64,000 nucleotides of DNA from Desulfuromonas acetoxidans DSM 684 (lineage in GTDB: Bacteria; Desulfobacterota; Desulfuromonadia; Desulfuromonadales; Desulfuromonadaceae), in assembly GCF_000167355.1 (NCBI RefSeq), contig NZ_AAEW02000016.1, positions 1 to 64,000 of the forward strand, given 5' to 3'. The position numbers and the translations under genes were made by a program. Below the pieces are notes generated by a model. It was given only the letters and a program-made list of their open reading frames with translations. It did not search any database and was not told the origin of the DNA. Positions 1-64,000 of this stretch are shown here, piece by piece (positions within the stretch are counted from its first letter, which is position 1; each line of letters opens with the position of its first letter).

Positions 1-3
1 CAT
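1..3 (-). CDS. Start codon of next gene, probably rpsL (ribosomal protein S12), cut by window edge
   Basis: Only an ATG is visible, read on the minus strand at positions 3 to 1, with a GGGAG Shine-Dalgarno-like stretch a few bases upstream. No coding sequence can be read. The identity is inferred from context: rpsL commonly follows rpoC in bacteria, and a promoter precedes this ATG. Confidence 0.45.
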
Positions 4-70
4 TTCTTACTCCCGAAATTACTATTCACAGAATTGAAAGAACGTATCCCCCAGAGGGGAAACCCGCGGA

Positions 71-99
71 ACAATAACAACTGCCCCAACGATTGTCAA
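71..99 (-). promoter_or_regulatory. Sigma-70 promoter between rpoC and the downstream (str-type) operon
   Basis: On the minus strand TTGACA (99-94) is followed after exactly 17 bases by TATTGT (76-71). This is a perfect -35 with 5 of 6 matches at -10. It would start transcription near position 64, just ahead of the ATG at the window edge, so the downstream ribosomal-protein genes need not depend only on read-through from rpoBC. Both boxes fall inside the inverted repeat at 73-112. Confidence 0.6.
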
Positions 100-112
100 G
101 GCAGTTGTTATT
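73..112. other. 13-bp inverted repeat after rpoC, overlapping the promoter
   Basis: Perfect arms AATAACAACTGCC (73-85) and GGCAGTTGTTATT (100-112) enclose a 14-base loop. The repeat lies 32 bases past the rpoC stop. It is not followed by a T-run on the minus strand, so it does not look like a standard intrinsic terminator. It could act as a leaky attenuator for read-through from rpoC or as an operator at the overlapping promoter. Confidence 0.5.
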
Positions 113-143
113 GATTCGCATTTTTTATTGTAATGCGCTGAGT

Positions 144-3100
144 TTACTCAGAAACTTCTTCGGCCGTAACGGCGTCGTCAGTCTCCTCTTCCTCAGCATT
201 AACCACTTCCTCTTCAGGTTCAGGCGTCATCAACGTCGCACTGCGGTATTTCACGATGCCGGTACCTGCCGGAATCAGACGTCCCATGATGACGTTTTCT
301 TTCAAACCACGCAAATGGTCGACCTTACCTTCAATTGATGCCTGGGTAAGAACTTTGGTGGTCTCTTGGAACGACGCCGCCGAAATGAATGATTCCGTCG
401 ACAGAGAGGCCTTGGTAATACCCAGCATAATCGGTTCACCAACGGCCGGCTGGCCATCCTGCTCCATGATGCGGTCGTTTTCAATTTCAAAGTCGACACG
501 CGACACTTGATCGTCAAGCAGGAAGTCTGTATCCCCCACTTCGATAATGCGGACACGACGCAACATTTGACGAACAATCGTCTCAATGTGCTTGTCATTG
601 ATGGCAACACCCTGCAAGCGATAAACCTCTTGAACTTCGTCAACCAGGTATTTAGCCAACTCTTTTTCACCAAGAACGCGCAGGATATCATGCGGATTGC
701 GAGGACCATCCATCAAGGGCTCACCAGCCAGGACATTATCACCTTCATGCACGTTGATATGCTTACCCTTGGGAATCAGATATTCAATCGGCTCACCCAC
801 CTCCGGGGTCACGACAACCTTGCGCTTACCCTTGGAGTCCTTACCGAAGGTTACGACGCCATCAATCTCGGTGAGAACGGCAAACTCTTTGGGCTTACGT
901 GCCTCAAACAGTTCAGCAACGCGCGGCAGACCACCGGTGATATCCTTGGTTTTGGTGGTCTCACGCGGAATCTTCGCCAGGACATCACCAGCCTGAACCA
1001 GCTCATCCTCAGGGATGATAATGTTGGCTCCGACCGGCAACATATAACGAGCAGCCAAACCATTGGGCAGCTTCACCGAACGACCCTCTTCGTCTTTCAG
1101 GGTCAGACGGGGACGTTTGTCTGTTGCCTTGGACTCAATGATAACCTTACGCGACAAACCGGTAACATCATCGACCTTTTCGTCCATGGTCACACCACTG
1201 ATCACATCACCGAAGTGAACACGACCACCAACCTCAGTCAGAATCGGCATGGTGTACGGGTCCCACTCAGCGAGCAATGCTCCTGCCGTGATCTTGGTGC
1301 CCGGATCAAACATGACACGTGAACCGTAAACCAGAGCATGACGCTCCCGCTCGCGTCCGGTTTCATCGACAATGACAATTTCACCATTACGACTCATGAC
1401 AACATGATGACCCTCACGGTCGACGACGGTTTTCAGGTTACTAAACTGCAACTCACCGTCAAAGCGAGCCTCAAGAGAGGTCTGCTCGGCACGACGCGAG
1501 GCCGTACCACCGATGTGGAAGGTCCGCATGGTCAGCTGGGTTCCAGGCTCACCAATGGATTGAGCCGCAATAACACCAACAGCTTCACCAAGGTTAACCA
1601 TATGACCACGAGCCAGATCTCGACCATAACAGGTGGCGCAAATACCATGGCGACTCTTACAGGTCAGGACCGAACGGATATAGAGCTTCTCAATTCCGGC
1701 CTGCTCAATCTTATTGACCAGAACTTCGTCAATCTCCTGATTGGCAGCAACAATGACGTCACCGGTCACCGGATCACAGACATCCTCAAGAGCAGCACGA
1801 CCAAGGATACGGTCACCCAAAGATTCGATAACCTCACCACCCTCAGTCAGAGAACTGACCAGGATACCATCAATGGTGCCACAATCCTTCTCCGTGATAA
1901 TAGCATCCTGAGCAACATCAACGAGACGACGCGTCAGATATCCGGAGTTCGCGGTTTTCAGCGCGGTATCCGCCAGACCCTTACGTGCACCGTGAGTCGA
2001 GATGAAGTACTGGAGTACGGTCAGACCTTCACGGAAATTCGCTGTAATCGGTGTTTCAATGATCTCACCGGACGGCTTGGCCATCAAACCACGCATACCG
2101 GCCAACTGACGAATCTGCTGGGCACTACCACGAGCACCGGAATCGGCCATCATGTGAATGGCATTAAATGAAGACGCCTCAACGGTCTCGCCAGACTCAG
2201 ACTCAAACCGATCCACAGACAGGTCACCCAACATTGTCGAAGCGATGTCCTCAGTACACTTGGCCCAGATATCGACAACCTTATTGTAGCGTTCTCCGTC
2301 AGTGATCAAACCTTCAGTGTACTGATTCTGAATTTCCGTGACTTCGGCAACAGCGGCATCAATGTAATCCTGCTTTGATTCAGGAACCACCATATTGTCG
2401 AGACAGATGGAGATACCCGCAATTGTCGAGAAACGGTAACCGGTCTGCTTAAGACGGTCCGCCAGGATAACGGTTTCCTTATTGCCAGCGAGGCGGAAGC
2501 TTGCATCAACAAGCTCAGCCACCTGCTTCTTGGTCATGACCTTATTAATGTAATCGAAAGGGATCACCCGAGGCACAACTTCGCGCAACAGCACACGACC
2601 AACAGATGTTTCAATCAACTCAGGATCCGTACCGTCAGCACGACACATCCGCACTTTTACTCCAGCCTGGAGATCGACCTCACCGGAATCATAAGCAATA
2701 CGCACTTCACTCTCTGAGGCAAAAATCTTTCCGGAGCCCAGAACAAAAGGACGAATTCGCGACATGTAATAGATGCCGAGGATCATGTCCTGTGACGGTA
2801 CGATAATCGGCTTACCGTTCGCAGGTGACAGGATATTGTTGGTCGACATCATCAAAACGCGCGCTTCGATCTGACTCTCGATGGACAACGGCAGGTGAAC
2901 CGCCATCTGGTCACCGTCAAAGTCAGCGTTAAATGCGGTACAGACCAGCGGGTGCAACTGAATCGCCTTGCCTTCGACCAGAACAGGCTCGAAGGCCTGG
3001 ATGCCGAGGCGGTGCAAGGTCGGAGCACGGTTCAACATAACCGGGTGCTCTTTAATGACCTCTTCAAGAACGTCCCAGACCTCACCCTTCTCTTTCTCAA

Positions 3101-4301
3101 CCAGCTTTTTGGCACTCTTGATTGTGGTACAGAAACCACGCTCTTCAAGCTTGTTGTAGATAAACGGCTTGAACAGCTCCAAGGCCATTTTCTTTGGTAA
3201 ACCACATTGGTGCAGCTTTAGCTCAGGGCCAACAACGATAACTGAACGTCCGGAGTAATCCACACGCTTACCCAGCAGATTCTGACGGAAACGACCACCT
3301 TTACCTTTGAGCATATCGGAGAGCGACTTGAGCGGACGTTTGTTGGGGCCGGTAATGGCCCGACCACGGCGACCGTTGTCAAACAGAGCGTCAACCGCCT
3401 CCTGCAACATCCGTTTTTCATTACGGATAATAACTTCAGGAGCACGCAGCTCCATTAAACGCTTCAAGCGGTTATTACGATTAATCACCCGTCGATACAG
3501 GTCATTAAGGTCTGAGGTTGCAAAACGTCCGCCATCCAAAGGCACCAGCGGGCGTAGCTCTGGCGGCAGCACCGGGATCGTTTCGAGAATCATCCACTCA
3601 GGACGATTGCCACTACGGGTAAACGCATTGATAACTTTGAGACGCTTGGCCACTTTTTTACGTTTGGCCTCACTGGACGACTCACGCATCTCGACACGCA
3701 ACTCTTCAGCGATCTCTTCAAGGTCCAATGCTGCTAACAGCTCACGAACCGCTTCAGCACCCATGCTGGCTGTAAATTGACCTGCAAACTCATCCATCAG
3801 CTCACGATACTTGTCTTCCGTGAGTATCTGACCAACTTCGAGCTGACTGTCACCCTTATCAAGAACAACGTAGGCCTCGAAATATAGAACCTTTTCCAGT
3901 TCCTTCAAAGTCATGTCTAGCAGAGTACCGATCCGTGACGGCAACGACTTCAAAAACCAGATATGCGCAACAGGACAAGCGAGATCAATATGCGCCAGAC
4001 GCTCACGACGCACCTTGCTCGGAATGACCTCGACACCGCACTTCTCACAGACAATGCCGCGGTGTTTCATGCGCTTATATTTACCGCAATTACACTCGTA
4101 GTCTTTGACCGGACCAAAGATTTTAGCGCAGAACAGACCATCGCGTTCCGGCTTAAAGGTCCGATAATTAATCGTCTCCGGCTTCTTCACCTCACCAAAG
4201 GACCGTTCGCGAATCGTCTCCGGGGAAGACAACGACAAACGGATAGTGTCAAAACTCAACGGATCTTTGGGGCGCTCAAATAAGCTGAAAATATCTTCCA
4301 A
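144..4301 (-). CDS. rpoC: DNA-directed RNA polymerase subunit beta'
   Basis: Large catalytic subunit of RNA polymerase, 1385 residues. The N-terminal zinc ribbon has Cys70, Cys72, Cys85 and Cys88. The Mg-binding NADFDGDQM motif is at 458-466, with Asp460, 462 and 464 as in E. coli. A second zinc-type cluster ([11 protein letters not shown]) lies further on, and a long C-terminal region follows. The start is TTG at 4301, with GAGGAG placed seven bases upstream; the nearby ATG is out of frame. The gene follows rpoB after 26 bases and is surely co-transcribed with it. The C-terminal tail is acidic (runs of Glu and Asp). Large antisense open frames across this gene are shadows. Confidence 0.98.
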
Positions 4302-4327
4302 AACTCATCTCCTCAAGGGATGGCAGA

Positions 4328-7300
4328 TTACTTTTCTTCGTCTTCCAACAGTTCCACATCGAGGCACAAGGACTGCAGCTCTTTGATCAGAACGTTAAAC
4401 GACTCCGGCAGCCCTGCTTCCAGGGTATGACGACCTTTAACAATCGCTTCATACATGCGTGTCCGGCCGGCGACATCGTCGGATTTGACCGTCAGGAATT
4501 CTTGCAGAGCGTGCGACGCACCATAGGCTTCCATGGCCCAAACCTCCATCTCACCCAAACGCTGTCCACCGAATTGGGCTTTACCGCCCAACGGTTGCTG
4601 GGTCACCAGACTGTAAGGACCGATACTCCGTGCATGGATTTTATCATCAACCAAGTGGTGCAATTTCAACATGTACATGATACCAACGGTGACTTTTTCT
4701 TTGAATGCTTCACCCGTCTTACCATTATACAGTGTCATTTGCCCCGACGGAGAGAATCCGGAACGGGTAATCTGTTCTTTAATCATGGACTCGCTGACAC
4801 CCTCAAAGACAGGTGTCGCCATAGGAATTCCCGGCGCCAGACGCTTAGCCAGTTTGTTGACATCCATTTCTGACAAGTCGTCAAGGAATGGATTCAATTC
4901 CTGATCATCATAAACATCCTTGATCTTCTCGCGCAGCTCATTGTGCGTGTGTTGGCGATCCAGAACTTCCTGGATCTGATTACCCAAACCACGCGCAGCC
5001 AGACCCAGATGGATCTCAAGAATCTGCCCGACATTCATACGAGAAGGAACACCCAACGGGTTCAGAACAATCTCAACCGGCGTACCGTCTTCCGAGTAGG
5101 GCATATCTTCGACAGGCAAAATCCGTGACAGAACACCTTTGTTACCGTGACGTCCGGCCATTTTATCACCCACCGACAACTTACGCTTGATGGCAATATA
5201 AATCTTAACCATCTTAATTACGCCAGGAGGCAGATCATCGCCGCGCTTAATCTTATCGATTTTGTCTGAAAAAACCCGCTTGATCAGCTCTTCGCGATCA
5301 GCCAGACCACGCATCAGCTCAGCGACACGATCCTCGATCGCTTCACCATCAACCAGAGAAATCTCCTGGAAACGCGCAACAGAAAGCGCTTCAAGCTGAT
5401 CAGCCTCAAGTACGCTGTTTTTCTTCAGCAGAACTTTACCGTCATCGTCCGTGACTGATGCCGCCAGCTTATTGCCGCAAAGAAGATCAGTCAGCTTGTG
5501 GCGGGCGGATTCACGAATAATACGAATTTCATCATTCTGGTCTTTGAGCAATTTATCAATTTCATGCTGCTCAATCTTTTCGGTACGGCTGTCTTTATCA
5601 GAGCCTTTGCGTGAGAACACACGAGCGCCGATAACAACCCCTTCCACGCCAGGTGGAACCCGAAGTGACGTGTCGCGAACATCGCCGGCTTTCTCGCCAA
5701 AGATGGCACGGAGCAACTTTTCTTCGGGAGACAACTGCGTTTCACCTTTAGGCGTGATCTTACCTACCAGAATATCGCCCGGCTTGACTTCAGCACCGAT
5801 GCGGATAATGCCACTCTCATCAAGATCCTTCAGTGCATCATCGCCAAGGTTTGGAATATCGTCAGTAATCTCTTCCTTGCCGAGCTTGGTATCGCGAGCA
5901 ACGCACTCAAACTCCTCAATGTGAATCGAGGTATAACGGTCTTCCTTAACCAGTTTCTCGGAAATCAGGATGGAGTCCTCAAAGTTGTAACCTTCCCAAG
6001 GCATAAAGGCGACCAGGACATTTTGCCCCAGACCCAATTCACCCCACTGCGTAGAAGGGCCATCCGCGATAATCGCACCGCGCTCAACATGGTCGCCAAC
6101 CTCAACAATCGGCTTCTGATTCAGGCAGGTATTCTGGTTGGAACGGATAAACTTGATCAGGTTGTAAATATCAACCCCGGTTCCCGTTTCATCGTCCTGT
6201 CCTTCATCAATGCGCACCACAATACGTGAGGCATCGACAGACTCAACCACACCGTCATGGCGGGCAACAACGGCAGCACCGGAGTCGTGGGCGACAATGC
6301 GCTCCATGCCGGTACCGACAAGAGGTGCATCAGCACGCAGCAGCGGAACAGCTTGACGCTGCATGTTCGATCCCATCAAGGCACGGTTGGCGTCATCATT
6401 CTCCAAGAAAGGAATCAGTGCTGCGGCAACTGACACCAGCTGCTTGGGAGAAACATCCATCAGCTGAATATCTTCGCGACGCAACATCATGAACTCGCCG
6501 CTTTGTCGTGCATTGATCACTTCATTGACAAAGCACCCATCATCATCCAGCTCAGCATTAGCCTGAGCAATCGCATGCCCCTCTTCCTCCAACGCGGAGA
6601 AATATTTAATCTCGCTGGTGACACGACCATCCTGAACCAAACGATACGGCGTCTCAACAAAGCCGTGCTCATTGATGCGGGCATAGGTTGACAGTGATGC
6701 AATCAAACCGATATTCGGCCCCTCAGGTGTTTCGATCGGACAGACACGGCCATAGTGAGTCGGGTGAACGTCACGTACCTCAAAACCGGCGCGCTCGCGA
6801 GTCAAACCGCCGGGTCCGAGAGCTGAAAGACGGCGTTTATGGGTGATTTCAGACAGCGGGTTGGTCTGATCCATAAACTGGGAAAGCTGTGACGAACCGA
6901 AGAACTCCTTAACCACAGCAGACACCGGCTTGGAATTGATCAGGTCGTGCGGCATCAAGCTGTCCACTTCCTGCAGACTCATGCGCTCCTTGATTGCACG
7001 CTCCATCCGTACCAAACCAACACGGTACTGATTCTCAAGCAATTCGCCAACAGCACGAACACGACGATTGCCCAAGTGGTCAATATCATCGACATGACCT
7101 TTACCATTGCGCAAATCGATCAGATAGCGGACGACTTCAAGGATATCTTCCTTGGTCAGAGTCCGGTGTTCAAGCGGCGTTTCCACACCAAGCTTATAGT
7201 TTAATTTCAAACGGCCGACAACGGACAGATCATAGCGTTCAGAATTGAAGAACAACCCTTCAAACAGCGCCGTCGCACTGCGAACCGTCGGCGGATCGCC

Positions 7301-8437
7301 AGGACGTAGACGACGATAGATTTCAATCATCGCATCTTCTGGATTGTTGACGGTATCCTGCAGCAGCGTATCACGCAGATACGGACCGACATACAGGTTA
7401 TCAATAAACAGGACGTCAACAGAGGTAATCCCTTTTTCACGCAGCAACTGAATACCGGTTTCGGTCAGTTCCTGATTACACTCAATGAGAACTTCACCGG
7501 TTTCAGTGTCGACCACATCAGTCGCAACAACCTTACCGAGAACCTCACTCTCATCAATCGCAATCGTCTCAAGACCGCTTTCAGAAATCTTACGAATTGC
7601 TGCTTTGGTGAATTTGCGATTGGCCTTAACCAGAACATCGCCATTCGGAGCGACAACATCAAGAACGGTACGTTGACCGGCGAGCAGATCAAGATTAACC
7701 GTCTTGGTGTAGCCCTCAGCATTAATCTGCAACGTCTCGGTGTCGTAATAATATTTTAAAAGCTCCTCAGCGCTGTAACCCAATGCTTGCAACAGCACGG
7801 TTGCCGGCAACTTACGCCGACGGTCAATGCGCACATAGAGGATATCTTTATGGTCAAAATCGAAATCGAGCCACGAACCACGATAAGGAATCACCCGAGC
7901 ATTATAAAGCAGCTTGCCACTCGAATGGGTTTTACCTTTGTCGTGATCGTAGAAAACACCGGGGGAGCGATGCAGCTGACTGACAATAACCCGCTCGGTG
8001 CCATTTATGATAAAGGTGCCGTTTTCAGTCATCAAAGGAATTTCACCGAAGTAAACTTCTTGTTCCTTGATATCGCGAATAGACTGCACACCGGTATCCT
8101 TGTCCACGTCCCATGAAACAAGACGAACACGGACTTTTACCGGAGCGGCAAAGGTCATACCACGCTGATGGCACTCTTCGACATCGTATTTAGGGACTTC
8201 CAGCACATAAGAGACATATTCCAATGAACATGTTTCACTGAAGTCGCGGATGGGAAAAACGGAGCGAAAAACCGCTTCAAGACCGATATTCTGACGGGCA
8301 GAAGCAGGCAGGTCCGCCTGAAGAAAGCGTTTATACGAGTTTTTCTGAATATCGATGAGATTGGGAATTTCGATAATTCGCTGAATTTCAGAAAAATGCT
8401 TGCGCAATAACTGGTTATTCGCGATCGAATAAGCCAT
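4328..8437 (-). CDS. rpoB: DNA-directed RNA polymerase subunit beta
   Basis: Beta subunit of RNA polymerase, 1369 residues from the chosen start. The rifampicin-pocket segment [18 protein letters not shown] and the following [13 protein letters not shown] are intact and show wild-type-like residues. The switch region [10 protein letters not shown] is present near the C-terminus. An open frame begins at a GTG (8443), but AAGGAG sits about six bases before the ATG at 8437, which gives the usual N-terminus MAYSIANN and is preferred. The gene lies between rplL and rpoC, with an rplL-rpoB hairpin upstream, which suggests expression tuned by partial attenuation or RNA processing. Confidence 0.98.
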
Positions 8438-8466
8438 GGCCACTCCTTAAGAAAAGAACGTAGAAC

Positions 8467-8494
8467 AGCCAAGGCCGCAAAGACGACCTTGGCT
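8467..8494 (-). promoter_or_regulatory. rplL-rpoB intergenic hairpin (attenuator or processing site)
   Basis: An 8-bp perfect stem, AGCCAAGG with CCTTGGCT, and a 12-base loop lie in the 82-base gap between rplL and rpoB. It is followed on the minus strand by a T-rich stretch (GTTCTACGTTCTTTTCTT) but not by a clean T-run. In E. coli this gap carries a partial terminator and an RNase III site; an equivalent role here is inferred from position. Confidence 0.5.
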
Positions 8495-8519
8495 TCGTGC
8501 AGAAATATCGAGGGATTTA

Positions 8520-8903
8520 CTACTTGAGCTCGACAGAAGCGCCAGCTTCTTCGAGTTGTTTCTTGATGTCTTCAGCTTCTTCCTTAGCAGCAGCTTCTTT
8601 AACAGTGCTGGGAGCGCCGTCAACCATCTCTTTGGCTTCTTTGAGGCCCAGACCGGTAACAGAACGAACAACTTTGATAACGTTGATTTTCTTGTCGCCA
8701 GCGCCAGTCAGAACAACGTCAAACTCAGTCTTCTCTTCAGCAGCAGCACCGGCATCGCCAGCAGGGCCGGCAGCAGCAACAGCAACAGGAGCTGCAGCAG
8801 AAACACCAAATTTGTCTTCCAGTTCTTTTACCAGTTCAGACAGTTCAAGAACAGACATGTTCTCGATAAATTCAATTACTTGCTCTTTTGTGATATCAGC
8901 CAT
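8520..8903 (-). CDS. rplL: 50S ribosomal protein L7/L12
   Basis: Stalk protein of the large subunit, 127 residues, which recruits translational GTPases. The N-terminal dimerisation helix region ([19 protein letters not shown]) is followed by an Ala/Gly-rich hinge (about residues 37-55). The C-terminal domain carries the conserved KTEFDVVLT and [15 protein letters not shown] segments. The length matches the family (about 120-130). It lies 57 bases after rplJ, its partner in the L10-L12 stalk complex, and shares the L10 leader upstream. Confidence 0.98.
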
Positions 8904-8960
8904 GATTTTTCTCCGTCAATATGATGAATGCTAAAGCACTTCGTTTACTAGTGATTATTG

Positions 8961-9479
8961 TTATGCAGCCTTCTGATCTCTGATGGCGCCAAGCACCTGA
9001 ACCAGAGAACGTGGCACTGCAGCCAGAACACCAACAAAGTTGGATACCGGCGCATTGATCGATCCAAGCATTTTGCCCAACAGAACCTCGCGGCTCGGCA
9101 GTTCAGCCAATGCTTTCACTTCGCCTTCACTAAGGATTTTACCTTCAAGAACTGCTGTTTTCAGCTCAAAGAACTTACTGTCTTTGGCATATTCAGCCAG
9201 AACTTTTGCCGGTGCAACCGGATCTTCCTGGGCGATTGCAATTGCAGTCGGACCTTGAAGATAGTCACCCAGACACTCAAAATCGGTTCCCTTAGCAGCC
9301 AGACGAAGCAGGGTATTTTTTACAACGCGATACTCAACACCAGCACCACGAAGCTTACCACGCAACTCGTTAACTTCGTCGACATTCAATCCACGATAAT
9401 CAGCAACAAACGCAGCTTTTGCCGTGGCCAGTTTGGCAGCGAACTCTTCAACAAGTTGTACTTTATTATCTGTAGCCAT
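8961..9479 (-). CDS. rplJ: 50S ribosomal protein L10
   Basis: Stalk base protein, 172 residues, which anchors L7/L12 dimers to 23S rRNA. The N-terminal ATDNKVQLVEEF and ADYRGLNVDEVNELR segments and the later GPTAIAI are characteristic. The C-terminal helix (VGVLAAVPRSLVQVLGAI) binds L7/L12. The ATG at 9479 is preceded by a strong AGGAGGAGAG. A 210-base gap upstream carries the L10 leader, the likely site of feedback by the L10-L12 complex. Confidence 0.98.
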   Translation of the reverse strand: MATDNKVQLVEEFAAKLATAKAAFVADYRGLNVDEVNELRGKLRGAGVEYRVVKNTLLRLAAKGTDFECLGDYLQGPTAIAIAQEDPVAPAKVLAEYAKDSKFFELKTAVLEGKILSEGEVKALAELPSREVLLGKMLGSINAPVSNFVGVLAAVPRSLVQVLGAIRDQKAA

Positions 9480-9489
9480 CCACTCTCCT

Positions 9490-9640
9490 CCTTTCCTAGA
9501 TTTCTAGAAGTAATACTCCCTGTTCAGTCGTTGAAAACCGAAGGAAGATCACGGAGTGGTCTTTTTCAGTCTCGGCAGGCGTTGTTGCACATTAAACCAC
9601 AGGGTACCTGCTGTCTTAGACAGGGAACTTACTAAACAAC
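9490..9640 (-). ncRNA. L10 leader RNA (ribosomal protein autoregulatory element)
   Basis: The 210-base gap before rplJ contains, on the minus strand, AGACAGCAGGTACC (near 9606-9619) and, about 35 bases later, CCTGCCGAGA (near 9570-9579). The pair can form a stem with kink-turn-like asymmetry. This matches the consensus I know for the bacterial L10 leader, where the L10-L12 complex binds to repress translation or promote termination. A G+C-rich hairpin precedes it (ends near 9660). The exact boundaries are approximate; a covariance-model search with Rfam RF00557 would settle them. Confidence 0.75.
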
Positions 9641-9689
9641 AGCGCCGGAGACACTCCGGCACTGCTGGTTATAGCGTTATTCAATTATG

Positions 9690-10391
9690 TTACTTCACCA
9701 GAGCCTGAATGCCCGGGACGTCAACCTGAATACCAGGCCCCATCGTACTTGAGAGACTGATTTTCTTCAGGTAGGTTCCCTTAGCCGTTGACGGCTTGGC
9801 TTTAACCAGAGCGTCCATCAGAGAAACAACATTGTCCTGAAGCTTGTCTGCATCAAAGGAGACCTTGCCAACCGGAGCATGGATAATACCGGCTTTTTCA
9901 ACACGGTATTCTACTTTACCCGATTTGGACTCGCCAACAGCGCGGCCAACATCAAAGGTAACTGTTCCAACTTTCGGGTTCGGCATCAGGCCACGGGGAC
10001 CAAGAAGGCGACCAATTTTACCGACAACACCCATCATATCAGGAGTTGCAATTGCGGTATCAAAGTCGAACCAACCGCCCTGGATTTTCTCAACAAGGTC
10101 ATCGCCGCCGACAAAGTCGGCACCGGCATCGAGAGCTTCCTGTGCTTTTTCACCTTTGGCGAACACCAGAACGCGGACCGACTTACCCAAACCATGGGGA
10201 AGTACGACGGCACCACGAACCATCTGATCGGCCTTACGCGGGTCAACCCCGAGACGTACGGTCAGATCAACGGTCTCATCAAATTTGGCAAAAGCGGCCC
10301 CTTTGACCAATTCAACGGCGTCACTCAATGAATAAGCAACAGCTCTGTCAACTTTTCCTTTTGCAGCGATACTGTTTTTACCTGTAGCCAT
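9690..10391 (-). CDS. rplA: 50S ribosomal protein L1
   Basis: Binds 23S rRNA at the L1 stalk and controls release of E-site tRNA, 233 residues, the usual length. Typical segments are [32 protein letters not shown] and GTVT. It lies 17 bases after rplK, forming the usual L11-L1 pair, in which L1 feedback-represses the dicistron in E. coli. Whether that occurs here was not tested. Confidence 0.98.
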
Positions 10392-10408
10392 GTGCTGTCA
10401 CTCCAACT

Positions 10409-10831
10409 TTATTCGACTTCAAGACCCATACTGCGTGCAGTACCAGCAATGGTGCGCACAGCCGCGTCTTCATCAAATGCATTCAGATCCGGCATCTTGA
10501 TACGTGCAATCTCAAGAACCTGATCCATCGTTACCTTCCCAACCTTGTTCTTGTTGGGGACTCCGGACCCTTTGGCAATCTTCGCTGCTTTCAACAGCAG
10601 AACTGCTGCCGGTGGGGTCTTGGTGATAAAGCTGAAAGACCTGTCTGCAAAGACAGTGATTACAACAGGGATAATCATCCCATCATCACCTTGCGTCTTG
10701 GCATTAAATGCCTTGCAGAATTCCATGATATTAACACCATGTTGACCCAGTGCCGGGCCGACAGGAGGTGAAGGGTTTGCCTTACCCGCCGGAATTTGCA
10801 GCTTAATTTGTCCAACTACTTTCTTGGCCAT
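10409..10831 (-). CDS. rplK: 50S ribosomal protein L11
   Basis: Large-subunit protein of the GTPase-associated centre, 140 residues. The N-terminal [20 protein letters not shown] motif is intact, including the prolines contacted by thiostrepton. [13 protein letters not shown] follows, and the C-terminal RNA-binding domain ends in [11 protein letters not shown]. It sits 27 bases after nusG in the secE-nusG-rplK-rplA order that is conserved in most bacteria. Confidence 0.98.
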
Positions 10832-10858
10832 TACCTACTCCTTAACTATTTGCCCAGC

Positions 10859-11398
10859 CTAACTGGTCTTTTCAACCTGTATAAAATCCAGCTCAACAGG
10901 GGTAACACGGCCAAATATACTTACCATGACCTTGAGCTTGCCCTTGTCAGGCTTAACATCTTCGACAATACCGGTAAAATTGAGAAACGGACCATCAACA
11001 ACCCGAACCGTTTCACCAACTTCGTACTGAACTTTTGGCTTGGGACGCTCAGCTCCCTCTTCCATGCGCGCCGTGATCTTTTCTACTTCGGCATCAGGGA
11101 TAGGAGGAGGTGTTGTACCGCCACCGACAAAACCAGTTACCTTGGCTGTGTCCTTGACGATATGCCACGTCTCATTATTCAATTCCATCTGAACTAAAAT
11201 ATAGCCAGGGAAAAACTTCCGCGTGGAAGTCTTACGCTCGCCATTCTTTAGCTCAACGACCACTTCGGACGGAACCAGAACCTCACCAAAAAGGTCCTCA
11301 GCTCCCAACATCTTAATTCGCTCTTCAAGGTTCAGCTTTACTTTATTTTCAAACCCTGAATATGTATGTACGCCATACCACTGCATCGCCATCGTCAT
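10859..11398 (-). CDS. nusG: Transcription termination/antitermination factor NusG
   Basis: NusG/Spt5 factor, 179 residues, which binds the RNA polymerase clamp and couples transcription to Rho or ribosomes. The NGN domain begins at [11 protein letters not shown] and contains the [10 protein letters not shown] core. The KOW domain lies at [13 protein letters not shown] near the C-terminus. Three in-frame ATGs lie close together (11398, 11392, 11386). GGGA sits two bases before the first and eight before the second, so the second may be the true start. It is 9 bases after secE. Confidence 0.97.
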
Positions 11399-11407
11399 GT
11401 TCCCTTT

Positions 11408-11593
11408 TTAGCTGAGCAAATTCTTCACAAGTACAGACAAGATATTGTCAACACCCCACAAGAATACTGCCACCAGCAACACAAAAGCGATCACCACCAC
11501 CGTCGATGCATAGGTGTCCTTCCTGGTCGGCCAGGTCACCTTAATCAGTTCACTTTTAACGTTGCCGAGAAACCCCGATACCTTTGCAATCAC
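11408..11593 (-). CDS. secE: Preprotein translocase subunit SecE
   Basis: Short single-span SecE, 61 residues, which stabilises the SecY channel. The amphipathic segment (GFLGNVKSELIKVTWPTRKD) carries the typical KVTWP signature, followed by one transmembrane helix at about residues 32-55. The start is GTG at 11593 with GAGG seven bases upstream. It lies between tRNA-Trp and nusG, the standard position. Confidence 0.96.
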   Translation of the reverse strand: MIAKVSGFLGNVKSELIKVTWPTRKDTYASTVVVIAFVLLVAVFLWGVDNILSVLVKNLLS

Positions 11594-11623
11594 GTAATAA
11601 CCTCAAGACGTTGGAAGTAAAAT

Positions 11624-11700
11624 TGGCAGGCCAGGAGGGATTCGAACCCCCAACACCCGGTTTTGGAGACCGGTGCTCTAGCCATTAGAGCTACTGGCCT
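11624..11700 (-). tRNA. tRNA-Trp (CCA anticodon)
   Basis: A 77-base gene including encoded CCA. The acceptor stem AGGCCAG pairs with CTGGCCT. The anticodon loop is CTCCAAA with anticodon CCA, and the T-arm loop TTCGAAT is intact. It lies between rpmG and secE as in many bacteria. Confidence 0.96.
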
Positions 11701-11726
11701 GCAACACTTAAAACATAACGTTTCAG

Positions 11727-11876
11727 CTACTTCGTCTCACGATGCAGAGTGTGGCGACGATCAAAACGGCAATACTTCTTAAATTCAAGACGATCCGGAA
11801 GATTGCGCTTGTTCTTAGTCGTCGTATAGTTACGTTGCTTACACTCTGTGCACGCCAGAGTTATAATATCACTCAT
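11727..11876 (-). CDS. rpmG: 50S ribosomal protein L33
   Basis: A 49-residue protein, [13 protein letters not shown] at the N-terminus and [10 protein letters not shown] at the C-terminus. The [20 protein letters not shown] core is typical of L33. Zinc-type cysteines are at 9, 12 and 36; the position of the fourth (39) is Asp, so the ribbon has three of four ligands. That makes it intermediate between C-plus and C-minus forms. It lies 58 bases past tuf and ahead of tRNA-Trp, the common tuf-rpmG-trnW-secE order. Confidence 0.95.
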
Positions 11877-11934
11877 TTTTATTCTCCGCTGGCGCTCCCG
11901 AAAAAAACAGGAGCGCCAGTCAAAGGTTAACTAT

Positions 11935-13125
11935 CTACTCAATAACTTCGCTGACAACACCGGCGCCGACAGTACGACCACCTTCGCGAATCGCGAAGCG
12001 CAGCTCTTTGTCCATGGCGATCGGGGTGATCATTTCGACGGTCATGGCGATGTTATCGCCAGGCATAACCATCTCAACACCTTCAGGCAGCTCTACAACA
12101 CCGGTGACGTCAGTGGTACGGAAGTAGAACTGAGGACGATAGCCTTTGAAGAACGGCGTATGACGACCGCCCTCTTCTTTAGTCAGAATATAGGCTTCGG
12201 CCTTAAACTTGGTGTGAGGAGTGATGCTGCCGGGCTTGGCCAGAACTTGACCACGCTCAATATCTTCACGCTTAACACCGCGCAGCAACAGACCAACATT
12301 GTCGCCAGCCTGACCTTGATCGAGCAGCTTGCGGAACATCTCAACGCCGGTGACGGTTGTCTTGGTGGTAGCTTTCATGCCAACAATCTCAACTTCCTCA
12401 CCAACTTTAACAATGCCACTCTCAACACGACCGGTAGCAACCGTACCACGACCTGAGATGGAGAAGACGTCCTCAACCGGCATCAGGAAGGCTTGATCGA
12501 TTGCACGCTCAGGCTCGGGAACATAGGCATCAACCTCGTTCATCAGGTCGATGATGCATTGCTCCTCAGGAGCACCCTGGTCAGCTTCGAGAGCCTTAAG
12601 GGCGGAACCTGCAACGATAGGCAGGTCATCACCAGGAAAGTCATAAGCGGACAGCAGCTCGCGAACTTCCAGCTCAACCAGCTCCATCAGCTCTTCGTCA
12701 TCAACCATGTCGGCCTTATTCAGGAACACAACAATGGCAGGAACACCAACCTGACGAGCGAGCAGAATGTGCTCACGAGTCTGAGGCATGGGGCCGTCAG
12801 CTGCAGAAACAACCAGAATAGCACCGTCCATCTGTGCCGCACCGGTAATCATATTCTTTACATAGTCAGCGTGACCAGGGCAGTCAACGTGAGCATAGTG
12901 ACGACTTTCCGTCTCATACTCAACGTGAGCTGTTGCGATGGTGATACCACGCTCACGCTCTTCAGGAGCGTTGTCAATTTGATCAAATGCGCGGGCTTCC
13001 GCCTGACCGAGACCAGCCATTACTTTGGTGATTGCCGCAGTCAGTGTTGTTTTCCCATGGTCAACGTGGCCAATCGTACCGATGTTGACATGGGGCTTTG
13101 TTCTTTCAAATTTTTCCTTTGCCAT
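11935..13125 (-). CDS. tuf: Elongation factor Tu
   Basis: GTPase that delivers aminoacyl-tRNA to the ribosome, 396 residues. G1 is GHVDHGKT at 19-26, G3 is DCPGH at 81-85 and G4 is NKAD at 136-139. Domains 2 and 3 follow, with the usual GRGTVATGR and C-terminal [14 protein letters not shown]. The longest frame adds 11 residues, but AGGAAG precedes the ATG at 13125, which gives the standard N-terminus [10 protein letters not shown]. Four tRNA genes lie directly upstream, so tuf is probably made from the same transcript, as for tufB in E. coli. Confidence 0.98.
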
Positions 13126-13223
13126 GACTTCTTCCTCTCGATGATTTCTCTTCGACAATAATAACTATACTGGCCAACAAGATTCTTTCCGACAGCCCAT
13201 CCGAAAACGAAAAACAGAACACA

Positions 13224-13299
<76 letters not shown>

Positions 13300-13322
13300 A
13301 CTCACACCTGTTCTACTTTAAA

Positions 13323-13399
13323 TGGAGCGGGAAACGGGACTCGAACCCGCGACCCTCAGCTTGGAAGGCTGATGCTCTAGCCAACTGAGCTACTCCCGC
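13323..13399 (-). tRNA. tRNA-Gly (TCC anticodon)
   Basis: A 77-base gene with encoded CCA. The acceptor stem is GCGGGAG with TTCCCGC (a G-T pair at the inner end). The anticodon loop CTTCCAA gives TCC. Third tRNA of the Thr-Tyr-Gly-Thr-tuf array. Confidence 0.96.
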
Positions 13400-13503
13400 C
13401 CAAAATTCGGACTTTACAACCTAAGGACTAGTCCGACTCACCTTCGCAGTACATTCGCAAGGCTCCTGCGACAGGTGAAACGTATTCATCCGATATGAAA
13501 TTG

Positions 13504-13588
<85 letters not shown>

Positions 13589-13626
13589 AAGGGACGTTCT
13601 GAAAGGCTTGCGCCCATTCTATTTAT

Positions 13627-13702
13627 TGGAGCTGGCGATAGGAATTGAACCCACAACATCCTCATTACAAGTGAGGTGCTCTACCGATTGAGCTACGCCA
13701 GC
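13627..13702 (-). tRNA. tRNA-Thr (TGT anticodon)
   Basis: A 76-base gene with encoded CCA. The acceptor stem is GCTGGCG with CGCCAGC. The anticodon loop CTTGTAA gives TGT. It is the first gene after the strong promoter at 13786-13814. Together with the GGT species it covers the threonine codons in this block. Confidence 0.96.
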
Positions 13703-13785
13703 ACAGAGTCGCAATCTATACACCAACGAAATATATATTGCAAACACTTTTCCGCGGTTTTTTCCTGCCGCGACAAGCGAAGTGA

Positions 13786-13814
13786 TTTATAAATGATTCG
13801 CCTGATACTGTCAA
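13786..13814 (-). promoter_or_regulatory. Strong sigma-70 promoter for the tRNA-tuf operon
   Basis: On the minus strand TTGACA (13814-13809) is followed after 17 bases by TATAAA (13791-13786). Transcription would start near 13779, about 77 bases before the first tRNA. The leader between contains a small hairpin with CGCGG and CCGCG arms. A near-consensus promoter fits the demand for EF-Tu and tRNA. Confidence 0.7.
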
Positions 13815-13831
13815 CCGACTTTTGCGGTTTT

Positions 13832-14566
13832 TTATTTTTTTATTTTCAGATGGTTACGAACCACCTCAAACAGAGCGATTCCCGTCGCCACCGAGACATT
13901 CAACGACTCCACCCTCCCCGGCATAGGAATCGCAATCAAACCATCGCACAACTTACGAATCAGAGGACGGATCCCCCGACCTTCACTGCCGGCCACCAAA
14001 GCAATCGGAGCACTCAGGGGTGCCTCAAACAACGACTGCCCCTCTTCTCCCGCCAGGCCATAAACCCAAACTCCGGCCTTTTTCAATTCTTCAATGGCTC
14101 GCCCCAGATTAGTCACTTGACACAGCTGCACATAACCCAAAGTACCGGCAGCCGTCTTCTCGACAATGCCGGTTACCGGACAGGAGCGATCCTTGGCAAA
14201 AATCACCCCCTGACACCCGGCAGCAGCTGCAGAACGGATCAGGGCACCAAAATTGTGTGGATCCGTAATACCATCAAGAATCAGAAAAAAACGCTCTGAC
14301 TGCGAACTCTGCGCAAGCAACTGCGCCAAAGAGACAAAGTCCTGAGCCTTTACCTGGGCAACAACGCCCTGATGCCGGACATCTCCAACCATTTTATCCA
14401 GCTGGCGGCGCTCGCATTGCTTCACAGCAACATGTCGTTCGGTTGCCTGGGCAACAATTTCCTCAAGACGCGGATTACGTTGCGCTTCAACGTAAAGCGC
14501 AACGACCTTTCGTCCCTGTCCCAGCGCCTCAAAAACCGCATTAAGCCCAAACAGATATTGACTCAC
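13832..14566 (-). CDS. rlmB: 23S rRNA (guanosine-2'-O-)-methyltransferase RlmB (TrmH/SpoU family)
   Basis: SPOUT methyltransferase, 244 residues, which in E. coli methylates Gm2251 of 23S rRNA. The N-terminal substrate-binding part (FGLNAVFEAL, YVEAQRNPRLEE) is followed by the knot domain with motifs LDGITDPHNFGALIRSA, GSEGRGIRP and SLNVSVATGIALFEV, which form the SAM pocket and catalytic Asn/Arg set. The start overlaps the pyrF stop by 4 bases, so the two are translationally coupled. RlmB is favoured over other SpoU members by length and the N-terminal domain, but the exact site is not provable from sequence. Confidence 0.9.
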   Translation of the reverse strand: MSQYLFGLNAVFEALGQGRKVVALYVEAQRNPRLEEIVAQATERHVAVKQCERRQLDKMVGDVRHQGVVAQVKAQDFVSLAQLLAQSSQSERFFLILDGITDPHNFGALIRSAAAAGCQGVIFAKDRSCPVTGIVEKTAAGTLGYVQLCQVTNLGRAIEELKKAGVWVYGLAGEEGQSLFEAPLSAPIALVAGSEGRGIRPLIRKLCDGLIAIPMPGRVESLNVSVATGIALFEVVRNHLKIKK

Positions 14567-15279
14567 GCGCCAGCCTCGGTCATCTCCGCAACAATAGAGC
14601 GTGCCGCTAGAACCGGGTCATCTGCCTTGGAAATCGGCCGACCGACAACCAGATAATCTGAGCCGGCGGCAATCGCTTCCCCCGGTGTCATCACCCGTTG
14701 TTGATCATCACGTGCCGCCGTTGCCGGGCGCACACCAGGGGTCACAACGACAAAGTCACCACCGCAGGCCTGACGAATCAGCGGCAATTCTTGAGCCGAG
14801 GCCACCACACCATGCAGTCCACTTTCCCTGGCTAACGTTGCAAGCCGAGGCACCATCTGCGTCACAGGAAGGTCGATCCCCACCTGACGCAGATCTTCTT
14901 CAGACGACGAGGTGAGAATGGTTACCGCCAACGTGATCGGCACAGGAAAACCCTCCTTGACGGCGGCCTCCCGAACTTCATCAACCATCGTCCGCATCAT
15001 CTTGCCGCCGCCCAGCGCATGAACATTGAACATCTGCACACCCATACGTGCCGCTTCAATACCGGCCTTGGCAACAGTATTGGGGATATCATGATATTTA
15101 AGGTCAAGAAAAACGCCGCCCCCGGCCTGGCGAATCATATCCACAATCTGGGGACCACACCGGGTAAACAACTGCTTGCCGACCTTGAACATCCCTACCT
15201 CATCAGCGAGAATGCGTACCCACTGCCGAGCTTCATCATAACTGTCGACATCCAGCGCAAAAATCAACCGATCTTTCAT
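14563..15279 (-). CDS. pyrF: Orotidine 5'-phosphate decarboxylase
   Basis: Last step of UMP synthesis, OMP to UMP plus CO2; 238 residues. The catalytic signature DLKYHDIPNTV gives Asp59, Lys61 and Asp64 of the Asp-Lys-Asp array; the C-terminal phosphate-binding part includes VTPGVRP and YLVVGRPI. An in-frame TTG lies three bases upstream, but AAGGGG is spaced better (five bases) from the ATG at 15279. It lies 12 bases after the DUF4388 gene and overlaps rlmB. Confidence 0.96.
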   Translation of the reverse strand: MKDRLIFALDVDSYDEARQWVRILADEVGMFKVGKQLFTRCGPQIVDMIRQAGGGVFLDLKYHDIPNTVAKAGIEAARMGVQMFNVHALGGGKMMRTMVDEVREAAVKEGFPVPITLAVTILTSSSEEDLRQVGIDLPVTQMVPRLATLARESGLHGVVASAQELPLIRQACGGDFVVVTPGVRPATAARDDQQRVMTPGEAIAAGSDYLVVGRPISKADDPVLAARSIVAEMTEAGA

Positions 15280-15291
15280 CAAATCCCCTTC

Positions 15292-16509
15292 CTATTCAAC
15301 CAGCTTACGGGTTCGGGCGACAATCTCCTGAACACGTCGAATAACATCACTGCTCCCCTGTGTGCCAAGCACTTGACGCACGGTCAGACACTCGGCATAG
15401 ACCAGCTCTTTCAAACTGTCGACCAGCAACTTCTTCTGGTCGCCCTCTTCAAGGCCGGTGAGATTTTTAACCAACTGCCCCCCGGACACAGAACCGTCCT
15501 GATTCAGACGCACCCCCCGAAACACGTAATTCATCGGATGTGGCGCTTCACGCATAAAGCGATTGGCATCCTCAATCAACCCATGATTCTGCGCATCAAC
15601 ACACTCACACAGCAGACACAAAACGCCATTAAACACCTCAAACAGTTCAGCAAACGCTTCACTGACCGGTTCGGGCCTGGCTTCGTTGACTTTAAGAAAA
15701 CGCTTCTCTACCAATTGGTGCAGAACCCGCAAAGCGTCAAATTCGGGCAAACCGCTACGCGTCATCAACTGACCGACCTGGCCGGGAGACGAATAGGTCA
15801 GACCAAGGACATTTTTCTCCTCATCGGACAGTTCGGCGGGATCCTTTCCGGTATATTCAAGCATCGATTCCAGCGAACGCAGGCGGCGCAGATAGAGTGC
15901 TTTTTCATCAACGCGGCGCAAGCCTTCCATAATCAGATTCTGGGTGCTCATGGACAACTTGACAATATCATCGCGATTAAGATCACCGGCAGCAAAATAG
16001 CAGCTCCCCTCTTCGCAAGAGAACAGATTGTAAACAATCGTCTCCACCTGCTGCCGGGTGGCCAACCATAAATCGCGCGCAGCCACCAGGTTCTTTTTCA
16101 CTAAAACCTTGCTTAGAGAATCTCCGGGACCAAGTTCAGAGCGCACTTGGCTGAGCTGGCTGCGTTCCAACTTGCCAATTTCACATAAGATTTCGCCGAG
16201 GTTTTCCTCAACGCGTTGGCTGGTGGCAAAAATAATTTCACCATCCTGAAAGAACACCTGACGGTTGCCATCAGGGATATCGAGATAGAGAATCCCGGTC
16301 TGACGAAACATATTAAAAAAGGACAAAACGTCGGCAATGGCCACCGAACCAAGAACCGCGGACATGCAGGGAACGCGTTCCCCTTCGACCGCCAGCAGAA
16401 TATGCTGAGGAGAGGAGGAAACGACCTGAAGGTCACGCCCCTTCATTGATGAAAGAACGCGATGCGGCAGATTGACCCTGCCACTATCATCCAGTGTCAC
16501 ACGATACAT
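15292..16509 (-). CDS. DUF4388 domain protein (PatA-like N-terminal domain)
   Basis: A 405-residue soluble protein. Residues about 45-170 (AVLGSVAIADVLSFFNMFRQ, GILYLDIPDG, VFFQDGEIIFA) match the DUF4388 or PatA N-terminal pattern found in many delta-proteobacterial signalling proteins. A winged-helix-like stretch follows (PGQVGQLMTRSGLPEFDALRVLHQLVEKRFL). No receiver, GGDEF or catalytic motif is visible. It begins three bases after proS with GGAG in good position, and pyrF follows after 12 bases, so it is in the same transcript. Its function is unknown; a regulatory or motility-related adaptor role is typical for the domain. Confidence 0.75.
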   Translation of the reverse strand: MYRVTLDDSGRVNLPHRVLSSMKGRDLQVVSSSPQHILLAVEGERVPCMSAVLGSVAIADVLSFFNMFRQTGILYLDIPDGNRQVFFQDGEIIFATSQRVEENLGEILCEIGKLERSQLSQVRSELGPGDSLSKVLVKKNLVAARDLWLATRQQVETIVYNLFSCEEGSCYFAAGDLNRDDIVKLSMSTQNLIMEGLRRVDEKALYLRRLRSLESMLEYTGKDPAELSDEEKNVLGLTYSSPGQVGQLMTRSGLPEFDALRVLHQLVEKRFLKVNEARPEPVSEAFAELFEVFNGVLCLLCECVDAQNHGLIEDANRFMREAPHPMNYVFRGVRLNQDGSVSGGQLVKNLTGLEEGDQKKLLVDSLKELVYAECLTVRQVLGTQGSSDVIRRVQEIVARTRKLVE

Positions 16510-16512
16510 GGC

Positions 16513-18228
16513 CTACTCCATGAGTTGACGTTTGACTTCGTCGACCAACCAGGACAGAGTTTCTGCAACCGGCATCATCATCCGTTCACCTTCCAGACGC
16601 TTTTGCACCTCAAAAGCGCCTTCTTTGAGCGCACGATTACCCACCGTCACCCGAATCGGAATACCGATCAGTTCGGCATCTTTGAACTTACTACCAGGCC
16701 GTTCGTCACGGTCATCAAGTAACACTTCAACCCCGGCGTCCATCAACTGTTGGTACAGTTCGCTGCCCGCCTGCATCACCTGCTCATCTTTGGGGTTGAG
16801 CAATGTAATAATCACCTGAAACGGCGCGATGGGCATCGGAAAGATCACCCCTTGGTCATCATGATTCTGTTCAATGGCGGCGGCAACGGTTCGGCCGATG
16901 CCAATGCCGTAACAGCCCATGACCAAAGGCGCCTCTTTGCCTTCGGCATTAAGGACCGTTGCTCCCAGAGCTTCGGAATATTTCGTTCCCAGCTTGAACA
17001 CGTGGCCAACTTCGATACCACGCCACATCTGCAGGGTGCCGTCACAACGCGGGCAGCCGTCACCGGCTTGGGCCTGACGCAGATCGGCATAAGCTTCGAC
17101 ACTAAAGTCGCGCCCAGGGTTCGCGCCCATGTAATGAACGTCTTTTTCATTGCCGCCAACCACAGCATCGGCCATCGATTGCACTTCAAGATCAGCCAAA
17201 ATCCGGCAATCCAGGCCGACAGGTCCGGCAAAGCCTACCGGTGCACCAGTCAACTCCTCCACGGCGATATCGCCGAGCATCACCACCTCAAGACAATCGA
17301 GATAGCGGCACAACTTGATCTCGTTAAGCTCACGATCACCACGCAGGAGTACGGCCAATTGCTCGCCGGTATCGGTTTGCACCAGCAGCGTTTTAATCAG
17401 GCGACTGTGGTCCATATCGAGAAATTCAGCCACCTCGGCAATGGTCTTACGCTCCGGCGTATCGATTTTCTGCAACTCAGCCTGCCCTTCGCCACTGCTC
17501 CCTTGCTCCTGGCGCATCTGGGCTTTTTCGACATTGGCCGCGTAATCACACTGATCGCAGGAGACAATCGCGTCTTCTCCCGACTCGGCCAGCACCATAA
17601 ATTCATGGGAGGACGACCCGCCGATGTTACCGGTATCGGCTTCCACGGCACGAAATTTCAGGCCGCAGCGTTTAAAAATACGCTGATACGCCTGGTACAT
17701 TTTTTCGTAGGCCGTATCCGCCCCGGCATCTTCCAGATCAAAGGAATAGGCATCTTTCATAATAAATTCACGACCACGCATCAGACCGAAACGGGGCCGG
17801 ATCTCATCACGGAACTTACCTTGGATCTGGTACAGGTTTAGCGGCAACTGGCGATAGGAACGCACCGTACCGCGCACCACGTCGGTAATCACCTCTTCGT
17901 GGGTCGGTCCGAGGCAAAATTCCGTGTCCTTACGGTCTCTGATGCGCAGCAACTCTTTGCCGTATTGTTCCCAACGGCCAGACTCTTCCCATAGCCCGGC
18001 TGGAACCACCATCGGCATCAACAGCTCCATGGCACCGGCACGATCCATCTCCTCGCGGACGATCTGCTCCACCTTACGGATGGAACGCAATCCCAGCGGC
18101 AGATAGGTATAAATTCCCGCAGCAACCTTGCGGATCATTCCAGCGCGCATCATCAATTGATGGCTGACAATTTCCGCATCGGCCGGATTCTCTTTCAACG
18201 TGGGCAGCAAATACTCGGTTAAACGCAT
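16513..18228 (-). CDS. proS: Prolyl-tRNA synthetase
   Basis: Charges tRNA-Pro with proline; 571 residues, the length of the bacterial class II enzyme with the internal editing insert. Motif 2 (RDEIRPRFGLMRGREF) and motif 3 (GCYGIGIGRTVAA) are intact. The insert at about 225-400 resembles the YbaK-like Ala-tRNA-Pro deacylase. The longest frame starts 21 residues upstream, but the family N-terminus is MRLTEYLLPTLKE and AAGGA precedes that ATG (18228). Confidence 0.97.
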   Translation of the reverse strand: MRLTEYLLPTLKENPADAEIVSHQLMMRAGMIRKVAAGIYTYLPLGLRSIRKVEQIVREEMDRAGAMELLMPMVVPAGLWEESGRWEQYGKELLRIRDRKDTEFCLGPTHEEVITDVVRGTVRSYRQLPLNLYQIQGKFRDEIRPRFGLMRGREFIMKDAYSFDLEDAGADTAYEKMYQAYQRIFKRCGLKFRAVEADTGNIGGSSSHEFMVLAESGEDAIVSCDQCDYAANVEKAQMRQEQGSSGEGQAELQKIDTPERKTIAEVAEFLDMDHSRLIKTLLVQTDTGEQLAVLLRGDRELNEIKLCRYLDCLEVVMLGDIAVEELTGAPVGFAGPVGLDCRILADLEVQSMADAVVGGNEKDVHYMGANPGRDFSVEAYADLRQAQAGDGCPRCDGTLQMWRGIEVGHVFKLGTKYSEALGATVLNAEGKEAPLVMGCYGIGIGRTVAAAIEQNHDDQGVIFPMPIAPFQVIITLLNPKDEQVMQAGSELYQQLMDAGVEVLLDDRDERPGSKFKDAELIGIPIRVTVGNRALKEGAFEVQKRLEGERMMMPVAETLSWLVDEVKRQLME

Positions 18229-18460
18229 GATTCCGTTCCTTTTATGGCAATAAAAACTGATCGTGTTATCATCTCGTAAATACGTTCGCACGCTAGCTTA
18301 TTTCGGGTTAAAATGCAAGCAATGCCGGGGCGCTGAAAGGATTCTAACCACGACGGCACCCCCGGTTCGGAACTGTCGCCAAAGACAACATTGATGGTCC
18401 AGGTGACAGCGTCTGATAAAATCCCGCACCACACCCGCTACCGTCAAGCCACGAGGTCTT

Positions 18461-19951
18461 ATGAAAGAGCTACTCACCACCGCCACCTTTGCCCAACACG
18501 TTGCTGCAGGAACCCCCCTGATCGCCATCAATACCGGCAACGAACAACGTACCATCCAACTGATTCAAACCGCTGCAACCCGCAACCTCAAAGGGATGGA
18601 GCCGCCTAAAATATGGTCGTGCACCAGCGGCTTTGACGGTATCGACAACACCACCGATCCGGCAGATGCTCTGAGCTGGGCGCTCAATCAAACGGGACAC
18701 GCCATCTTCGTCTTTGTCGACATGCACTGGTATTGGGACAACAATCCGAAAATCCAACGCCTGATGATCAATTTTTCCCAGCAACGCAGCAACGCCAGAA
18801 AAAGCCTGGTTTTTCTGGCCCTTGACCCGGCGATTCCGGAGCCGCTGCAAAGCCATTTTGTCCAACTCGACCACCCGCTGCCCAACGCGGCGGAGCTGTC
18901 TTCCTACCTGACAACGCACCGCGAGCAAGACCCGTATATCGATCAACTGCTGCAGCAGGATGACGCATTGCGAAAAATGGTGTTGGCCGCTCAGGGCCTT
19001 GATCTGATCCGCTTGGAGCGCGCCCTGCGCATGGCACGCCTCACCAAGGGCAACGATGTTGCCGAAGTGATCGGCGCTCTGCATCTCGACAAGAAGCGCG
19101 CCCTGGAGCAGACCGGCATTCTTGAGTTCATCGACAACGATCTGCAACCCGACCATGTCGGTGGCATGGAGAACCTCAAACACTGGATGGCCCGCCGCGA
19201 AAAGGCCTTTGGTGTTGATGAGCTGAGCAGCGGCGAAAACCTGCCCAGCGGCGTGCTGCTGATGGGGATCAGCGGTTGCGGAAAAAGTCTGTTCGTCAAA
19301 GCCATTGCCGCCCGCTGGAGCCTGCCTCTGCTGCGTCTCGACATGTCTACCGTCTACGAAGGGACCTATGGCACCCCGGAGCGCAGCCTGCACCGCGCCT
19401 GCCAGTTAGCCGAAGCCATTTCGCCTTGCGTGTTGTGGATTGATGAGATCGAATCGGGCATTTCCGAGCAAGGCTTCAAAAGCGGTGGAGGCTCATCATC
19501 GCGGGTGCTGGGCTACTTCCTTACTTGGATGCAGGAAAAGAAAAGTCCGGTGTTTGTGGCGGCCACGGCCAACGCCATTGAAATGTTACCGGCCGAGGTG
19601 CTACGCAAAGGCCGCTTTGACGAAATCTTTTATATCGCGCTGCCCGGCCTCAATGAACGCAAAGAGATCTTCACCATCCATCTTGACCGGCAAGGTCAGG
19701 ACAGCAGCGCTTACGACACCACAACCCTGGCCCATTCCAGTAAAGGGTTTTCCGGGGCCGAGATCGAACAGGCCGTGGCCAGCGCCCGTTTTGAAGCCCA
19801 AGCGGCTCAACGTGTTATGACGGAAAAAGATATTATGGAAGCCATCGGTCAGACCGTGCCCATCTCAGTCACCATGGCCGAACAGATCAAGAAAATTGAA
19901 GCCTGGGCATTCAAGAGAGCGGTTCCCGCCAGCGAACACAGTGAGCGCTGA
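18461..19951 (+). CDS. AAA ATPase of the Ycf46 type
   Basis: A 496-residue protein. The N-terminal 230 residues form a domain ending in a helical bundle ([15 protein letters not shown]). The AAA module follows, with Walker A GISGCGKS at 269-276, Walker B VLWIDEIE near 327-334, a sensor 1 Asn (AATAN) and an arginine-finger stretch ([10 protein letters not shown]). This layout is that of the chloroplast ORF46/Ycf46 family, whose role is not established; in cyanobacteria it has been linked to CO2 or photosynthesis control. It is the only plus-strand gene between proS and ispG, so it is transcribed alone. A possible promoter (TTGATG, 17 bases, TGATAA) lies at 18391-18419. Confidence 0.8.
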
Positions 19952-19967
19952 CAACACCTGCAAAAAT

Positions 19968-21044
19968 TCAACCTTGCTCTTCGAGGCGCTCGGCGAGAGC
20001 CAGCGCCTCTTCCACCAAGGCATCGGCCAATTCCGCCTGCGGTAAACGTCGAACGATCTCCCCCTTGCGAAACAACAGGCCCATCTCTTTGCCACCGGCA
20101 ATGCCAAGGTCGGCCTCGCGCGCTTCTCCCGGACCGTTGACCACACAGCCCATCACCGCAATGGTCAACGGTGCCGTCAGCTGTTGCAGACGCACCTCCA
20201 CCTCCTCAGCGACGCGGATCAGATCGATCTGACACCGGCCACAGGTGGGGCAACTGACAAAGACCGGGCCGCGTTGGCGCAACTTCAACGACTTAAGGAT
20301 CTCCCAGCCGACCCGCACTTCCTCCACCGGATCGCCGGTTAGCGACACACGCAGGGTGTCGCCAATGCCGTCGTACAACAGCGCCCCCAGTCCGACGGCA
20401 CTCTTGATGGTTCCGGCCCAGGTGGTGCCCGCTTCGGTAATACCGATATGTAACGGGTAATCAACTTGGTCGGCCAGCAAACGGTAGGCTTCTACAGTAC
20501 GTCGCACGTCAGACGCCTTGAGGCTGACTTTCATCTGATCATAACCAAGTTCTTCAACAATACGGATATGGCCGAGGGCGCTCTCCACCATGGCCTGTGC
20601 GGTAGCATGACCATGGCGCTCGAGCAACTCCTTCTCCAGCGAGCCACCGTTGACACCGATACGGATCGGCAAACGCCTTTCAGAGCAGGCCCTAACCACT
20701 TCGGCCACCTTCCATGATTCGCCGATGTTGCCGGGGTTGATACGCAATCCGGCCACGCCACTGTCAACAGCCTGCAGGGCCAGACGGTAATCAAAATGAA
20801 TGTCGGCAATCAGTGGAATGGTGCAGCCATCAACGATCCCGTGTAACGCATTCGCCGCGTCCATATCCGGCACAGCACAGCGGACGATTTCACAACCGGC
20901 GGCCTCCAGGGCACGAATCTGGGTCAATGTTGCTGCAATATCGCGGGTGTCGGTATTACACATGGACTGCACGGAAACCGGCGCACCGCCACCAACCGCC
21001 ACCGAACCAACCTGCAACGCACGTGTTTTGCGTTCTGTGTTCAC
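19968..21044 (-). CDS. ispG: 4-hydroxy-3-methylbut-2-en-1-yl diphosphate synthase (IspG/GcpE)
   Basis: Iron-sulfur enzyme of the MEP isoprenoid pathway, converting MEcPP to HMBPP; 358 residues. The TIM-barrel part opens with VSVQSMCNTDTRD. The [4Fe-4S] ligands are in SCPTCGRCQID and GCVVNGPGEA, with the glutamate of that motif as the fourth ligand in known structures. The start chosen is GTG at 21044, with GGAG six bases upstream; an upstream in-frame GTG (21065) lacks a good site. Its stop faces the stop of the AAA ATPase gene, 16 bases apart. Confidence 0.96.
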   Translation of the reverse strand: MNTERKTRALQVGSVAVGGGAPVSVQSMCNTDTRDIAATLTQIRALEAAGCEIVRCAVPDMDAANALHGIVDGCTIPLIADIHFDYRLALQAVDSGVAGLRINPGNIGESWKVAEVVRACSERRLPIRIGVNGGSLEKELLERHGHATAQAMVESALGHIRIVEELGYDQMKVSLKASDVRRTVEAYRLLADQVDYPLHIGITEAGTTWAGTIKSAVGLGALLYDGIGDTLRVSLTGDPVEEVRVGWEILKSLKLRQRGPVFVSCPTCGRCQIDLIRVAEEVEVRLQQLTAPLTIAVMGCVVNGPGEAREADLGIAGGKEMGLLFRKGEIVRRLPQAELADALVEEALALAERLEEQG

Positions 21045-21211
21045 AACCTTCTCCTTCGTTCTCACCCCAACCGATGCGGGCCATGCCAGAACAACTGATA
21101 AATTAACAACTTAAATATTTTTCAACGATCTACTCACAAAATTCGGACTCTTATCAAAACCTCACGCATCTAGCCACAGCCACACAGCAGCGTCAAGACG
21201 CAAAGATAGCA

Positions 21212-21240
21212 TTGACACACCCCGTTCAAGCGGCTACTGT
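21212..21240 (+). promoter_or_regulatory. Probable sigma-70 promoter for the rlmD-like gene
   Basis: TTGACA (21212-21217), a 17-base spacer and TACTGT (21235-21240) lie 40 bases before the ATG at 21280. The -35 is perfect and the -10 has 4 of 6 matches. Confidence 0.5.
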
Positions 21241-21279
21241 CGCCCCAATCACATCTATTTATAACACCATGGACGCTTT

Positions 21280-22683
21280 ATGAAAAAAAATACCCGCGGT
21301 CCGGCAAAACGCCCTGCCCTGAGACAAGAACCGATCACCGTAACAATCGACCATCTCAACGTTGACGGAATCGGTGTCGGCCGCCACGAAAACAAAGAGA
21401 TCCTTATCGCCGGTACCCTGCCTGGCGAGGACGTTCTGGCCGCGATTGACCATGAGGGTCAGCGCCGGATCATCGGTAAACTGATTAAAGTCCTGCGCAG
21501 AAGCCGCCAACGCGTAACGCCGGGCTGCAAGCTGGCAAAGAACTGTTCAGGCTGCCCGCTGATTCACCTCGGCTACCGCCATCAGCTCGACTTTAAACGG
21601 GGCATGATTGAGGATGCGTTAAGCCACTACCCGACCCTAGGCCACGTCACGGTTCATGCGGTGTGGTCCTCTGAAGAGACCTTCGGCTACCGGACCATCG
21701 CCAAACTGGCCATTGCCAAAGTGCACGGCAAAGCGCGGGTCGGCCTCTACAAACGTGGCTCACATCAGGTGTTGGATATCGGCAATTGCCCGCAGCAGCA
21801 TCCACTCATCAACCAGATCGCCCAAGCCTTACGTGAAGAGATCGAAAAACAGGATATCTACGTGTACAACCCGGTGTCACGCCGTGGTCTGTTGCGCTAT
21901 GTGGCCATCCGCGTCAGCCCACAGGCAAACAAGGCTCTGGTCACCCTGGTGACAACCGAACGCAACTACCGCGAGATGACCCATCTGGCCAAATGGTTGA
22001 AGAAAAAGGTGCCGCAGATCATCGGAGTGCATCAGAACATCAACGCCTCCACCGGCAATGTCATCTTTGGCTCAACCACGGTTAAAGTGATTGGCGCCGG
22101 CGACCTGATTGATCAGGTCGGAGATATTCGTCTGCGCCTGTCGCCGACATCGTTCTTTCAAGTCAACAACCGGCAAGCTGCACGCATTTATGCCCAGGTC
22201 CAGTCCTGGGCTGACCTCGGACCCAAAGACACAGCAGTCGATCTGTATTGTGGTGTCGGCGGCATCGCCATGCACTTGGCTACCAGTGGAGCAAAAGTCA
22301 CAGGAATTGAGATCAACGAAGACGCCATCTTTAATGCCAAAGCTGCCGCGGAACTCAATGAACTGGGCAACTGCCGTTTTATCGTCGGTGATGCTGGCGA
22401 GATTCTCCACGACATGCAGCGGGAGCTGTCCCCACTCAAAGTTGCCGTGGTCAATCCCCCGCGCGGTGGCTGCAGTGAGGAGATTATTGCCACCCTCGGC
22501 CAACTGCGCCCACAGACTCTGATCTATGTTTCCTGCAATCCGTACAGCCTCGGCAGGGATCTCCACCTGTTGACACAGCAAGGCTTCACGGTTGAAGAGC
22601 TGCAGCCGGTGGATATGTTCCCCCAGACAGCCCATGTGGAATCGGTGGTCCGCCTGCGCATGGACAACAGCGAAAAAGTTTGA
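21280..22683 (+). CDS. rlmD: 23S rRNA (uracil-5-)-methyltransferase, RlmD/RumA type
   Basis: SAM-dependent m5U methyltransferase, 467 residues. An N-terminal TRAM domain (about 15-75) precedes the [4Fe-4S] ligands Cys83, Cys89, Cys92 and Cys170, the RumA pattern. The SAM-binding motif is DLYCGVGGIA. The catalytic cysteine lies in YVSCNPYS near residue 415, and the C-terminal base is in DMFPQTAHVE. RumA of E. coli modifies U1939; paralogues such as RlmC/RlmCD modify U747, so the exact target is uncertain. It stands alone on the plus strand, 76 bases before the YedF gene. Confidence 0.88.
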   Translation: MKKNTRGPAKRPALRQEPITVTIDHLNVDGIGVGRHENKEILIAGTLPGEDVLAAIDHEGQRRIIGKLIKVLRRSRQRVTPGCKLAKNCSGCPLIHLGYRHQLDFKRGMIEDALSHYPTLGHVTVHAVWSSEETFGYRTIAKLAIAKVHGKARVGLYKRGSHQVLDIGNCPQQHPLINQIAQALREEIEKQDIYVYNPVSRRGLLRYVAIRVSPQANKALVTLVTTERNYREMTHLAKWLKKKVPQIIGVHQNINASTGNVIFGSTTVKVIGAGDLIDQVGDIRLRLSPTSFFQVNNRQAARIYAQVQSWADLGPKDTAVDLYCGVGGIAMHLATSGAKVTGIEINEDAIFNAKAAAELNELGNCRFIVGDAGEILHDMQRELSPLKVAVVNPPRGGCSEEIIATLGQLRPQTLIYVSCNPYSLGRDLHLLTQQGFTVEELQPVDMFPQTAHVESVVRLRMDNSEKV

Positions 22684-22759
22684 GAGCAAGGGCTTGCCTC
22701 CGGCAGACAATTGCATTAGGATGAGGGCTCATAACCTCTGCACATGACAGGTATAACCA

Positions 22760-23362
22760 ATGAAAATTCTTGATTGTCGCGAATTGCAATGTCCCCGCCC
22801 CGTTCTGGAAACCCGTAAACAGATTCTGGCCCATCCCGATGAGCCGGTTCAGGTGCGTGTCGGTAATGATATCGCCCAGGCCAATGTCACCCGTCTGGCC
22901 ACCAAAGAAGGGTTTGCCGTAACGGCAACAAGCAAAGGCGATGAGATCGTCCTTGATCTGACCCCACAGGAGACTCCCCAGGTCGTTGAAACACAGGCGC
23001 CACCAGCAACGACGAAAAAAATCACGCAAGACACCGTGGTTTACATCGCCAGCGCCTGCATGGGACGTGGCAATGATGAGCTCGGCGAAGTGCTGATGCG
23101 CAACTTCATCTGCACCCTGTTGGAGTCCAGCCAGTTGCCCTCGACCATGCTGTTTGTCAACGGCGGTGTCAAACTGACCTGTGAAGGCTCTGCGGTCCTC
23201 GAACCACTGCAACGCCTTGAAGAGTCGGGAGTTACCATCAACGTCTGCGGCTTGTGCCTGGAATTTTACGAGTTGAAAGATCAACTCAAGGTGGGGCAGG
23301 TGTCCAACATGCTCGACACGGTTGAAGCCATGCAACAGGCCGACCGCATTATCCAGCCATAG
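22760..23362 (+). CDS. yedF: YedF-like selenium metabolism protein (TusA plus DsrE-like domains)
   Basis: A 200-residue fusion. Residues 1-72 are a TusA/SirA-like domain with DCRELQCPRPV, where Cys11 of the CPRP motif would be the sulfur or selenium carrier. Residues about 95-195 are a DsrE/F-like domain with VYIASACMGRGNDELG and VCGLCLEFYEL. This two-domain form matches the protein called selenium metabolism protein YedF, which co-occurs with SelD and selenocysteine use. The adjacent selenocysteine tRNA gene (63 bases downstream) supports a role in selenium handling; the biochemical reaction is not established. Confidence 0.85.
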   Translation: MKILDCRELQCPRPVLETRKQILAHPDEPVQVRVGNDIAQANVTRLATKEGFAVTATSKGDEIVLDLTPQETPQVVETQAPPATTKKITQDTVVYIASACMGRGNDELGEVLMRNFICTLLESSQLPSTMLFVNGGVKLTCEGSAVLEPLQRLEESGVTINVCGLCLEFYELKDQLKVGQVSNMLDTVEAMQQADRIIQP

Positions 23363-23424
23363 GGCGTACGGATAAAATGCTTGAATCAAATCTGCCTAGC
23401 TGATATACATCTTCCCTCAAACGG

Positions 23425-23520
23425 GGGAGTAGCTAGTAGCCTGGTGGCGCTCACGGCCTTCAAAGCCGATGGGGGGCGTATCCCGTCCCCGGTGGGTTCG
23501 ATTCCCATCTGCTCCCGCCA
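23425..23520 (+). tRNA. selC: tRNA-Sec (TCA anticodon)
   Basis: A 96-base gene including encoded CCA. The 8-bp acceptor stem GGGAGTAG pairs with CTGCTCCC (one T-G pair), as expected for tRNA-Sec. The anticodon TCA (23460-23462) reads UGA. A long variable arm (GGGGGGCGTATCCCGTCCCC) and the T-loop TTCGATT are present. It is read by SelB (37.5 kb) and charged with Ser, then converted by SelA. It lies just after yedF and is followed by its own terminator. Confidence 0.97.
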
Positions 23521-23532
23521 AAATCCAACAAA

Positions 23533-23577
23533 AACAGAGCAATCTCTTTTCGTTATAGAGACTGCTCTGTCTGTTTT
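23533..23577 (+). terminator. Intrinsic terminator after selC
   Basis: Arms ACAGAGCA and TGCTCTGT, extended inward by TCTC and GAGA across a mismatch, are followed by CTGTTTT. It ends the yedF-selC transcript. Confidence 0.65.
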
Positions 23578-23637
23578 CCGGCTCAAAAAAGTACGCTTGC
23601 CCCAAGAAGGTTCCGCCACATGATCGCCGGTCTGTCG

Positions 23638-23847
23638 CTAAACCCGGCGCTCGACAATCCGCAACTCTTTTAGTGCAGCAAAGATGGCATCCTGCCACTC
23701 TTCACCACTCAAGCCCCATTCACGGCACGCGATGGCATCAATGCCGTCTTTGGCATAATCAACCAGTTCGGAAAAGGTGTAACGCTCAACGCAATGGCTG
23801 GCGTAATCAAAAATCCTTCCATTCAATTCTTTGATGTATTTGATCAA
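23638..23847 (-). CDS. Small conserved-type protein, paralogue of the protein at 31706
   Basis: A 69-residue soluble protein of unknown function. The best start is TTG at 23847: AAGGAGGG lies four bases upstream and the frame then lies wholly after the MFS gene (stop at 23867). Longer versions starting at 23880 or 23934 would overlap that gene. The C-terminal half has the motif GEEWQDAIFAALKEL, shared exactly with the protein at 31706-31933; about 42 of 64 aligned residues are identical by hand count. A Cys-Val-Glu-Arg/Lys-Tyr motif and an Ala-Cys pair are also shared. No known domain was recognised. Confidence 0.7.
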   Translation of the reverse strand: MIKYIKELNGRIFDYASHCVERYTFSELVDYAKDGIDAIACREWGLSGEEWQDAIFAALKELRIVERRV

Positions 23848-23866
23848 AGCACCCTCCTTGAAACAC

Positions 23867-25072
23867 TTACGATCGAACATGCCAGGCTTGGCCATACGAG
23901 GCCGTCGCCCGTGTTGTGATTGAAAACAGGACAACGGCCAGGCCTCCGCACAACCCGGCTACATAAAACACCGACGACAGACCCTCACTGCTCAGCAACA
24001 GCGCTCCGAGCACAGGGCCGACGACAAAGCCGAGATTGAGGCTGGCATTGAACATGCCGACAGCAAATCCGGTGCCAAATCGCTGTCCCTCTTCCACCAG
24101 AAGAGCCGTACTTGCCGGTTGCGAAAGTCCGCTGAACAGGCCGATAGCCATCCCCAGAACAAGAACCTGATGAAAGGTTGTTGCCAAGGGGATCAGAACA
24201 TAGAGCAGCGACACCACGGTACCGCCAACCATAACCAACACAGATCGAGAGCAGCGATCGGTCAGTTTTCCCATCGGCCGCAGACACAAGGTCATAACGA
24301 CCGATGTGGACGCCATGACCATCCCCACTTCAACACCGGTCAGCCCCAGTTTCGACATCAACAGGATCGGCATAAAGGAAACAAAGATGACAATGCCGCA
24401 GGCGCGGCCGAAAATAAACACCAACAATCCCGGCAGAGCACTGTGTTGAAGAGAGCGGCGAGAGCGGGCCTGACGATTTGCGGACACAGGCATGGTGGTC
24501 GTGCGTGCCGTATTGTCATCGGTGGGGATCAACAGCACAGCAACCAGCAATGCCGCGAGACACAGTCCGGCGAGCAACACAAAAATGCCATCAAAGCCCC
24601 ACTGGTCCATAATAATTCCGCCGATCAGCGGACCAAGGCTTAAGGCGCCGTAGAAGGACATGTCAAAGGTCGCGACCATTTTCCCGCGGCTATGCGGCAA
24701 TGTGGTTTCACCAACCAGTGACAGCACCACCGGACGGAACATCGCGCAACCAAGACCCTGCATCAGACGCAAAATAATCAGTGTTTGCACTCGGGTTATC
24801 GACAGGCACAGCAGCGAAACCAGCAGAAACACCATCAGACTGATCACAATCAGGCGTTTGCGGCCAAAACGGTCTGACAGTTTGCCCATAAACGGACTGA
24901 ACACAATCTTGGACGCGGCATAGAAGCCGATGGCGGCACCGAGAATCGCTCCGCGCGCACCAAGACTTTGGGCAAAGACCGAAAAAAATGCATCGGAAAC
25001 GCCCAAACCGAGGGTCACGGCAAAATTGATAAAGAAGACGCCCTTAAACAACCAACGATGTGCTTTATCCAT
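23867..25072 (-). CDS. Major facilitator superfamily transporter
   Basis: A 401-residue inner-membrane protein with about 12 predicted transmembrane segments in two six-helix halves. The loop 2-3 signature GKLSDRFGRKR (MFS motif A) is present, and a partial repeat, GKLTDRCSRS, occurs in the second half. It resembles drug or metabolite exporters; the substrate cannot be told. An AGGGG site precedes the ATG at 25072, which is preferred over 25093. It lies 52 bases after ribBA and may be co-transcribed with it, so flavin or metabolite export is a possibility only. Confidence 0.8.
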   Translation of the reverse strand: MDKAHRWLFKGVFFINFAVTLGLGVSDAFFSVFAQSLGARGAILGAAIGFYAASKIVFSPFMGKLSDRFGRKRLIVISLMVFLLVSLLCLSITRVQTLIILRLMQGLGCAMFRPVVLSLVGETTLPHSRGKMVATFDMSFYGALSLGPLIGGIIMDQWGFDGIFVLLAGLCLAALLVAVLLIPTDDNTARTTTMPVSANRQARSRRSLQHSALPGLLVFIFGRACGIVIFVSFMPILLMSKLGLTGVEVGMVMASTSVVMTLCLRPMGKLTDRCSRSVLVMVGGTVVSLLYVLIPLATTFHQVLVLGMAIGLFSGLSQPASTALLVEEGQRFGTGFAVGMFNASLNLGFVVGPVLGALLLSSEGLSSVFYVAGLCGGLAVVLFSITTRATASYGQAWHVRS

Positions 25073-25124
25073 GGTGTCCCCCTGGAAAATCATGACGATC
25101 TACCGCTACGGGCTCAACAGGCCG

Positions 25125-26327
25125 CTAAAGACTCTCCAACAGGTGGCCCATTCTGGCCTGCTTGGTCTGCAGATAGTGAAGGTTGCTGTCCACCGGTTCA
25201 ATCGCCAGCGGGACCCGTTCAACATCTGCCATGCCATAGTGCTCCAGGGCATCAAGTTTGTCCGGATTGTTAGTCATCAGGCGAACATGCTGCACATCAA
25301 GATCTCTGAGCATGGCCGCACCAATACCATAATCGCGCGAATCGGCCGCAAAACCGAGTCGCAGATTGGCTTCGAGAGTGTCGTGGCCCTGATCCTGCAA
25401 TTCATAAGCACGCAGCTTATTGATCAAGCCAATACCACGCCCTTCCTGACGCAGATAAAGAATGATTCCTGAGCCTTCCTGGCTAATGGCCATCATGGCT
25501 TTGGACAACTGCAGACCGCAGTCACAGCGCAGGCTACCGAACACATCGCCAGTTAAGCATTCGGAATGAATTCGTACCAGGGTCGGCTGTTGTGGGTTGA
25601 CCTCCCCCTTAACCAGAGCCAGGTGTTCCAGGCCATCAATATCATTTTGATAACCGATCACCCGAAAGGTGCCGTAGGGGGTTGGCAACACGGTTTCCGC
25701 TGCCCGCCGCACCAGCGGTTCATGACGCAGGCGATAGGCGACCAGATCGGCGACGGTACAAATGCCGATATTGTGTTTGACGGCGAACTCACGGAGCTGA
25801 GGCATACGCGCCATGGTGCCATCGTCGTTCATGATTTCGCAGATCACTCCGGCAGGTTTCAGCCCGGCCAGGCGAGCCAGATCAACCGAGCCTTCGGTCT
25901 GCCCGGTGCGGACAAGCACTCCGCCATCTCGTGCTCGCAAAGGAAAAACATGCCCAGGCCGCGCCAGGTCACCTGCAACGCTCTCGTTATCAATGGCGGT
26001 TAAAATGGTCTGCGCCCGATCGGCGGCGGAGATGCCGGTGGAAACACCCTGCCGCGCTTCGATCGACACGGTAAACGCGGTACCAAAGGTGCAACTGTTT
26101 TCAACCGCCATCGGTGGCAACTCCAGGCGGTCACAGTCCTGCCCGGTCAGACTCAGGCAGATCAATCCACGGCCAAAGCGCGCCATAAAGTTGACAATGT
26201 CAGGAGTGACCTTTTCAGCGGCAACAACCAGATCACCTTCGTTTTCGCGATCTTCGTCATCAACCAGGATCACCATATTACCGGCGCTAATCTCATCAAT
26301 GGCTTGTTCTATCGAAAGTAAGGGCAT
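25125..26327 (-). CDS. ribBA: Bifunctional DHBP synthase / GTP cyclohydrolase II
   Basis: Riboflavin biosynthesis, 400 residues. The N-terminal half (about 1-200) is 3,4-dihydroxy-2-butanone-4-phosphate synthase with [12 protein letters not shown] and the [14 protein letters not shown] segment. The C-terminal half is GTP cyclohydrolase II with zinc cysteines in [14 protein letters not shown] and the [11 protein letters not shown] motif. Both halves look complete, so both entry reactions to riboflavin should be made. The other rib genes are not in the window. The upstream region folds into several hairpins but does not match the FMN riboswitch consensus. Confidence 0.97.
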
Positions 26328-26345
26328 TGTCTGAACCTCTTTAAA

Positions 26346-26527
26346 GATCCCCCGGCAGAGCCGGGGGATGTGGAGGCAAGCAGCTCAAGAAATTTCTTCA
26401 ACAGGAGAAAGTACTGAAGAACAGGTTACGCGTGGAGGCGAACGCATTGAGCTGCTTACACATGAGAACATTCGATTTACCGGAGTGACGTGGGACAGTC
26501 CAGAGTCCCACGCCCCCCGAATGTCTC
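26346..26527. other. Highly structured intergenic region between ribBA and the porin gene
   Basis: In about 180 bases four nested or adjacent inverted repeats occur. ATCCCCCGGC (26347-26356) pairs with CCGGGGGAT (26361-26369). AAGCAGCTCAA (26378-26388) pairs with TTGAGCTGCTT (26447-26457) and encloses two small hairpins (TTCTTCA 26394-26400 with TGAAGAA 26415-26421; GCGT with ACGC at 26430-26445), a three-way junction. ACATTCG (26468-26474) with CGAATGT (26518-26524) encloses CGTGGGAC/GTCCCACG (26489-26512). The strand is unknown: it may be the ribBA leader, the 3' end of the porin mRNA, or a separate RNA. Confidence 0.5.
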
Positions 26528-26532
26528 CAGAT

Positions 26533-27716
26533 CTATTTACCGCTGAAAGCAAACTTGTAGGTCAGATAAAAACGGACATCATTTAGATCCTCTTGACCAC
26601 TGTCTTTGTCGATCATGGCATAACGTGCCCGCACACTCAGGCCGTCCAACGCCCCTGAAAACGCGTACTGCAGGCTGAAATCGGTTTCGTTGATGGTACT
26701 GGCCGGTGCATCGTACAGCGAATGGAACACATAGCCCTTGAGACCGTTAATGCCGGCAGCGCCGAAGTCATAGGACAAGCGTGCCGCATAGGCATCTTCA
26801 TGGCCGCGATCACCAGACAGGGAATCGCCGGAATTGACCACCTGCTGGATGACGACTTTGCCGTAACCCCATTCATCACGAATCGAGTCATCACCGGTCT
26901 TGGCGTAAAACCCGGTCAGATCGAAACCGTAGGCACTGACCCCGGCATTAACACCATACTGATAGGTATCCAGCTCACCATCCAACTCATCTCCCTGGGA
27001 TTTCTGTGTGAAAAAGGTCGGTGCGGCATGAAGAACAAAATCATTAATTTTTTACTGAAATCGACTTTAAAAAAGGTCTGGCGGAAGCTGTCTTTCATGG
27101 TGAAGTACCAGGCTTGCGCCTTGGTATTGACGACTTCGAACGGCAGTTTATAGGCAGCGCCACCGATATAGACATCGTTCGTGAAGGAAATAAACTCGTC
27201 ATCCACCCAGCCCATATGGTCGGTCAGGTAAAATCCCATCAAGGTCAGATTATCAATCGACTTGTTAACCACCGACACACCACGGTAGGTTCTGTGAATC
27301 ATGCGAATCGGATGGATATTGAGAAACGGTGTATTGAGTTCCTGGGCACCGATTTTAACTGTGGTATTAAAGCGTTGGGCCTGAACATAATATTCTTGGA
27401 GACGGCTGACACTTTCATGAACAGGTGCCGTAATGCCGTAATAAAATCCTTTGTCATCGTAATCACCCACACCGTTAGTGGTGGCGAAAGCTGCGCCAAG
27501 GGTGATCCCGTTAAAGGCGTCGGTTTTGTAGTACAACGCGCCGCCAAGGGCAGAATCCTGTTTATCCTGGGTCCCATTTTTAAAGTCACGGGTGAAATTG
27601 AGCAAGCTGATCTCACCGCGGACGGATCCTTGAGAAAACATTTCCTTCAGATTATCTGCGGCGATGGCAGGTAGCGCCAGACAGACCATTACCAGTGCTA
27701 AAATTAAAGCTCTCAT
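26533..27716 (-). pseudogene. OprD-like outer-membrane porin, disrupted by a frameshift
   Basis: Two overlapping frames together encode one beta-barrel protein of about 394 residues. The 5' part has a signal peptide (MRALILALVMVCLALPAIAA) and the OprD-like opening SVRGEISLLNFTRDF. It runs into junk after FSKK. The 3' part resumes as NDFVLHAAPTFFTQK and ends LTYKFAFSGK. The break lies in a six-base A-run (27048-27053); one extra A would restore the frame. OprD-family porins admit small carboxylates or amino acids. The ATG at 27716 is preferred to the TTG at 27725. Either the gene is inactive, phase-variable, or this is a sequence error. It is last in the cytochrome-reductase operon. Confidence 0.75.
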
Positions 27717-27756
27717 CTCTTCCAAGTCCTTTGCTTTAGGCGAATTGAGGGGGAAC

Positions 27757-27812
27757 GTCAGTTTTTCCTGCGGGTGACGGTCTTTTCCGCCACCCGCAGG
27801 GGAGGAACTGAC
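27757..27812 (-). other. Long hairpin between the reductase and porin genes
   Basis: GTCAGTT (27757-27763) pairs with AACTGAC (27806-27812), and CCTGCGGGTG (27767-27776) pairs with CACCCGCAGG (27791-27800). No T-run follows on the minus strand, so it looks more like an mRNA-stabilising or processing hairpin that sets the ratio of reductase to porin than a terminator. Confidence 0.5.
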
Positions 27813-27833
27813 GCGAATCAGCGCAACGTCACA

Positions 27834-29381
27834 TTACTGTGCGGCACCGATATATTCGCTGGCGCTGTCGGCTGCTATCCGGCCGGAGTTGACGGCAAAA
27901 CCAGCGGTTCCACCACCCAGCAGCAGATCGTAGCTGTCGCCGTACATACCACCGGCATCGGTACCGACAACATAGAGACCGGGAACAGCCTCATCATGCT
28001 CATTAACAGCTTCGGTTTTCTCGTTGATGCGTACGCCACCAAGGGTACCGAGATGACGCGGGGTCAATTTCGTGGCATAGAAAGGAGGCGTTGCAACTGC
28101 GCGCAGGAACTTGCTGTCTTTCTTGAACTCGCCGTCTTCACGGGTTTGCGCCCAGCTGTTCATTTTGTCGACGCTGCTCTGCAGAACCGCAGGGTCCATG
28201 TCGAGCATTTTGGCCAGCTCTTTGATGCTGTTGGCTTTAAAGACATTGCCGCGGTCGCGCTTGAGCTCTTTGTAAAATGATTTTTCCCAGTTGGTCAGCT
28301 TGGTACCCTGAATAACCCACTCGCCCAGAGGCATCTCAATACCCTCTTCAACGGCTTTTTTACGGGTGGCATCATCGTAGATGGAGTATGCGGTACCACC
28401 GATACGCACCAGAGCGTTACCGGCATAGGGCCACAGTTGGACACTTGACTCGTCGGTGTAGCGCTCACCACGGGGATTGACCCAGAAATAAGGCTGAACA
28501 GCCAGGGCAATCATCTGGTCAGCAGGATGGAAACCCTTGAGACCGGGGCGGTACATCTGCATGACGTCAACACCCTCTTCCGCAGCACCGGCGTCCCACG
28601 CCATACGGATACCATCGCCGTCTTTGCCCATGTTGCCGACCGGGATCAGGTCAGGATAGGGAGAGTACTTATTCATCATCTCTTTGTTATTGGCAAAACC
28701 ACCGGTGGCGATGATGACCGCCTTGGCATTAATACGAATGTTCTCTCCATCTTTGTTTTCAGCAAAAGCGCCGACAACCTTACCGTCCTCCTTGATCAGG
28801 CCGGTACCGGGAGTCTGCAGCAGAATCTCACCGCCATGATCAAGGATGTACTTGTTGAAGACATTGATCATGCGCGCACAGTGGTAATCGTGGGGATTTT
28901 TATCCGGGTAATCCGGACCAGGAGCAATAACGTGCCAGGTCAGCGGGCCGCCGAAACCACCTACGCCGACATACTCAATCTTGACTCCGAGTTCGTCGAG
29001 CCAATCAATGGTTTCAGCAGATTTGTCGACAAAGCAGGATACCAGGGCACCATTGGCCTTGTAATGGCTGTATTCCATAATGGTATCAAAAGCGAAATCC
29101 TTCGAGACATCGATACCAATGCGCTTCTGAATCTTACTTTCAGCAGCAAACAGGCCTTCACAGAAGTTGCCGGTACCGCCAACTTTCGCCTGCTTTTCCA
29201 GCAAAATGACCTTGTTACCATTCTGAATAGCCTGAACACCAGCTGCCAGACCGGAGGTCCCGGCACCGATGATAACAACATCGGTATTCATCACCTGCTC
29301 AGCAAATGCCGGCAGTGAAAACGTTGTGGCAGCAACGACGACGGTAAAAACCGACAGACATCTTTTCAATACGTTCCTCAT
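27834..29381 (-). CDS. Exported FAD-dependent reductase, fumarate reductase/flavocytochrome c superfamily
   Basis: A 515-residue flavoprotein with a Sec signal peptide cut near AFA-EQ (about residue 27). The FAD-binding GAGTSG is at 39-44, the downstream IIATGGFANN is intact, and the C-terminal flavin motif is VPGLYVVGTDAGGMYG. It has no haem motif of its own; the tetrahaem protein encoded 68 bases upstream is the likely electron donor, a split version of flavocytochrome c. Aligned by eye to Shewanella Fcc3, the residues that bind fumarate (His504, Arg544) and the acid Arg402 are not conserved. The substrate is therefore probably not fumarate. GGAG seven bases before the ATG at 29381 sets the start. 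Confidence 0.88.
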   Translation of the reverse strand: MRNVLKRCLSVFTVVVAATTFSLPAFAEQVMNTDVVIIGAGTSGLAAGVQAIQNGNKVILLEKQAKVGGTGNFCEGLFAAESKIQKRIGIDVSKDFAFDTIMEYSHYKANGALVSCFVDKSAETIDWLDELGVKIEYVGVGGFGGPLTWHVIAPGPDYPDKNPHDYHCARMINVFNKYILDHGGEILLQTPGTGLIKEDGKVVGAFAENKDGENIRINAKAVIIATGGFANNKEMMNKYSPYPDLIPVGNMGKDGDGIRMAWDAGAAEEGVDVMQMYRPGLKGFHPADQMIALAVQPYFWVNPRGERYTDESSVQLWPYAGNALVRIGGTAYSIYDDATRKKAVEEGIEMPLGEWVIQGTKLTNWEKSFYKELKRDRGNVFKANSIKELAKMLDMDPAVLQSSVDKMNSWAQTREDGEFKKDSKFLRAVATPPFYATKLTPRHLGTLGGVRINEKTEAVNEHDEAVPGLYVVGTDAGGMYGDSYDLLLGGGTAGFAVNSGRIAADSASEYIGAAQ

Positions 29382-29449
29382 GTTTCTTCTCCATTTGAAG
29401 GTTGGAAAATGAACATTGTCCAAACGAAGGACAATACTCTTGAGGTGCA

Positions 29450-29806
29450 CTACTTCGGCTGCATGTCGAAGTTGTGGCAGTCCTCACAGATCAGCACTGA
29501 TTTCTGATGGGTTTTATGGCATTCCATGCACGGTACCGGTCCCATATGGGAATGATGCGGATTGGCAAACGTATCCGGATCGGTCGGGTCGGGCTCCCCT
29601 TCCGGCTTGGTCAGTTCCGCCAACTCCTCATAGGTTCCATGACAGGCCAGACAGTCCTTCATGCTCGGAGCTTTTTCCGGTTCGTCCTGGTGATGACAAT
29701 CTGCGCAGGAAAAATCAAAATCGGCATGTGCACCACCAACGTTCATCGCCTGGGCCGCCGAGGCCGCCATCAGAAACAGGGTTAAAAAAATCAGACAGTT
29801 CTTCAT
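29450..29806 (-). CDS. Periplasmic tetrahaem cytochrome c (flavocytochrome haem-domain type)
   Basis: A 118-residue protein with a signal peptide ending near AQA-MN (residue 20). Four CxxCH motifs lie at 34-38, 52-56, 93-97 and 107-111, and extra His residues (HH at 84-85, H87, H100) could be distal ligands. Size and spacing match the N-terminal haem domain of Shewanella flavocytochrome c3 and the small cytochromes paired with periplasmic flavin reductases. It is the first gene of the operon, 58 bases after a -24/-12 promoter, and should pass electrons from a membrane quinol oxidase (not in the window) to the adjacent flavoprotein. Confidence 0.93.
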   Translation of the reverse strand: MKNCLIFLTLFLMAASAAQAMNVGGAHADFDFSCADCHHQDEPEKAPSMKDCLACHGTYEELAELTKPEGEPDPTDPDTFANPHHSHMGPVPCMECHKTHQKSVLICEDCHNFDMQPK

Positions 29807-29863
29807 CGTTGTTTCACCTCCATTGAACTGGGTTTGCGAATTGCGTCTTTGACGCTATATCTT

Positions 29864-29879
29864 TGCACCAGCCATGCCA
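29864..29879 (-). promoter_or_regulatory. Sigma-54 (-24/-12) promoter of the cytochrome-reductase operon
   Basis: Minus-strand TGGCATGGCTGGTGCA has GG and GC separated by exactly 10 bases, as sigma-54 requires (consensus TGGCACGNNNNTTGCW). Transcription would begin near 29853, 47 bases before the cytochrome ATG. The divergent gene encodes a sigma-54 activator, which supports the call. Confidence 0.72.
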
Positions 29880-29923
29880 CACACTCAAATAGCTGTAATT
29901 ACAAAGGTTTACTTTTTACCCCA

Positions 29924-29951
29924 TTGACATTTCCTTTCAAAAAGATAAAGT
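29924..29951 (+). promoter_or_regulatory. Probable sigma-70 promoter of the activator gene
   Basis: TTGACA (29924-29929) with TAAAGT (29946-29951) after 16 bases, 25 bases before the ATG at 29977. The -10 lies in the centre of the dyad at 29932-29970, which would let the activator repress its own gene. Confidence 0.4.
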
Positions 29952-29970
29952 TATTATCAAAATGAAAGGA
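29932..29970. promoter_or_regulatory. 39-bp dyad, likely activator binding site (UAS)
   Basis: TCCTTTCA (29932-29939) and GATAA (29944-29948) are mirrored by TTATC (29954-29958) and TGAAAGGA (29963-29970), all centred on 29951. The centre is about 98 bases upstream of the predicted sigma-54 start, a normal enhancer distance. The right arm also contains the AAAGGA ribosome site of the activator gene, so binding could limit its own expression. Confidence 0.6.
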
Positions 29971-29976
29971 TAAATA

Positions 29977-31593
29977 ATGCGCGCACAAGATCTTGATTTA
30001 CGTGAACTGCTGACCACCACATCGGAGAGCGGCGTCATCCAATTTATGGGGCAACGGGTGCTGATTTTTGACGCACTCGCCCTGGGATTGCTGAGGGAAG
30101 AGCTGATTGACACGTTGGGAATACACACCGCCCGCGGTATCTTGACGCGATTCGGTTATGCTCATGGTTGGCGAACTGCAGAGATGTTAAGACGGGATTA
30201 CCCTGAACTGTTCAAAGACGCTTACACTGGACCACACCTGCACTCTCTGTGCGGCCTGATGACACCGGGAACAACCATCCGCTCCGACGGCGAAGGGAAG
30301 GCTCCTCTGGTCGAAGGTACCTGGCACGATTCCTACGAAGCGGAACAGCATCAACTTCATTTCGGCACCGCTGATGAGCCGACTTGCTGGACCTTGACCG
30401 GGTTTGCCAGTGGCTATGTGTCAAACCGGACCGGCCGCGAGGTGTACTTTCTAGAGAAAGCCTGCTGCGGCATGGGCGATCCAGTGTGTAAGATTGAGGG
30501 GCGCTTCAAGGAGATGTGGGACGAATCCTATGCAAGCCAACTGTCGTATTACAATCAGAAATCTTTTGACACGGTGTTGTCGGAGTTAACCTCAAAACTC
30601 AAAAGCGTGGAAAAACAGCTCAAACATCGCCAACGACAACTGTCGTGCTTTGACATCGATGATGACCTGCCTTGTGTTTCCTGCCGCAGCCCGGCCATGC
30701 GTAAAACCGCTGAACTGGCCAAGCGCATTGCCGGTACCGATTCTTCCGTAGTCATCAGTGGAGAAACCGGGGTGGGGAAAGAACGGATCGCTCAATATAT
30801 TCACGATGAATCGCAGCGTGCCGTGCGCCCCTTTGTTGCCATCAACTGTGGTGCTTTGACCGAAACACTGCTGGAGAGTGAGCTGTTTGGCTACATCAAA
30901 GGGGCATTTACAGGTGCGGTAAAAGATACGGTAGGCTTGTTTGAAGCCGCCAACGGCGGGACACTTTTTCTTGATGAGATCGGTGAAATCTCGCCGAGTA
31001 TGCAGGTAAAAATTCTCCGAGTTCTCCAGGAGAGGGAGATCCGCCGCATTGGTGATAACAAAACCAGACCTGTCGATTTTCGGGTGGTTTCGGCAACCAA
31101 TCGTAATCTTTCAGAAGAGGTTGAAGCGGGCAGATTTCGTCAGGATCTTTACTACCGTCTGCGCGTGATCGAACTGCGCGTGCCCGCCATGAGGGAACGT
31201 CAGGACGACATCCTGCCTCTGGCGAGAATCTTTCTATCGGAAAGCGCCAAACGTTCCCAACGTGACATCACTGCATTCAGCCCGCAGGCCGCCAAACAAC
31301 TGCTCAGTTATCATTGGCCCGGCAATGTGCGTGAATTGCAGAATGTTGTCGAGTATGGGGTTGCCCTGGCCACCGGCAACCGGATTGAAGTCGAGGATTT
31401 GCCGGAAGAGTTGCGCACGACCATGCCGCAACCCACCATTTCAGGGAAAATTTCCAGTCTCGAAGAGGTGGAGAAAAACTATATCCTCTCCGCACTGAAA
31501 ACCATGGACGGCAATAAAACCAAGACCGCCGAAGCACTGAATATCGGCATCGCCACGCTTTATCGCAAATTGAACAGTTACGAAAAAGCATAA
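29977..31593 (+). CDS. Sigma-54 dependent activator, XylR/DmpR type (XylR_N-V4R-AAA-Fis)
   Basis: A 538-residue regulator. The N-terminal XylR_N and V4R sensor domain spans about 1-178. Cys137, Glu160, Cys163 and Cys171 have the same spacing as the zinc ligands of the phenol sensor MopR (155, 178, 181, 189), and Trp116 and a His pair (87/89) fall at or next to its phenol-binding Trp134 and His106. The AAA domain follows, with GETGVGKE at 262-269 and GAFTGA at 309-314 for sigma-54 contact. A Fis-type helix-turn-helix (NKTKTAEALNIGIATLYRKL) ends the protein. It is divergent from the reductase operon and most likely activates it in response to an aromatic compound. Confidence 0.92.
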   Translation: MRAQDLDLRELLTTTSESGVIQFMGQRVLIFDALALGLLREELIDTLGIHTARGILTRFGYAHGWRTAEMLRRDYPELFKDAYTGPHLHSLCGLMTPGTTIRSDGEGKAPLVEGTWHDSYEAEQHQLHFGTADEPTCWTLTGFASGYVSNRTGREVYFLEKACCGMGDPVCKIEGRFKEMWDESYASQLSYYNQKSFDTVLSELTSKLKSVEKQLKHRQRQLSCFDIDDDLPCVSCRSPAMRKTAELAKRIAGTDSSVVISGETGVGKERIAQYIHDESQRAVRPFVAINCGALTETLLESELFGYIKGAFTGAVKDTVGLFEAANGGTLFLDEIGEISPSMQVKILRVLQEREIRRIGDNKTRPVDFRVVSATNRNLSEEVEAGRFRQDLYYRLRVIELRVPAMRERQDDILPLARIFLSESAKRSQRDITAFSPQAAKQLLSYHWPGNVRELQNVVEYGVALATGNRIEVEDLPEELRTTMPQPTISGKISSLEEVEKNYILSALKTMDGNKTKTAEALNIGIATLYRKLNSYEKA

Positions 31594-31634
31594 ATCCGCC
31601 TGCGCGTGAAGCACCATTGTTATGTGAGAAAAGG

Positions 31635-31671
31635 AAAAGGCCCTGAACAGATTCACTGCTCAGGGCCTTTT
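31635..31671 (+). terminator. Intrinsic terminator after the activator gene (possibly bidirectional)
   Basis: A perfect 12-bp stem, AAAAGGCCCTGA with TCAGGGCCTTTT, and a 13-base loop, with T-rich ends in both directions. It ends the activator transcript and may also end the minus-strand small gene at 31706. Confidence 0.8.
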
Positions 31672-31705
31672 GGGCCATCTTTGCAATCACGAAAAAAGGG
31701 CAGAT

Positions 31706-31933
31706 TCAGCCGGTTTTACCATGCATCTCAACACGCAACTCTTTAAGGGCGGCAAAGATCGCATCCTGCCACTCCTCACCGGTTAATCCCCATGCGTCAC
31801 ACGCCACATAGTCGATCCCGTCTTTGGAGGAATGGACCAGCTCGACAAAGGTGTACTTTTCGACACAATGCCGGGCAAAGCGTGCTGTTTTCTCATTTAA
31901 GTCTGAAATATAACGAACCAAAACAACCACCAT
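31706..31933 (-). CDS. Small conserved-type protein, paralogue of the protein at 23638
   Basis: Up to 75 residues, unknown function. It shares GEEWQDAIFAALKEL, a KDGID motif and a WGL segment with the 69-residue protein at 23638-23847 (about two thirds identity). The ATG at 31933 directly abuts AAGAAGG, so the true start may be GTG (31930) or the TTG at 31921 that aligns with the TTG start of the paralogue. An 8-bp hairpin (CACCATCC 31928-31935 with GGATGGTG 31948-31955) covers the ribosome site and could restrict translation. It lies alone between two unrelated genes. Confidence 0.65.
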   Translation of the reverse strand: MVVVLVRYISDLNEKTARFARHCVEKYTFVELVHSSKDGIDYVACDAWGLTGEEWQDAIFAALKELRVEMHGKTG

Positions 31934-32038
31934 CCTTCTTATTTTTTGGATGGTGAAAATTACGCCCCTGATTCGCGTGATGCAACCTTTTTAATATTAA
32001 AAACCCAACGTCTTAATGGCGCCAACCCATTACACCAT

Positions 32039-32722
32039 TCACAGTCTGGCGGTATCCACAGGCTGAGCCCACTGATCGGGGTCGGAAAAATCGATCATCA
32101 GAGCCAAGGGGATAAACGTATCCAGTTCGTACAGATCCCGACCGGTCAACAACTGATTCACCCGGCGGATCAGTTGCGCTTCTCGCGTGAAAATCTGGCG
32201 AAACGGTCCACGTTGAACACCGGATGTGGACTGATACACGGCCTCTTCATTGTAAGGACAACAGTCGTCGGAAAAAACCTCGGCATCATGGTCAACCTGG
32301 GGAAGGCCGTGAAGCCGACAGGTCAGCGGTCGCCACGCATAGACCAGACAACAGCCGTCATCATCAAGTAACGGGCAAGGCGTAGCATCCCGTTCCGGCA
32401 TGGTTTGCCAGGGGCGGTCGTGAAGGTGATTGAGCAAATACGGCGCCTGCAGTTCCGGCCACTGCTGTTGCAGCAGGTCACGCCGCTCACGACAACGCCG
32501 CAAAACCCGCTGCTGCCAACCGGCATCAAGACGGTGAAAGCCCATTTGCAACACCACGGCATCCGGTACAGTGATATCAAACAGGCCCCGGCAGCAATCA
32601 CAGCAGCCAATATGGCAGCCCAGCATCGGGCCGAGCGCAGTTGCTGCGTCATCAAACCAGTGGTCAGCCTGAGCGAGCACCTCACGATACGCGGCTATCA
32701 ACGCGGCGACATCCTGGTTCAT
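32039..32722 (-). CDS. YkgJ-like cysteine-cluster protein
   Basis: A 227-residue protein rich in cysteine: CHIGCCDCCRG near residue 36, CPLLDDDGCCLVYAWRPLTCRLHG in the middle, and CCPYN later. This is the pattern of the YkgJ family of putative zinc- or iron-sulfur-binding proteins. Function is unknown. The start is ATG at 32722; the longer frame runs into the GGDEF/EAL gene, whose stop at 32730 lies seven bases upstream, so the two genes are probably one transcript. Confidence 0.75.
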   Translation of the reverse strand: MNQDVAALIAAYREVLAQADHWFDDAATALGPMLGCHIGCCDCCRGLFDITVPDAVVLQMGFHRLDAGWQQRVLRRCRERRDLLQQQWPELQAPYLLNHLHDRPWQTMPERDATPCPLLDDDGCCLVYAWRPLTCRLHGLPQVDHDAEVFSDDCCPYNEEAVYQSTSGVQRGPFRQIFTREAQLIRRVNQLLTGRDLYELDTFIPLALMIDFSDPDQWAQPVDTARL

Positions 32723-32729
32723 GGTCAAA

Positions 32730-35396
32730 TCACACCCCTTGCTGCCTAACCAGCAACTGCTCAAACTCATGAGCGGGGATCGGACGGCTGAACAGATAGC
32801 CCTGGCCGTAACCACAGCCGCGGTCCAACAGGAATTGGTGCTGGTCCTGTTGCTCAATACCCTCGGCAATAACGTTGAGGTTCATATTGCGCGCCAGATC
32901 GATAACGGCTGTGGCAATCGCGGCATCATTCGGATCGATAATGACATCACGCACGAAGGAGCGATCAATTTTAAGATATTGGATGGGGAATTTTTTCAGA
33001 TAGGCCAGCGACGAATACCCGGTTCCGAAATCATCAATGGATAACTGGATACCAAGACTGTGCAGCTCAACGAGACGTTCCACGGCGCCATCAACATCGT
33101 TCATCAAAATACTCTCGGTAATTTCAAGATCGAGATATTCCGGGCTCAGTCCCGTCTCCTGGAGGATCCGACGTACCATGGGCACAAGGTCTTTTTGCCG
33201 GAATTGGCGCGCCGACATATTGACGGAAATCCGCATCGGCGGGTAACCTGCTACCTGCCACTGCCGGGCCTGGAGGCACGACTGACGTAGCACCCATTCG
33301 CCAATGGAAACAATCAGGCCGGTTTCCTCGGCCATGGGGATAAAATCCACCGGTGAGATCATGCCATTTTCAGGATGCTGCCACCGCACCAGCGCCTCGG
33401 CTCCGATAATCCTTCGGCTGGCCAGTTCGACCTGCGGCTGGAAATAAACCACCAGATGGTTTTTATCCACCGCCTGGCGTAGCGCACCTTCCAATGCCAG
33501 AAGTTCACTGGCGCGTTCATTGAGACCGGCGGTATAGAACCGGTAATTGTCACGACCGAGCTCTTTCGCTTTAAACATGGCGGCATCGGCACATTTAAGC
33601 AGCGACACCACATCCTTGCCATCGCCCGGATAGAGACTGATACCAATACTGGCAGTGAGAAACAGTTTATAGCCTTCAACCACCATCATTTCAGCCAGTC
33701 GCCGGTTGACCTCCTGAGCAATGAGGATCACATTTTCGATATTATTAAGCTGATCGAGGATAATGGCAAATTCATCCCCGCTGAGACGAGCAACGGTATC
33801 CAACCCGCCAATGCACAAGCGCAGGCGTCGGGCTACTTCACACAGCAACCGGTCACCTACTTCATGGCCGAGTGAATCATTAATTTTTTTAAAATGATCC
33901 AGATCAATAAACAACACCCCAACCTGATGTTGTCCCAGAGAGGCCATACTGATCGCATGCTGAAGCCGGTCTCTGAACAATTGCCGATTGGGCAGGTCTG
34001 TGAGCACATCATGGTAAACCAGATATTCGAGATGGTCTTCGTTATCTCGCAGACGTTGCTCTGAAATTTCCCGCTCAATTTCAGCGCTGACCCGTGCCGC
34101 CATGATGGCAAGAACATCCTTAGCCCGTTCCAACGATTTGATCTTACCGCGGGACAAAACACTTAGAACACCAAGCACTTCGCCGTTGTGATCGCGAATC
34201 GGGGTGCCCACATAGCCCTCAGCATGCATCTGGGTAACCAGACTACAGTTGGGATAATGTTCCATCACCCCTTCACTCATCAGGCACATCCCCTCATCAA
34301 CGACTTTTTCACACGGGGTGTCCGACAGATTGAAACTATAAGACGGCATCGACACCCCATCCTGAATCGTCGCCAGAGACAGAACCTTCCCCTCTTCCTG
34401 AATCCGCCCGACAATAGCGCAATCGGCATCAAACCATTGGCACAACTGTTGAGCAACACGCCGGTAACAATTACTGCCGGTAAAGCCCACCGTACTCTCC
34501 ACCAGCGATTGCATGGCCGACTGCATTTCTCGCAGGCTGGAAATGTCCTGAATCGTCCCCACCAGCCCGGCCAGTTCACCGTCCTGATCAAAGAAAGGCG
34601 CCTTGTTGAACAAGACCTGCATCGTGCCATGATCCGGTTCTTCAATAGTCGATTCGTAGGTGCGCGACAAGGCACTGTCGTAGACCTTATTATCTTCGCG
34701 AATCGCCACAACAGCACGCAAAGGGGGCATCACATCAGCGGCCCGGTGGCCGATAATATCTTGGCGGGATTTCCTGAGCAGATCTTCGTAGCTGCGATTA
34801 CAACCGAGGTAACGGCTGTCGAGATCTTTATAAAATACCGGATTGGGAATCGCATCCAGCAAGCTTTGCAAAAAGTGCAACTCTTCATCACGCTGACGCT
34901 CAATCTTAATCCGTTCCAGCTCAGCAGCGGCACGCATGGCGAACAGATGCAAAGCGGTTTCCGCCATCTCTATATCGCCGAGAGGACGCCGACTGAACAC
35001 AGCCAGAGGGCCCATCACCTCACCTTTTGAATCGACAAGCGGCAAGCCGATATAGCTTTCCACCTTCAACTCTATGGCCAGATGATCAAGCGGAAACAGT
35101 TTTAGAACATTGTGCGGATAACGTTGCAATCCCTCGCGCACAACAACGGCACAGGGCGTGTTTTCGAGTTCAAACTCCAGATTATCGATATTATTGCCAT
35201 CAGCGTAAACAGCCACCGTTCTGACACGATCGCGTTGATCATCGGTGTACTCACCGATAAAGGCATAATCCGCTCCGGAAAGTCGAGCAAGCTTTGTCGT
35301 CAGAGCCCGAAAAAACGGTTCCCCGACCAGCCCCATCAGGTCGTGATACAACTCTTCGTACACCACATCCTGATTATTTGATCCGTTTCCAGCCAT
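32730..35396 (-). CDS. Diguanylate cyclase/phosphodiesterase with GAF and PAS sensor domains
   Basis: An 888-residue cytosolic protein with no membrane segment. GAF (about 20-165), PAS (about 185-300) and a second GAF (about 310-445) precede GGDEF (about 465-625) and EAL (about 635-880). The cyclase signature reads SGDEF, an accepted active variant, and the partner motif DLDHFKKINDSLGHEVGD is intact. The EAL signature (EALVRW), NMSARQF and DDFGTGYSS are present, so the phosphodiesterase also looks active. Both GAF domains have similar sequence around TPC and SYIGLP/GYVGTP, a hint of internal duplication. The ATG at 35396 follows GGGGGAG; the ATG at 35420 lacks a site. Confidence 0.92.
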   Translation of the reverse strand: MAGNGSNNQDVVYEELYHDLMGLVGEPFFRALTTKLARLSGADYAFIGEYTDDQRDRVRTVAVYADGNNIDNLEFELENTPCAVVVREGLQRYPHNVLKLFPLDHLAIELKVESYIGLPLVDSKGEVMGPLAVFSRRPLGDIEMAETALHLFAMRAAAELERIKIERQRDEELHFLQSLLDAIPNPVFYKDLDSRYLGCNRSYEDLLRKSRQDIIGHRAADVMPPLRAVVAIREDNKVYDSALSRTYESTIEEPDHGTMQVLFNKAPFFDQDGELAGLVGTIQDISSLREMQSAMQSLVESTVGFTGSNCYRRVAQQLCQWFDADCAIVGRIQEEGKVLSLATIQDGVSMPSYSFNLSDTPCEKVVDEGMCLMSEGVMEHYPNCSLVTQMHAEGYVGTPIRDHNGEVLGVLSVLSRGKIKSLERAKDVLAIMAARVSAEIEREISEQRLRDNEDHLEYLVYHDVLTDLPNRQLFRDRLQHAISMASLGQHQVGVLFIDLDHFKKINDSLGHEVGDRLLCEVARRLRLCIGGLDTVARLSGDEFAIILDQLNNIENVILIAQEVNRRLAEMMVVEGYKLFLTASIGISLYPGDGKDVVSLLKCADAAMFKAKELGRDNYRFYTAGLNERASELLALEGALRQAVDKNHLVVYFQPQVELASRRIIGAEALVRWQHPENGMISPVDFIPMAEETGLIVSIGEWVLRQSCLQARQWQVAGYPPMRISVNMSARQFRQKDLVPMVRRILQETGLSPEYLDLEITESILMNDVDGAVERLVELHSLGIQLSIDDFGTGYSSLAYLKKFPIQYLKIDRSFVRDVIIDPNDAAIATAVIDLARNMNLNVIAEGIEQQDQHQFLLDRGCGYGQGYLFSRPIPAHEFEQLLVRQQGV

Positions 35397-35524
35397 GCTC
35401 TCCCCCGTCACAGCAAACATATCAAGATCAAATGAACCATGGGTTCATAAAAACTTTTTGTGAAAAGCCCCAAACGCCTTTCTACAAAAGATTCATATTA
35501 AAATAAATATCAACATTAAGCAAG

Positions 35525-35983
35525 CTAGTGTGTCCCCCCACGAACACAGACAACAGAATTATAATTGTGTTCTTCCATGGCGGCAGCCTGCTCACTGAGA
35601 AAGGAAACCGCCCAGAATCGACGGCCCTCTTCGCCATAAGGCGTAGCCGTCCAGTAAATTGCCCGTTCCACCCCAGCCCGGCTCCGGCGATGCCGTGCCG
35701 ACAGTTGCAACAGTTCTTTAAGCTCCTCCACTGTCGGCAGACGCCAGTCATAATGGCCACCTTTGGTCAGTTGGCGACAGTACTTGTCGGCATCTTTATG
35801 CCAAAAACGCAGATCGTGGGTATGAAATTCCCAGAACCCCTGTTCCTGAGCTTCCCACTCAAGACCTTCGTCAGCCGAAGGGGAGACGGTCAGAAAAAAA
35901 ACACCGACAAGCAACAGAAAAAAACCTGTAGAAAACAGCCACCAACCAGATTTCTTTTTCCTCTCTGTACCTACAGGAAGCAT
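35525..35983 (-). CDS. DUF1566 (Lcl-type) membrane-anchored protein
   Basis: A 152-residue protein with one N-terminal membrane helix (about 14-32) and an exported C-terminal domain carrying the DUF1566 pattern: CRQLTKGGHYDWRLPTVEELKELL, followed by YWTATPYGEEGRRFWAVSF and VCVRGG. Such domains occur in secreted or periplasmic proteins of Desulfuromonadales and Vibrio; the role is unknown. It is transcribed away from selA, 130 bases distant, and does not appear to share an operon with its neighbours. Confidence 0.7.
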   Translation of the reverse strand: MLPVGTERKKKSGWWLFSTGFFLLLVGVFFLTVSPSADEGLEWEAQEQGFWEFHTHDLRFWHKDADKYCRQLTKGGHYDWRLPTVEELKELLQLSARHRRSRAGVERAIYWTATPYGEEGRRFWAVSFLSEQAAAMEEHNYNSVVCVRGGTH

Positions 35984-36113
35984 GTTGTTGCCCTCGTCTC
36001 GGATATGATACCCTAAAGTAATTCGTATTCGCCCTGTCTAGCATGCATGCAACAACATTGCCAGACAGGATCAGTCCATACAAAATGTATACGCTCAGGA
36101 CCATGCTGCCCTT

Positions 36114-37520
36114 ATGAAAAACCATGTCGCCCTGCTCAAGCAACTCCCGGCCATCGACCGCCTTCTGCAACACTCGGCGCTGGCGCACAGCACAGCCCCG
36201 CACTGTCTGATTGTCGAAGCCGCTCAAGAAACGGTTGATCACTGTCGCCGGTCTATTCTCGACGCCAAAGCGGAACAAACCGTTTGCGTCGATCTCGACA
36301 CCCTTGCCGGCCAGGCCGCAACCCGCTTGACCGAAAAATTGCGCGCTTCATTGTGTCGGGTGATCAATGCCACCGGCACCCTGCTGCACACCAACTTAGG
36401 TCGGGCACCTCTGAGTGATGAAGCATTGGACAATATCGACCAAGTGGCTCGCGGTTACTCTAATCTTGAGCTCAACCTGACCACGGGCAAGCGTGGCCAT
36501 CGCTACAGTCATATTGATGAGTTGCTGTGTCGTCTGACCGGCGCTGAAGCCGCCGCGGTTGTCAACAACAATGCCGGGGCAGTTCTGCTGTCATTGACCG
36601 CGTTGGCCAAAGGTAAGGAAGCCATCGTTTCGCGTGGCGAATTGGTGGAGATCGGCGGCGCATTCCGAGTTCCGGATGTAATGGAAGCCAGCGGGGTACA
36701 ATTATGCGAAATTGGCACCACCAACAAAACGCACCTCAAAGATTACCGTCAGGCTATTAACGAAAATACCGGCCTGTTGCTTAAAGTACATACCAGCAAT
36801 TACCGCATTGTCGGCTTCACCGAATCGGTCAGTGCCGCGCAAATGGTTGATCTCGGCAAAGAGCACAAAATTCCGGTCATGGAAGATCTTGGCAGCGGCA
36901 TGCTGTTTGATCTCAGCGAGTTTGGTCTGCCCCGTGAACCGACGGTGCGTGAAGCGGTGGATGCCGGTATCGACCTGCTCACCTTCAGTGGTGACAAACT
37001 GCTCGGCGGTCCGCAGGCCGGTCTGATTGTCGGTAAGAAATGGGCCATCGATAAGATCCGCAACCATCCGCTGGCCCGCGCTCTGCGCATCGACAAACTG
37101 ACCCTGGCCGCGTTGGAAACAACCCTGAGTCACTACCTGGATCGCCAGCAAGCCATCGACAAGGTTCCGGTGCTGCGCATGCTCAACATGAAAGCCGAAG
37201 ACCTCAAGCAACGCAGCGAAGGTTTTACCGCTCAACTGTCCAAACGTCTTGCCGACACCGCCCGCGTTGAACTGATCGAAGAGCCATCCTGTGTGGGCGG
37301 CGGCGCTCTGCCAACCACGGAACTGGCGGGCTGGGCTGTGGCCTTAACATTACCCGCCGCCTCAGTGGACCAATGCGCCACAACCTTACGTCAGGCTGAA
37401 ATTCCTGTTGTTGCCCGCATTCAAGAAGACCGGCTGATCATCAATCTGCGTACTGTGCTTCCCGCTCAGGAGACCCTGCTGCTTGACGCCTTAACCGCCG
37501 CCTGTGGCCCAAAGAACTGA
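36114..37520 (+). CDS. selA: L-seryl-tRNA(Sec) selenium transferase
   Basis: PLP enzyme that converts Ser-tRNA-Sec to Sec-tRNA-Sec with selenophosphate; 468 residues. The PLP lysine is Lys295 in DLLTFSGDKLLGGPQAG, the same number as in E. coli. The N-terminal tRNA-binding part and RVINATGTLLHTNLGRAPLS are intact. It heads selA-selB-selD. The stop lies 10 bases before the preferred start of selB. No clear Shine-Dalgarno is visible before the ATG. Confidence 0.97.
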   Translation: MKNHVALLKQLPAIDRLLQHSALAHSTAPHCLIVEAAQETVDHCRRSILDAKAEQTVCVDLDTLAGQAATRLTEKLRASLCRVINATGTLLHTNLGRAPLSDEALDNIDQVARGYSNLELNLTTGKRGHRYSHIDELLCRLTGAEAAAVVNNNAGAVLLSLTALAKGKEAIVSRGELVEIGGAFRVPDVMEASGVQLCEIGTTNKTHLKDYRQAINENTGLLLKVHTSNYRIVGFTESVSAAQMVDLGKEHKIPVMEDLGSGMLFDLSEFGLPREPTVREAVDAGIDLLTFSGDKLLGGPQAGLIVGKKWAIDKIRNHPLARALRIDKLTLAALETTLSHYLDRQQAIDKVPVLRMLNMKAEDLKQRSEGFTAQLSKRLADTARVELIEEPSCVGGGALPTTELAGWAVALTLPAASVDQCATTLRQAEIPVVARIQEDRLIINLRTVLPAQETLLLDALTAACGPKN

Positions 37521-37530
37521 CACCACGATT

Positions 37531-39447
37531 ATGGCATCTCAACGAAATATTATCATTGGCACCGCCGGTCACGTCGACCACGGTAAATCCGAGCTGATCA
37601 AAGCGTTGACCGGCGTTCAGACCGACCGCCTCAAAGAGGAACAGCAACGCGGCATCTCCATTGACCTCGGCTTTGCGGCGTTTGATCTGCCCAATGGCGA
37701 CCATGCCGGTGTCATTGACGTTCCCGGACACGAAAAATTTATCAACAACATGCTAGCCGGCATCGGCGGCATCGACCTGGTTCTACTGGTCATCGACTGC
37801 AACGAAGGGGTGATGCCGCAGACCCATGAGCATCTGCAGATCCTCAATTTGTTGCAGATTCCCCAGGGGATCATTGTCATGACCAAGGTTGATCTCGCTG
37901 ATGAAGAATGGATCGATATCGTCGAAGAGGAAGTACGTGAAGAAGTTGCCGGAACCTTCCTCGAAAAAGCGCCAATGTGTCGGGTGTCATCCATCACCAA
38001 ACAAGGAATTCCCCAATTGATCGACGCCGTGGTTGACGCGGTGAAGGATTTGCCGCAACGCGATTCCGACGGCCCCATGCGCCTCCCCATCGACCGGCAC
38101 TTCTCTGTGGCCGGTTTCGGCACCGTGGTCACCGGCACCCTGCTCACCGGTCAAGTCAGTGTTGGAGATACCGTCGAAGTATTGCCACCGGGTGAAAAGG
38201 TGCGCATCCGCGATGTCCAGGTCCATGGCAAAAAACAATTGACCGCCCAATGCGGCCAACGGGTTGCCCTGAATCTGGCAGGATTGGAACGGGACGTGCT
38301 CCAGCGTGGTTGCGTCATCAGCACGCCGGGCATCTTTGAGCAAACCAGTCGTATTGACGCTCGCCTTACCTTGCTCGACGACGCACCTCGCCCGATCAAA
38401 TTCCGCGACCCGGTCCATTTTCACCTCGGCACCGCCCGCGTAGTGGGCCTGGTCGCCCTGCTCGACCGCGACGAATTACAGCCGGGTGAATCCGCCCTGG
38501 TACAGATCCACCTCGACAAGCCGATGGTCGCTCATCGCCAGGATCGTTTCATCATCCGCTCTTATTCGCCGGTCACCACTATCGGCGGAGGGCTGGTGAT
38601 TGATCCGGGCCCAGAAAAACATAAGCGCTTTCGCCCCGAGGTGATGAAAGCGATTGAAGAGCTCGAATCTGGAGAAAGCTCCTTTTTGCTGCAAAAGCTC
38701 ACCGAGCTGCAATGCGCCCGAGTCAAAGACCTCGAACAGTTGTCCGGTATGGGTCGCGAACGGATCACTTCTCATCTTGAGCAACTGGCTCAGGAAGGCA
38801 AAGTTTACCTGCTGTCTGATCAATGGCTGCCAGCCTCACTGGTACGCGCCTTTGAAGGACAGCTTGTTGACCTGGTCACCCAGGGACATGACGATAAGCC
38901 TTTACTCCCCGGCACTCTGCACGCCACCCTCAAGTCACGTCTGCCCAAGCGCTTGTCACCCAAAGCGTTTGACGCGCTGTTGACACGCACACCGCTGCAA
39001 CGGGTGGGCGAGTGGGTACAGTCGGAAGGGTTCCAACCCAACCCGACGGACACACAACGCCAGGATCTCGAACGAATTGAAGAGGCCTACCGTGCTGCCG
39101 GCGTTCAGGCCAAAGGGCGCCGTGACATGCTCGACAGGCTCGGTTTCAGTGAGGAACAACTGGAAGATTACCTGGGCTATCTGTTTTTCAACGGTCGCCT
39201 GATCAAACTGACTGAGGACACCTTTTTCCACCACAGCAGCTATCGTTTAGCGGTAGAAAAACTGGTGGCTTATTTTGCCGACAATCAAAGCCTGACCCTG
39301 GGCGAATATCGCGATCTGCTGGGCAGTGCCCGCAAACCGGTTCAAGCATTGCTGGAACATTTTGACGATCTCAAATACACCATGCGTAAAGACGATGCAC
39401 GGCAAGCCTGGAAATTACCGAGCCAAGAACATCTGGCCTCTCTCTAG
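37531..39447 (+). CDS. selB: Selenocysteine-specific elongation factor SelB
   Basis: GTPase that brings Sec-tRNA-Sec to UGA codons next to a SECIS hairpin; 638 residues. GTAGHVDHGKS is at 10-20, DVPGHEKF is G3 and MTKVD is G4. Beta-barrel domains follow, then C-terminal winged helices (about 380-635) that bind SECIS. The family N-terminus aligns with MASQRNIIIG, so the ATG at 37531 is preferred to the GTG at 37504, which would overlap selA by 17 bases. Neither start has a strong ribosome site, so coupling to selA is likely. Confidence 0.96.
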   Translation: MASQRNIIIGTAGHVDHGKSELIKALTGVQTDRLKEEQQRGISIDLGFAAFDLPNGDHAGVIDVPGHEKFINNMLAGIGGIDLVLLVIDCNEGVMPQTHEHLQILNLLQIPQGIIVMTKVDLADEEWIDIVEEEVREEVAGTFLEKAPMCRVSSITKQGIPQLIDAVVDAVKDLPQRDSDGPMRLPIDRHFSVAGFGTVVTGTLLTGQVSVGDTVEVLPPGEKVRIRDVQVHGKKQLTAQCGQRVALNLAGLERDVLQRGCVISTPGIFEQTSRIDARLTLLDDAPRPIKFRDPVHFHLGTARVVGLVALLDRDELQPGESALVQIHLDKPMVAHRQDRFIIRSYSPVTTIGGGLVIDPGPEKHKRFRPEVMKAIEELESGESSFLLQKLTELQCARVKDLEQLSGMGRERITSHLEQLAQEGKVYLLSDQWLPASLVRAFEGQLVDLVTQGHDDKPLLPGTLHATLKSRLPKRLSPKAFDALLTRTPLQRVGEWVQSEGFQPNPTDTQRQDLERIEEAYRAAGVQAKGRRDMLDRLGFSEEQLEDYLGYLFFNGRLIKLTEDTFFHHSSYRLAVEKLVAYFADNQSLTLGEYRDLLGSARKPVQALLEHFDDLKYTMRKDDARQAWKLPSQEHLASL

Positions 39448-39476
39448 ACATTAACCCTGCAGCTATAAGGATGATC

Positions 39477-40517
39477 ATGGATAAATCAAAAACCAGCCTG
39501 ACCCAACTGGCACGAAGCGCTGGCTGAGCGGCAAAATTGGGTCCCGAGACCCTGGCTCAGGTGCTGAGCCAATTGCCACATAACGATGACCCACGGTTGT
39601 TGTCCCACGATATTCCCTGCGCTGATGCCGGAATCTACAAACTGACCGATGATATCCTGCTGCTGCAATCCATCGACTTCTTTACGCCGGTCGTCGACGA
39701 TCCGTATATGTTTGGCGCCATTGCCGCGGCCAATGCCCTGTCGGATGTGTTTGCTATGGGCGGCCAGCCGATTACCGCGATGAACATGGTTGGTTTCCCC
39801 AATTGCCTGCCGGTGGATGTGCTGACGGAAATCCTCAAAGGCGGCACCGCCAAAGTGCATGAAGCTGGAGCCACTATGGTTGGTGGCCACTCGGTAGAAG
39901 ATGAAGAACCCAAATACGGTTTGGCTGTCACCGGTACGGTTCACCCCGACAATTTGATTACCTCACAGGGGTGCAAACCCGGCGACATTCTGGTTCTGAC
40001 GAAGCCGCTCGGCACCGGCTTGCTGACCACCGCCTTGAAAGCTGAGGTGATCAATGAAGCACAGATCACAGAGGCGCTGCAAGGGATGGCGCGACTCAAC
40101 CGCTACGCCTCGGAAGCGATGCGTCAGGTCGGTATCTCCGCCTGTACCGATGTCACCGGCTTTGGCCTGCTCGGCCACGCCCTGGAGATGGCCGAGGCCA
40201 GCGGTATCCGTCTGCTGATTTCCGGGTCCAGCCTGCCAGAATACCCGCTGGCGCGCGACATGGCCGAGACAGGACTGGTACCGGAAGGCAGTTTTCGCAA
40301 TAACCGTCACTACATGCCGCGGGTGACCGGGGCGGAGCATCAAGCCCAAGCAGACATTGATCTGCTGTGTGACCCACAAACCTCCGGTGGGCTGCTGATG
40401 GCCGTTCATCCGGAACGACTTGATGCATTATGTCAGGCGCTGAAACACGCTGGTGACCACGCCTTTGTTATCGGCGAAGTGGCGGATGGGCCTGCAGGTA
40501 CGATGGAATTGATCTGA
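39477..40517 (+). CDS. selD: Selenophosphate synthetase with selenocysteine at residue 17 (UGA)
   Basis: Makes selenophosphate from selenide and ATP; 346 residues if the in-frame TGA at 39525-39527 is read as Sec. Upstream of it M-D-K-S-K-T-S-L-T-Q-L-A-R-S-A-G matches the SelD N-terminus, and Ala-Ala-Lys follows, so Sec17 and Lys20 fall where E. coli SelD has Cys17 and Lys20. Gene callers that stop at TGA would start at 39537 and lose the active site. AAGGA lies six bases before the ATG at 39477. The ATP-binding core (VVDDPYMFGAIAAANALSD, GGHSVEDEEPKYG) is intact. It follows selB after 29 bases. Confidence 0.95.
39528..39577 (+). promoter_or_regulatory. Putative bacterial SECIS element in selD
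   Basis: Directly after the UGA, GGGTC (39539-39543) and GACCC (39548-39552) form a short hairpin whose loop CCGA starts 17 bases after the UGA, within the range I know for bacterial SECIS. A second perfect hairpin, GGCTCAG/CTGAGCC with loop GTG, follows at 39554-39570. GGCAAAATTGG and CCAATTGCC could close both. SelB would bind one of these. Confidence 0.55.
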
Positions 40518-40650
40518 GATGCACCTGAAAAATAACGCTCCCGAGCAGGTCGACAAGTCAAAGGATGCCGCCGACCGGAGCAAAACCCGGCGACGTTGAC
40601 TTTGATCTTGAGCTTCAATGGTTCGTCACTCGGAACTGATCGCGCTGAGG

Positions 40651-41231
40651 TTCATTGCGTTCGGTGCTGCTAAACGGGAGAGCTGGGCTACTTAATAACA
40701 CACGACTGCAGGGCGGGCACCGTCCCGCCCGTTTGATCGGTGCCACAACAGAGATAGAGCGCGACCGAAGATTGTTATCAACGTTTTACGCCAAAGATGA
40801 TGAGTTGCACGATTCGTCGACCTAAAGGGCGGCGAGCCGGATCTGCAAAGCATCACGGAAACAGACACGGTGTAGGTGAATCCAGGTTCAGGAGGTGTTC
40901 AAGCTGGTTTTTGCATCCTTTTGAGCGGCAAGTCAAAAGGATGTCGCCTGCCGGGGCGAATCCCGGCGACCTTGACTTTGACCTTGATCTTCAGTGGTTC
41001 GTCATCCGAAACGAATCGCACCGGCAAACTTCATCCGTTCGCGATGGTGGTACCCACGTGACGCGGGCTTCCGCGCCCGCACGTCGGGGCACTTTTGCGT
41101 CGACAAAAGTACCGCAAAATCGACTCCCGTCATTGCACCCTATCGGGTTCCCTCTCTCCATTCTCTTACATCGCAATGTCGGCAAAACTCGCTAACGCTC
41201 AAACAGGTTGCCGACAACCATTGCGCTGACG
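40651..41231. repeat. Repeat unit 1 (581 bp)
   Basis: The unit runs from TTCATTGCGTTCGG to the base before its next occurrence. It contains the hairpin at 40711-40730 that may serve as terminator of selABD, and a perfect ACTTTTG/CAAAAGT hairpin at 41091-41110. Confidence 0.8.
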
Positions 41232-41984
41232 TTCATTGCGTTCGGTGCTGCTGAACGGGAGGGCTTGGCTGCTAAATGACACTCTGCCGCAAGGGCGGGC
41301 ACCGTCCCGCCCGTTTGATCGGTGCCACACCAGTGGTAGAGCGCGACTTAAGATTGTTATCAACGTTTTACGCCAAAGATGATGCGTTGCATGATTCGTC
41401 GACCTAAAGGGCGGCGAGCCGGATCTGTGACGCGTAACGGAAACAGACGCATTGTCGGTTAATCCAGGTTCAGGAGGTGTTCAAGCTGGTTTTTGCATCC
41501 TTTTGAGCGGCAAGTCAAAAGGATGTCGGCTGCCGGGACGAAACCCGGCGACCTTGACTTTGACCTTGATCTTCAGTGGTTCGTCATCCGAAACGAATCG
41601 CACCGGCAAACTTCATCCGTTCGCGATGGTGGTACCCACGTGACGCGGGCTTCCGCGCCCGCACGTCGGCCCACTTTTGCGTCGACAAAAGGGGAGCAAA
41701 ATCGACTCCCAAGGGGTTGTCATCAATCAGCCTTCACGGAGTTGTTGCGGATTTTTTTCACGTCAGCCGCGTTATCGGTCGTCGCCATAGAACGACTATA
41801 GCTCCTCCCTCTGCCTTGCTGACGCAAAAAATCTCACGCAACACCTCTCGTTCCTCTGATCAATAACAACCCCATTGCGCCCTTACGGGTTCCCTCTCTG
41901 CGTTCACTAACACCGCGATGTCGGCAAAACTCGCCCAGTCGGCATCAGTCCTCAAACAGGTTGCCGACAACTATCGCACTGACG
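41232..41984. repeat. Repeat unit 2 (753 bp, with an extra segment)
   Basis: Matches unit 1 closely until about 41690, then contains roughly 160-170 extra bases (about 41715-41870) before rejoining the unit pattern at TACGGGTTCCCTCTC. The hairpin GGGCGGG/CCCGCCC lies at 41293-41312. Confidence 0.8.
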
Positions 41985-42330
41985 TTCATTGCGTTCGGCG
42001 CTGCTGAACGGGAGGGCTGGGCTGCTCAATAACACACGACTGCAGGGCGGGCACCGTCCCGCCCGTTTGATCGGTGCCACACCAGAGATAGAGCGCGACT
42101 GAAGATTGTTATCACCGTTTTACGCCACAGGAGATGAGTTGCACGATTCGTCGACCTAAAGGGCGGCGAACCGAATCCGTGACGCATGACGGAAACAGAC
42201 ACAGTGCAGGTTAATCCAGGTCCAGGAGGTGTTCAAGCTGGCTTTTGCATACTTTTGAGCGGCCTATCAAAAGTATGTCGGCTGCCGGGACGAATCCCGG
42301 CGACCTTGACTTTGTCCTTAGGTGGTTCGA
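41985..42330. repeat. Repeat unit 3 (truncated)
   Basis: Carries the first 340 or so bases of the unit, including the hairpin at 42045-42064, and stops inside the CGACCTTGACTTTG segment, where unique sequence begins. Confidence 0.78.
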
Positions 42331-42354
42331 TCGGTTAAACGGATTGCAATGAAT

Positions 42355-42404
42355 GTCAAACCTCGGGCTGCAAGATAATAAACAGTTGCAGCCCACGGTT
42401 TGAC
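42355..42404 (-). terminator. Strong hairpin after the diguanylate cyclase gene
   Basis: GTCAAACC (42355-42362) and GGGCTGCAA (42365-42373) pair with TTGCAGCCC (42386-42394) and GGTTTGAC (42397-42404): 17 bp with a small internal loop. It lies seven bases past the stop of the minus-strand gene. No clean T-run follows, so its efficiency as a terminator is uncertain. Confidence 0.5.
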
Positions 42405-42411
42405 ATCACAA

Positions 42412-44325
42412 TCAGAATTCCTCAGCCGTCCACATCGACTCTTCAAAACGTAACGCCCTATTGCGGCCGGTTTCCTTCGCCCGATACAGGGCAACATCAG
42501 CATACTTAATTGACTGCCAGAATCCTTCGGAATCGCCGGGATATTCGCTGACACCAAGGCTGATGGTTTTACGGATTTTTTCCGGGCCGACCATAAACAC
42601 CTTATCTTCGATATTGCTGCGGATTTTCTCAGCAACGCTCATGGCGTCACCGGCCTCAATATCGGTGAGAATAACCAGAAACTCCTCACCACCAAAGCGT
42701 ACAACCACATCCGATTCGCGAACCGATTTCTGAATAATCGCCGAGGTCTCCTTAAGCACCTGATCACCGGCATCATGACCGTACTGATCGTTGACCTGCT
42801 TGAAAAAATCGATATCACACATCAACAAGCCAATGTTCTTTTTGCGCCGCAGAGTGCCGGCAATGAGATGGCCAGCCTGATCCTGGAGGAACCGACGATT
42901 GAACAAACCGGTCATTGGATCGCGCAACGAAGATTCGCGCAGCGTGTTCATCAAACGCTTGGCTTCAAGAACCGACAACGATTGCTTAATATAAGCTTCA
43001 GCCTTGGCTACCTTTTGCTCAATTTCGTTACGGCTCAACGCCTGCTCACCCTCTTTTTCAAAAACAAACTGCACCACGCCACCGGCATGACCGCCAATGA
43101 TCATCGGTACACACACATGCACCTTGGTCTGGTCCTCCATAAACTGTTTGCATACCCGATCATAGGCCAGCGACGAGATGGGATGGCCGGTTTTCACTGC
43201 CCGACACAGATCACAGGACGTAAGAATATCGGGATGACAATCCAGCTCTTTTTCCGACATCGCCACAGGAAACACGGCCTGCATCCCTTTATAATCAGAG
43301 TTGACCTCGTAAATACGGTAATTTTCAATTCCGACATTGGTGCTAAATGCCTCGCCCATGCGCGAGTAAACATCTTCCAGAGTGGCATCCTCTTCAATAA
43401 CATTTTTGAACACCGTCATACCGTGCACCGTGTCCATCAGATCGTTAAACTCCTGACTCATCTCACCGATTTCATCATCGGAACGCACCTGAATCTTATC
43501 GGTCAGATCAACATGACCGGTCGCCAAGGTATGTATTTTGGCAATCATTGAAGACACTGGAATGACGATGGAGTCGGAAATCCAGAACGTAAAAATAGCC
43601 AGTAGCCCACTGGCCAGAGTCAACACGGTGATGATCATCCAGAATGCGTAACTGGTTGTCGTCGTAATGGCACCGGAATAGCGATTGGTCTGGTGAGAGA
43701 TCGATTCGAGAAAGCTGACCGTGGCATTGGTCATTTCCGCTTCCGCCGCGACAAATCGGCCGGTCAATTGTTCGAGCTTGGGTTGGTCAACACTCCCGCT
43801 CTGTAACTGTTCCATTTTAAGAAAGGTGATTTCATTGACCAGCTGCATCAATGTCTGAGTCGACTGAGTGACGGTTTTCAGATAGTTCTGATTGCCCTCT
43901 TCGTCGATCCAGCTGGTGCGACTGATCTTTTCCCAAATCAAATGCAGTGGTGAAGCCATTTTGGGTGACTGCAACGGTTCGAGCCCCTGGCTTATGGCCA
44001 TCAAACTGGCTTTAACCCGTTCCGACTTCAGCGTCACGGTTTGTTCACGACCAGCTTCAGAAAGGTCTACCAGCAAATGCCCCATCTCGTTGGAACTGCG
44101 TAAGGCGTCCTGAGCAAAGCGCTCATAGGGCAACAGCCGATCCACCACTTGCGAGGTTTTGATATTGACATCGACCAGCACATAAAACGACACACAGGAT
44201 AACAACACAAACCAGAACAGCACCCCGACGGAAAACAATGAGAACTTGCGGCGAATCGGCAAATCCACAAAGGTAATCAGACGGATAAACCGTTTGACCA
44301 GGCCCCTCTTCTTGGTTTCAAGCAT
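42412..44325 (-). CDS. Membrane diguanylate cyclase with HAMP and GAF-like domains
   Basis: A 637-residue protein. The first transmembrane helix lies at about 28-50, a periplasmic sensor of about 170 residues follows, and the second helix is at about 222-245. HAMP comes next, then a GAF-like domain (about 310-460) with a cysteine cluster (CHPDILTSCDLC), and C-terminal GGDEF (about 475-630). The active-site motif FGGEEF and DIDFFKQVNDQYGHDAGD are intact. GGAGG lies five bases before the ATG at 44325, so that start is preferred to 44346. The cysteines might bind a metal or cofactor, which is not provable here. It would raise c-di-GMP in response to a periplasmic signal. Confidence 0.92.
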   Translation of the reverse strand: MLETKKRGLVKRFIRLITFVDLPIRRKFSLFSVGVLFWFVLLSCVSFYVLVDVNIKTSQVVDRLLPYERFAQDALRSSNEMGHLLVDLSEAGREQTVTLKSERVKASLMAISQGLEPLQSPKMASPLHLIWEKISRTSWIDEEGNQNYLKTVTQSTQTLMQLVNEITFLKMEQLQSGSVDQPKLEQLTGRFVAAEAEMTNATVSFLESISHQTNRYSGAITTTTSYAFWMIITVLTLASGLLAIFTFWISDSIVIPVSSMIAKIHTLATGHVDLTDKIQVRSDDEIGEMSQEFNDLMDTVHGMTVFKNVIEEDATLEDVYSRMGEAFSTNVGIENYRIYEVNSDYKGMQAVFPVAMSEKELDCHPDILTSCDLCRAVKTGHPISSLAYDRVCKQFMEDQTKVHVCVPMIIGGHAGGVVQFVFEKEGEQALSRNEIEQKVAKAEAYIKQSLSVLEAKRLMNTLRESSLRDPMTGLFNRRFLQDQAGHLIAGTLRRKKNIGLLMCDIDFFKQVNDQYGHDAGDQVLKETSAIIQKSVRESDVVVRFGGEEFLVILTDIEAGDAMSVAEKIRSNIEDKVFMVGPEKIRKTISLGVSEYPGDSEGFWQSIKYADVALYRAKETGRNRALRFEESMWTAEEF

Positions 44326-44446
44326 GTCATCCTCCCGCAGGCTCAACCCATCGTGCTCACGTTAAACGCGCCATCCTAATGTGTTTCGCAAGGACGTCAT
44401 GAGCACGCGGGTTCCAGTGATGTTTTATCAGTGATATAACCATGTT

Positions 44447-44459
44447 AGCTAGGCTAGCT
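44447..44459. other. 13-bp palindrome upstream of the diguanylate cyclase
   Basis: AGCTAG-G-CTAGCT is a perfect dyad in the 162-base gap between the flavin reductase stop and the cyclase start. CGTGCTCA and TGAGCACG form a wider inverted repeat nearer the gene. Either may be an operator; no promoter boxes stand out. Confidence 0.3.
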
Positions 44460-44487
44460 GTGTCATTTTACGGGGCATCTGTCCCAT

Positions 44488-45069
44488 TTATGACGATTTT
44501 CCCATCAACGTTTTACCAACTGCAAAAGCCTTACCAACCTCTTCACCAACTTTGAAGTAGGCCCGATTGCCCGGAGCAAACAGAATCGGGTTCACTTTGG
44601 TAATATCAGGGTTGCCGTTGCCATCAAGGCAACTCTCTTCCACTTTAACATCCATGATCTCACCAATCATTTGGGTATGGCCACCCAACTCAAAGTGATT
44701 TAACAACCGGCACTCGATCACCAGCGGGCACTCGCACAGCAACGGCGCATTGACATGAGTGGCCTGCTCAGTGGTCAAGCCGGCCGCAGCAATTTTATCT
44801 TCATTGCGACCACTGGCCAGACCAAAATAGTCTGCCGGGACCGTCAGTTCGACATTGGGGATGTTGATGGTAAATGCCTTGTGATGGAGAATTCCGTCGT
44901 AACTATAGCGTTCTTTACGTACGGAGACGGCGATACTCGGGGGGATGGAATTGCAAATCCCCCCCCAGGCAGCATTCATCATATTGGCGTGGCCATCCTT
45001 GTCATAACTGCCGACCAGATAGACGGGCGTCGGATAGGCCAGGGTTTGGGGACCTAGTGATTTCTTCAT
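44488..45069 (-). CDS. Flavin reductase family protein (flavoredoxin-like)
   Basis: A 193-residue FMN-binding split-barrel protein. The segments PTPVYLVGSYDKDGHANMMNAAW and the SVRKERYSYDGI stretch are typical of flavoredoxin or flavin reductase-like proteins; PADYFGLASGRNEDK is also characteristic. It may shuttle electrons between ferredoxin or NADH and an acceptor. GGAGG precedes the ATG at 45069, which overlaps the stop of the radical SAM gene by four bases (ATGA), so the two are translationally coupled. Confidence 0.85.
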   Translation of the reverse strand: MKKSLGPQTLAYPTPVYLVGSYDKDGHANMMNAAWGGICNSIPPSIAVSVRKERYSYDGILHHKAFTINIPNVELTVPADYFGLASGRNEDKIAAAGLTTEQATHVNAPLLCECPLVIECRLLNHFELGGHTQMIGEIMDVKVEESCLDGNGNPDITKVNPILFAPGNRAYFKVGEEVGKAFAVGKTLMGKSS

Positions 45070-46811
45070 ACGTTTTCCTCCTTTTGAGCATGGCACACCC
45101 CGCAACGTGTACAGGCGCGATGACAGGGAGCCGTCAATTGACCCAGCAAGGATCGCTGGTAATCGTTCCATAGATAATCAGTATTCACACCGCTATCAAT
45201 CACCCCCCAGGGCAAGAGGTCCTCGCGCCGACGGGGTTGATGAACGAGTTGGTTGAGATCGACACACCGGTTACGGCACGCCGCTTTCAGGTTCATGCCA
45301 TCAGCCAGCAGCGGCAACAGATGAGCGACCTGGCGATCGCCGATGGCCAGCAGGGCCTGCAACTCAGCACTACGCAGGGACTCCACCTGCAACTGCACAT
45401 TGGCAAGACGGTTAATCGCCTTGCGCAGTTGGGTCACTTTTTTCTTCAATGACGCCTGCGTATCCATGGCGCACCATTGAAAGGGCGTTGTCGGTTTGGG
45501 AATGAACGGATTAACAGACACCGTAATGGTACCAAGTCGGCCAAACGGTTTCTGCTTCTCAACCCAGAGCTGACGGATGGTTTTGATCAGGTCGATAAAT
45601 GCATCCAGATCCTCGACCTGTTCGTCGGGCAAACCAATGAGAAAATACAGCTTGAGATTGAGAATCCCCTCCTCGGCAAGCAGACCTACCGCAGCGAGAA
45701 TCTGCTCTTCAGTCAAATTCTTATTGATTAGATCACGCATCCGCTGACTGCCAGCTTCCGGAGCCAATGCCAGGGTCTTTTGACCACCGTCGCGCAGTGC
45801 TGCGACTTCGTCACGGGTCAGGCTGTCGATGCGCAAACTTGCCACGGACACGTGACCACCGTGGTCGCGAATAGACTGGCTGACGTGCTCAAGGTGGCTG
45901 TAATCGGAAACGGCGGCGCCCACCAAGCCAGCGGTTTCCTGCGCAACAAGATCCGGCAATATCTGTGAGCACAGGATGCCGGCACTCTTTTCGCGTGGCG
46001 GCAAATAAGTAAAGCCGGTGGCGCAGAACCGACACCCTCGTGAGCACCCCCGCGACACCTCGTGCAGATGCATGGTGCCAAACGCGGTATGGGGTGTAAG
46101 AATAAATGAGCGGCAGTCGCTGGTATTGAGGTCAGCAAGCCATTGTCGTCTGACCCGTTCCGGAGCCGGTTCACGTACATCAACGCCAGTCCGTTGACCG
46201 TTGTCATCATAGTGGGGCTGATAGTAGGCCGGGCAGTAAAATCCCGGCTGGCGCACCAGCGCATCCAGGACATCATCACGACTCAGTCCCTGATTTAGCG
46301 TGTCAAGCAGTGGCGTCAACAGAACTTCCGACTCCCCAATGACGAACACGTCGATAAATTCAGCCACGGGCTCAGGATTGAGCATTGCACAAATTCCGCC
46401 GGCGACAAATAAAGGCGCCTCAGCATCACGTTCCTGACGCCACAACGGCATGCGGGTCATCCGTGCAAGGATCGGAAGGTTCAAATAGTCGTTCTCAAAC
46501 GACAGCGAGAACATCACCACGTCAAAGTCACGCAGGGGGAGTTGTGACTCCAACGACAGCAGGTGATTGTTGTGATAGAAGTCCACCTCATCGCGATCTG
46601 GCAGAAAAAAACGCTCACACCAACAGTCATCACGCTGCTGAATGCCATGATAAACAGCCTGAAAGCCCAGGTTACTCATGGCGTGGTAATAGGTGTTGGG
46701 ATAGATCAGGGCGACCTTAGTCTGGTCGTGCCACGGTTTGGTCACCGCACCGACCTCATCGGCCAGCCGTTGACAGCGTCTGTCGCGTATGTCTTCAGCG
46801 GATAGCGCCAT
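45066..46811 (-). CDS. B12-binding-type radical SAM protein (TIGR03960-like)
   Basis: A 581-residue protein. An N-terminal cobalamin-binding-like region (VALIYPNTYYHAMSNLGFQAVY, VVMFSLSFENDYLN) precedes the radical SAM core, whose cluster motif is SRGCSRGCRFC near residue 250. The C-terminus has a second cysteine set (CHRACTRCGVC), a possible auxiliary cluster. TIGR03960 proteins often lie near a DUF2344 protein and RNase G; here the partner is a flavin reductase, which is unusual. The substrate is unknown. The start is ATG at 46811 with AGGG eight bases upstream. Confidence 0.85.
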   Translation of the reverse strand: MALSAEDIRDRRCQRLADEVGAVTKPWHDQTKVALIYPNTYYHAMSNLGFQAVYHGIQQRDDCWCERFFLPDRDEVDFYHNNHLLSLESQLPLRDFDVVMFSLSFENDYLNLPILARMTRMPLWRQERDAEAPLFVAGGICAMLNPEPVAEFIDVFVIGESEVLLTPLLDTLNQGLSRDDVLDALVRQPGFYCPAYYQPHYDDNGQRTGVDVREPAPERVRRQWLADLNTSDCRSFILTPHTAFGTMHLHEVSRGCSRGCRFCATGFTYLPPREKSAGILCSQILPDLVAQETAGLVGAAVSDYSHLEHVSQSIRDHGGHVSVASLRIDSLTRDEVAALRDGGQKTLALAPEAGSQRMRDLINKNLTEEQILAAVGLLAEEGILNLKLYFLIGLPDEQVEDLDAFIDLIKTIRQLWVEKQKPFGRLGTITVSVNPFIPKPTTPFQWCAMDTQASLKKKVTQLRKAINRLANVQLQVESLRSAELQALLAIGDRQVAHLLPLLADGMNLKAACRNRCVDLNQLVHQPRRREDLLPWGVIDSGVNTDYLWNDYQRSLLGQLTAPCHRACTRCGVCHAQKEENV

Positions 46812-46831
46812 GGTCACAGCCCTGAATTGGT

Positions 46832-46862
46832 AAAAAAGGAACGGGGACCACAAGGGTCCCCG
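46832..46862 (-). terminator. Intrinsic terminator after ftsZ
   Basis: On the minus strand CGGGGACC and GGTCCCCG form an 8-bp stem with a 5-base loop, followed by TTCCTTTTTT. It lies 107 bases past the ftsZ stop and ends the mur-fts cluster. Confidence 0.85.
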
Positions 46863-46968
46863 ATCTGAGGGAGTTATACATGACCAGAGTCAGTACAACT
46901 TATCCAGCTTCGCGGGCGGAGATCCGCTGACTGGATAACGGGTGGCACTGCAGCAGGTGTGCAGTGAA

Positions 46969-48117
46969 TTAATCGACACGCTTGCGCAGGAACGTCGGGA
47001 TATCATACTCATCCTCTTCGTTGCCCTTAAGACGCATATTGCGTGCCGCGTCACGCTGTTGATTGCGGATGATGGTCGGCACATCGAGATCGACCTTGGA
47101 GCCAATCATTTTAGCGACATCTTCCTTGATATTTTTCAGGTGGCGCTTATCTTTTTCAAACGAATCACCGAAACCGGTGGCAATGGCGGTGATTTTCAAC
47201 TGCTCACCCAGCTCTTCATTGATGACCAGGCCAACGATGATGTTGGCATCCTCGTGGACCTTCTCGTGAACAATGCGCGACGCTTCGTCGAACTCCTCCA
47301 TGGTCATGGTGCTGGAACCGGAGATGTTGACCAGAACACCTTTGGCTCCAGAGATATCAATCTCTTCGAGCAGCGGACTGCTGATGGCTTGCTGCGCCGC
47401 TTCGCTGGCACGTTTTTCCCCTTCGGCAACACCGATCCCCATCATGGCCATCCCGCGCTCACTCATCACCGACTTCACATCGGCAAAGTCGACGTTGATC
47501 AGGCCACTGGTGGTGATAAGGTCGGAGATACCCTGCACCGCCTGACGCAATACGTCATCGGACGGTTTAAACGCATCGAGGATGGTCATATTCTTGCCAG
47601 CCAGCCCGATGAGACGATCATTCGGAATGACAATCAGCGAATCAACCACTTTTTTCAGATCTTCGACACCGTTTTCCGCCTTAACCAGACGCTGACGGCC
47701 TTCACGGGAAAACGGCTTGGTCACAACACCAACGGTCAGTGCGCCAACCTCTTTGGCCGCTTCAGCAATCACCGGGGCGGCACCGGTTCCGGTGCCACCG
47801 CCGAGACCGCAGGCAACAAACACCATGTCGGCACCGGTCAGCAACTCAACGATGCGACTGCGATCTTCCATGGCCGCTTCGCGGCCGACATCCGGGCTGG
47901 CTCCGGCACCCAAACCTTTGGTCAGTTTAGTCCCGAGCTGAATCTTCATCGGTGCCACGCTGCGCTTCAGCGCCTGGGCATCCGTATTGGCAACGATAAA
48001 CTCAACGCCGATAATCTGGGCGTTAATCATGGCATCTACGACATTGCTACCGCCTCCGCCGACACCAATCACCTTAATCTTAGCTGTCTGGTCTAGTGTT
48101 TCATCAAATTCAAACAT
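46969..48117 (-). CDS. ftsZ: Cell division protein FtsZ
   Basis: Tubulin-like GTPase that forms the division ring; 382 residues. The signature GGGTGTG is at 106-112 and the N-terminal VGGGGSNVV is present. The T7 loop reads [12 protein letters not shown] linker (about 320-370) leads to the conserved C-terminal peptide DIPTFLRKR, which binds FtsA and other partners. It follows ftsA after 91 bases. That gap has a small hairpin (ACCGG/CCGGT). Confidence 0.98.
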
Positions 48118-48208
48118 GACTCCCCCTGCATGTGAATGATACGGGCGGCAACGCCGTTCTCCGCAAACAGTTGCCTTGCCCGTCGGGGACCGGTCCTCCG
48201 GTCACCTT

Positions 48209-49438
48209 TTAGAAAAATTCGCCGAACCACTCCTTCATCCGGCGCATCACTTTGTCGAATACTTTTTCTTGGCCAATGGAGAAATTATTGATCTCCTGGT
48301 TTTTACTGCCGTAGATCACCAAGCCAACACCCGTAGCATAGATGGGCGAGTTGACCACATCGATCAGACCACCAATGCCCTGGGGCACCCCACGGCGGAC
48401 CGGCAAATTGAAAATCTGTTCGGCCAGTTCCGGCATCCCCGGCAGAATACTGGTGCCGCCGGTAATCACGACCCCTGAAGCAATCAGGTCTTCAAACCCA
48501 CTGCGCACAATCTCACGGTTGACGAGGGTGAAAATCTCCTCGACCCGCGGCTCGAGAATCTCCGCTAGAAGTTGCCGGGATAAAATACGCGGCTCACGGC
48601 CACCCACCGACGGCACTTCAATGGTTTCATCCTTGCCAATATCGCTGGTCAGGCAGCTTCCATAGGCGTGCTTAATCCGCTCGGCTTCCGCCATGGGTGT
48701 GCGCAGCCCAACGGCAATGTCGTTGGTCAGGTGGTTACCGCCCAGCGACAGTACTGCGGTATGTTTGATCGCGCCATCAACGAAGATCGCCAGATCCGTG
48801 GTTCCGCCGCCGATATCGACAATCGCCACACCGAGTTCCTTCTCGTCCGCCGACAACACCGCTTCGGAGGAAGCCAACGGCTCCAGAACAATATCCGCAA
48901 CATTAACACTGGCCTTGTTACAGCTTTTGACAATGTTCTGAGCACTGGCCACCGCACCGGTGACAATATGTACTTTCGACTCAAGACGCACGCCACTCAT
49001 ACCGAGTGGCTCCTTGATGCCGTCCTGGTCGTCGATAATAAATTCCTGCGGAATGACATGGATCACTTCACGATCCATGGGAATCGCAATCGCCTTGGCC
49101 GCATCAATGACCCGCTGGACATCTTCACTGGTCACTTCACGGTTCTTGATAGCGATGACACCCTGTGAGTTGAATCCGGTAATATGTGCACCGGCAATGC
49201 CGGCAAATACCGAATTAATTTCACAACCTGCCATCAGCTCGGCTTCCTGCAACGCTTTCTTGATTGCTTCAACCGTGCTTTCAATGTTGATGACAACACC
49301 TTTTCGCAAACCACGGGAAACGCTGGTCCCGATACCGACAATATCCAGTCCCGAATCCGTCATACTGGCGATGATGGCACAGATTTTCGTTGTGCCGATA
49401 TCCAGTCCAACAATCAGATTTTCCTTACGATTGCTCAT
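48209..49438 (-). CDS. ftsA: Cell division protein FtsA
   Basis: Actin-like ATPase that ties FtsZ to the membrane; 409 residues. Phosphate 1 motif is GLDIGTTKICAII, phosphate 2 is VDIGGGTTDLA, and the adenosine motif is VITGGTSILPGM. The last 15 residues (FDKVMRRMKEWFGEFF) form the amphipathic membrane-targeting helix. Start: ATG at 49438 preceded by GGAAGGA; the longer frame adds nine unlikely residues. It lies between ftsQ and ftsZ. Confidence 0.97.
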   Translation of the reverse strand: MSNRKENLIVGLDIGTTKICAIIASMTDSGLDIVGIGTSVSRGLRKGVVINIESTVEAIKKALQEAELMAGCEINSVFAGIAGAHITGFNSQGVIAIKNREVTSEDVQRVIDAAKAIAIPMDREVIHVIPQEFIIDDQDGIKEPLGMSGVRLESKVHIVTGAVASAQNIVKSCNKASVNVADIVLEPLASSEAVLSADEKELGVAIVDIGGGTTDLAIFVDGAIKHTAVLSLGGNHLTNDIAVGLRTPMAEAERIKHAYGSCLTSDIGKDETIEVPSVGGREPRILSRQLLAEILEPRVEEIFTLVNREIVRSGFEDLIASGVVITGGTSILPGMPELAEQIFNLPVRRGVPQGIGGLIDVVNSPIYATGVGLVIYGSKNQEINNFSIGQEKVFDKVMRRMKEWFGEFF

Positions 49439-49505
49439 TCCATCCTTCCCTGCTGCCCTGTTCACGGGCTCTCGGTTTGCATTCCATACGATTGCGGATA
49501 TTTCA

Positions 49506-50336
49506 TCATAATGTTGTCTGAGTGGTCATCTTCTTGACGATGACCTTATCCGGAACATTGAGATTGATGTAACTTAACCGCGCTAGGCGGGGTTCAAGTT
49601 CCGGATAGATCTTTTCAAGCCGGTTCAGTTTACCGGCATAGTCTTTCCAGCCCATTTTAACCGGCACCCCGTACAGGCTGGTATAGAGGATCAAACCTTC
49701 ATTCGTGTCGATCTTGATTTGCGACACATCCTGTAAATCAAACACCTCTCGCTGCTCTAGCTGTTCAATCAAGGCCGCCACCTGCTGCAACTGGTCACGG
49801 CTCTTGCCCGGTTCATCGAGCAGTTGCTGGCGGTCCATTCCCGAGACCAACGGATAATTCAGTGGGTCACCGGCGCGCAGGACCTTAAAAATCTCGCCGC
49901 TGCGATCAACATAGAACAGATAGTCGAGGTTAATAATAAAAACCGTTTCACGTTCACGCAGCCGAATAACAATGCCGCGTGGCAGCTTTCGTTCAACCAC
50001 CGCATCATGAATCCAGTCGTTTTCGGCCAGCTTCTGACCGATAATCTCCAGATCCAAGTCAAAAGTTCTCACGCCCTGTCGAATATCCGACAGAGCAATG
50101 ACATCCTGGTCGGTCAGTTTGCGATTGCCAACCACTTCAATAGTTTCCACCCGAAAATGATCCGAATTGCTGACCAGATTCATCAACAGGGTTGCTCCGC
50201 TGACGATCAACACCGTGCAACACAGAATCAGAATCCCGTGCAACAGGCGGGTAAACACCTTTTTCCATTCCCGCGCCGGTCGAACACGGACATTCTCTCT
50301 AGCACGCTTGCCTTTGGTCGGCTTCATATCCCGCAT
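49506..50336 (-). CDS. ftsQ: Cell division protein FtsQ
   Basis: Bitopic division protein, 276 residues. A basic cytoplasmic tail is followed by one membrane helix (about 33-54) and a POTRA domain beginning FRVETIEVVGNRKLTDQDV. The beta domain follows. FtsQ joins FtsB and FtsL in the periplasm. A second in-frame ATG (50327) is an alternative start. It lies 39 bases after ddl. Confidence 0.93.
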   Translation of the reverse strand: MRDMKPTKGKRARENVRVRPAREWKKVFTRLLHGILILCCTVLIVSGATLLMNLVSNSDHFRVETIEVVGNRKLTDQDVIALSDIRQGVRTFDLDLEIIGQKLAENDWIHDAVVERKLPRGIVIRLRERETVFIINLDYLFYVDRSGEIFKVLRAGDPLNYPLVSGMDRQQLLDEPGKSRDQLQQVAALIEQLEQREVFDLQDVSQIKIDTNEGLILYTSLYGVPVKMGWKDYAGKLNRLEKIYPELEPRLARLSYINLNVPDKVIVKKMTTQTTL

Positions 50337-50375
50337 CAGGAAATATCCTCAATCTCTCCAACCTGCTACGGCCCG

Positions 50376-51293
50376 TTAGCGATCCAGAGACGCGTCGTCG
50401 AGAATTCCCTCTACCAGTTTTGCAAAATCCATACCGCAATCAGCTGCTGCCTTGGGTAGCAAGCTGGTTTCTGTCATTCCCGGGATGGTATTGACTTCAA
50501 GAAAGTAAAAATTGTCGTCAGTCACCATAAAATCGACTCGGGCAGCACCACGACAGCCCAAGCTGGCATAACTGGCGACAGCGGCCTGTTGAATGGCTTT
50601 ATACTGCGACTCAGGTAATGGTGCTGGCACCAGATATCGGGTCTTGCCGACGGTATATTTTGCGGTGTAATCATAAAAACCGGATTCCGGCACTATTTCA
50701 ATAATGGACAGTGCACGACCATTCATCACCGACACAGTCACTTCGCGCCCATCAATATAGTCTTCAACCAGAACCCGTCGATCATAGTCACGCGCCTGAG
50801 CAATGGCCTGTTTCAGTTCATCCGCATTGTTGGCAATGGCGATCCCGAGCGTCGAACCTTCACGCACCGGCTTGACCACCTGCGGGAAATGCCCACACTG
50901 TGCAACAATGTCATCAACATCACTGTTCACATCCACCAGTGTCGCAGCAGGAGTGGTCACACCGTCCTGGGCAACCATCCGTTTCGTTACCGCTTTATCA
51001 ATGGCTAGGGCTGATGCCAACACACCGCTGCCGGTGTAGGGGATCTGCATCAGTTCCAACATGCCTTGAATGGTGCCGTCTTCACCGAAACGACCATGAA
51101 CCGCGAGAAACACCACGTCGATCTGTTTTTCAATCAACTGAGCCGGCAAGGTCTTGTCGGCATCAATCGCCACCACGGTGTAACCGCACTCTTCCAGTGC
51201 CTTGACAATGGCCGCTCCTGTTCGCAACGACACCTCGCGCTCCGCTGACGTGCCGCCCATGATCACACCGATCCGTTGTTGCTTATTCTTCAT
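50376..51293 (-). CDS. ddl: D-alanine--D-alanine ligase
   Basis: ATP-grasp enzyme that makes D-Ala-D-Ala for the pentapeptide; 305 residues. VIMGGTSAEREVSL is at the N-terminus, VVKPVREGSTLGI binds ATP, and NTIPGMTETSLLPKAA is the C-terminal signature. The tyrosine of ESGFYDYTAKY fits D-Ala-D-Ala, not D-lactate, specificity as in DdlB. GGAG lies six bases before the ATG at 51293, which overlaps the end of murB by 11 bases; the 18-residue longer frame is rejected. Confidence 0.96.
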   Translation of the reverse strand: MKNKQQRIGVIMGGTSAEREVSLRTGAAIVKALEECGYTVVAIDADKTLPAQLIEKQIDVVFLAVHGRFGEDGTIQGMLELMQIPYTGSGVLASALAIDKAVTKRMVAQDGVTTPAATLVDVNSDVDDIVAQCGHFPQVVKPVREGSTLGIAIANNADELKQAIAQARDYDRRVLVEDYIDGREVTVSVMNGRALSIIEIVPESGFYDYTAKYTVGKTRYLVPAPLPESQYKAIQQAAVASYASLGCRGAARVDFMVTDDNFYFLEVNTIPGMTETSLLPKAAADCGMDFAKLVEGILDDASLDR

Positions 51294-52212
51294 CCACTTC
51301 TCCAAACGACCCCAGCAGGCGTACTTCCGGTTGCAGTGACACACCATGGTGTCGCGCTACAGCGTGCTGCACCTTATGGATCAATTGATAGATCTCTTCG
51401 GCTGTTGCACCGCCAGTATTTACAATAAAATTGGCATGTTGCGATGAAACCTGTGCTTTTCCAACCTGAACACCGCGCATACCGCAATCACCGATCAAAC
51501 GCCAAGCCTGTTGCCCCGGTGGATTACGAAACACGGACCCGGCATTAGGACCGCCAACATTGTGCGCCTGACGACGGTGCGCCAGCACCTCGCTGCTTCG
51601 GGCACGTAATGCTTCGACAGAGCAATGGTCAAGCTGTAATGTCACGTTGATCACAACATGGTCTGGAATCAACGCACTGTGGCGGTAGCCAAAGTCACAC
51701 TGCTCTGCCGACCAGGTTGTGACATCGTGATGCTCCAGCGGAGTCCACACCCGGGCATCGACAACACGCTGGCCAATCTGCTGGCCTGCGGCACCGGCAT
51801 TGCCGGACACGGCACCACCGACACTACCGGGAATACCAGCCAGAGCTTCAATACCGCCGAGCCCCTGCTCAACGGTGGTACGCACCAGTTCTGCCAAAGA
51901 ACAACCGCCTCCAACGCTGAGTCGTTGCTCTGGCTGCGTTTCGATCTGAGACAAATGGCTAAGTTGAACCACCACTCCAGGCAGACCCTGATCCGAGATC
52001 AACACATTACTGCCACCACCAAGCACCCACCAGGGCACACCCGCGTCTTGAATCACTGCAGAAAGGACCTTCAGGTCCTCCTCATGCCGTGGACGAACCA
52101 AACACTGGGTCGCACCACCCACTTTCCATGTGGTCAGCGGCGCCAGGGGTTCATCAAACAGGCAGTCGCCGCAAATGCGCTGTCGTAACACTGTGCGCCA
52201 GTCGTTACTCAT
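51283..52212 (-). CDS. murB: UDP-N-acetylenolpyruvoylglucosamine reductase
   Basis: FAD enzyme that reduces enolpyruvyl-UDP-GlcNAc to UDP-MurNAc; 309 residues. [12 protein letters not shown] binds [24 protein letters not shown] is conserved, and GSVFRNP holds the catalytic Ser of type II MurB. The ATG at 52212 overlaps the murC stop by four bases. It has no good ribosome site of its own, so coupling is likely. murA is not in the window. Confidence 0.96.
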
Positions 52213-53579
52213 ACACGAGTCAGATGCTCGATCAGGGTTTCGCCCACCTTCCATACGGAACCGGCCCCAAGCGTTATGACGATATCGTCCGGTTTGAGTA
52301 CATCAAGCACCTGTTTAACAACAGCTTCTTCACTGTTGCAATAGGTGACCTGACGGTGACCATGACCGGCAATCGCCTTGGCCAGATCCTCACCGCACAC
52401 CCCTTCGATCGGCGCTTCACTTGCAGCATACACATCCATCACCAGCAGCACATCAGCCTGATAAAAGGCCGTGACAAAGTCATCAAACAGAGCCTGGGTG
52501 CGACTGTAACGATGCGGCTGAAAAATCACCACCACACGCCGATCCCAGCCATTGCGGGCGGCGGAGAGTGTTGCCTTGATTTCAGCCGGATGATGACCGT
52601 AATCATCCACCACCATCACTTCGTCATCAAGCTTGATCTGGAAACGTCGCTGCACCCCGGCAAACGACTCGAAGCCTTCACAGATGGTTTTCATCGGCAC
52701 ATCCAGCTCACGCGCAACCGCCAGGGACGCCAGTGCATTAAGCACATTGTGACGACCGGGCATCTCCAGGCGGATGCGCCCCAGTTTTTCCTGGCGGAAA
52801 TGGACGGTAAATTCGGTGCCACCGGCACGGTGTTCAATCTCCGTGGCACTGAAATCGGCCTGCGGTGTCAATCCGTAGGTGACATAACGCTTCTGAACCT
52901 GAGGCAACAGCGTCTGAATATTGGCATCATCGAGGCACAATACTGCCAGCCCGTAAAACGGGATTTTGTTGATAAAGTCGAGAAACACACCGCGGATCTC
53001 ATCCATGCCGGAATAGTAGTCGAGGTGATCTTCATCAATATTGGTCACCACGGCAATGGTCGGTGTCAGTTTAAGAAATGAGCCGTCGGACTCATCGGCC
53101 TCGACCACCATGAACTCTCCCTGGCCAAGCTTGGCATTGGAGCCCAGAGCGTTAAGACGGCCACCAACGACGGCAGTTGGGTCAATGCCGCCATGAGACA
53201 ACAGGGTTGCCACCATGCTGGTTGTGGTGGTTTTGCCATGAGTGCCTGCAACGGCAATGCCGTATTTGAGGCGCATCAGTTCGGCCAGCATCTCGGCGCG
53301 CGGAATCACCGGCACCAGCAGACGATGGGCTTCCACCACTTCCGGATTATCCGAGGACACGGCGGTACTGGTGACCACCACTTGGGCTTCCTGAACATTT
53401 TCAGCCGCATGGCCGTAATTCACCCGACCACCGAGAGATTCCAAGCGTCGGGTCAGCTCGCTGGCGCGCAGATCCGAGCCAGAGACCTCATAGCCCAGGT
53501 TAAGCAATACCTCGGCAATCCCGCTCATGCCGATACCGCCGATACCGACAAAATGAATTCGTTTAATTTTTCCGTACAT
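52209..53579 (-). CDS. murC: UDP-N-acetylmuramate--L-alanine ligase
   Basis: Mur ligase that adds L-Ala to UDP-MurNAc; 456 residues. The N-terminal Rossmann motif is [16 protein letters not shown] and the ATP loop is GTHGKTTTT at 112-120. EADESDGSF and [10 protein letters not shown] are further Mur motifs. The start is the ATG at 53579, which overlaps the murG stop (TAATG); the longest frame adds 11 residues inside murG. Confidence 0.97.
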
Positions 53580-54661
53580 TATTTCGTCCGTTTCCGTGCC
53601 ACGTGACGACACTCGTTAAGGATCAGATCGGCAGCACCTTTGGCAGCAAGCATTTTCGCCTGACGGCCCATGTCGGCCAGACGCTGCGGGTCTTGAAACA
53701 GGCTAATCAATTCATCCGCCAAACGCTGTGGCGTCAATTGGTCTTGGGGGAGTAAAACCGCCGCATCATGTTTAGCAAGCACCCGGGCATTGCACGTCTG
53801 ATGGTCCGCTGCCGCTTGAGGGAAAGGCACCAGCACCGCCGGGCGCCCGCAGGCCGCCAATTCCGCCACAGTGGTAGCCCCAGAACGACACAGTACCAGT
53901 TGATTGTCGCGATACGCTGCAGCCATATCATCGATAAACGGCAGCAAGGTCACCCGGTCGAAATTGCGGTCATTATACGCGGCGACCATATCGGCCAGAG
54001 CCGCTTCGCCGGTCTGATGTACAATGGTCAGCTCGGGCAGCGCCCGCTTAAGCAGCGGCAGGGCCTCCACTATCGCCTGATTAATCGCCCGAGCGCCTTG
54101 GCTGCCGCCAAAGATCAACAGGCTGGGATGGTCGCCACGCCAGGCGCGACAACTGAATAACTCCTGACGCACCGGATTACCGGTCAAGACCACCGGACGA
54201 CCGTGGAAGTGCTGGGCCACATCGGCCATCGATATGCACACGCGTTTGGCCCAGCGTGCGGCCAGCCGATTGGCCAGTCCCGGCCAGGCGTTCTGCTCAT
54301 GCAATACCACCGGAATCCGTTTCAGCCCGGCAGCCACCAGCATCGGCAACGAGGCATAGCCGCCAACACCGATCACCACATCGGCATTGAAGTCGCCTAA
54401 AATCTCCAAGGCTTCCCGGGTACTCGACACCAGCTTGGCCATGACGCAGGCTTTCTGCCAAACGCTTTTACCGGCAAAGCCACTAAAATCAACATAGTCG
54501 ATGTCAAACCCCGCCGGCTCCACCACCCGGGCTTCAATCCCCTGCCGGGTGCCGACAAACAGAATTTCGTTGGCCGTATCCAGCTCCATGGCCCGCCGGG
54601 CAATAGCCAGAGCCGGAAACACATGCCCTCCGGTCCCCCCCCCGGCAATCAGAATATTCAT
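53579..54661 (-). CDS. murG: UDP-GlcNAc transferase MurG
   Basis: Peripheral membrane enzyme that makes lipid II from lipid I; 360 residues. The donor/lipid-I binding loop [13 protein letters not shown], the GVGGYASLP loop and [10 protein letters not shown] are present. [24 protein letters not shown] is the UDP-GlcNAc-binding part. AAGGAG precedes the ATG at 54661, which overlaps the ftsW stop by four bases. Confidence 0.97.
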
Positions 54662-55761
54662 GATGGGCTCCTTACCGTTTGGCTGGAAATATTCAACAGC
54701 ACCCCAATCGAAAACAGCGTGCACAACAGACTGGTGCCGCCATAAGAGATCAGCGGCAAGGCCAACCCTTTATTGGGCAGCATAGACATGGCCACTCCCA
54801 TATTGGCAAACGCCTGCAACCCAAACAAAATACTGATGCCGAACGCCGTCAGTCGTCCGAATCCATCTGGTGCCTGATACGCCACCCGCAAACCAAGCAA
54901 AACCACAACCAAGTACATGGTAATGATCAGTGCCACGGTGACATAGCCCATCTCCTCACCAATGATGGAGAAGATAAAATCGGTGTGCGCTTCGGGCAGG
55001 TAAAACAGCTTCTGCTTGCCCTCGCCGAGGCCCTGGCCCATCAAACCGCCCAGACCAAACCCCATCTGGCTCTGAATCACTTGAAACCCCGTGTCAAATG
55101 GGTCCTGCCAGGGATCCCAGAACGCCATGATCCGTTTGCGCCGATACTCCTCCTGCATGATGAAATACACCAGGGTCGGCATGGCGACGATCACGCTGGA
55201 GACCAGATAGCGCCAGCGTGTTCCCGCGACCAGCAGCATACTGCCGGTCACCGCCGCCATCGTGGCTGAGCCGCCCAGATCTCGCTGGGCCAGCATCAGG
55301 CCGATCAACATCAACAGCACCACCATGTAGGGCACAAAGCCGTAACGAAAATCCTTGAGCCGGTCTTCCTTTTTAGTCGCCGAGTGGGCCAGGTAAAAAA
55401 TCAGCGCCAGTTTGGCCGCTTCAGACGGCTGAAACGTGAACCCTGGCATGCGAATCCAGCGGTAAGCACCGCCGGCTTTCGCGCCGACACCGGGAATAAA
55501 CACCGCCGCCAGCAGCAGCGTGCACAGCAACAACAACGGCACGGCCAGCTTGCGCCACCAGTGATAATCAATGCGCATGGTGATGGCCAGGGCGGCAAAG
55601 CCCAACAGGGCAAACACGCCCTGTCGTTTCAAAAAATAGAACCCGTCACCGTGGACCTTGAGCGCCATCATCGACGAGGCGGAATAGACCATCATCACTC
55701 CGAAGCAGGCCAGAGCCACAGTGAGAATCAGAATCGTGTTGTCATACTCGCGTTTGACCAT
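54658..55761 (-). CDS. ftsW: Lipid II polymerase FtsW (SEDS family)
   Basis: Septal glycosyltransferase of the SEDS family; 367 residues with about 10 membrane helices. Characteristic segments are FQPSEAAKLALIFYLA, LAQRDLGGSATM, EAHTDFIFSIIGEEMG and the C-terminal LPLISYGGTSLL. It works with the FtsI transpeptidase encoded upstream. It starts two bases after the murD stop. Confidence 0.96.
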   Translation of the reverse strand: MVKREYDNTILILTVALACFGVMMVYSASSMMALKVHGDGFYFLKRQGVFALLGFAALAITMRIDYHWWRKLAVPLLLLCTLLLAAVFIPGVGAKAGGAYRWIRMPGFTFQPSEAAKLALIFYLAHSATKKEDRLKDFRYGFVPYMVVLLMLIGLMLAQRDLGGSATMAAVTGSMLLVAGTRWRYLVSSVIVAMPTLVYFIMQEEYRRKRIMAFWDPWQDPFDTGFQVIQSQMGFGLGGLMGQGLGEGKQKLFYLPEAHTDFIFSIIGEEMGYVTVALIITMYLVVVLLGLRVAYQAPDGFGRLTAFGISILFGLQAFANMGVAMSMLPNKGLALPLISYGGTSLLCTLFSIGVLLNISSQTVRSPS

Positions 55762-55763
55762 GG

Positions 55764-57110
55764 TTACTCTTTCCCATGCAGGGCCCGAACCGCCTCACTG
55801 AATCGCTCACCACGTTCTTCGAAACTTTTGAACATGTCAAAACTTGAGCAGCCGGGCGACAACACTACCTGGCCCGGCGACGGCGTCACCTTATGCGCCA
55901 CGTCAACGGCCTGCTCCATGGACTCCGCCCGATAAATCGGGCAAAGATCGCCCCACGCCTGTTCCATCAAGTCTGCAGCCTGTCCGATCAACACCAACGC
56001 TGTCACCCGCCCCTGTAACGCCGAGCGAATGTCCCGGTAATCACCACCCTTATCTTTGCCACCGGCAATCAGGGTCACTGGAGCGGAAAGTCCGCCGACA
56101 CTCTTCTCAACACTGCCGAGGTTGGTCCCTTTGGAATCGTTGTACCAGCGCACACCATTAAGAGTACGCACCAGCACCATACGATGGGGCAGGCCGGTAA
56201 AGCGACAAGCCGCCTGCCAGGCCTGCTCAGGATCACAACCTTCCAACAATACCGGCACCAGCGCGGCCATGACATTTTCAATATTGTGCAATCCGGACAA
56301 CATGAGTTCGTCGGTATTGAAACAGCACTGTTCGCCCTTGTTGCACCAATGGATCGTTCCCTGAGTAAAGCTGATCCCCTGCTCCAACAACCGTTGGGAG
56401 GAAAATCTCACCGGACGACTGTCGATGCCCGGTACCATAGCCATAACCAGTTCATCTTCGCCATTGAGCACCGCGATATCATCAGCGGTCTGGTTGGCAA
56501 AGATCGCCTTTTTGGCCGCCACATAGGCCGCCATATCCGGATAGCGGTCGAGGTGATCTACCGACACATTGAGCATCAGCGCATAGCGTGGATGAAGCTG
56601 GTCGATGGTTTCCAACTGAAACGATGACAGTTCCACGACCACGTAATCGACATCCTGCCCTGCCGCCTCAATCAGCGGCACACCAATGTTGCCACCGACA
56701 AACACCCGTTTTCCGCAGCCACGCAGCATCTGACCCACCAGCTCGGTGGTGGTCGACTTGCCGTTGGTTCCGGTAATCGCAATCACCGGCGCCGTCAGGT
56801 GGCGAGAGGCGTATTCCACTTCCCCCCACACCGGTATTCCGCGATCAATGGCTTTGGCCAGCACCGGCACCGTCAACGGCACACCGGGGCTGACAACGAT
56901 CAGATCCGCCTGCTGAAACACAGCGTCATCGTGGCCACCGAGATCGCGCTGCACCCGGCTATCCAGAATCTCAAGACCTGGAATCTGCTCCGCACTGCGC
57001 CGGTCACTCAGTGTCACGTCGGCACCGGCAGAGATCGCATGGCGACATACCGCCAGTCCACTGAGACCGGCCCCCACTACAACAATTCGTTTCCCGGCAA
57101 TGTTCGTCAT
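55764..57110 (-). CDS. murD: UDP-N-acetylmuramoyl-L-alanine--D-glutamate ligase
   Basis: Third Mur ligase, adds D-Glu; 448 residues. ATP loop ITGTNGKSTTTEL lies near 112-124. The NVSVDHLDRY segment contains the Mg-linked His-Leu-Asp, and YNDSKGTNLGSVEKSV is the MurD signature. The N-terminal VVVGAGLSGLAV binds UDP. It starts one base after the mraY stop-codon region and ends two bases before ftsW. Confidence 0.97.
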   Translation of the reverse strand: MTNIAGKRIVVVGAGLSGLAVCRHAISAGADVTLSDRRSAEQIPGLEILDSRVQRDLGGHDDAVFQQADLIVVSPGVPLTVPVLAKAIDRGIPVWGEVEYASRHLTAPVIAITGTNGKSTTTELVGQMLRGCGKRVFVGGNIGVPLIEAAGQDVDYVVVELSSFQLETIDQLHPRYALMLNVSVDHLDRYPDMAAYVAAKKAIFANQTADDIAVLNGEDELVMAMVPGIDSRPVRFSSQRLLEQGISFTQGTIHWCNKGEQCCFNTDELMLSGLHNIENVMAALVPVLLEGCDPEQAWQAACRFTGLPHRMVLVRTLNGVRWYNDSKGTNLGSVEKSVGGLSAPVTLIAGGKDKGGDYRDIRSALQGRVTALVLIGQAADLMEQAWGDLCPIYRAESMEQAVDVAHKVTPSPGQVVLSPGCSSFDMFKSFEERGERFSEAVRALHGKE

Positions 57111-57111
57111 G

Positions 57112-58188
57112 CTATCTCAGTTTCAAAGTCGACAGGGCCACCAGAGCCAGTACGATACTGATAATCCAGAATCGGACGATAATCTTCGGTTCCGGCCAAC
57201 CTTTAAGTTCGAAATGGTGATGGATCGGCGCCATACGAAACACCCGTCGGCCCAGAAAACGAAACGACATCACTTGAACAATCACCGACAACGCTTCCAC
57301 AACAAAGATGCCGCCGACAATCACCAGCACCAGCTCCTGCTTAACAATGATGGCAATAATGCCCAGCGCTCCGCCGAGTGACAAACTGCCGACATCGCCC
57401 ATAAACACTTGAGCCGGATAGGTGTTAAACCACAGAAAACCCAACCCGGCGCCCACCATAGCTCCGCACATGATGGACAATTCCCCGGCTCCGGGAACAC
57501 CACCGATCTGCAGATAGGAGGACAACTTGGCATTACCAGCCAGATAGGCAAACAGCAGATACGCACTCGACGCGCTGATCATCGGCCCGATAGCCAGACC
57601 GTCAAGACCATCGGTCAGGTTGACGGCATTACCGCTACCCACCACCACCAGCAGAATCAACGGAATATAAAACAAACCGATATTTGGCTGAAATCCTTTG
57701 AAAAACGGGACCGTTAACACCGGTTCAAACGGTGTCACCGTAAACAGCAGATACCCGGCTATCCCGGCAATCAGCAACTGGCCGAGCATCTTGTGGCGCG
57801 CGGAGAGACCGTCACTGCTCTTCAATTTGACCTTTTTATAATCGTCGACAAAACCGATGGCTCCATAGCCCACCGTCACCAGCAGCGCCACCCACACATA
57901 GCCGTTGCGCAGATCCGCCCATAGCAGCGTCGGCAACACAATGGCAATAAGGATCAACGTGCCGCCCATGGTGGGCGTGCCCTCTTTTTTAAAGTGGGAT
58001 TCAGGACCAACTTTGCGAATGGTCTGACCAATCTGCAACGAGCTCAACCGTTCAATGACCCACGGACCAAGCAGAAACGACAATACCAGGGCGGTAATGG
58101 TCGCATAGATGGTGCGAAAGGTGATAAAGCGAAACACATAGAGCGCGGAAAACTCAGTATGTAACGGATAAAGCAGATGGTACAGCAT
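57112..58188 (-). CDS. mraY: Phospho-N-acetylmuramoyl-pentapeptide transferase
   Basis: Integral membrane enzyme that makes lipid I; 358 residues with about 10 helices. [21 protein letters not shown] (catalytic Asp pair), [15 protein letters not shown] and the [15 protein letters not shown] motif are all intact. The ATG at 58188 has GGAGG four bases upstream; the 39-residue longer frame is rejected. It follows murF after 32 bases. Confidence 0.97.
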
Positions 58189-58220
58189 GATTCCTCCCGA
58201 CAGGCTCCCGCCCGACAGTC

Positions 58221-59591
58221 TTATTGGTTCAAGTCGTCCTGAGCCAGCAGCGCATGAACAACTTTTTCCATGCGCATTCCCCGCGATCCCTTCACTAAAA
58301 TACAATCGTCTTCACGAACCTGCCGCTCCAGCCAGTCGAGAATTTCATCATGGCTGGTGCAAATAGCACCCTGGCCACCCTGCTCAACCACCCCTTTAAG
58401 TACAGCGGCCGCCCAATCGCCATAACACAAGACTTGCTCGGCACGCTGAGCCGCCAAACGGCCGAGTTCTTCGTGACAGGCCTGCGAGACGTCGCCCAAT
58501 TCGAGCATATCGCCAAGCACAGCGATCTTCGTCCCCTGACACGGCCAATCGCTCAACACGCTCAGTGCAGCCTGCATGGACTGCGGGTTGGCATTGTAGC
58601 TATCATCTAACACCGTTGCGCCATGAGGTAAGGTGCGCACTTCGAGTCGCCCGGCAGCCATTTTGACACAGCCCAGTCCGGTGGCAATCTGCTCCAGCGA
58701 ACAACCCACAGCATGAGCTGCCGCCGCTGCGGCCAGTGCATTATAGACTTGATGACGGCCGGGTAAAGGTAATTCCACCCGCACCTGACTTTCTCCGACA
58801 TGCAGGGTAAAACTGGCCTGCTGGCCGCTGTCAATTGAGGTTGCCCGTACCTGAGTCTGGTATGTAAGAGAGAAATCGATCACCCGGACACCATCCGGAA
58901 TCGGCAACGCGGCAATCAAAGCATCATCACGATTGACGACGGCAGTTGCTCCGGCTTTCAAACCGGAAAACAGCTCCCCTTTGGCGCGCGCAACGCCCTC
59001 GATATTACCAACTCCGGCGAGATGTCCGGCACCGACATTGGTAATCAAAGCCACATCCGGCTGGGCAATTTCCGTCAACCGTTCAATCTCGCCATGTTGA
59101 CTCATGCCCAACTCCAGCACCATCCAACGATGTTCATCACTGAGGCGGGCCAGAGTCAGCGGCAGACCGATAAGGTTATTGAAATTCCCCTCGGTCTTTA
59201 ACCCGTCGCTGCCCTGAGCCAGAATCGATGCGAGCATCTCCTTAGTTGAGGTTTTCCCGGTTGTCCCGGTGACCGCCAACACCGGCCCATCAAACCCGCT
59301 GCGGATGGTGCGGGCCAGTTCGCCGAGCGCCTGCAGGGTATCCTCCACCTGAATCACCGGGACCGGAAGACCGCCAACCACTTCTTCACTCAGACAGGCA
59401 GCAGCACCGTGTTCGACCGCTTGACGCAGATAATCGTGACCGTCGTAATTGGGGCCCTTGAGAGGCACAAACAGATCGCCGGACTGCAGGGTGCGGCTAT
59501 CGGTGGACAGACCGTTGATTTCAGGATCCGTAGCCGCGGCAAGACGGCGGCCACCGACAATGGTTGCCACCTGATCACTGGTCAGATTCAT
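58221..59591 (-). CDS. murF: UDP-N-acetylmuramoyl-tripeptide--D-alanyl-D-alanine ligase
   Basis: Adds D-Ala-D-Ala, the product of ddl; 456 residues. ATP loop [25 protein letters not shown] and [11 protein letters not shown] are MurF signatures. The ATG at 59591 is spaced six bases from GGAGG and is preferred to an ATG at 59597 that overlaps the ribosome site. It overlaps the end of murE by 17 bases. Confidence 0.97.
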
Positions 59592-61101
59592 GGCCATCCT
59601 CCCGTCGAGCACGCTGCTCAAGTGCCAGACGCACTTGCTCACGGTCATCAAAATGGATCTTTTGTGTACCGATCACCTGATAATCTTCATGGCCCTTTCC
59701 GGCAATTAACAACAGATCGCCGGCCCGTAACTGATTAACGGCATACACAATGGCCTCATGGCGATCTTCGATCACCACATAACACTTCCCGACACTATCC
59801 GGGTCGCCATCAACCGCAAGATTAGGGCAGATCCGCTCAATACCAACCTTGATATCATCAATAATCTTGGCCGGATTTTCGGTACGGGGATTGTCCGATG
59901 TAACAATACTCAAATCTGAGTACCGTCCGGCCACTTCGCCCATGGCAGGGCGCTTCAGAGTGTCGCGATCACCACCACAGCCGAACACGGTGATAATGCG
60001 TTGCGGTTTTAGCGCCGCCATCGCCTCAAGGGCTTTGGCCAGGGCATCGCCGGTGTGAGCATAGTCGACAACAATCAAGGCCCCAAGGGTATTGTCCACC
60101 GGCTCCAGCCGTCCCGGCACCCGATTCGCCGCTGCCAAGCCCTGTTCAATGGTAGTAATGGGCAGGTCCAACACCAGTCCGGCACCAACGGCACACAACA
60201 GGTTTTCCAGATTAAACGGCCCGACCAGGGGTGAGCGCACGGTGATCTCCCCCTGCGGGGTCTCCAGTGTTGCCACTGTTCCCTGCATGGTCTGCTCAAC
60301 ATCACACACCCGCACATCGGCACCGCGATGCATGCCGACACTGAGTGGTTCATTCAGTTCTCGCACCAGCTTGGCCCCATACGGATCATCGGTATTCACC
60401 ACTGCAGTAAAATCACCATAGATCTGCGGCTCTTTGAACAGGCGGGTTTTCGCGGCAAAATAACTTTCCATGTTTTTGTGGTAATCGAGATGCTCCGGGG
60501 TGAGATTGGTAAACACCGCCACATCGAAGGTCAGTCCAACCACCCGACTCTGCATCAGGGCGTGCGAGGACACTTCAATCACCAGAGCATCGGCGCCCTG
60601 GGATTTAAACTCGGCAAGGATTCGTTGCAGGTCAAGTGATTCGGGCGTGGTGTGCTCTGCTTCAACGGCATCGTCACCCATGCGATTACTGATTGTCCCG
60701 ACAACAGCCGGGGTATAACCGGCCTGCTTGAGAACCGATTCGAGCAGATAGGTCATGGTGGTCTTGCCATTGGTACCGGTAACACCGACGATCAGCATCC
60801 CCTGTGCGGGGTAATCGTAAAAACACGCAGCACAGCGGGCCATGGCGTAACGACTGTCGTCAACCACCACCTGAACAATCTCATCGGGCAGGTCAACAGG
60901 TTGTTCGACAACAACGGCCACCGCACCACGTTCAACGGCACTTTTGGCATAATCGTGCCCATCCACCAGCACACCACGCAAGGCAAAAAACAGGGTGCCG
61001 GGTCTCACGCAACGCGAATCGTAAGCCAGATGGGAAATTTCAACGTCCGCAGCCAGCTCCCCCTGAGAAGTGACATCGGCAACAATCTGCGATAACTTCA
61101 T
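59575..61101 (-). CDS. murE: UDP-MurNAc-L-Ala-D-Glu--meso-diaminopimelate ligase
   Basis: Second-to-last Mur ligase; 508 residues. The ATP loop is VTGTNGKTTMTYL. The third-residue selector reads SDNPRTENP; DNPR marks meso-diaminopimelate rather than lysine, so the peptidoglycan should be the Gram-negative A1gamma type. GGAGGGG precedes the ATG at 61101, which overlaps the ftsI stop by four bases; the frame extending to 61275 lies inside ftsI. Confidence 0.97.
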   Translation of the reverse strand: MKLSQIVADVTSQGELAADVEISHLAYDSRCVRPGTLFFALRGVLVDGHDYAKSAVERGAVAVVVEQPVDLPDEIVQVVVDDSRYAMARCAACFYDYPAQGMLIVGVTGTNGKTTMTYLLESVLKQAGYTPAVVGTISNRMGDDAVEAEHTTPESLDLQRILAEFKSQGADALVIEVSSHALMQSRVVGLTFDVAVFTNLTPEHLDYHKNMESYFAAKTRLFKEPQIYGDFTAVVNTDDPYGAKLVRELNEPLSVGMHRGADVRVCDVEQTMQGTVATLETPQGEITVRSPLVGPFNLENLLCAVGAGLVLDLPITTIEQGLAAANRVPGRLEPVDNTLGALIVVDYAHTGDALAKALEAMAALKPQRIITVFGCGGDRDTLKRPAMGEVAGRYSDLSIVTSDNPRTENPAKIIDDIKVGIERICPNLAVDGDPDSVGKCYVVIEDRHEAIVYAVNQLRAGDLLLIAGKGHEDYQVIGTQKIHFDDREQVRLALEQRARREDGHESDQ

Positions 61102-63200
61102 TGGTTCCCCTCCTGCTCTGGAGATTGCAAACGAACCCAGATGGCCACTTTCGCTGAAATGGCCGATCCGGGACGGGGCGATTGTTTGACGACGCGCCCC
61201 TCGCCGATAATCTTGATATTCAATCCGCTGTTTTCCATCAATTCGAGAATCTGGCGGGCCGTAAGACCGCGGCAATCCGGCATTACCCTGGCCCCAACCA
61301 CCCGGCCCACCTGTTCGGATACCAGCACCGGGACATGGGGAATCTCGATTGGTGCTTCAACCTGCGGTGCGTCCTCTTTGGCAACCACGCTCCGCGTAGC
61401 CGGGACATGCAGATACTGCATCGATTGTTCGACAATGCGGGAAAACACCGGTGCCGCCAGCAACCCCCCATAGGCTTTGCCTTCAGGCTCATCCAATGCC
61501 ACCAATACCACAATTTGCGGATTGCGGGCCGGAGCAAAACCGATAAACGACGAAACCCGTTTATCCACGGAGTAGGTTCCGGTCACCGGATCCACCTTTT
61601 GGGCTGTACCGGTTTTTCCACCTACTTCAAAACCCGGCACCTGGGCACGGGAACCGGTGCCGTCGCTATCGGTGACCGTAATCATCATGTTGCGCATGGC
61701 CAGCGCAACATCACGTCCAATCACCCGGCGTACCACTGTCGGTTTCTGCTCTTCGCTAATATCATTGCGGGCATCACGAATCCGGCGCACCAGATAGGGA
61801 TGCATCAATTCACCGCCATTGACAATGGCACTCGCAGCTGTCACCAGCTGCAAAGCCGTTGCCGTGACGCCTTGACCAAAGGAGATGGCTGCCAGGTCAA
61901 TCTCAAACCAGCGTTGCGGTGAACGCAGAATCCCACTGCCTTCACCGTCAAAATCAATGCCGGTACGCTCACCAAAACCAAACGAGCGCAGATAATCGTA
62001 AAACGTCTCTTTACCCAGCCTTTGAGCAATTTTGGCACAGCCGATATTCGAGCTGTACTTGAGCACGTCACTCACCGTCAGATGGCCCATGGCACGGTGG
62101 TCATGAATAACTTTGCCGCCGACCCTGTAAGCGCCAGGACCACAGTCAATCACGTCTTTTGTTGAAATTGTCCCGGTATCAAGGGCCGATGCCAGCAAAA
62201 ACAGTTTAAACGTCGACCCCGGCTCAAAGGTATCGCATACCACTCGGTTGCGCCGTGCCGCCGGCCGCGAGTGACGGAAATGATTGGGATCGTAATCGGG
62301 CACACTCGACATGGCGAGAATCTCACCGCTGTGCGGATCCATCATGATCGCGCTGCCCGCTCGGGCATTGGCTTCTTTAACTGCGGCCTGGAGTTCTTTT
62401 TCAACAATAAACTGCAACTGGGTATCAATAGTCAGATACAGATCTTTACCCTGACGCCCTTTGAACACCTGCTGGCCACTTCCAATTCCGCGACGCCCAC
62501 CATCGGCCTGAACCGTCAGGTAGCTGCCATCGCCGGCAACCAGACCATTGTAGCGCCGCTCGATCCCCTCCAACCCTTCGTTGTCCGTCCCGGAAAAACC
62601 CAGGACTTGACCGGCCACCCGCCCCTGAGGATAGGAGCGCACATGTTCTTTGATGGTGTGAATGCCCGGCAACGACACTTCATCAAGCAGCTGGCTTTCT
62701 CTGGCAGAGATCCGCCGTTTGATCCAGATAAATTTTTTATCCCGTTCCAGCTTGCCTCGAATGACCGCAGGTTTCAAAGCAAGGATCTCTGCAAGTTTTT
62801 TGGCAATCACATCATACGAATAGGGTGTTTCATCAGAATCGGGATTTTCCGCCAACCGTTGCCGCTGCTCTTTAAACAGCTTGGTGGTTTCGGTCGGATT
62901 AACATAGACGGAATCAGCTTCGAGGCTAATCGCCAGAGGCTCCCCGTTGCGGTCATAGATCGCACCACGCTGGGGTGTAAGAGAGATGGTTTTCGTGTGC
63001 TGACTGGAGGCGCGCTTCTGCCACTGTTCTGCAGTCCATACCTGCAGATAGAAGGCACGCCCCAGGAGCATAAAAAAAACTGCGACAAAACAGCCGCCCA
63101 CCAAAAGAATCCGGCGGCGAACCGCTTTGGCTTCCTGATGTGGATGTGCTGGTTTACGTCGGGGAGCGTTATCAGATAGAGAGCGTTTCCGTGAACTCAA
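61098..63200 (-). CDS. ftsI: Septal peptidoglycan transpeptidase FtsI (PBP3) with a C-terminal PASTA domain
   Basis: Class B penicillin-binding protein; 700 residues. One membrane helix (about 31-50) is followed by a dimerisation region and the transpeptidase domain: active serine in EPGSTFKLF, second motif SSN (KYSSNIGCA) and KTGTAQK. Residues about 630-695 form a single PASTA domain (MPDCRGLTARQILELMENSG), found in several delta-proteobacterial FtsI proteins. The only credible start is TTG at 63200 with GGGAA upstream; it overlaps the previous gene by 29 bases. Confidence 0.95.
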   Translation of the reverse strand: MSSRKRSLSDNAPRRKPAHPHQEAKAVRRRILLVGGCFVAVFFMLLGRAFYLQVWTAEQWQKRASSQHTKTISLTPQRGAIYDRNGEPLAISLEADSVYVNPTETTKLFKEQRQRLAENPDSDETPYSYDVIAKKLAEILALKPAVIRGKLERDKKFIWIKRRISARESQLLDEVSLPGIHTIKEHVRSYPQGRVAGQVLGFSGTDNEGLEGIERRYNGLVAGDGSYLTVQADGGRRGIGSGQQVFKGRQGKDLYLTIDTQLQFIVEKELQAAVKEANARAGSAIMMDPHSGEILAMSSVPDYDPNHFRHSRPAARRNRVVCDTFEPGSTFKLFLLASALDTGTISTKDVIDCGPGAYRVGGKVIHDHRAMGHLTVSDVLKYSSNIGCAKIAQRLGKETFYDYLRSFGFGERTGIDFDGEGSGILRSPQRWFEIDLAAISFGQGVTATALQLVTAASAIVNGGELMHPYLVRRIRDARNDISEEQKPTVVRRVIGRDVALAMRNMMITVTDSDGTGSRAQVPGFEVGGKTGTAQKVDPVTGTYSVDKRVSSFIGFAPARNPQIVVLVALDEPEGKAYGGLLAAPVFSRIVEQSMQYLHVPATRSVVAKEDAPQVEAPIEIPHVPVLVSEQVGRVVGARVMPDCRGLTARQILELMENSGLNIKIIGEGRVVKQSPRPGSAISAKVAIWVRLQSPEQEGNQ

Positions 63201-63462
63201 CGCGCTTTTCCCGCTGGTCGACGTCCGGTGCGGACGATGCGTTGACGGACTTCTCCATCCCTAATTGGTTCCCCTGTACCTGCAGATACATTGGGTCCTG
63301 AGATGTTGTGGAAACGTTGTAGACAAACGCTCCGGCCATAATCAGCACGGAAACAGCTGCCATGACACCAAGACGCGCTTTGCGCTTGCGGGTCTGGCGT
63401 ACAGTCCACAACTCACTCATCTCTGCCCACAAATCCTGTTTTTCCGCGTAGTCTCTGTTCAT
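63172..63462 (-). CDS. Small single-span membrane protein between ftsL and ftsI
   Basis: A 96-residue protein with a basic, charged N-terminal tail (WTVRQTRKRKAR), one transmembrane helix (about 32-49) and a 45-residue hydrophilic periplasmic tail. It is not FtsL, which lies directly upstream, and no family was recognised. AAGGAG precedes its ATG, it starts 18 bases after the ftsL stop and overlaps ftsI, so it is surely translated with them. A division role is suggested by position only. Confidence 0.7.
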   Translation of the reverse strand: MNRDYAEKQDLWAEMSELWTVRQTRKRKARLGVMAAVSVLIMAGAFVYNVSTTSQDPMYLQVQGNQLGMEKSVNASSAPDVDQREKRVEFTETLSI

Positions 63463-63480
63463 CTCCCTACTCCTTACTCC

Positions 63481-63786
63481 CTACTTAACAGTAACAACCT
63501 GGTTGGCCTGTGGTTCGTGCAATCCCAGACGAGAGGTGGCAACTCTCTGCAATTGTCGGGGATTGGTCAGCTTGCCCAAAGCAACTTCCAGTGTCTTGAA
63601 TTCGTACTCCTCGGCACGAATGTTCTTTTCCAACGTCGACACCTCGTACTCACAGCGTGTCACTTCCATCCGCAACCAGACGTGGAATACTCCGACAACC
63701 ATGAGAATGGCAATCGCTGCCAGAATCGTCGATACCCTGGGACGGGTGAAACTCACCCCACTTCTTGGCCAGGCAATATCAATCAT
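63481..63786 (-). CDS. ftsL: Cell division protein FtsL-like
   Basis: A 101-residue bitopic protein. A short cytoplasmic part is followed by a membrane helix (about 20-38) and a coiled-coil-like stretch (CEYEVSTLEKNIRAEEYEFKTLEVALGKLTNP), ending QLQRVATSRLGL, the usual FtsL end pattern. It would join FtsB and FtsQ. It lies 10 bases after rsmH. Confidence 0.88.
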   Translation of the reverse strand: MIDIAWPRSGVSFTRPRVSTILAAIAILMVVGVFHVWLRMEVTRCEYEVSTLEKNIRAEEYEFKTLEVALGKLTNPRQLQRVATSRLGLHEPQANQVVTVK

Positions 63787-63796
63787 GGTTTACTCC

Positions 63797-64000
63797 CTAT
63801 CCGGTTACATCCAGCCGGCGAACCGCTCTTAAAACTGCGCTGCGTGAACGGGGATTCTCCGCAATCTCCGTCTCGCTGGCGCGAACGCCTCGCCGCGTCA
63901 ACACTTCGACGTCAGCTTTCTTGCCACATGCACACATCGGCAACCGCGGTGGGCACACACACGGTGAAGCACGATGTCTGAAAATATTTTTAACAATCCG
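63797..64000 (-). CDS. rsmH: 16S rRNA (cytosine1402-N4)-methyltransferase RsmH, 3' end
   Basis: The last 67 codons of rsmH (mraW), cut by the window edge. The frame reads RIVKNIFRH, then CVCPPRLPMCACG and ENPRSRSAVLRAVRRL, the conserved C-terminus of RsmH. It lies directly upstream of ftsL, the standard start of the division and cell-wall cluster. Confidence 0.93.
   Translation of the reverse strand, partial: RIVKNIFRHRASPCVCPPRLPMCACGKKADVEVLTRRGVRASETEIAENPRSRSAVLRAVRRLDVTG

Follow-up and report, generated by a model that had tools for sequence, protein, structure and literature searches.

A VprA-like FAD reductase lacking the fumarate-binding residues, encoded beside a cytochrome gene and a phenol-sensor-like regulator in Desulfuromonas acetoxidans

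What substrate is served by a flavoprotein whose fumarate-binding residues are gone? This question is raised by a reductase gene of Desulfuromonas acetoxidans DSM 684, located in the 64,000-nucleotide stretch of contig NZ_AAEW02000016.1 that was analysed here (the window). According to the original prediction, made by eye against Fcc3 of Shewanella, the protein lacks the fumarate-binding and acid residues of flavocytochrome c while its FAD motifs are intact, and a Tyr/Asp-rich pocket suggests a different substrate, perhaps bulkier or less charged. The coordinates of the reductase, its key codons and the neighbouring features are collected in Table 1.

Table 1. Features of the reductase locus and their positions in the window
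Feature	Position	Strand	Basis
MFS transporter	23867..25069	minus	
Extra ribBA (riboflavin synthesis)	25125..26327	minus	
OprD-type porin, interrupted by a single-base difference near 27053	26533..27725	minus	comparison with genome G035
VprA-like FAD reductase, 515 aa	27834..29381 including the stop codon (ORF 27837-29381)	minus	
Tyr484 codon, place of Fcc3 Arg544	27930..27932	minus	alignment
Leu444-Gly445 codons, place of Fcc3 His504-His505	28047..28052	minus	alignment
Gln315 codon, place of Fcc3 Arg402	28437..28439	minus	alignment
Arg278 codon, possible anion anchor	28548..28550	minus	alignment
Trp149-His150 codons, clade signature	28932..28937	minus	alignment
Tetraheme cytochrome c (Cytochrom_c3_2), 118 aa, four CXXCH	29450..29806	minus	domain search
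Site resembling a sigma-54 promoter (one mismatch), ahead of the cytochrome gene	29864..29879	minus	
XylR_N/V4R sigma-54 regulator, MopR-like phenol anchor and zinc ligands	29977..31593	plus	domain search, alignment

The window reductase was aligned with Fcc3, UrdA, its paralogues and its relatives; PDB 1d4d served as the Fcc3 reference sequence, and the Fcc3 numbering was anchored by the mutant chains 1jrz (Arg402Tyr) and 1kss (His505Ala) together with the chain coordinates. In this alignment, Arg402 is replaced by Gln315, His504 and His505 by Leu444 and Gly445, Arg544 by Tyr484, and His365 by Tyr277, while the proton-path residues Glu378 and Arg381 correspond to Ile291 and Ala294. The UrdA residues Arg411, His520 and Arg560, equivalent to Arg402, His504 and Arg544, are described as contacting the substrate carboxylate, with Arg411 as the suggested proton donor (PMC7921117). 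Judged from the alignment, both the carboxylate clamp and the proton donor of fumarate/urocanate reductases are absent from the window reductase, and the fumarate-reductase label was rejected for it because the clamp residues are missing. The FAD motif GAGTSG is intact at residues 39-44, as had been claimed, and FAD_binding_2 is present as a full domain (184 bits).

The same replacement was found throughout the group to which the window reductase belongs. Of the 34 rows compared, all 14 canonical ones keep Arg402, His504 and Arg544, whereas the three residues are missing from all 20 rows of the window's clade (the window itself included). These counts do not represent independent events, since the rows share ancestry and some canonical ones are almost identical to each other. 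The loss of these residues is thus borne out, register included. The clade rows were gathered by similarity to the window reductase, and the canonical rows comprise the proteins that matched the flavocytochrome c model in eight selected genomes, the protein's own paralogues and two PDB chains; both sets were picked by score, independently of the residues counted. Alignment A1 covers 16 of the 20 clade rows, with L026, L031, L033 and L051 left out.

Tyr at the place of Arg544 (Tyr484) is present in all 20 clade rows and Tyr480 in 16, which supports the tyrosine half of the proposed Tyr/Asp-rich pocket; the aspartate half is weaker, with Asp482 in 15/20 and Asp485 in 10/20. The clade is further marked by His150 (19/20), Trp149 (17/20), Gln296 (18/20), Pro297 (19/20) and Asn322 (19/20), none of which is the rule among the canonical rows. 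Arg278, located beside the His365 position, is an Arg in only four of the 20 clade rows. These include the window and the relatives in genomes G335 and G265, and the three are also the clade members with a signal-like N-terminus; Arg278 might contact an anion or another negative group of the substrate.

Among the NCBIfam models, vinyl phenol reductase VprA (NF053717) gave the top score for the window reductase, 363 bits against a curated cut-off of 600. Membership of the VprA equivalog was rejected on this score, 237 bits below the cut-off, and membership of flavocytochrome c (TIGR01813) was rejected at 207.2 bits (curated cut-off 285.45), VprA being ahead by ~150 bits. The corresponding VprA and flavocytochrome c scores are 340.7 and 218.9 bits for the G335 reductase, which is 68% identical to that of the window, and 396 and 244.8 bits for the G265 reductase (47% identical). 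As a control, L050, a Lactiplantibacillus plasmid protein with an adjoining LysR gene, reached 783.8 bits and is a true VprA by score.

In a maximum-likelihood tree, the 20 VprA-like rows are separated from the 14 canonical rows with a support of 100/100, and L050 falls within the window's clade, Tyr at the Arg544 place included; L051 is on a long branch, and L050 is of unusual letter make-up. The window reductase, ~31% identical to VprA, therefore belongs to what we label the VprA-like clade, defined by grouping with VprA, by Tyr at the position of Arg544 and by the absence of the Arg/His clamp. The VprA of Lactiplantibacillus plantarum also shares the Trp-His motif with the window reductase; unlike the latter, L050 has no signal-like N-terminus, has a LysR neighbour, and has no multihaem gene in the stretch examined. 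The VprA substrates described in PMC10295242 are vinylphenol, vinylguaiacol and vinylcatechol, all without a carboxylate.

The clade profile also matches ketosteroid dehydrogenases and cyclohexanone dehydrogenase chains. The catalytic set of ketosteroid dehydrogenases consists of Tyr119, Tyr318, Tyr487 and Gly491, and these enzymes bind the carbonyl through a Tyr in the part of the protein that corresponds to the Tyr484 region.

Structure prediction by AlphaFold gave poor models, with a mean pLDDT of 32.0 for the mature window reductase alone and a mean pLDDT of 46.6 (pTM 0.50) when it was combined with two relatives from L035. In a Foldseek search, the top-ranking matches of the second model were UrdA and Fcc3, but with an rmsd of ~18 A; on account of this poor fit, no active-site geometry is claimed.

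At E 1e-60, a search of 136 genomes of the order found the window reductase in two, which belong to a single genus; across the phylum, 14 of the 395 genomes sampled carry it at E 1e-70. Ten chosen neighbours of relatives were scanned, and they included CoA ligases, an OYE-type protein, an aldehyde oxidoreductase, pyridine-nucleotide oxidoreductases and an HpaB-type protein; given this variety, no single substrate can be assigned to the clade as a whole, and its members may act on several. The scan of genome contigs for relatives returned a single locus, L035 (5975-8995), where two VprA-like genes lie side by side on a contig titled Candidatus Aminicenantes. Three records were returned by the plasmid search. 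A relative from a Loigolactobacillus plasmid (L051:3590-5440) carries ~150 additional residues ahead of the FAD motif. No relative of the reductase was found in the viral-contig scan. In addition, the genome of the window encodes a pair of canonical proteins that keep Arg402, His504 and Arg544 (L047; 483 and 472 bits). At that locus (5897-9781, contig C9 of the same genome, G000), the flavocytochrome-c-type reductases with the Arg/His clamp are arranged in tandem, together with a four-haem cytochrome gene.

The reductase gene lies in a cassette with the order tetraheme cytochrome c, 68 bp, reductase, 120 bp, porin, 205 bp, ribBA, 55 bp, MFS transporter, where the gaps depend on the start codons that we chose. 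The haems are encoded by a separate gene and are not fused to the flavin domain as they are in Fcc3; L087 and L088 have four CXXCH in one chain. The cytochrome gene likewise precedes the reductase in L036 and L037. Against the Cgr1 model, the window cytochrome reaches a weak score of 24.9 bits (cut-off 340). The porin is intact in genome G035 (397 aa), and its split in the window represents either a sequencing error or a real mutation. Three DHBP synthase loci are present in the genome, and the window ribBA is regarded as an extra copy because the single RibH adjoins a different one, on contig C7. Farther along the window, two adjacent ORFs at 36114-39447 resemble selA and selB by eye.

A similar cassette is present in G335, a genome from another family of the class, in the order cytochrome, reductase, 379-aa protein, FG-GAP protein, ribBA (identified by eye from the sequence) and MFS; the 379-aa protein has no Pfam or NCBIfam match and appears outer-membrane-like by eye. 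In G265, the MFS gene follows the reductase, and no multihaem gene was found in the 17 kb examined at this locus. The MFS gene was detected in two of 134 genomes of the order, which are the two carrying the reductase, and matches were obtained in 58 of 297 genomes of the phylum (1e-40). The three best of these belong to the window's genome, G335 (53%) and G265 (36%), the same three genomes whose reductase has the signal-like N-terminus among the 20 clade rows (judged by eye, and Sec-type in the window reductase).

Pairs of a flavin reductase and a multihaem cytochrome have been described before. Mrd and Mcc, the methacrylate redox system of Geobacter sulfurreducens AM-1, are encoded by separate genes in one operon (PMC4427408), as in the window, a likeness of architecture alone; however, Mrd has a Tat signal and precedes the cytochrome, whereas the window reductase appears Sec-type by eye and the cytochrome comes first. 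A GTP cyclohydrolase gene is located 505 nt downstream in the AM-1 system (PMC4427408). Cgr1 and Cgr2, the cardiac glycoside reductase system of Eggerthella lenta, likened here by description, also form a cytochrome and FAD reductase gene pair in which the fumarate residues are lost (PMC5953540), but Cgr2 is predicted to be Tat-exported and needs Fe-S clusters. Fcc3 and UrdA share the FAD_binding_2 superfamily and a cytochrome-linked setting with the window reductase, and differ from it in the clamp and proton-path residues and in the location of the haems, which lie on a separate gene in the window.

The divergent regulator contains XylR_N, V4R and sigma-54 domains, and the part that forms the sensor can be aligned with MopR, PoxR and CapR. 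All three regulators compared (window, G035 and G335) retain His106 and Trp134, which anchor the phenol in MopR, as well as its zinc-binding residues C155, E178, C181 and C189. At the F132 position, however, they carry Gly or Ser where the known sensors have Phe or Met, and the sensor pocket should therefore be roomier. By anchor and zinc site, at the level of residues, the regulator is of the MopR/DmpR phenol-sensor type. Roles for the His/Trp anchor and the zinc site are described for MopR-type sensors, as is a small V4R pocket for simple phenols; in Aromatoleum, enlarged distal faces of the modelled pockets are described as accommodating p-cresol and p-ethylphenol (PMC10715001). MopR, CapR and PoxR, as well as PcrS and EtpR of Aromatoleum, resemble the window regulator in XylR_N and V4R, the His/Trp anchor and the zinc ligands; apart from residue 132, MopR-type sensors differ in lying beside a phenol-degradation operon rather than a reductase cassette. 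The G265 regulator has neither XylR_N nor V4R, which weakens the phenol-sensor link for that member. As for the promoter, 19 sigma-54-like sites occur on both strands of the whole window, including the one ahead of the cytochrome gene, and by our arithmetic this frequency predicts ~0.025 sites for the gap of 170 bases on the strand concerned. An exact match is found in the same gap of G335, so the site is present in both genera.

The reading that we favour, with somewhat less than even confidence, is that this member of the VprA-like clade is an exported, cytochrome-fed, phenol-induced FAD enzyme reducing the C=C bond of a neutral phenolic alkene of plant origin. The porin would admit the phenol, and 4-vinylphenol, vinylguaiacol, vinylcatechol or a close relative, as candidate substrates, would be reduced in the periplasm. 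Electrons would pass from the dedicated tetraheme cytochrome c to FAD, and N5 of FADH2 would give a hydride to the C=C bond of the phenol, whose oxygen would be held by Tyr484 at the place of the carboxylate-binding Arg544; His150 or a similar residue, as a candidate acid, may help proton transfer. The V4R regulator would sense a phenol and, with sigma-54, turn the operon on. A protein translocated by Sec can take up FAD only once it has crossed the membrane, and ribBA and the MFS protein are therefore proposed to supply the periplasm with this cofactor; export of the substrate or product is an equally plausible role for the MFS protein.

The VprA score, the clade-wide swap of Arg544 for Tyr and the phenol-type regulator pocket favour a substrate less charged than fumarate, and to this extent the earlier suggestion of a different substrate is partly supported. 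This evidence supports the substrate class, within which the choice of an exact compound would be a guess. Against the favoured reading stand the low identity to VprA and the score far below its cut-off, the varied neighbours of the relatives, the G265 locus, Arg278, and the lack of a phenolic acid decarboxylase (PF05870) in this genome, so that vinylphenol would need an outside source. A phenol sensor, moreover, need not respond to the substrate of the enzyme itself.

Arg278 leads to one of the alternatives, a periplasmic reductase of hydroxycinnamates (p-coumarate, caffeate, ferulate), in which Tyr484 would grip the ring OH and Arg278 would bind the carboxylate from a place not used in Fcc3. 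In its favour, the reductases of the window, G335 and G265 all keep this Arg, adjacent to where Fcc3 has His365, and a phenol-type regulator would also suit the ring of a phenolic acid. We consider it unlikely: Arg402, His504 and Arg544 are lost, the small His/Trp-anchored V4R pocket is described for simple phenols (PMC10715001), and VprA, which acts on decarboxylated vinylphenols, is without Arg278, yet shares Tyr484 and the Trp-His motif. A low probability is likewise given to a reductase or dehydrogenase for some other neutral compound (an enone, cyclic ketone, steroid or lactone) that works more in the manner of ketosteroid dehydrogenase, cyclohexanone dehydrogenase or Cgr2, the sensor answering a co-occurring compound. 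The profile matches to the first two enzymes and the varied catabolic genes near clade relatives would fit this alternative, as would the reduction of a neutral lactone by Cgr2, whose fumarate residues are lost (PMC5953540), but VprA is the best named family by ~150 bits and the phenol anchor of the regulator is kept in 3/3.

An ordinary fumarate- or urocanate-type carboxylate reductase with its clamp rebuilt elsewhere is very improbable. The superfamily fold and the cytochrome-linked setting are the same, and the poor predicted structures, which give no contrary geometry, are compatible with it; however, the clamp residues occur in 0/20 clade rows against 14/14 canonical ones, the score is below the flavocytochrome c cut-off, and the genome already has two canonical proteins with the clamp.

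Returning to the favoured alkenyl-phenol reductase, a further step would be a dedicated anaerobic respiration of hydroxystyrenes (4-vinylphenols), periplasmic and phenol-sensor-controlled, in which a dedicated gene for flavin synthesis and an MFS exporter would provide the FAD needed to assemble the Sec-exported enzyme in the periplasm; we regard this step as doubtful. Cgr2 is described as giving no growth advantage with its substrates (PMC5953540), and a cytochrome partner therefore does not prove respiration. Among the best-ranked titles and abstract openings of a literature library with few subscription journals, none could be recognised as describing this cassette or the respiratory use of vinylphenol as an acceptor.

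Within a superfamily that is readily labelled fumarate reductase or flavocytochrome c, the present analysis separates a clade without the carboxylate clamp and with Tyr at the Arg544 place, and these two features together provide a simple sequence test for it. The linkage of reductase, ribBA and MFS is a candidate for how Sec-exported flavoproteins obtain FAD. If true, hydroxystyrene respiration would recast a food-fermentation reaction as a respiratory chain, and, if the substrate is vinylphenol, anaerobes living in sediments would be able to use styrenes from lignin as electron acceptors.
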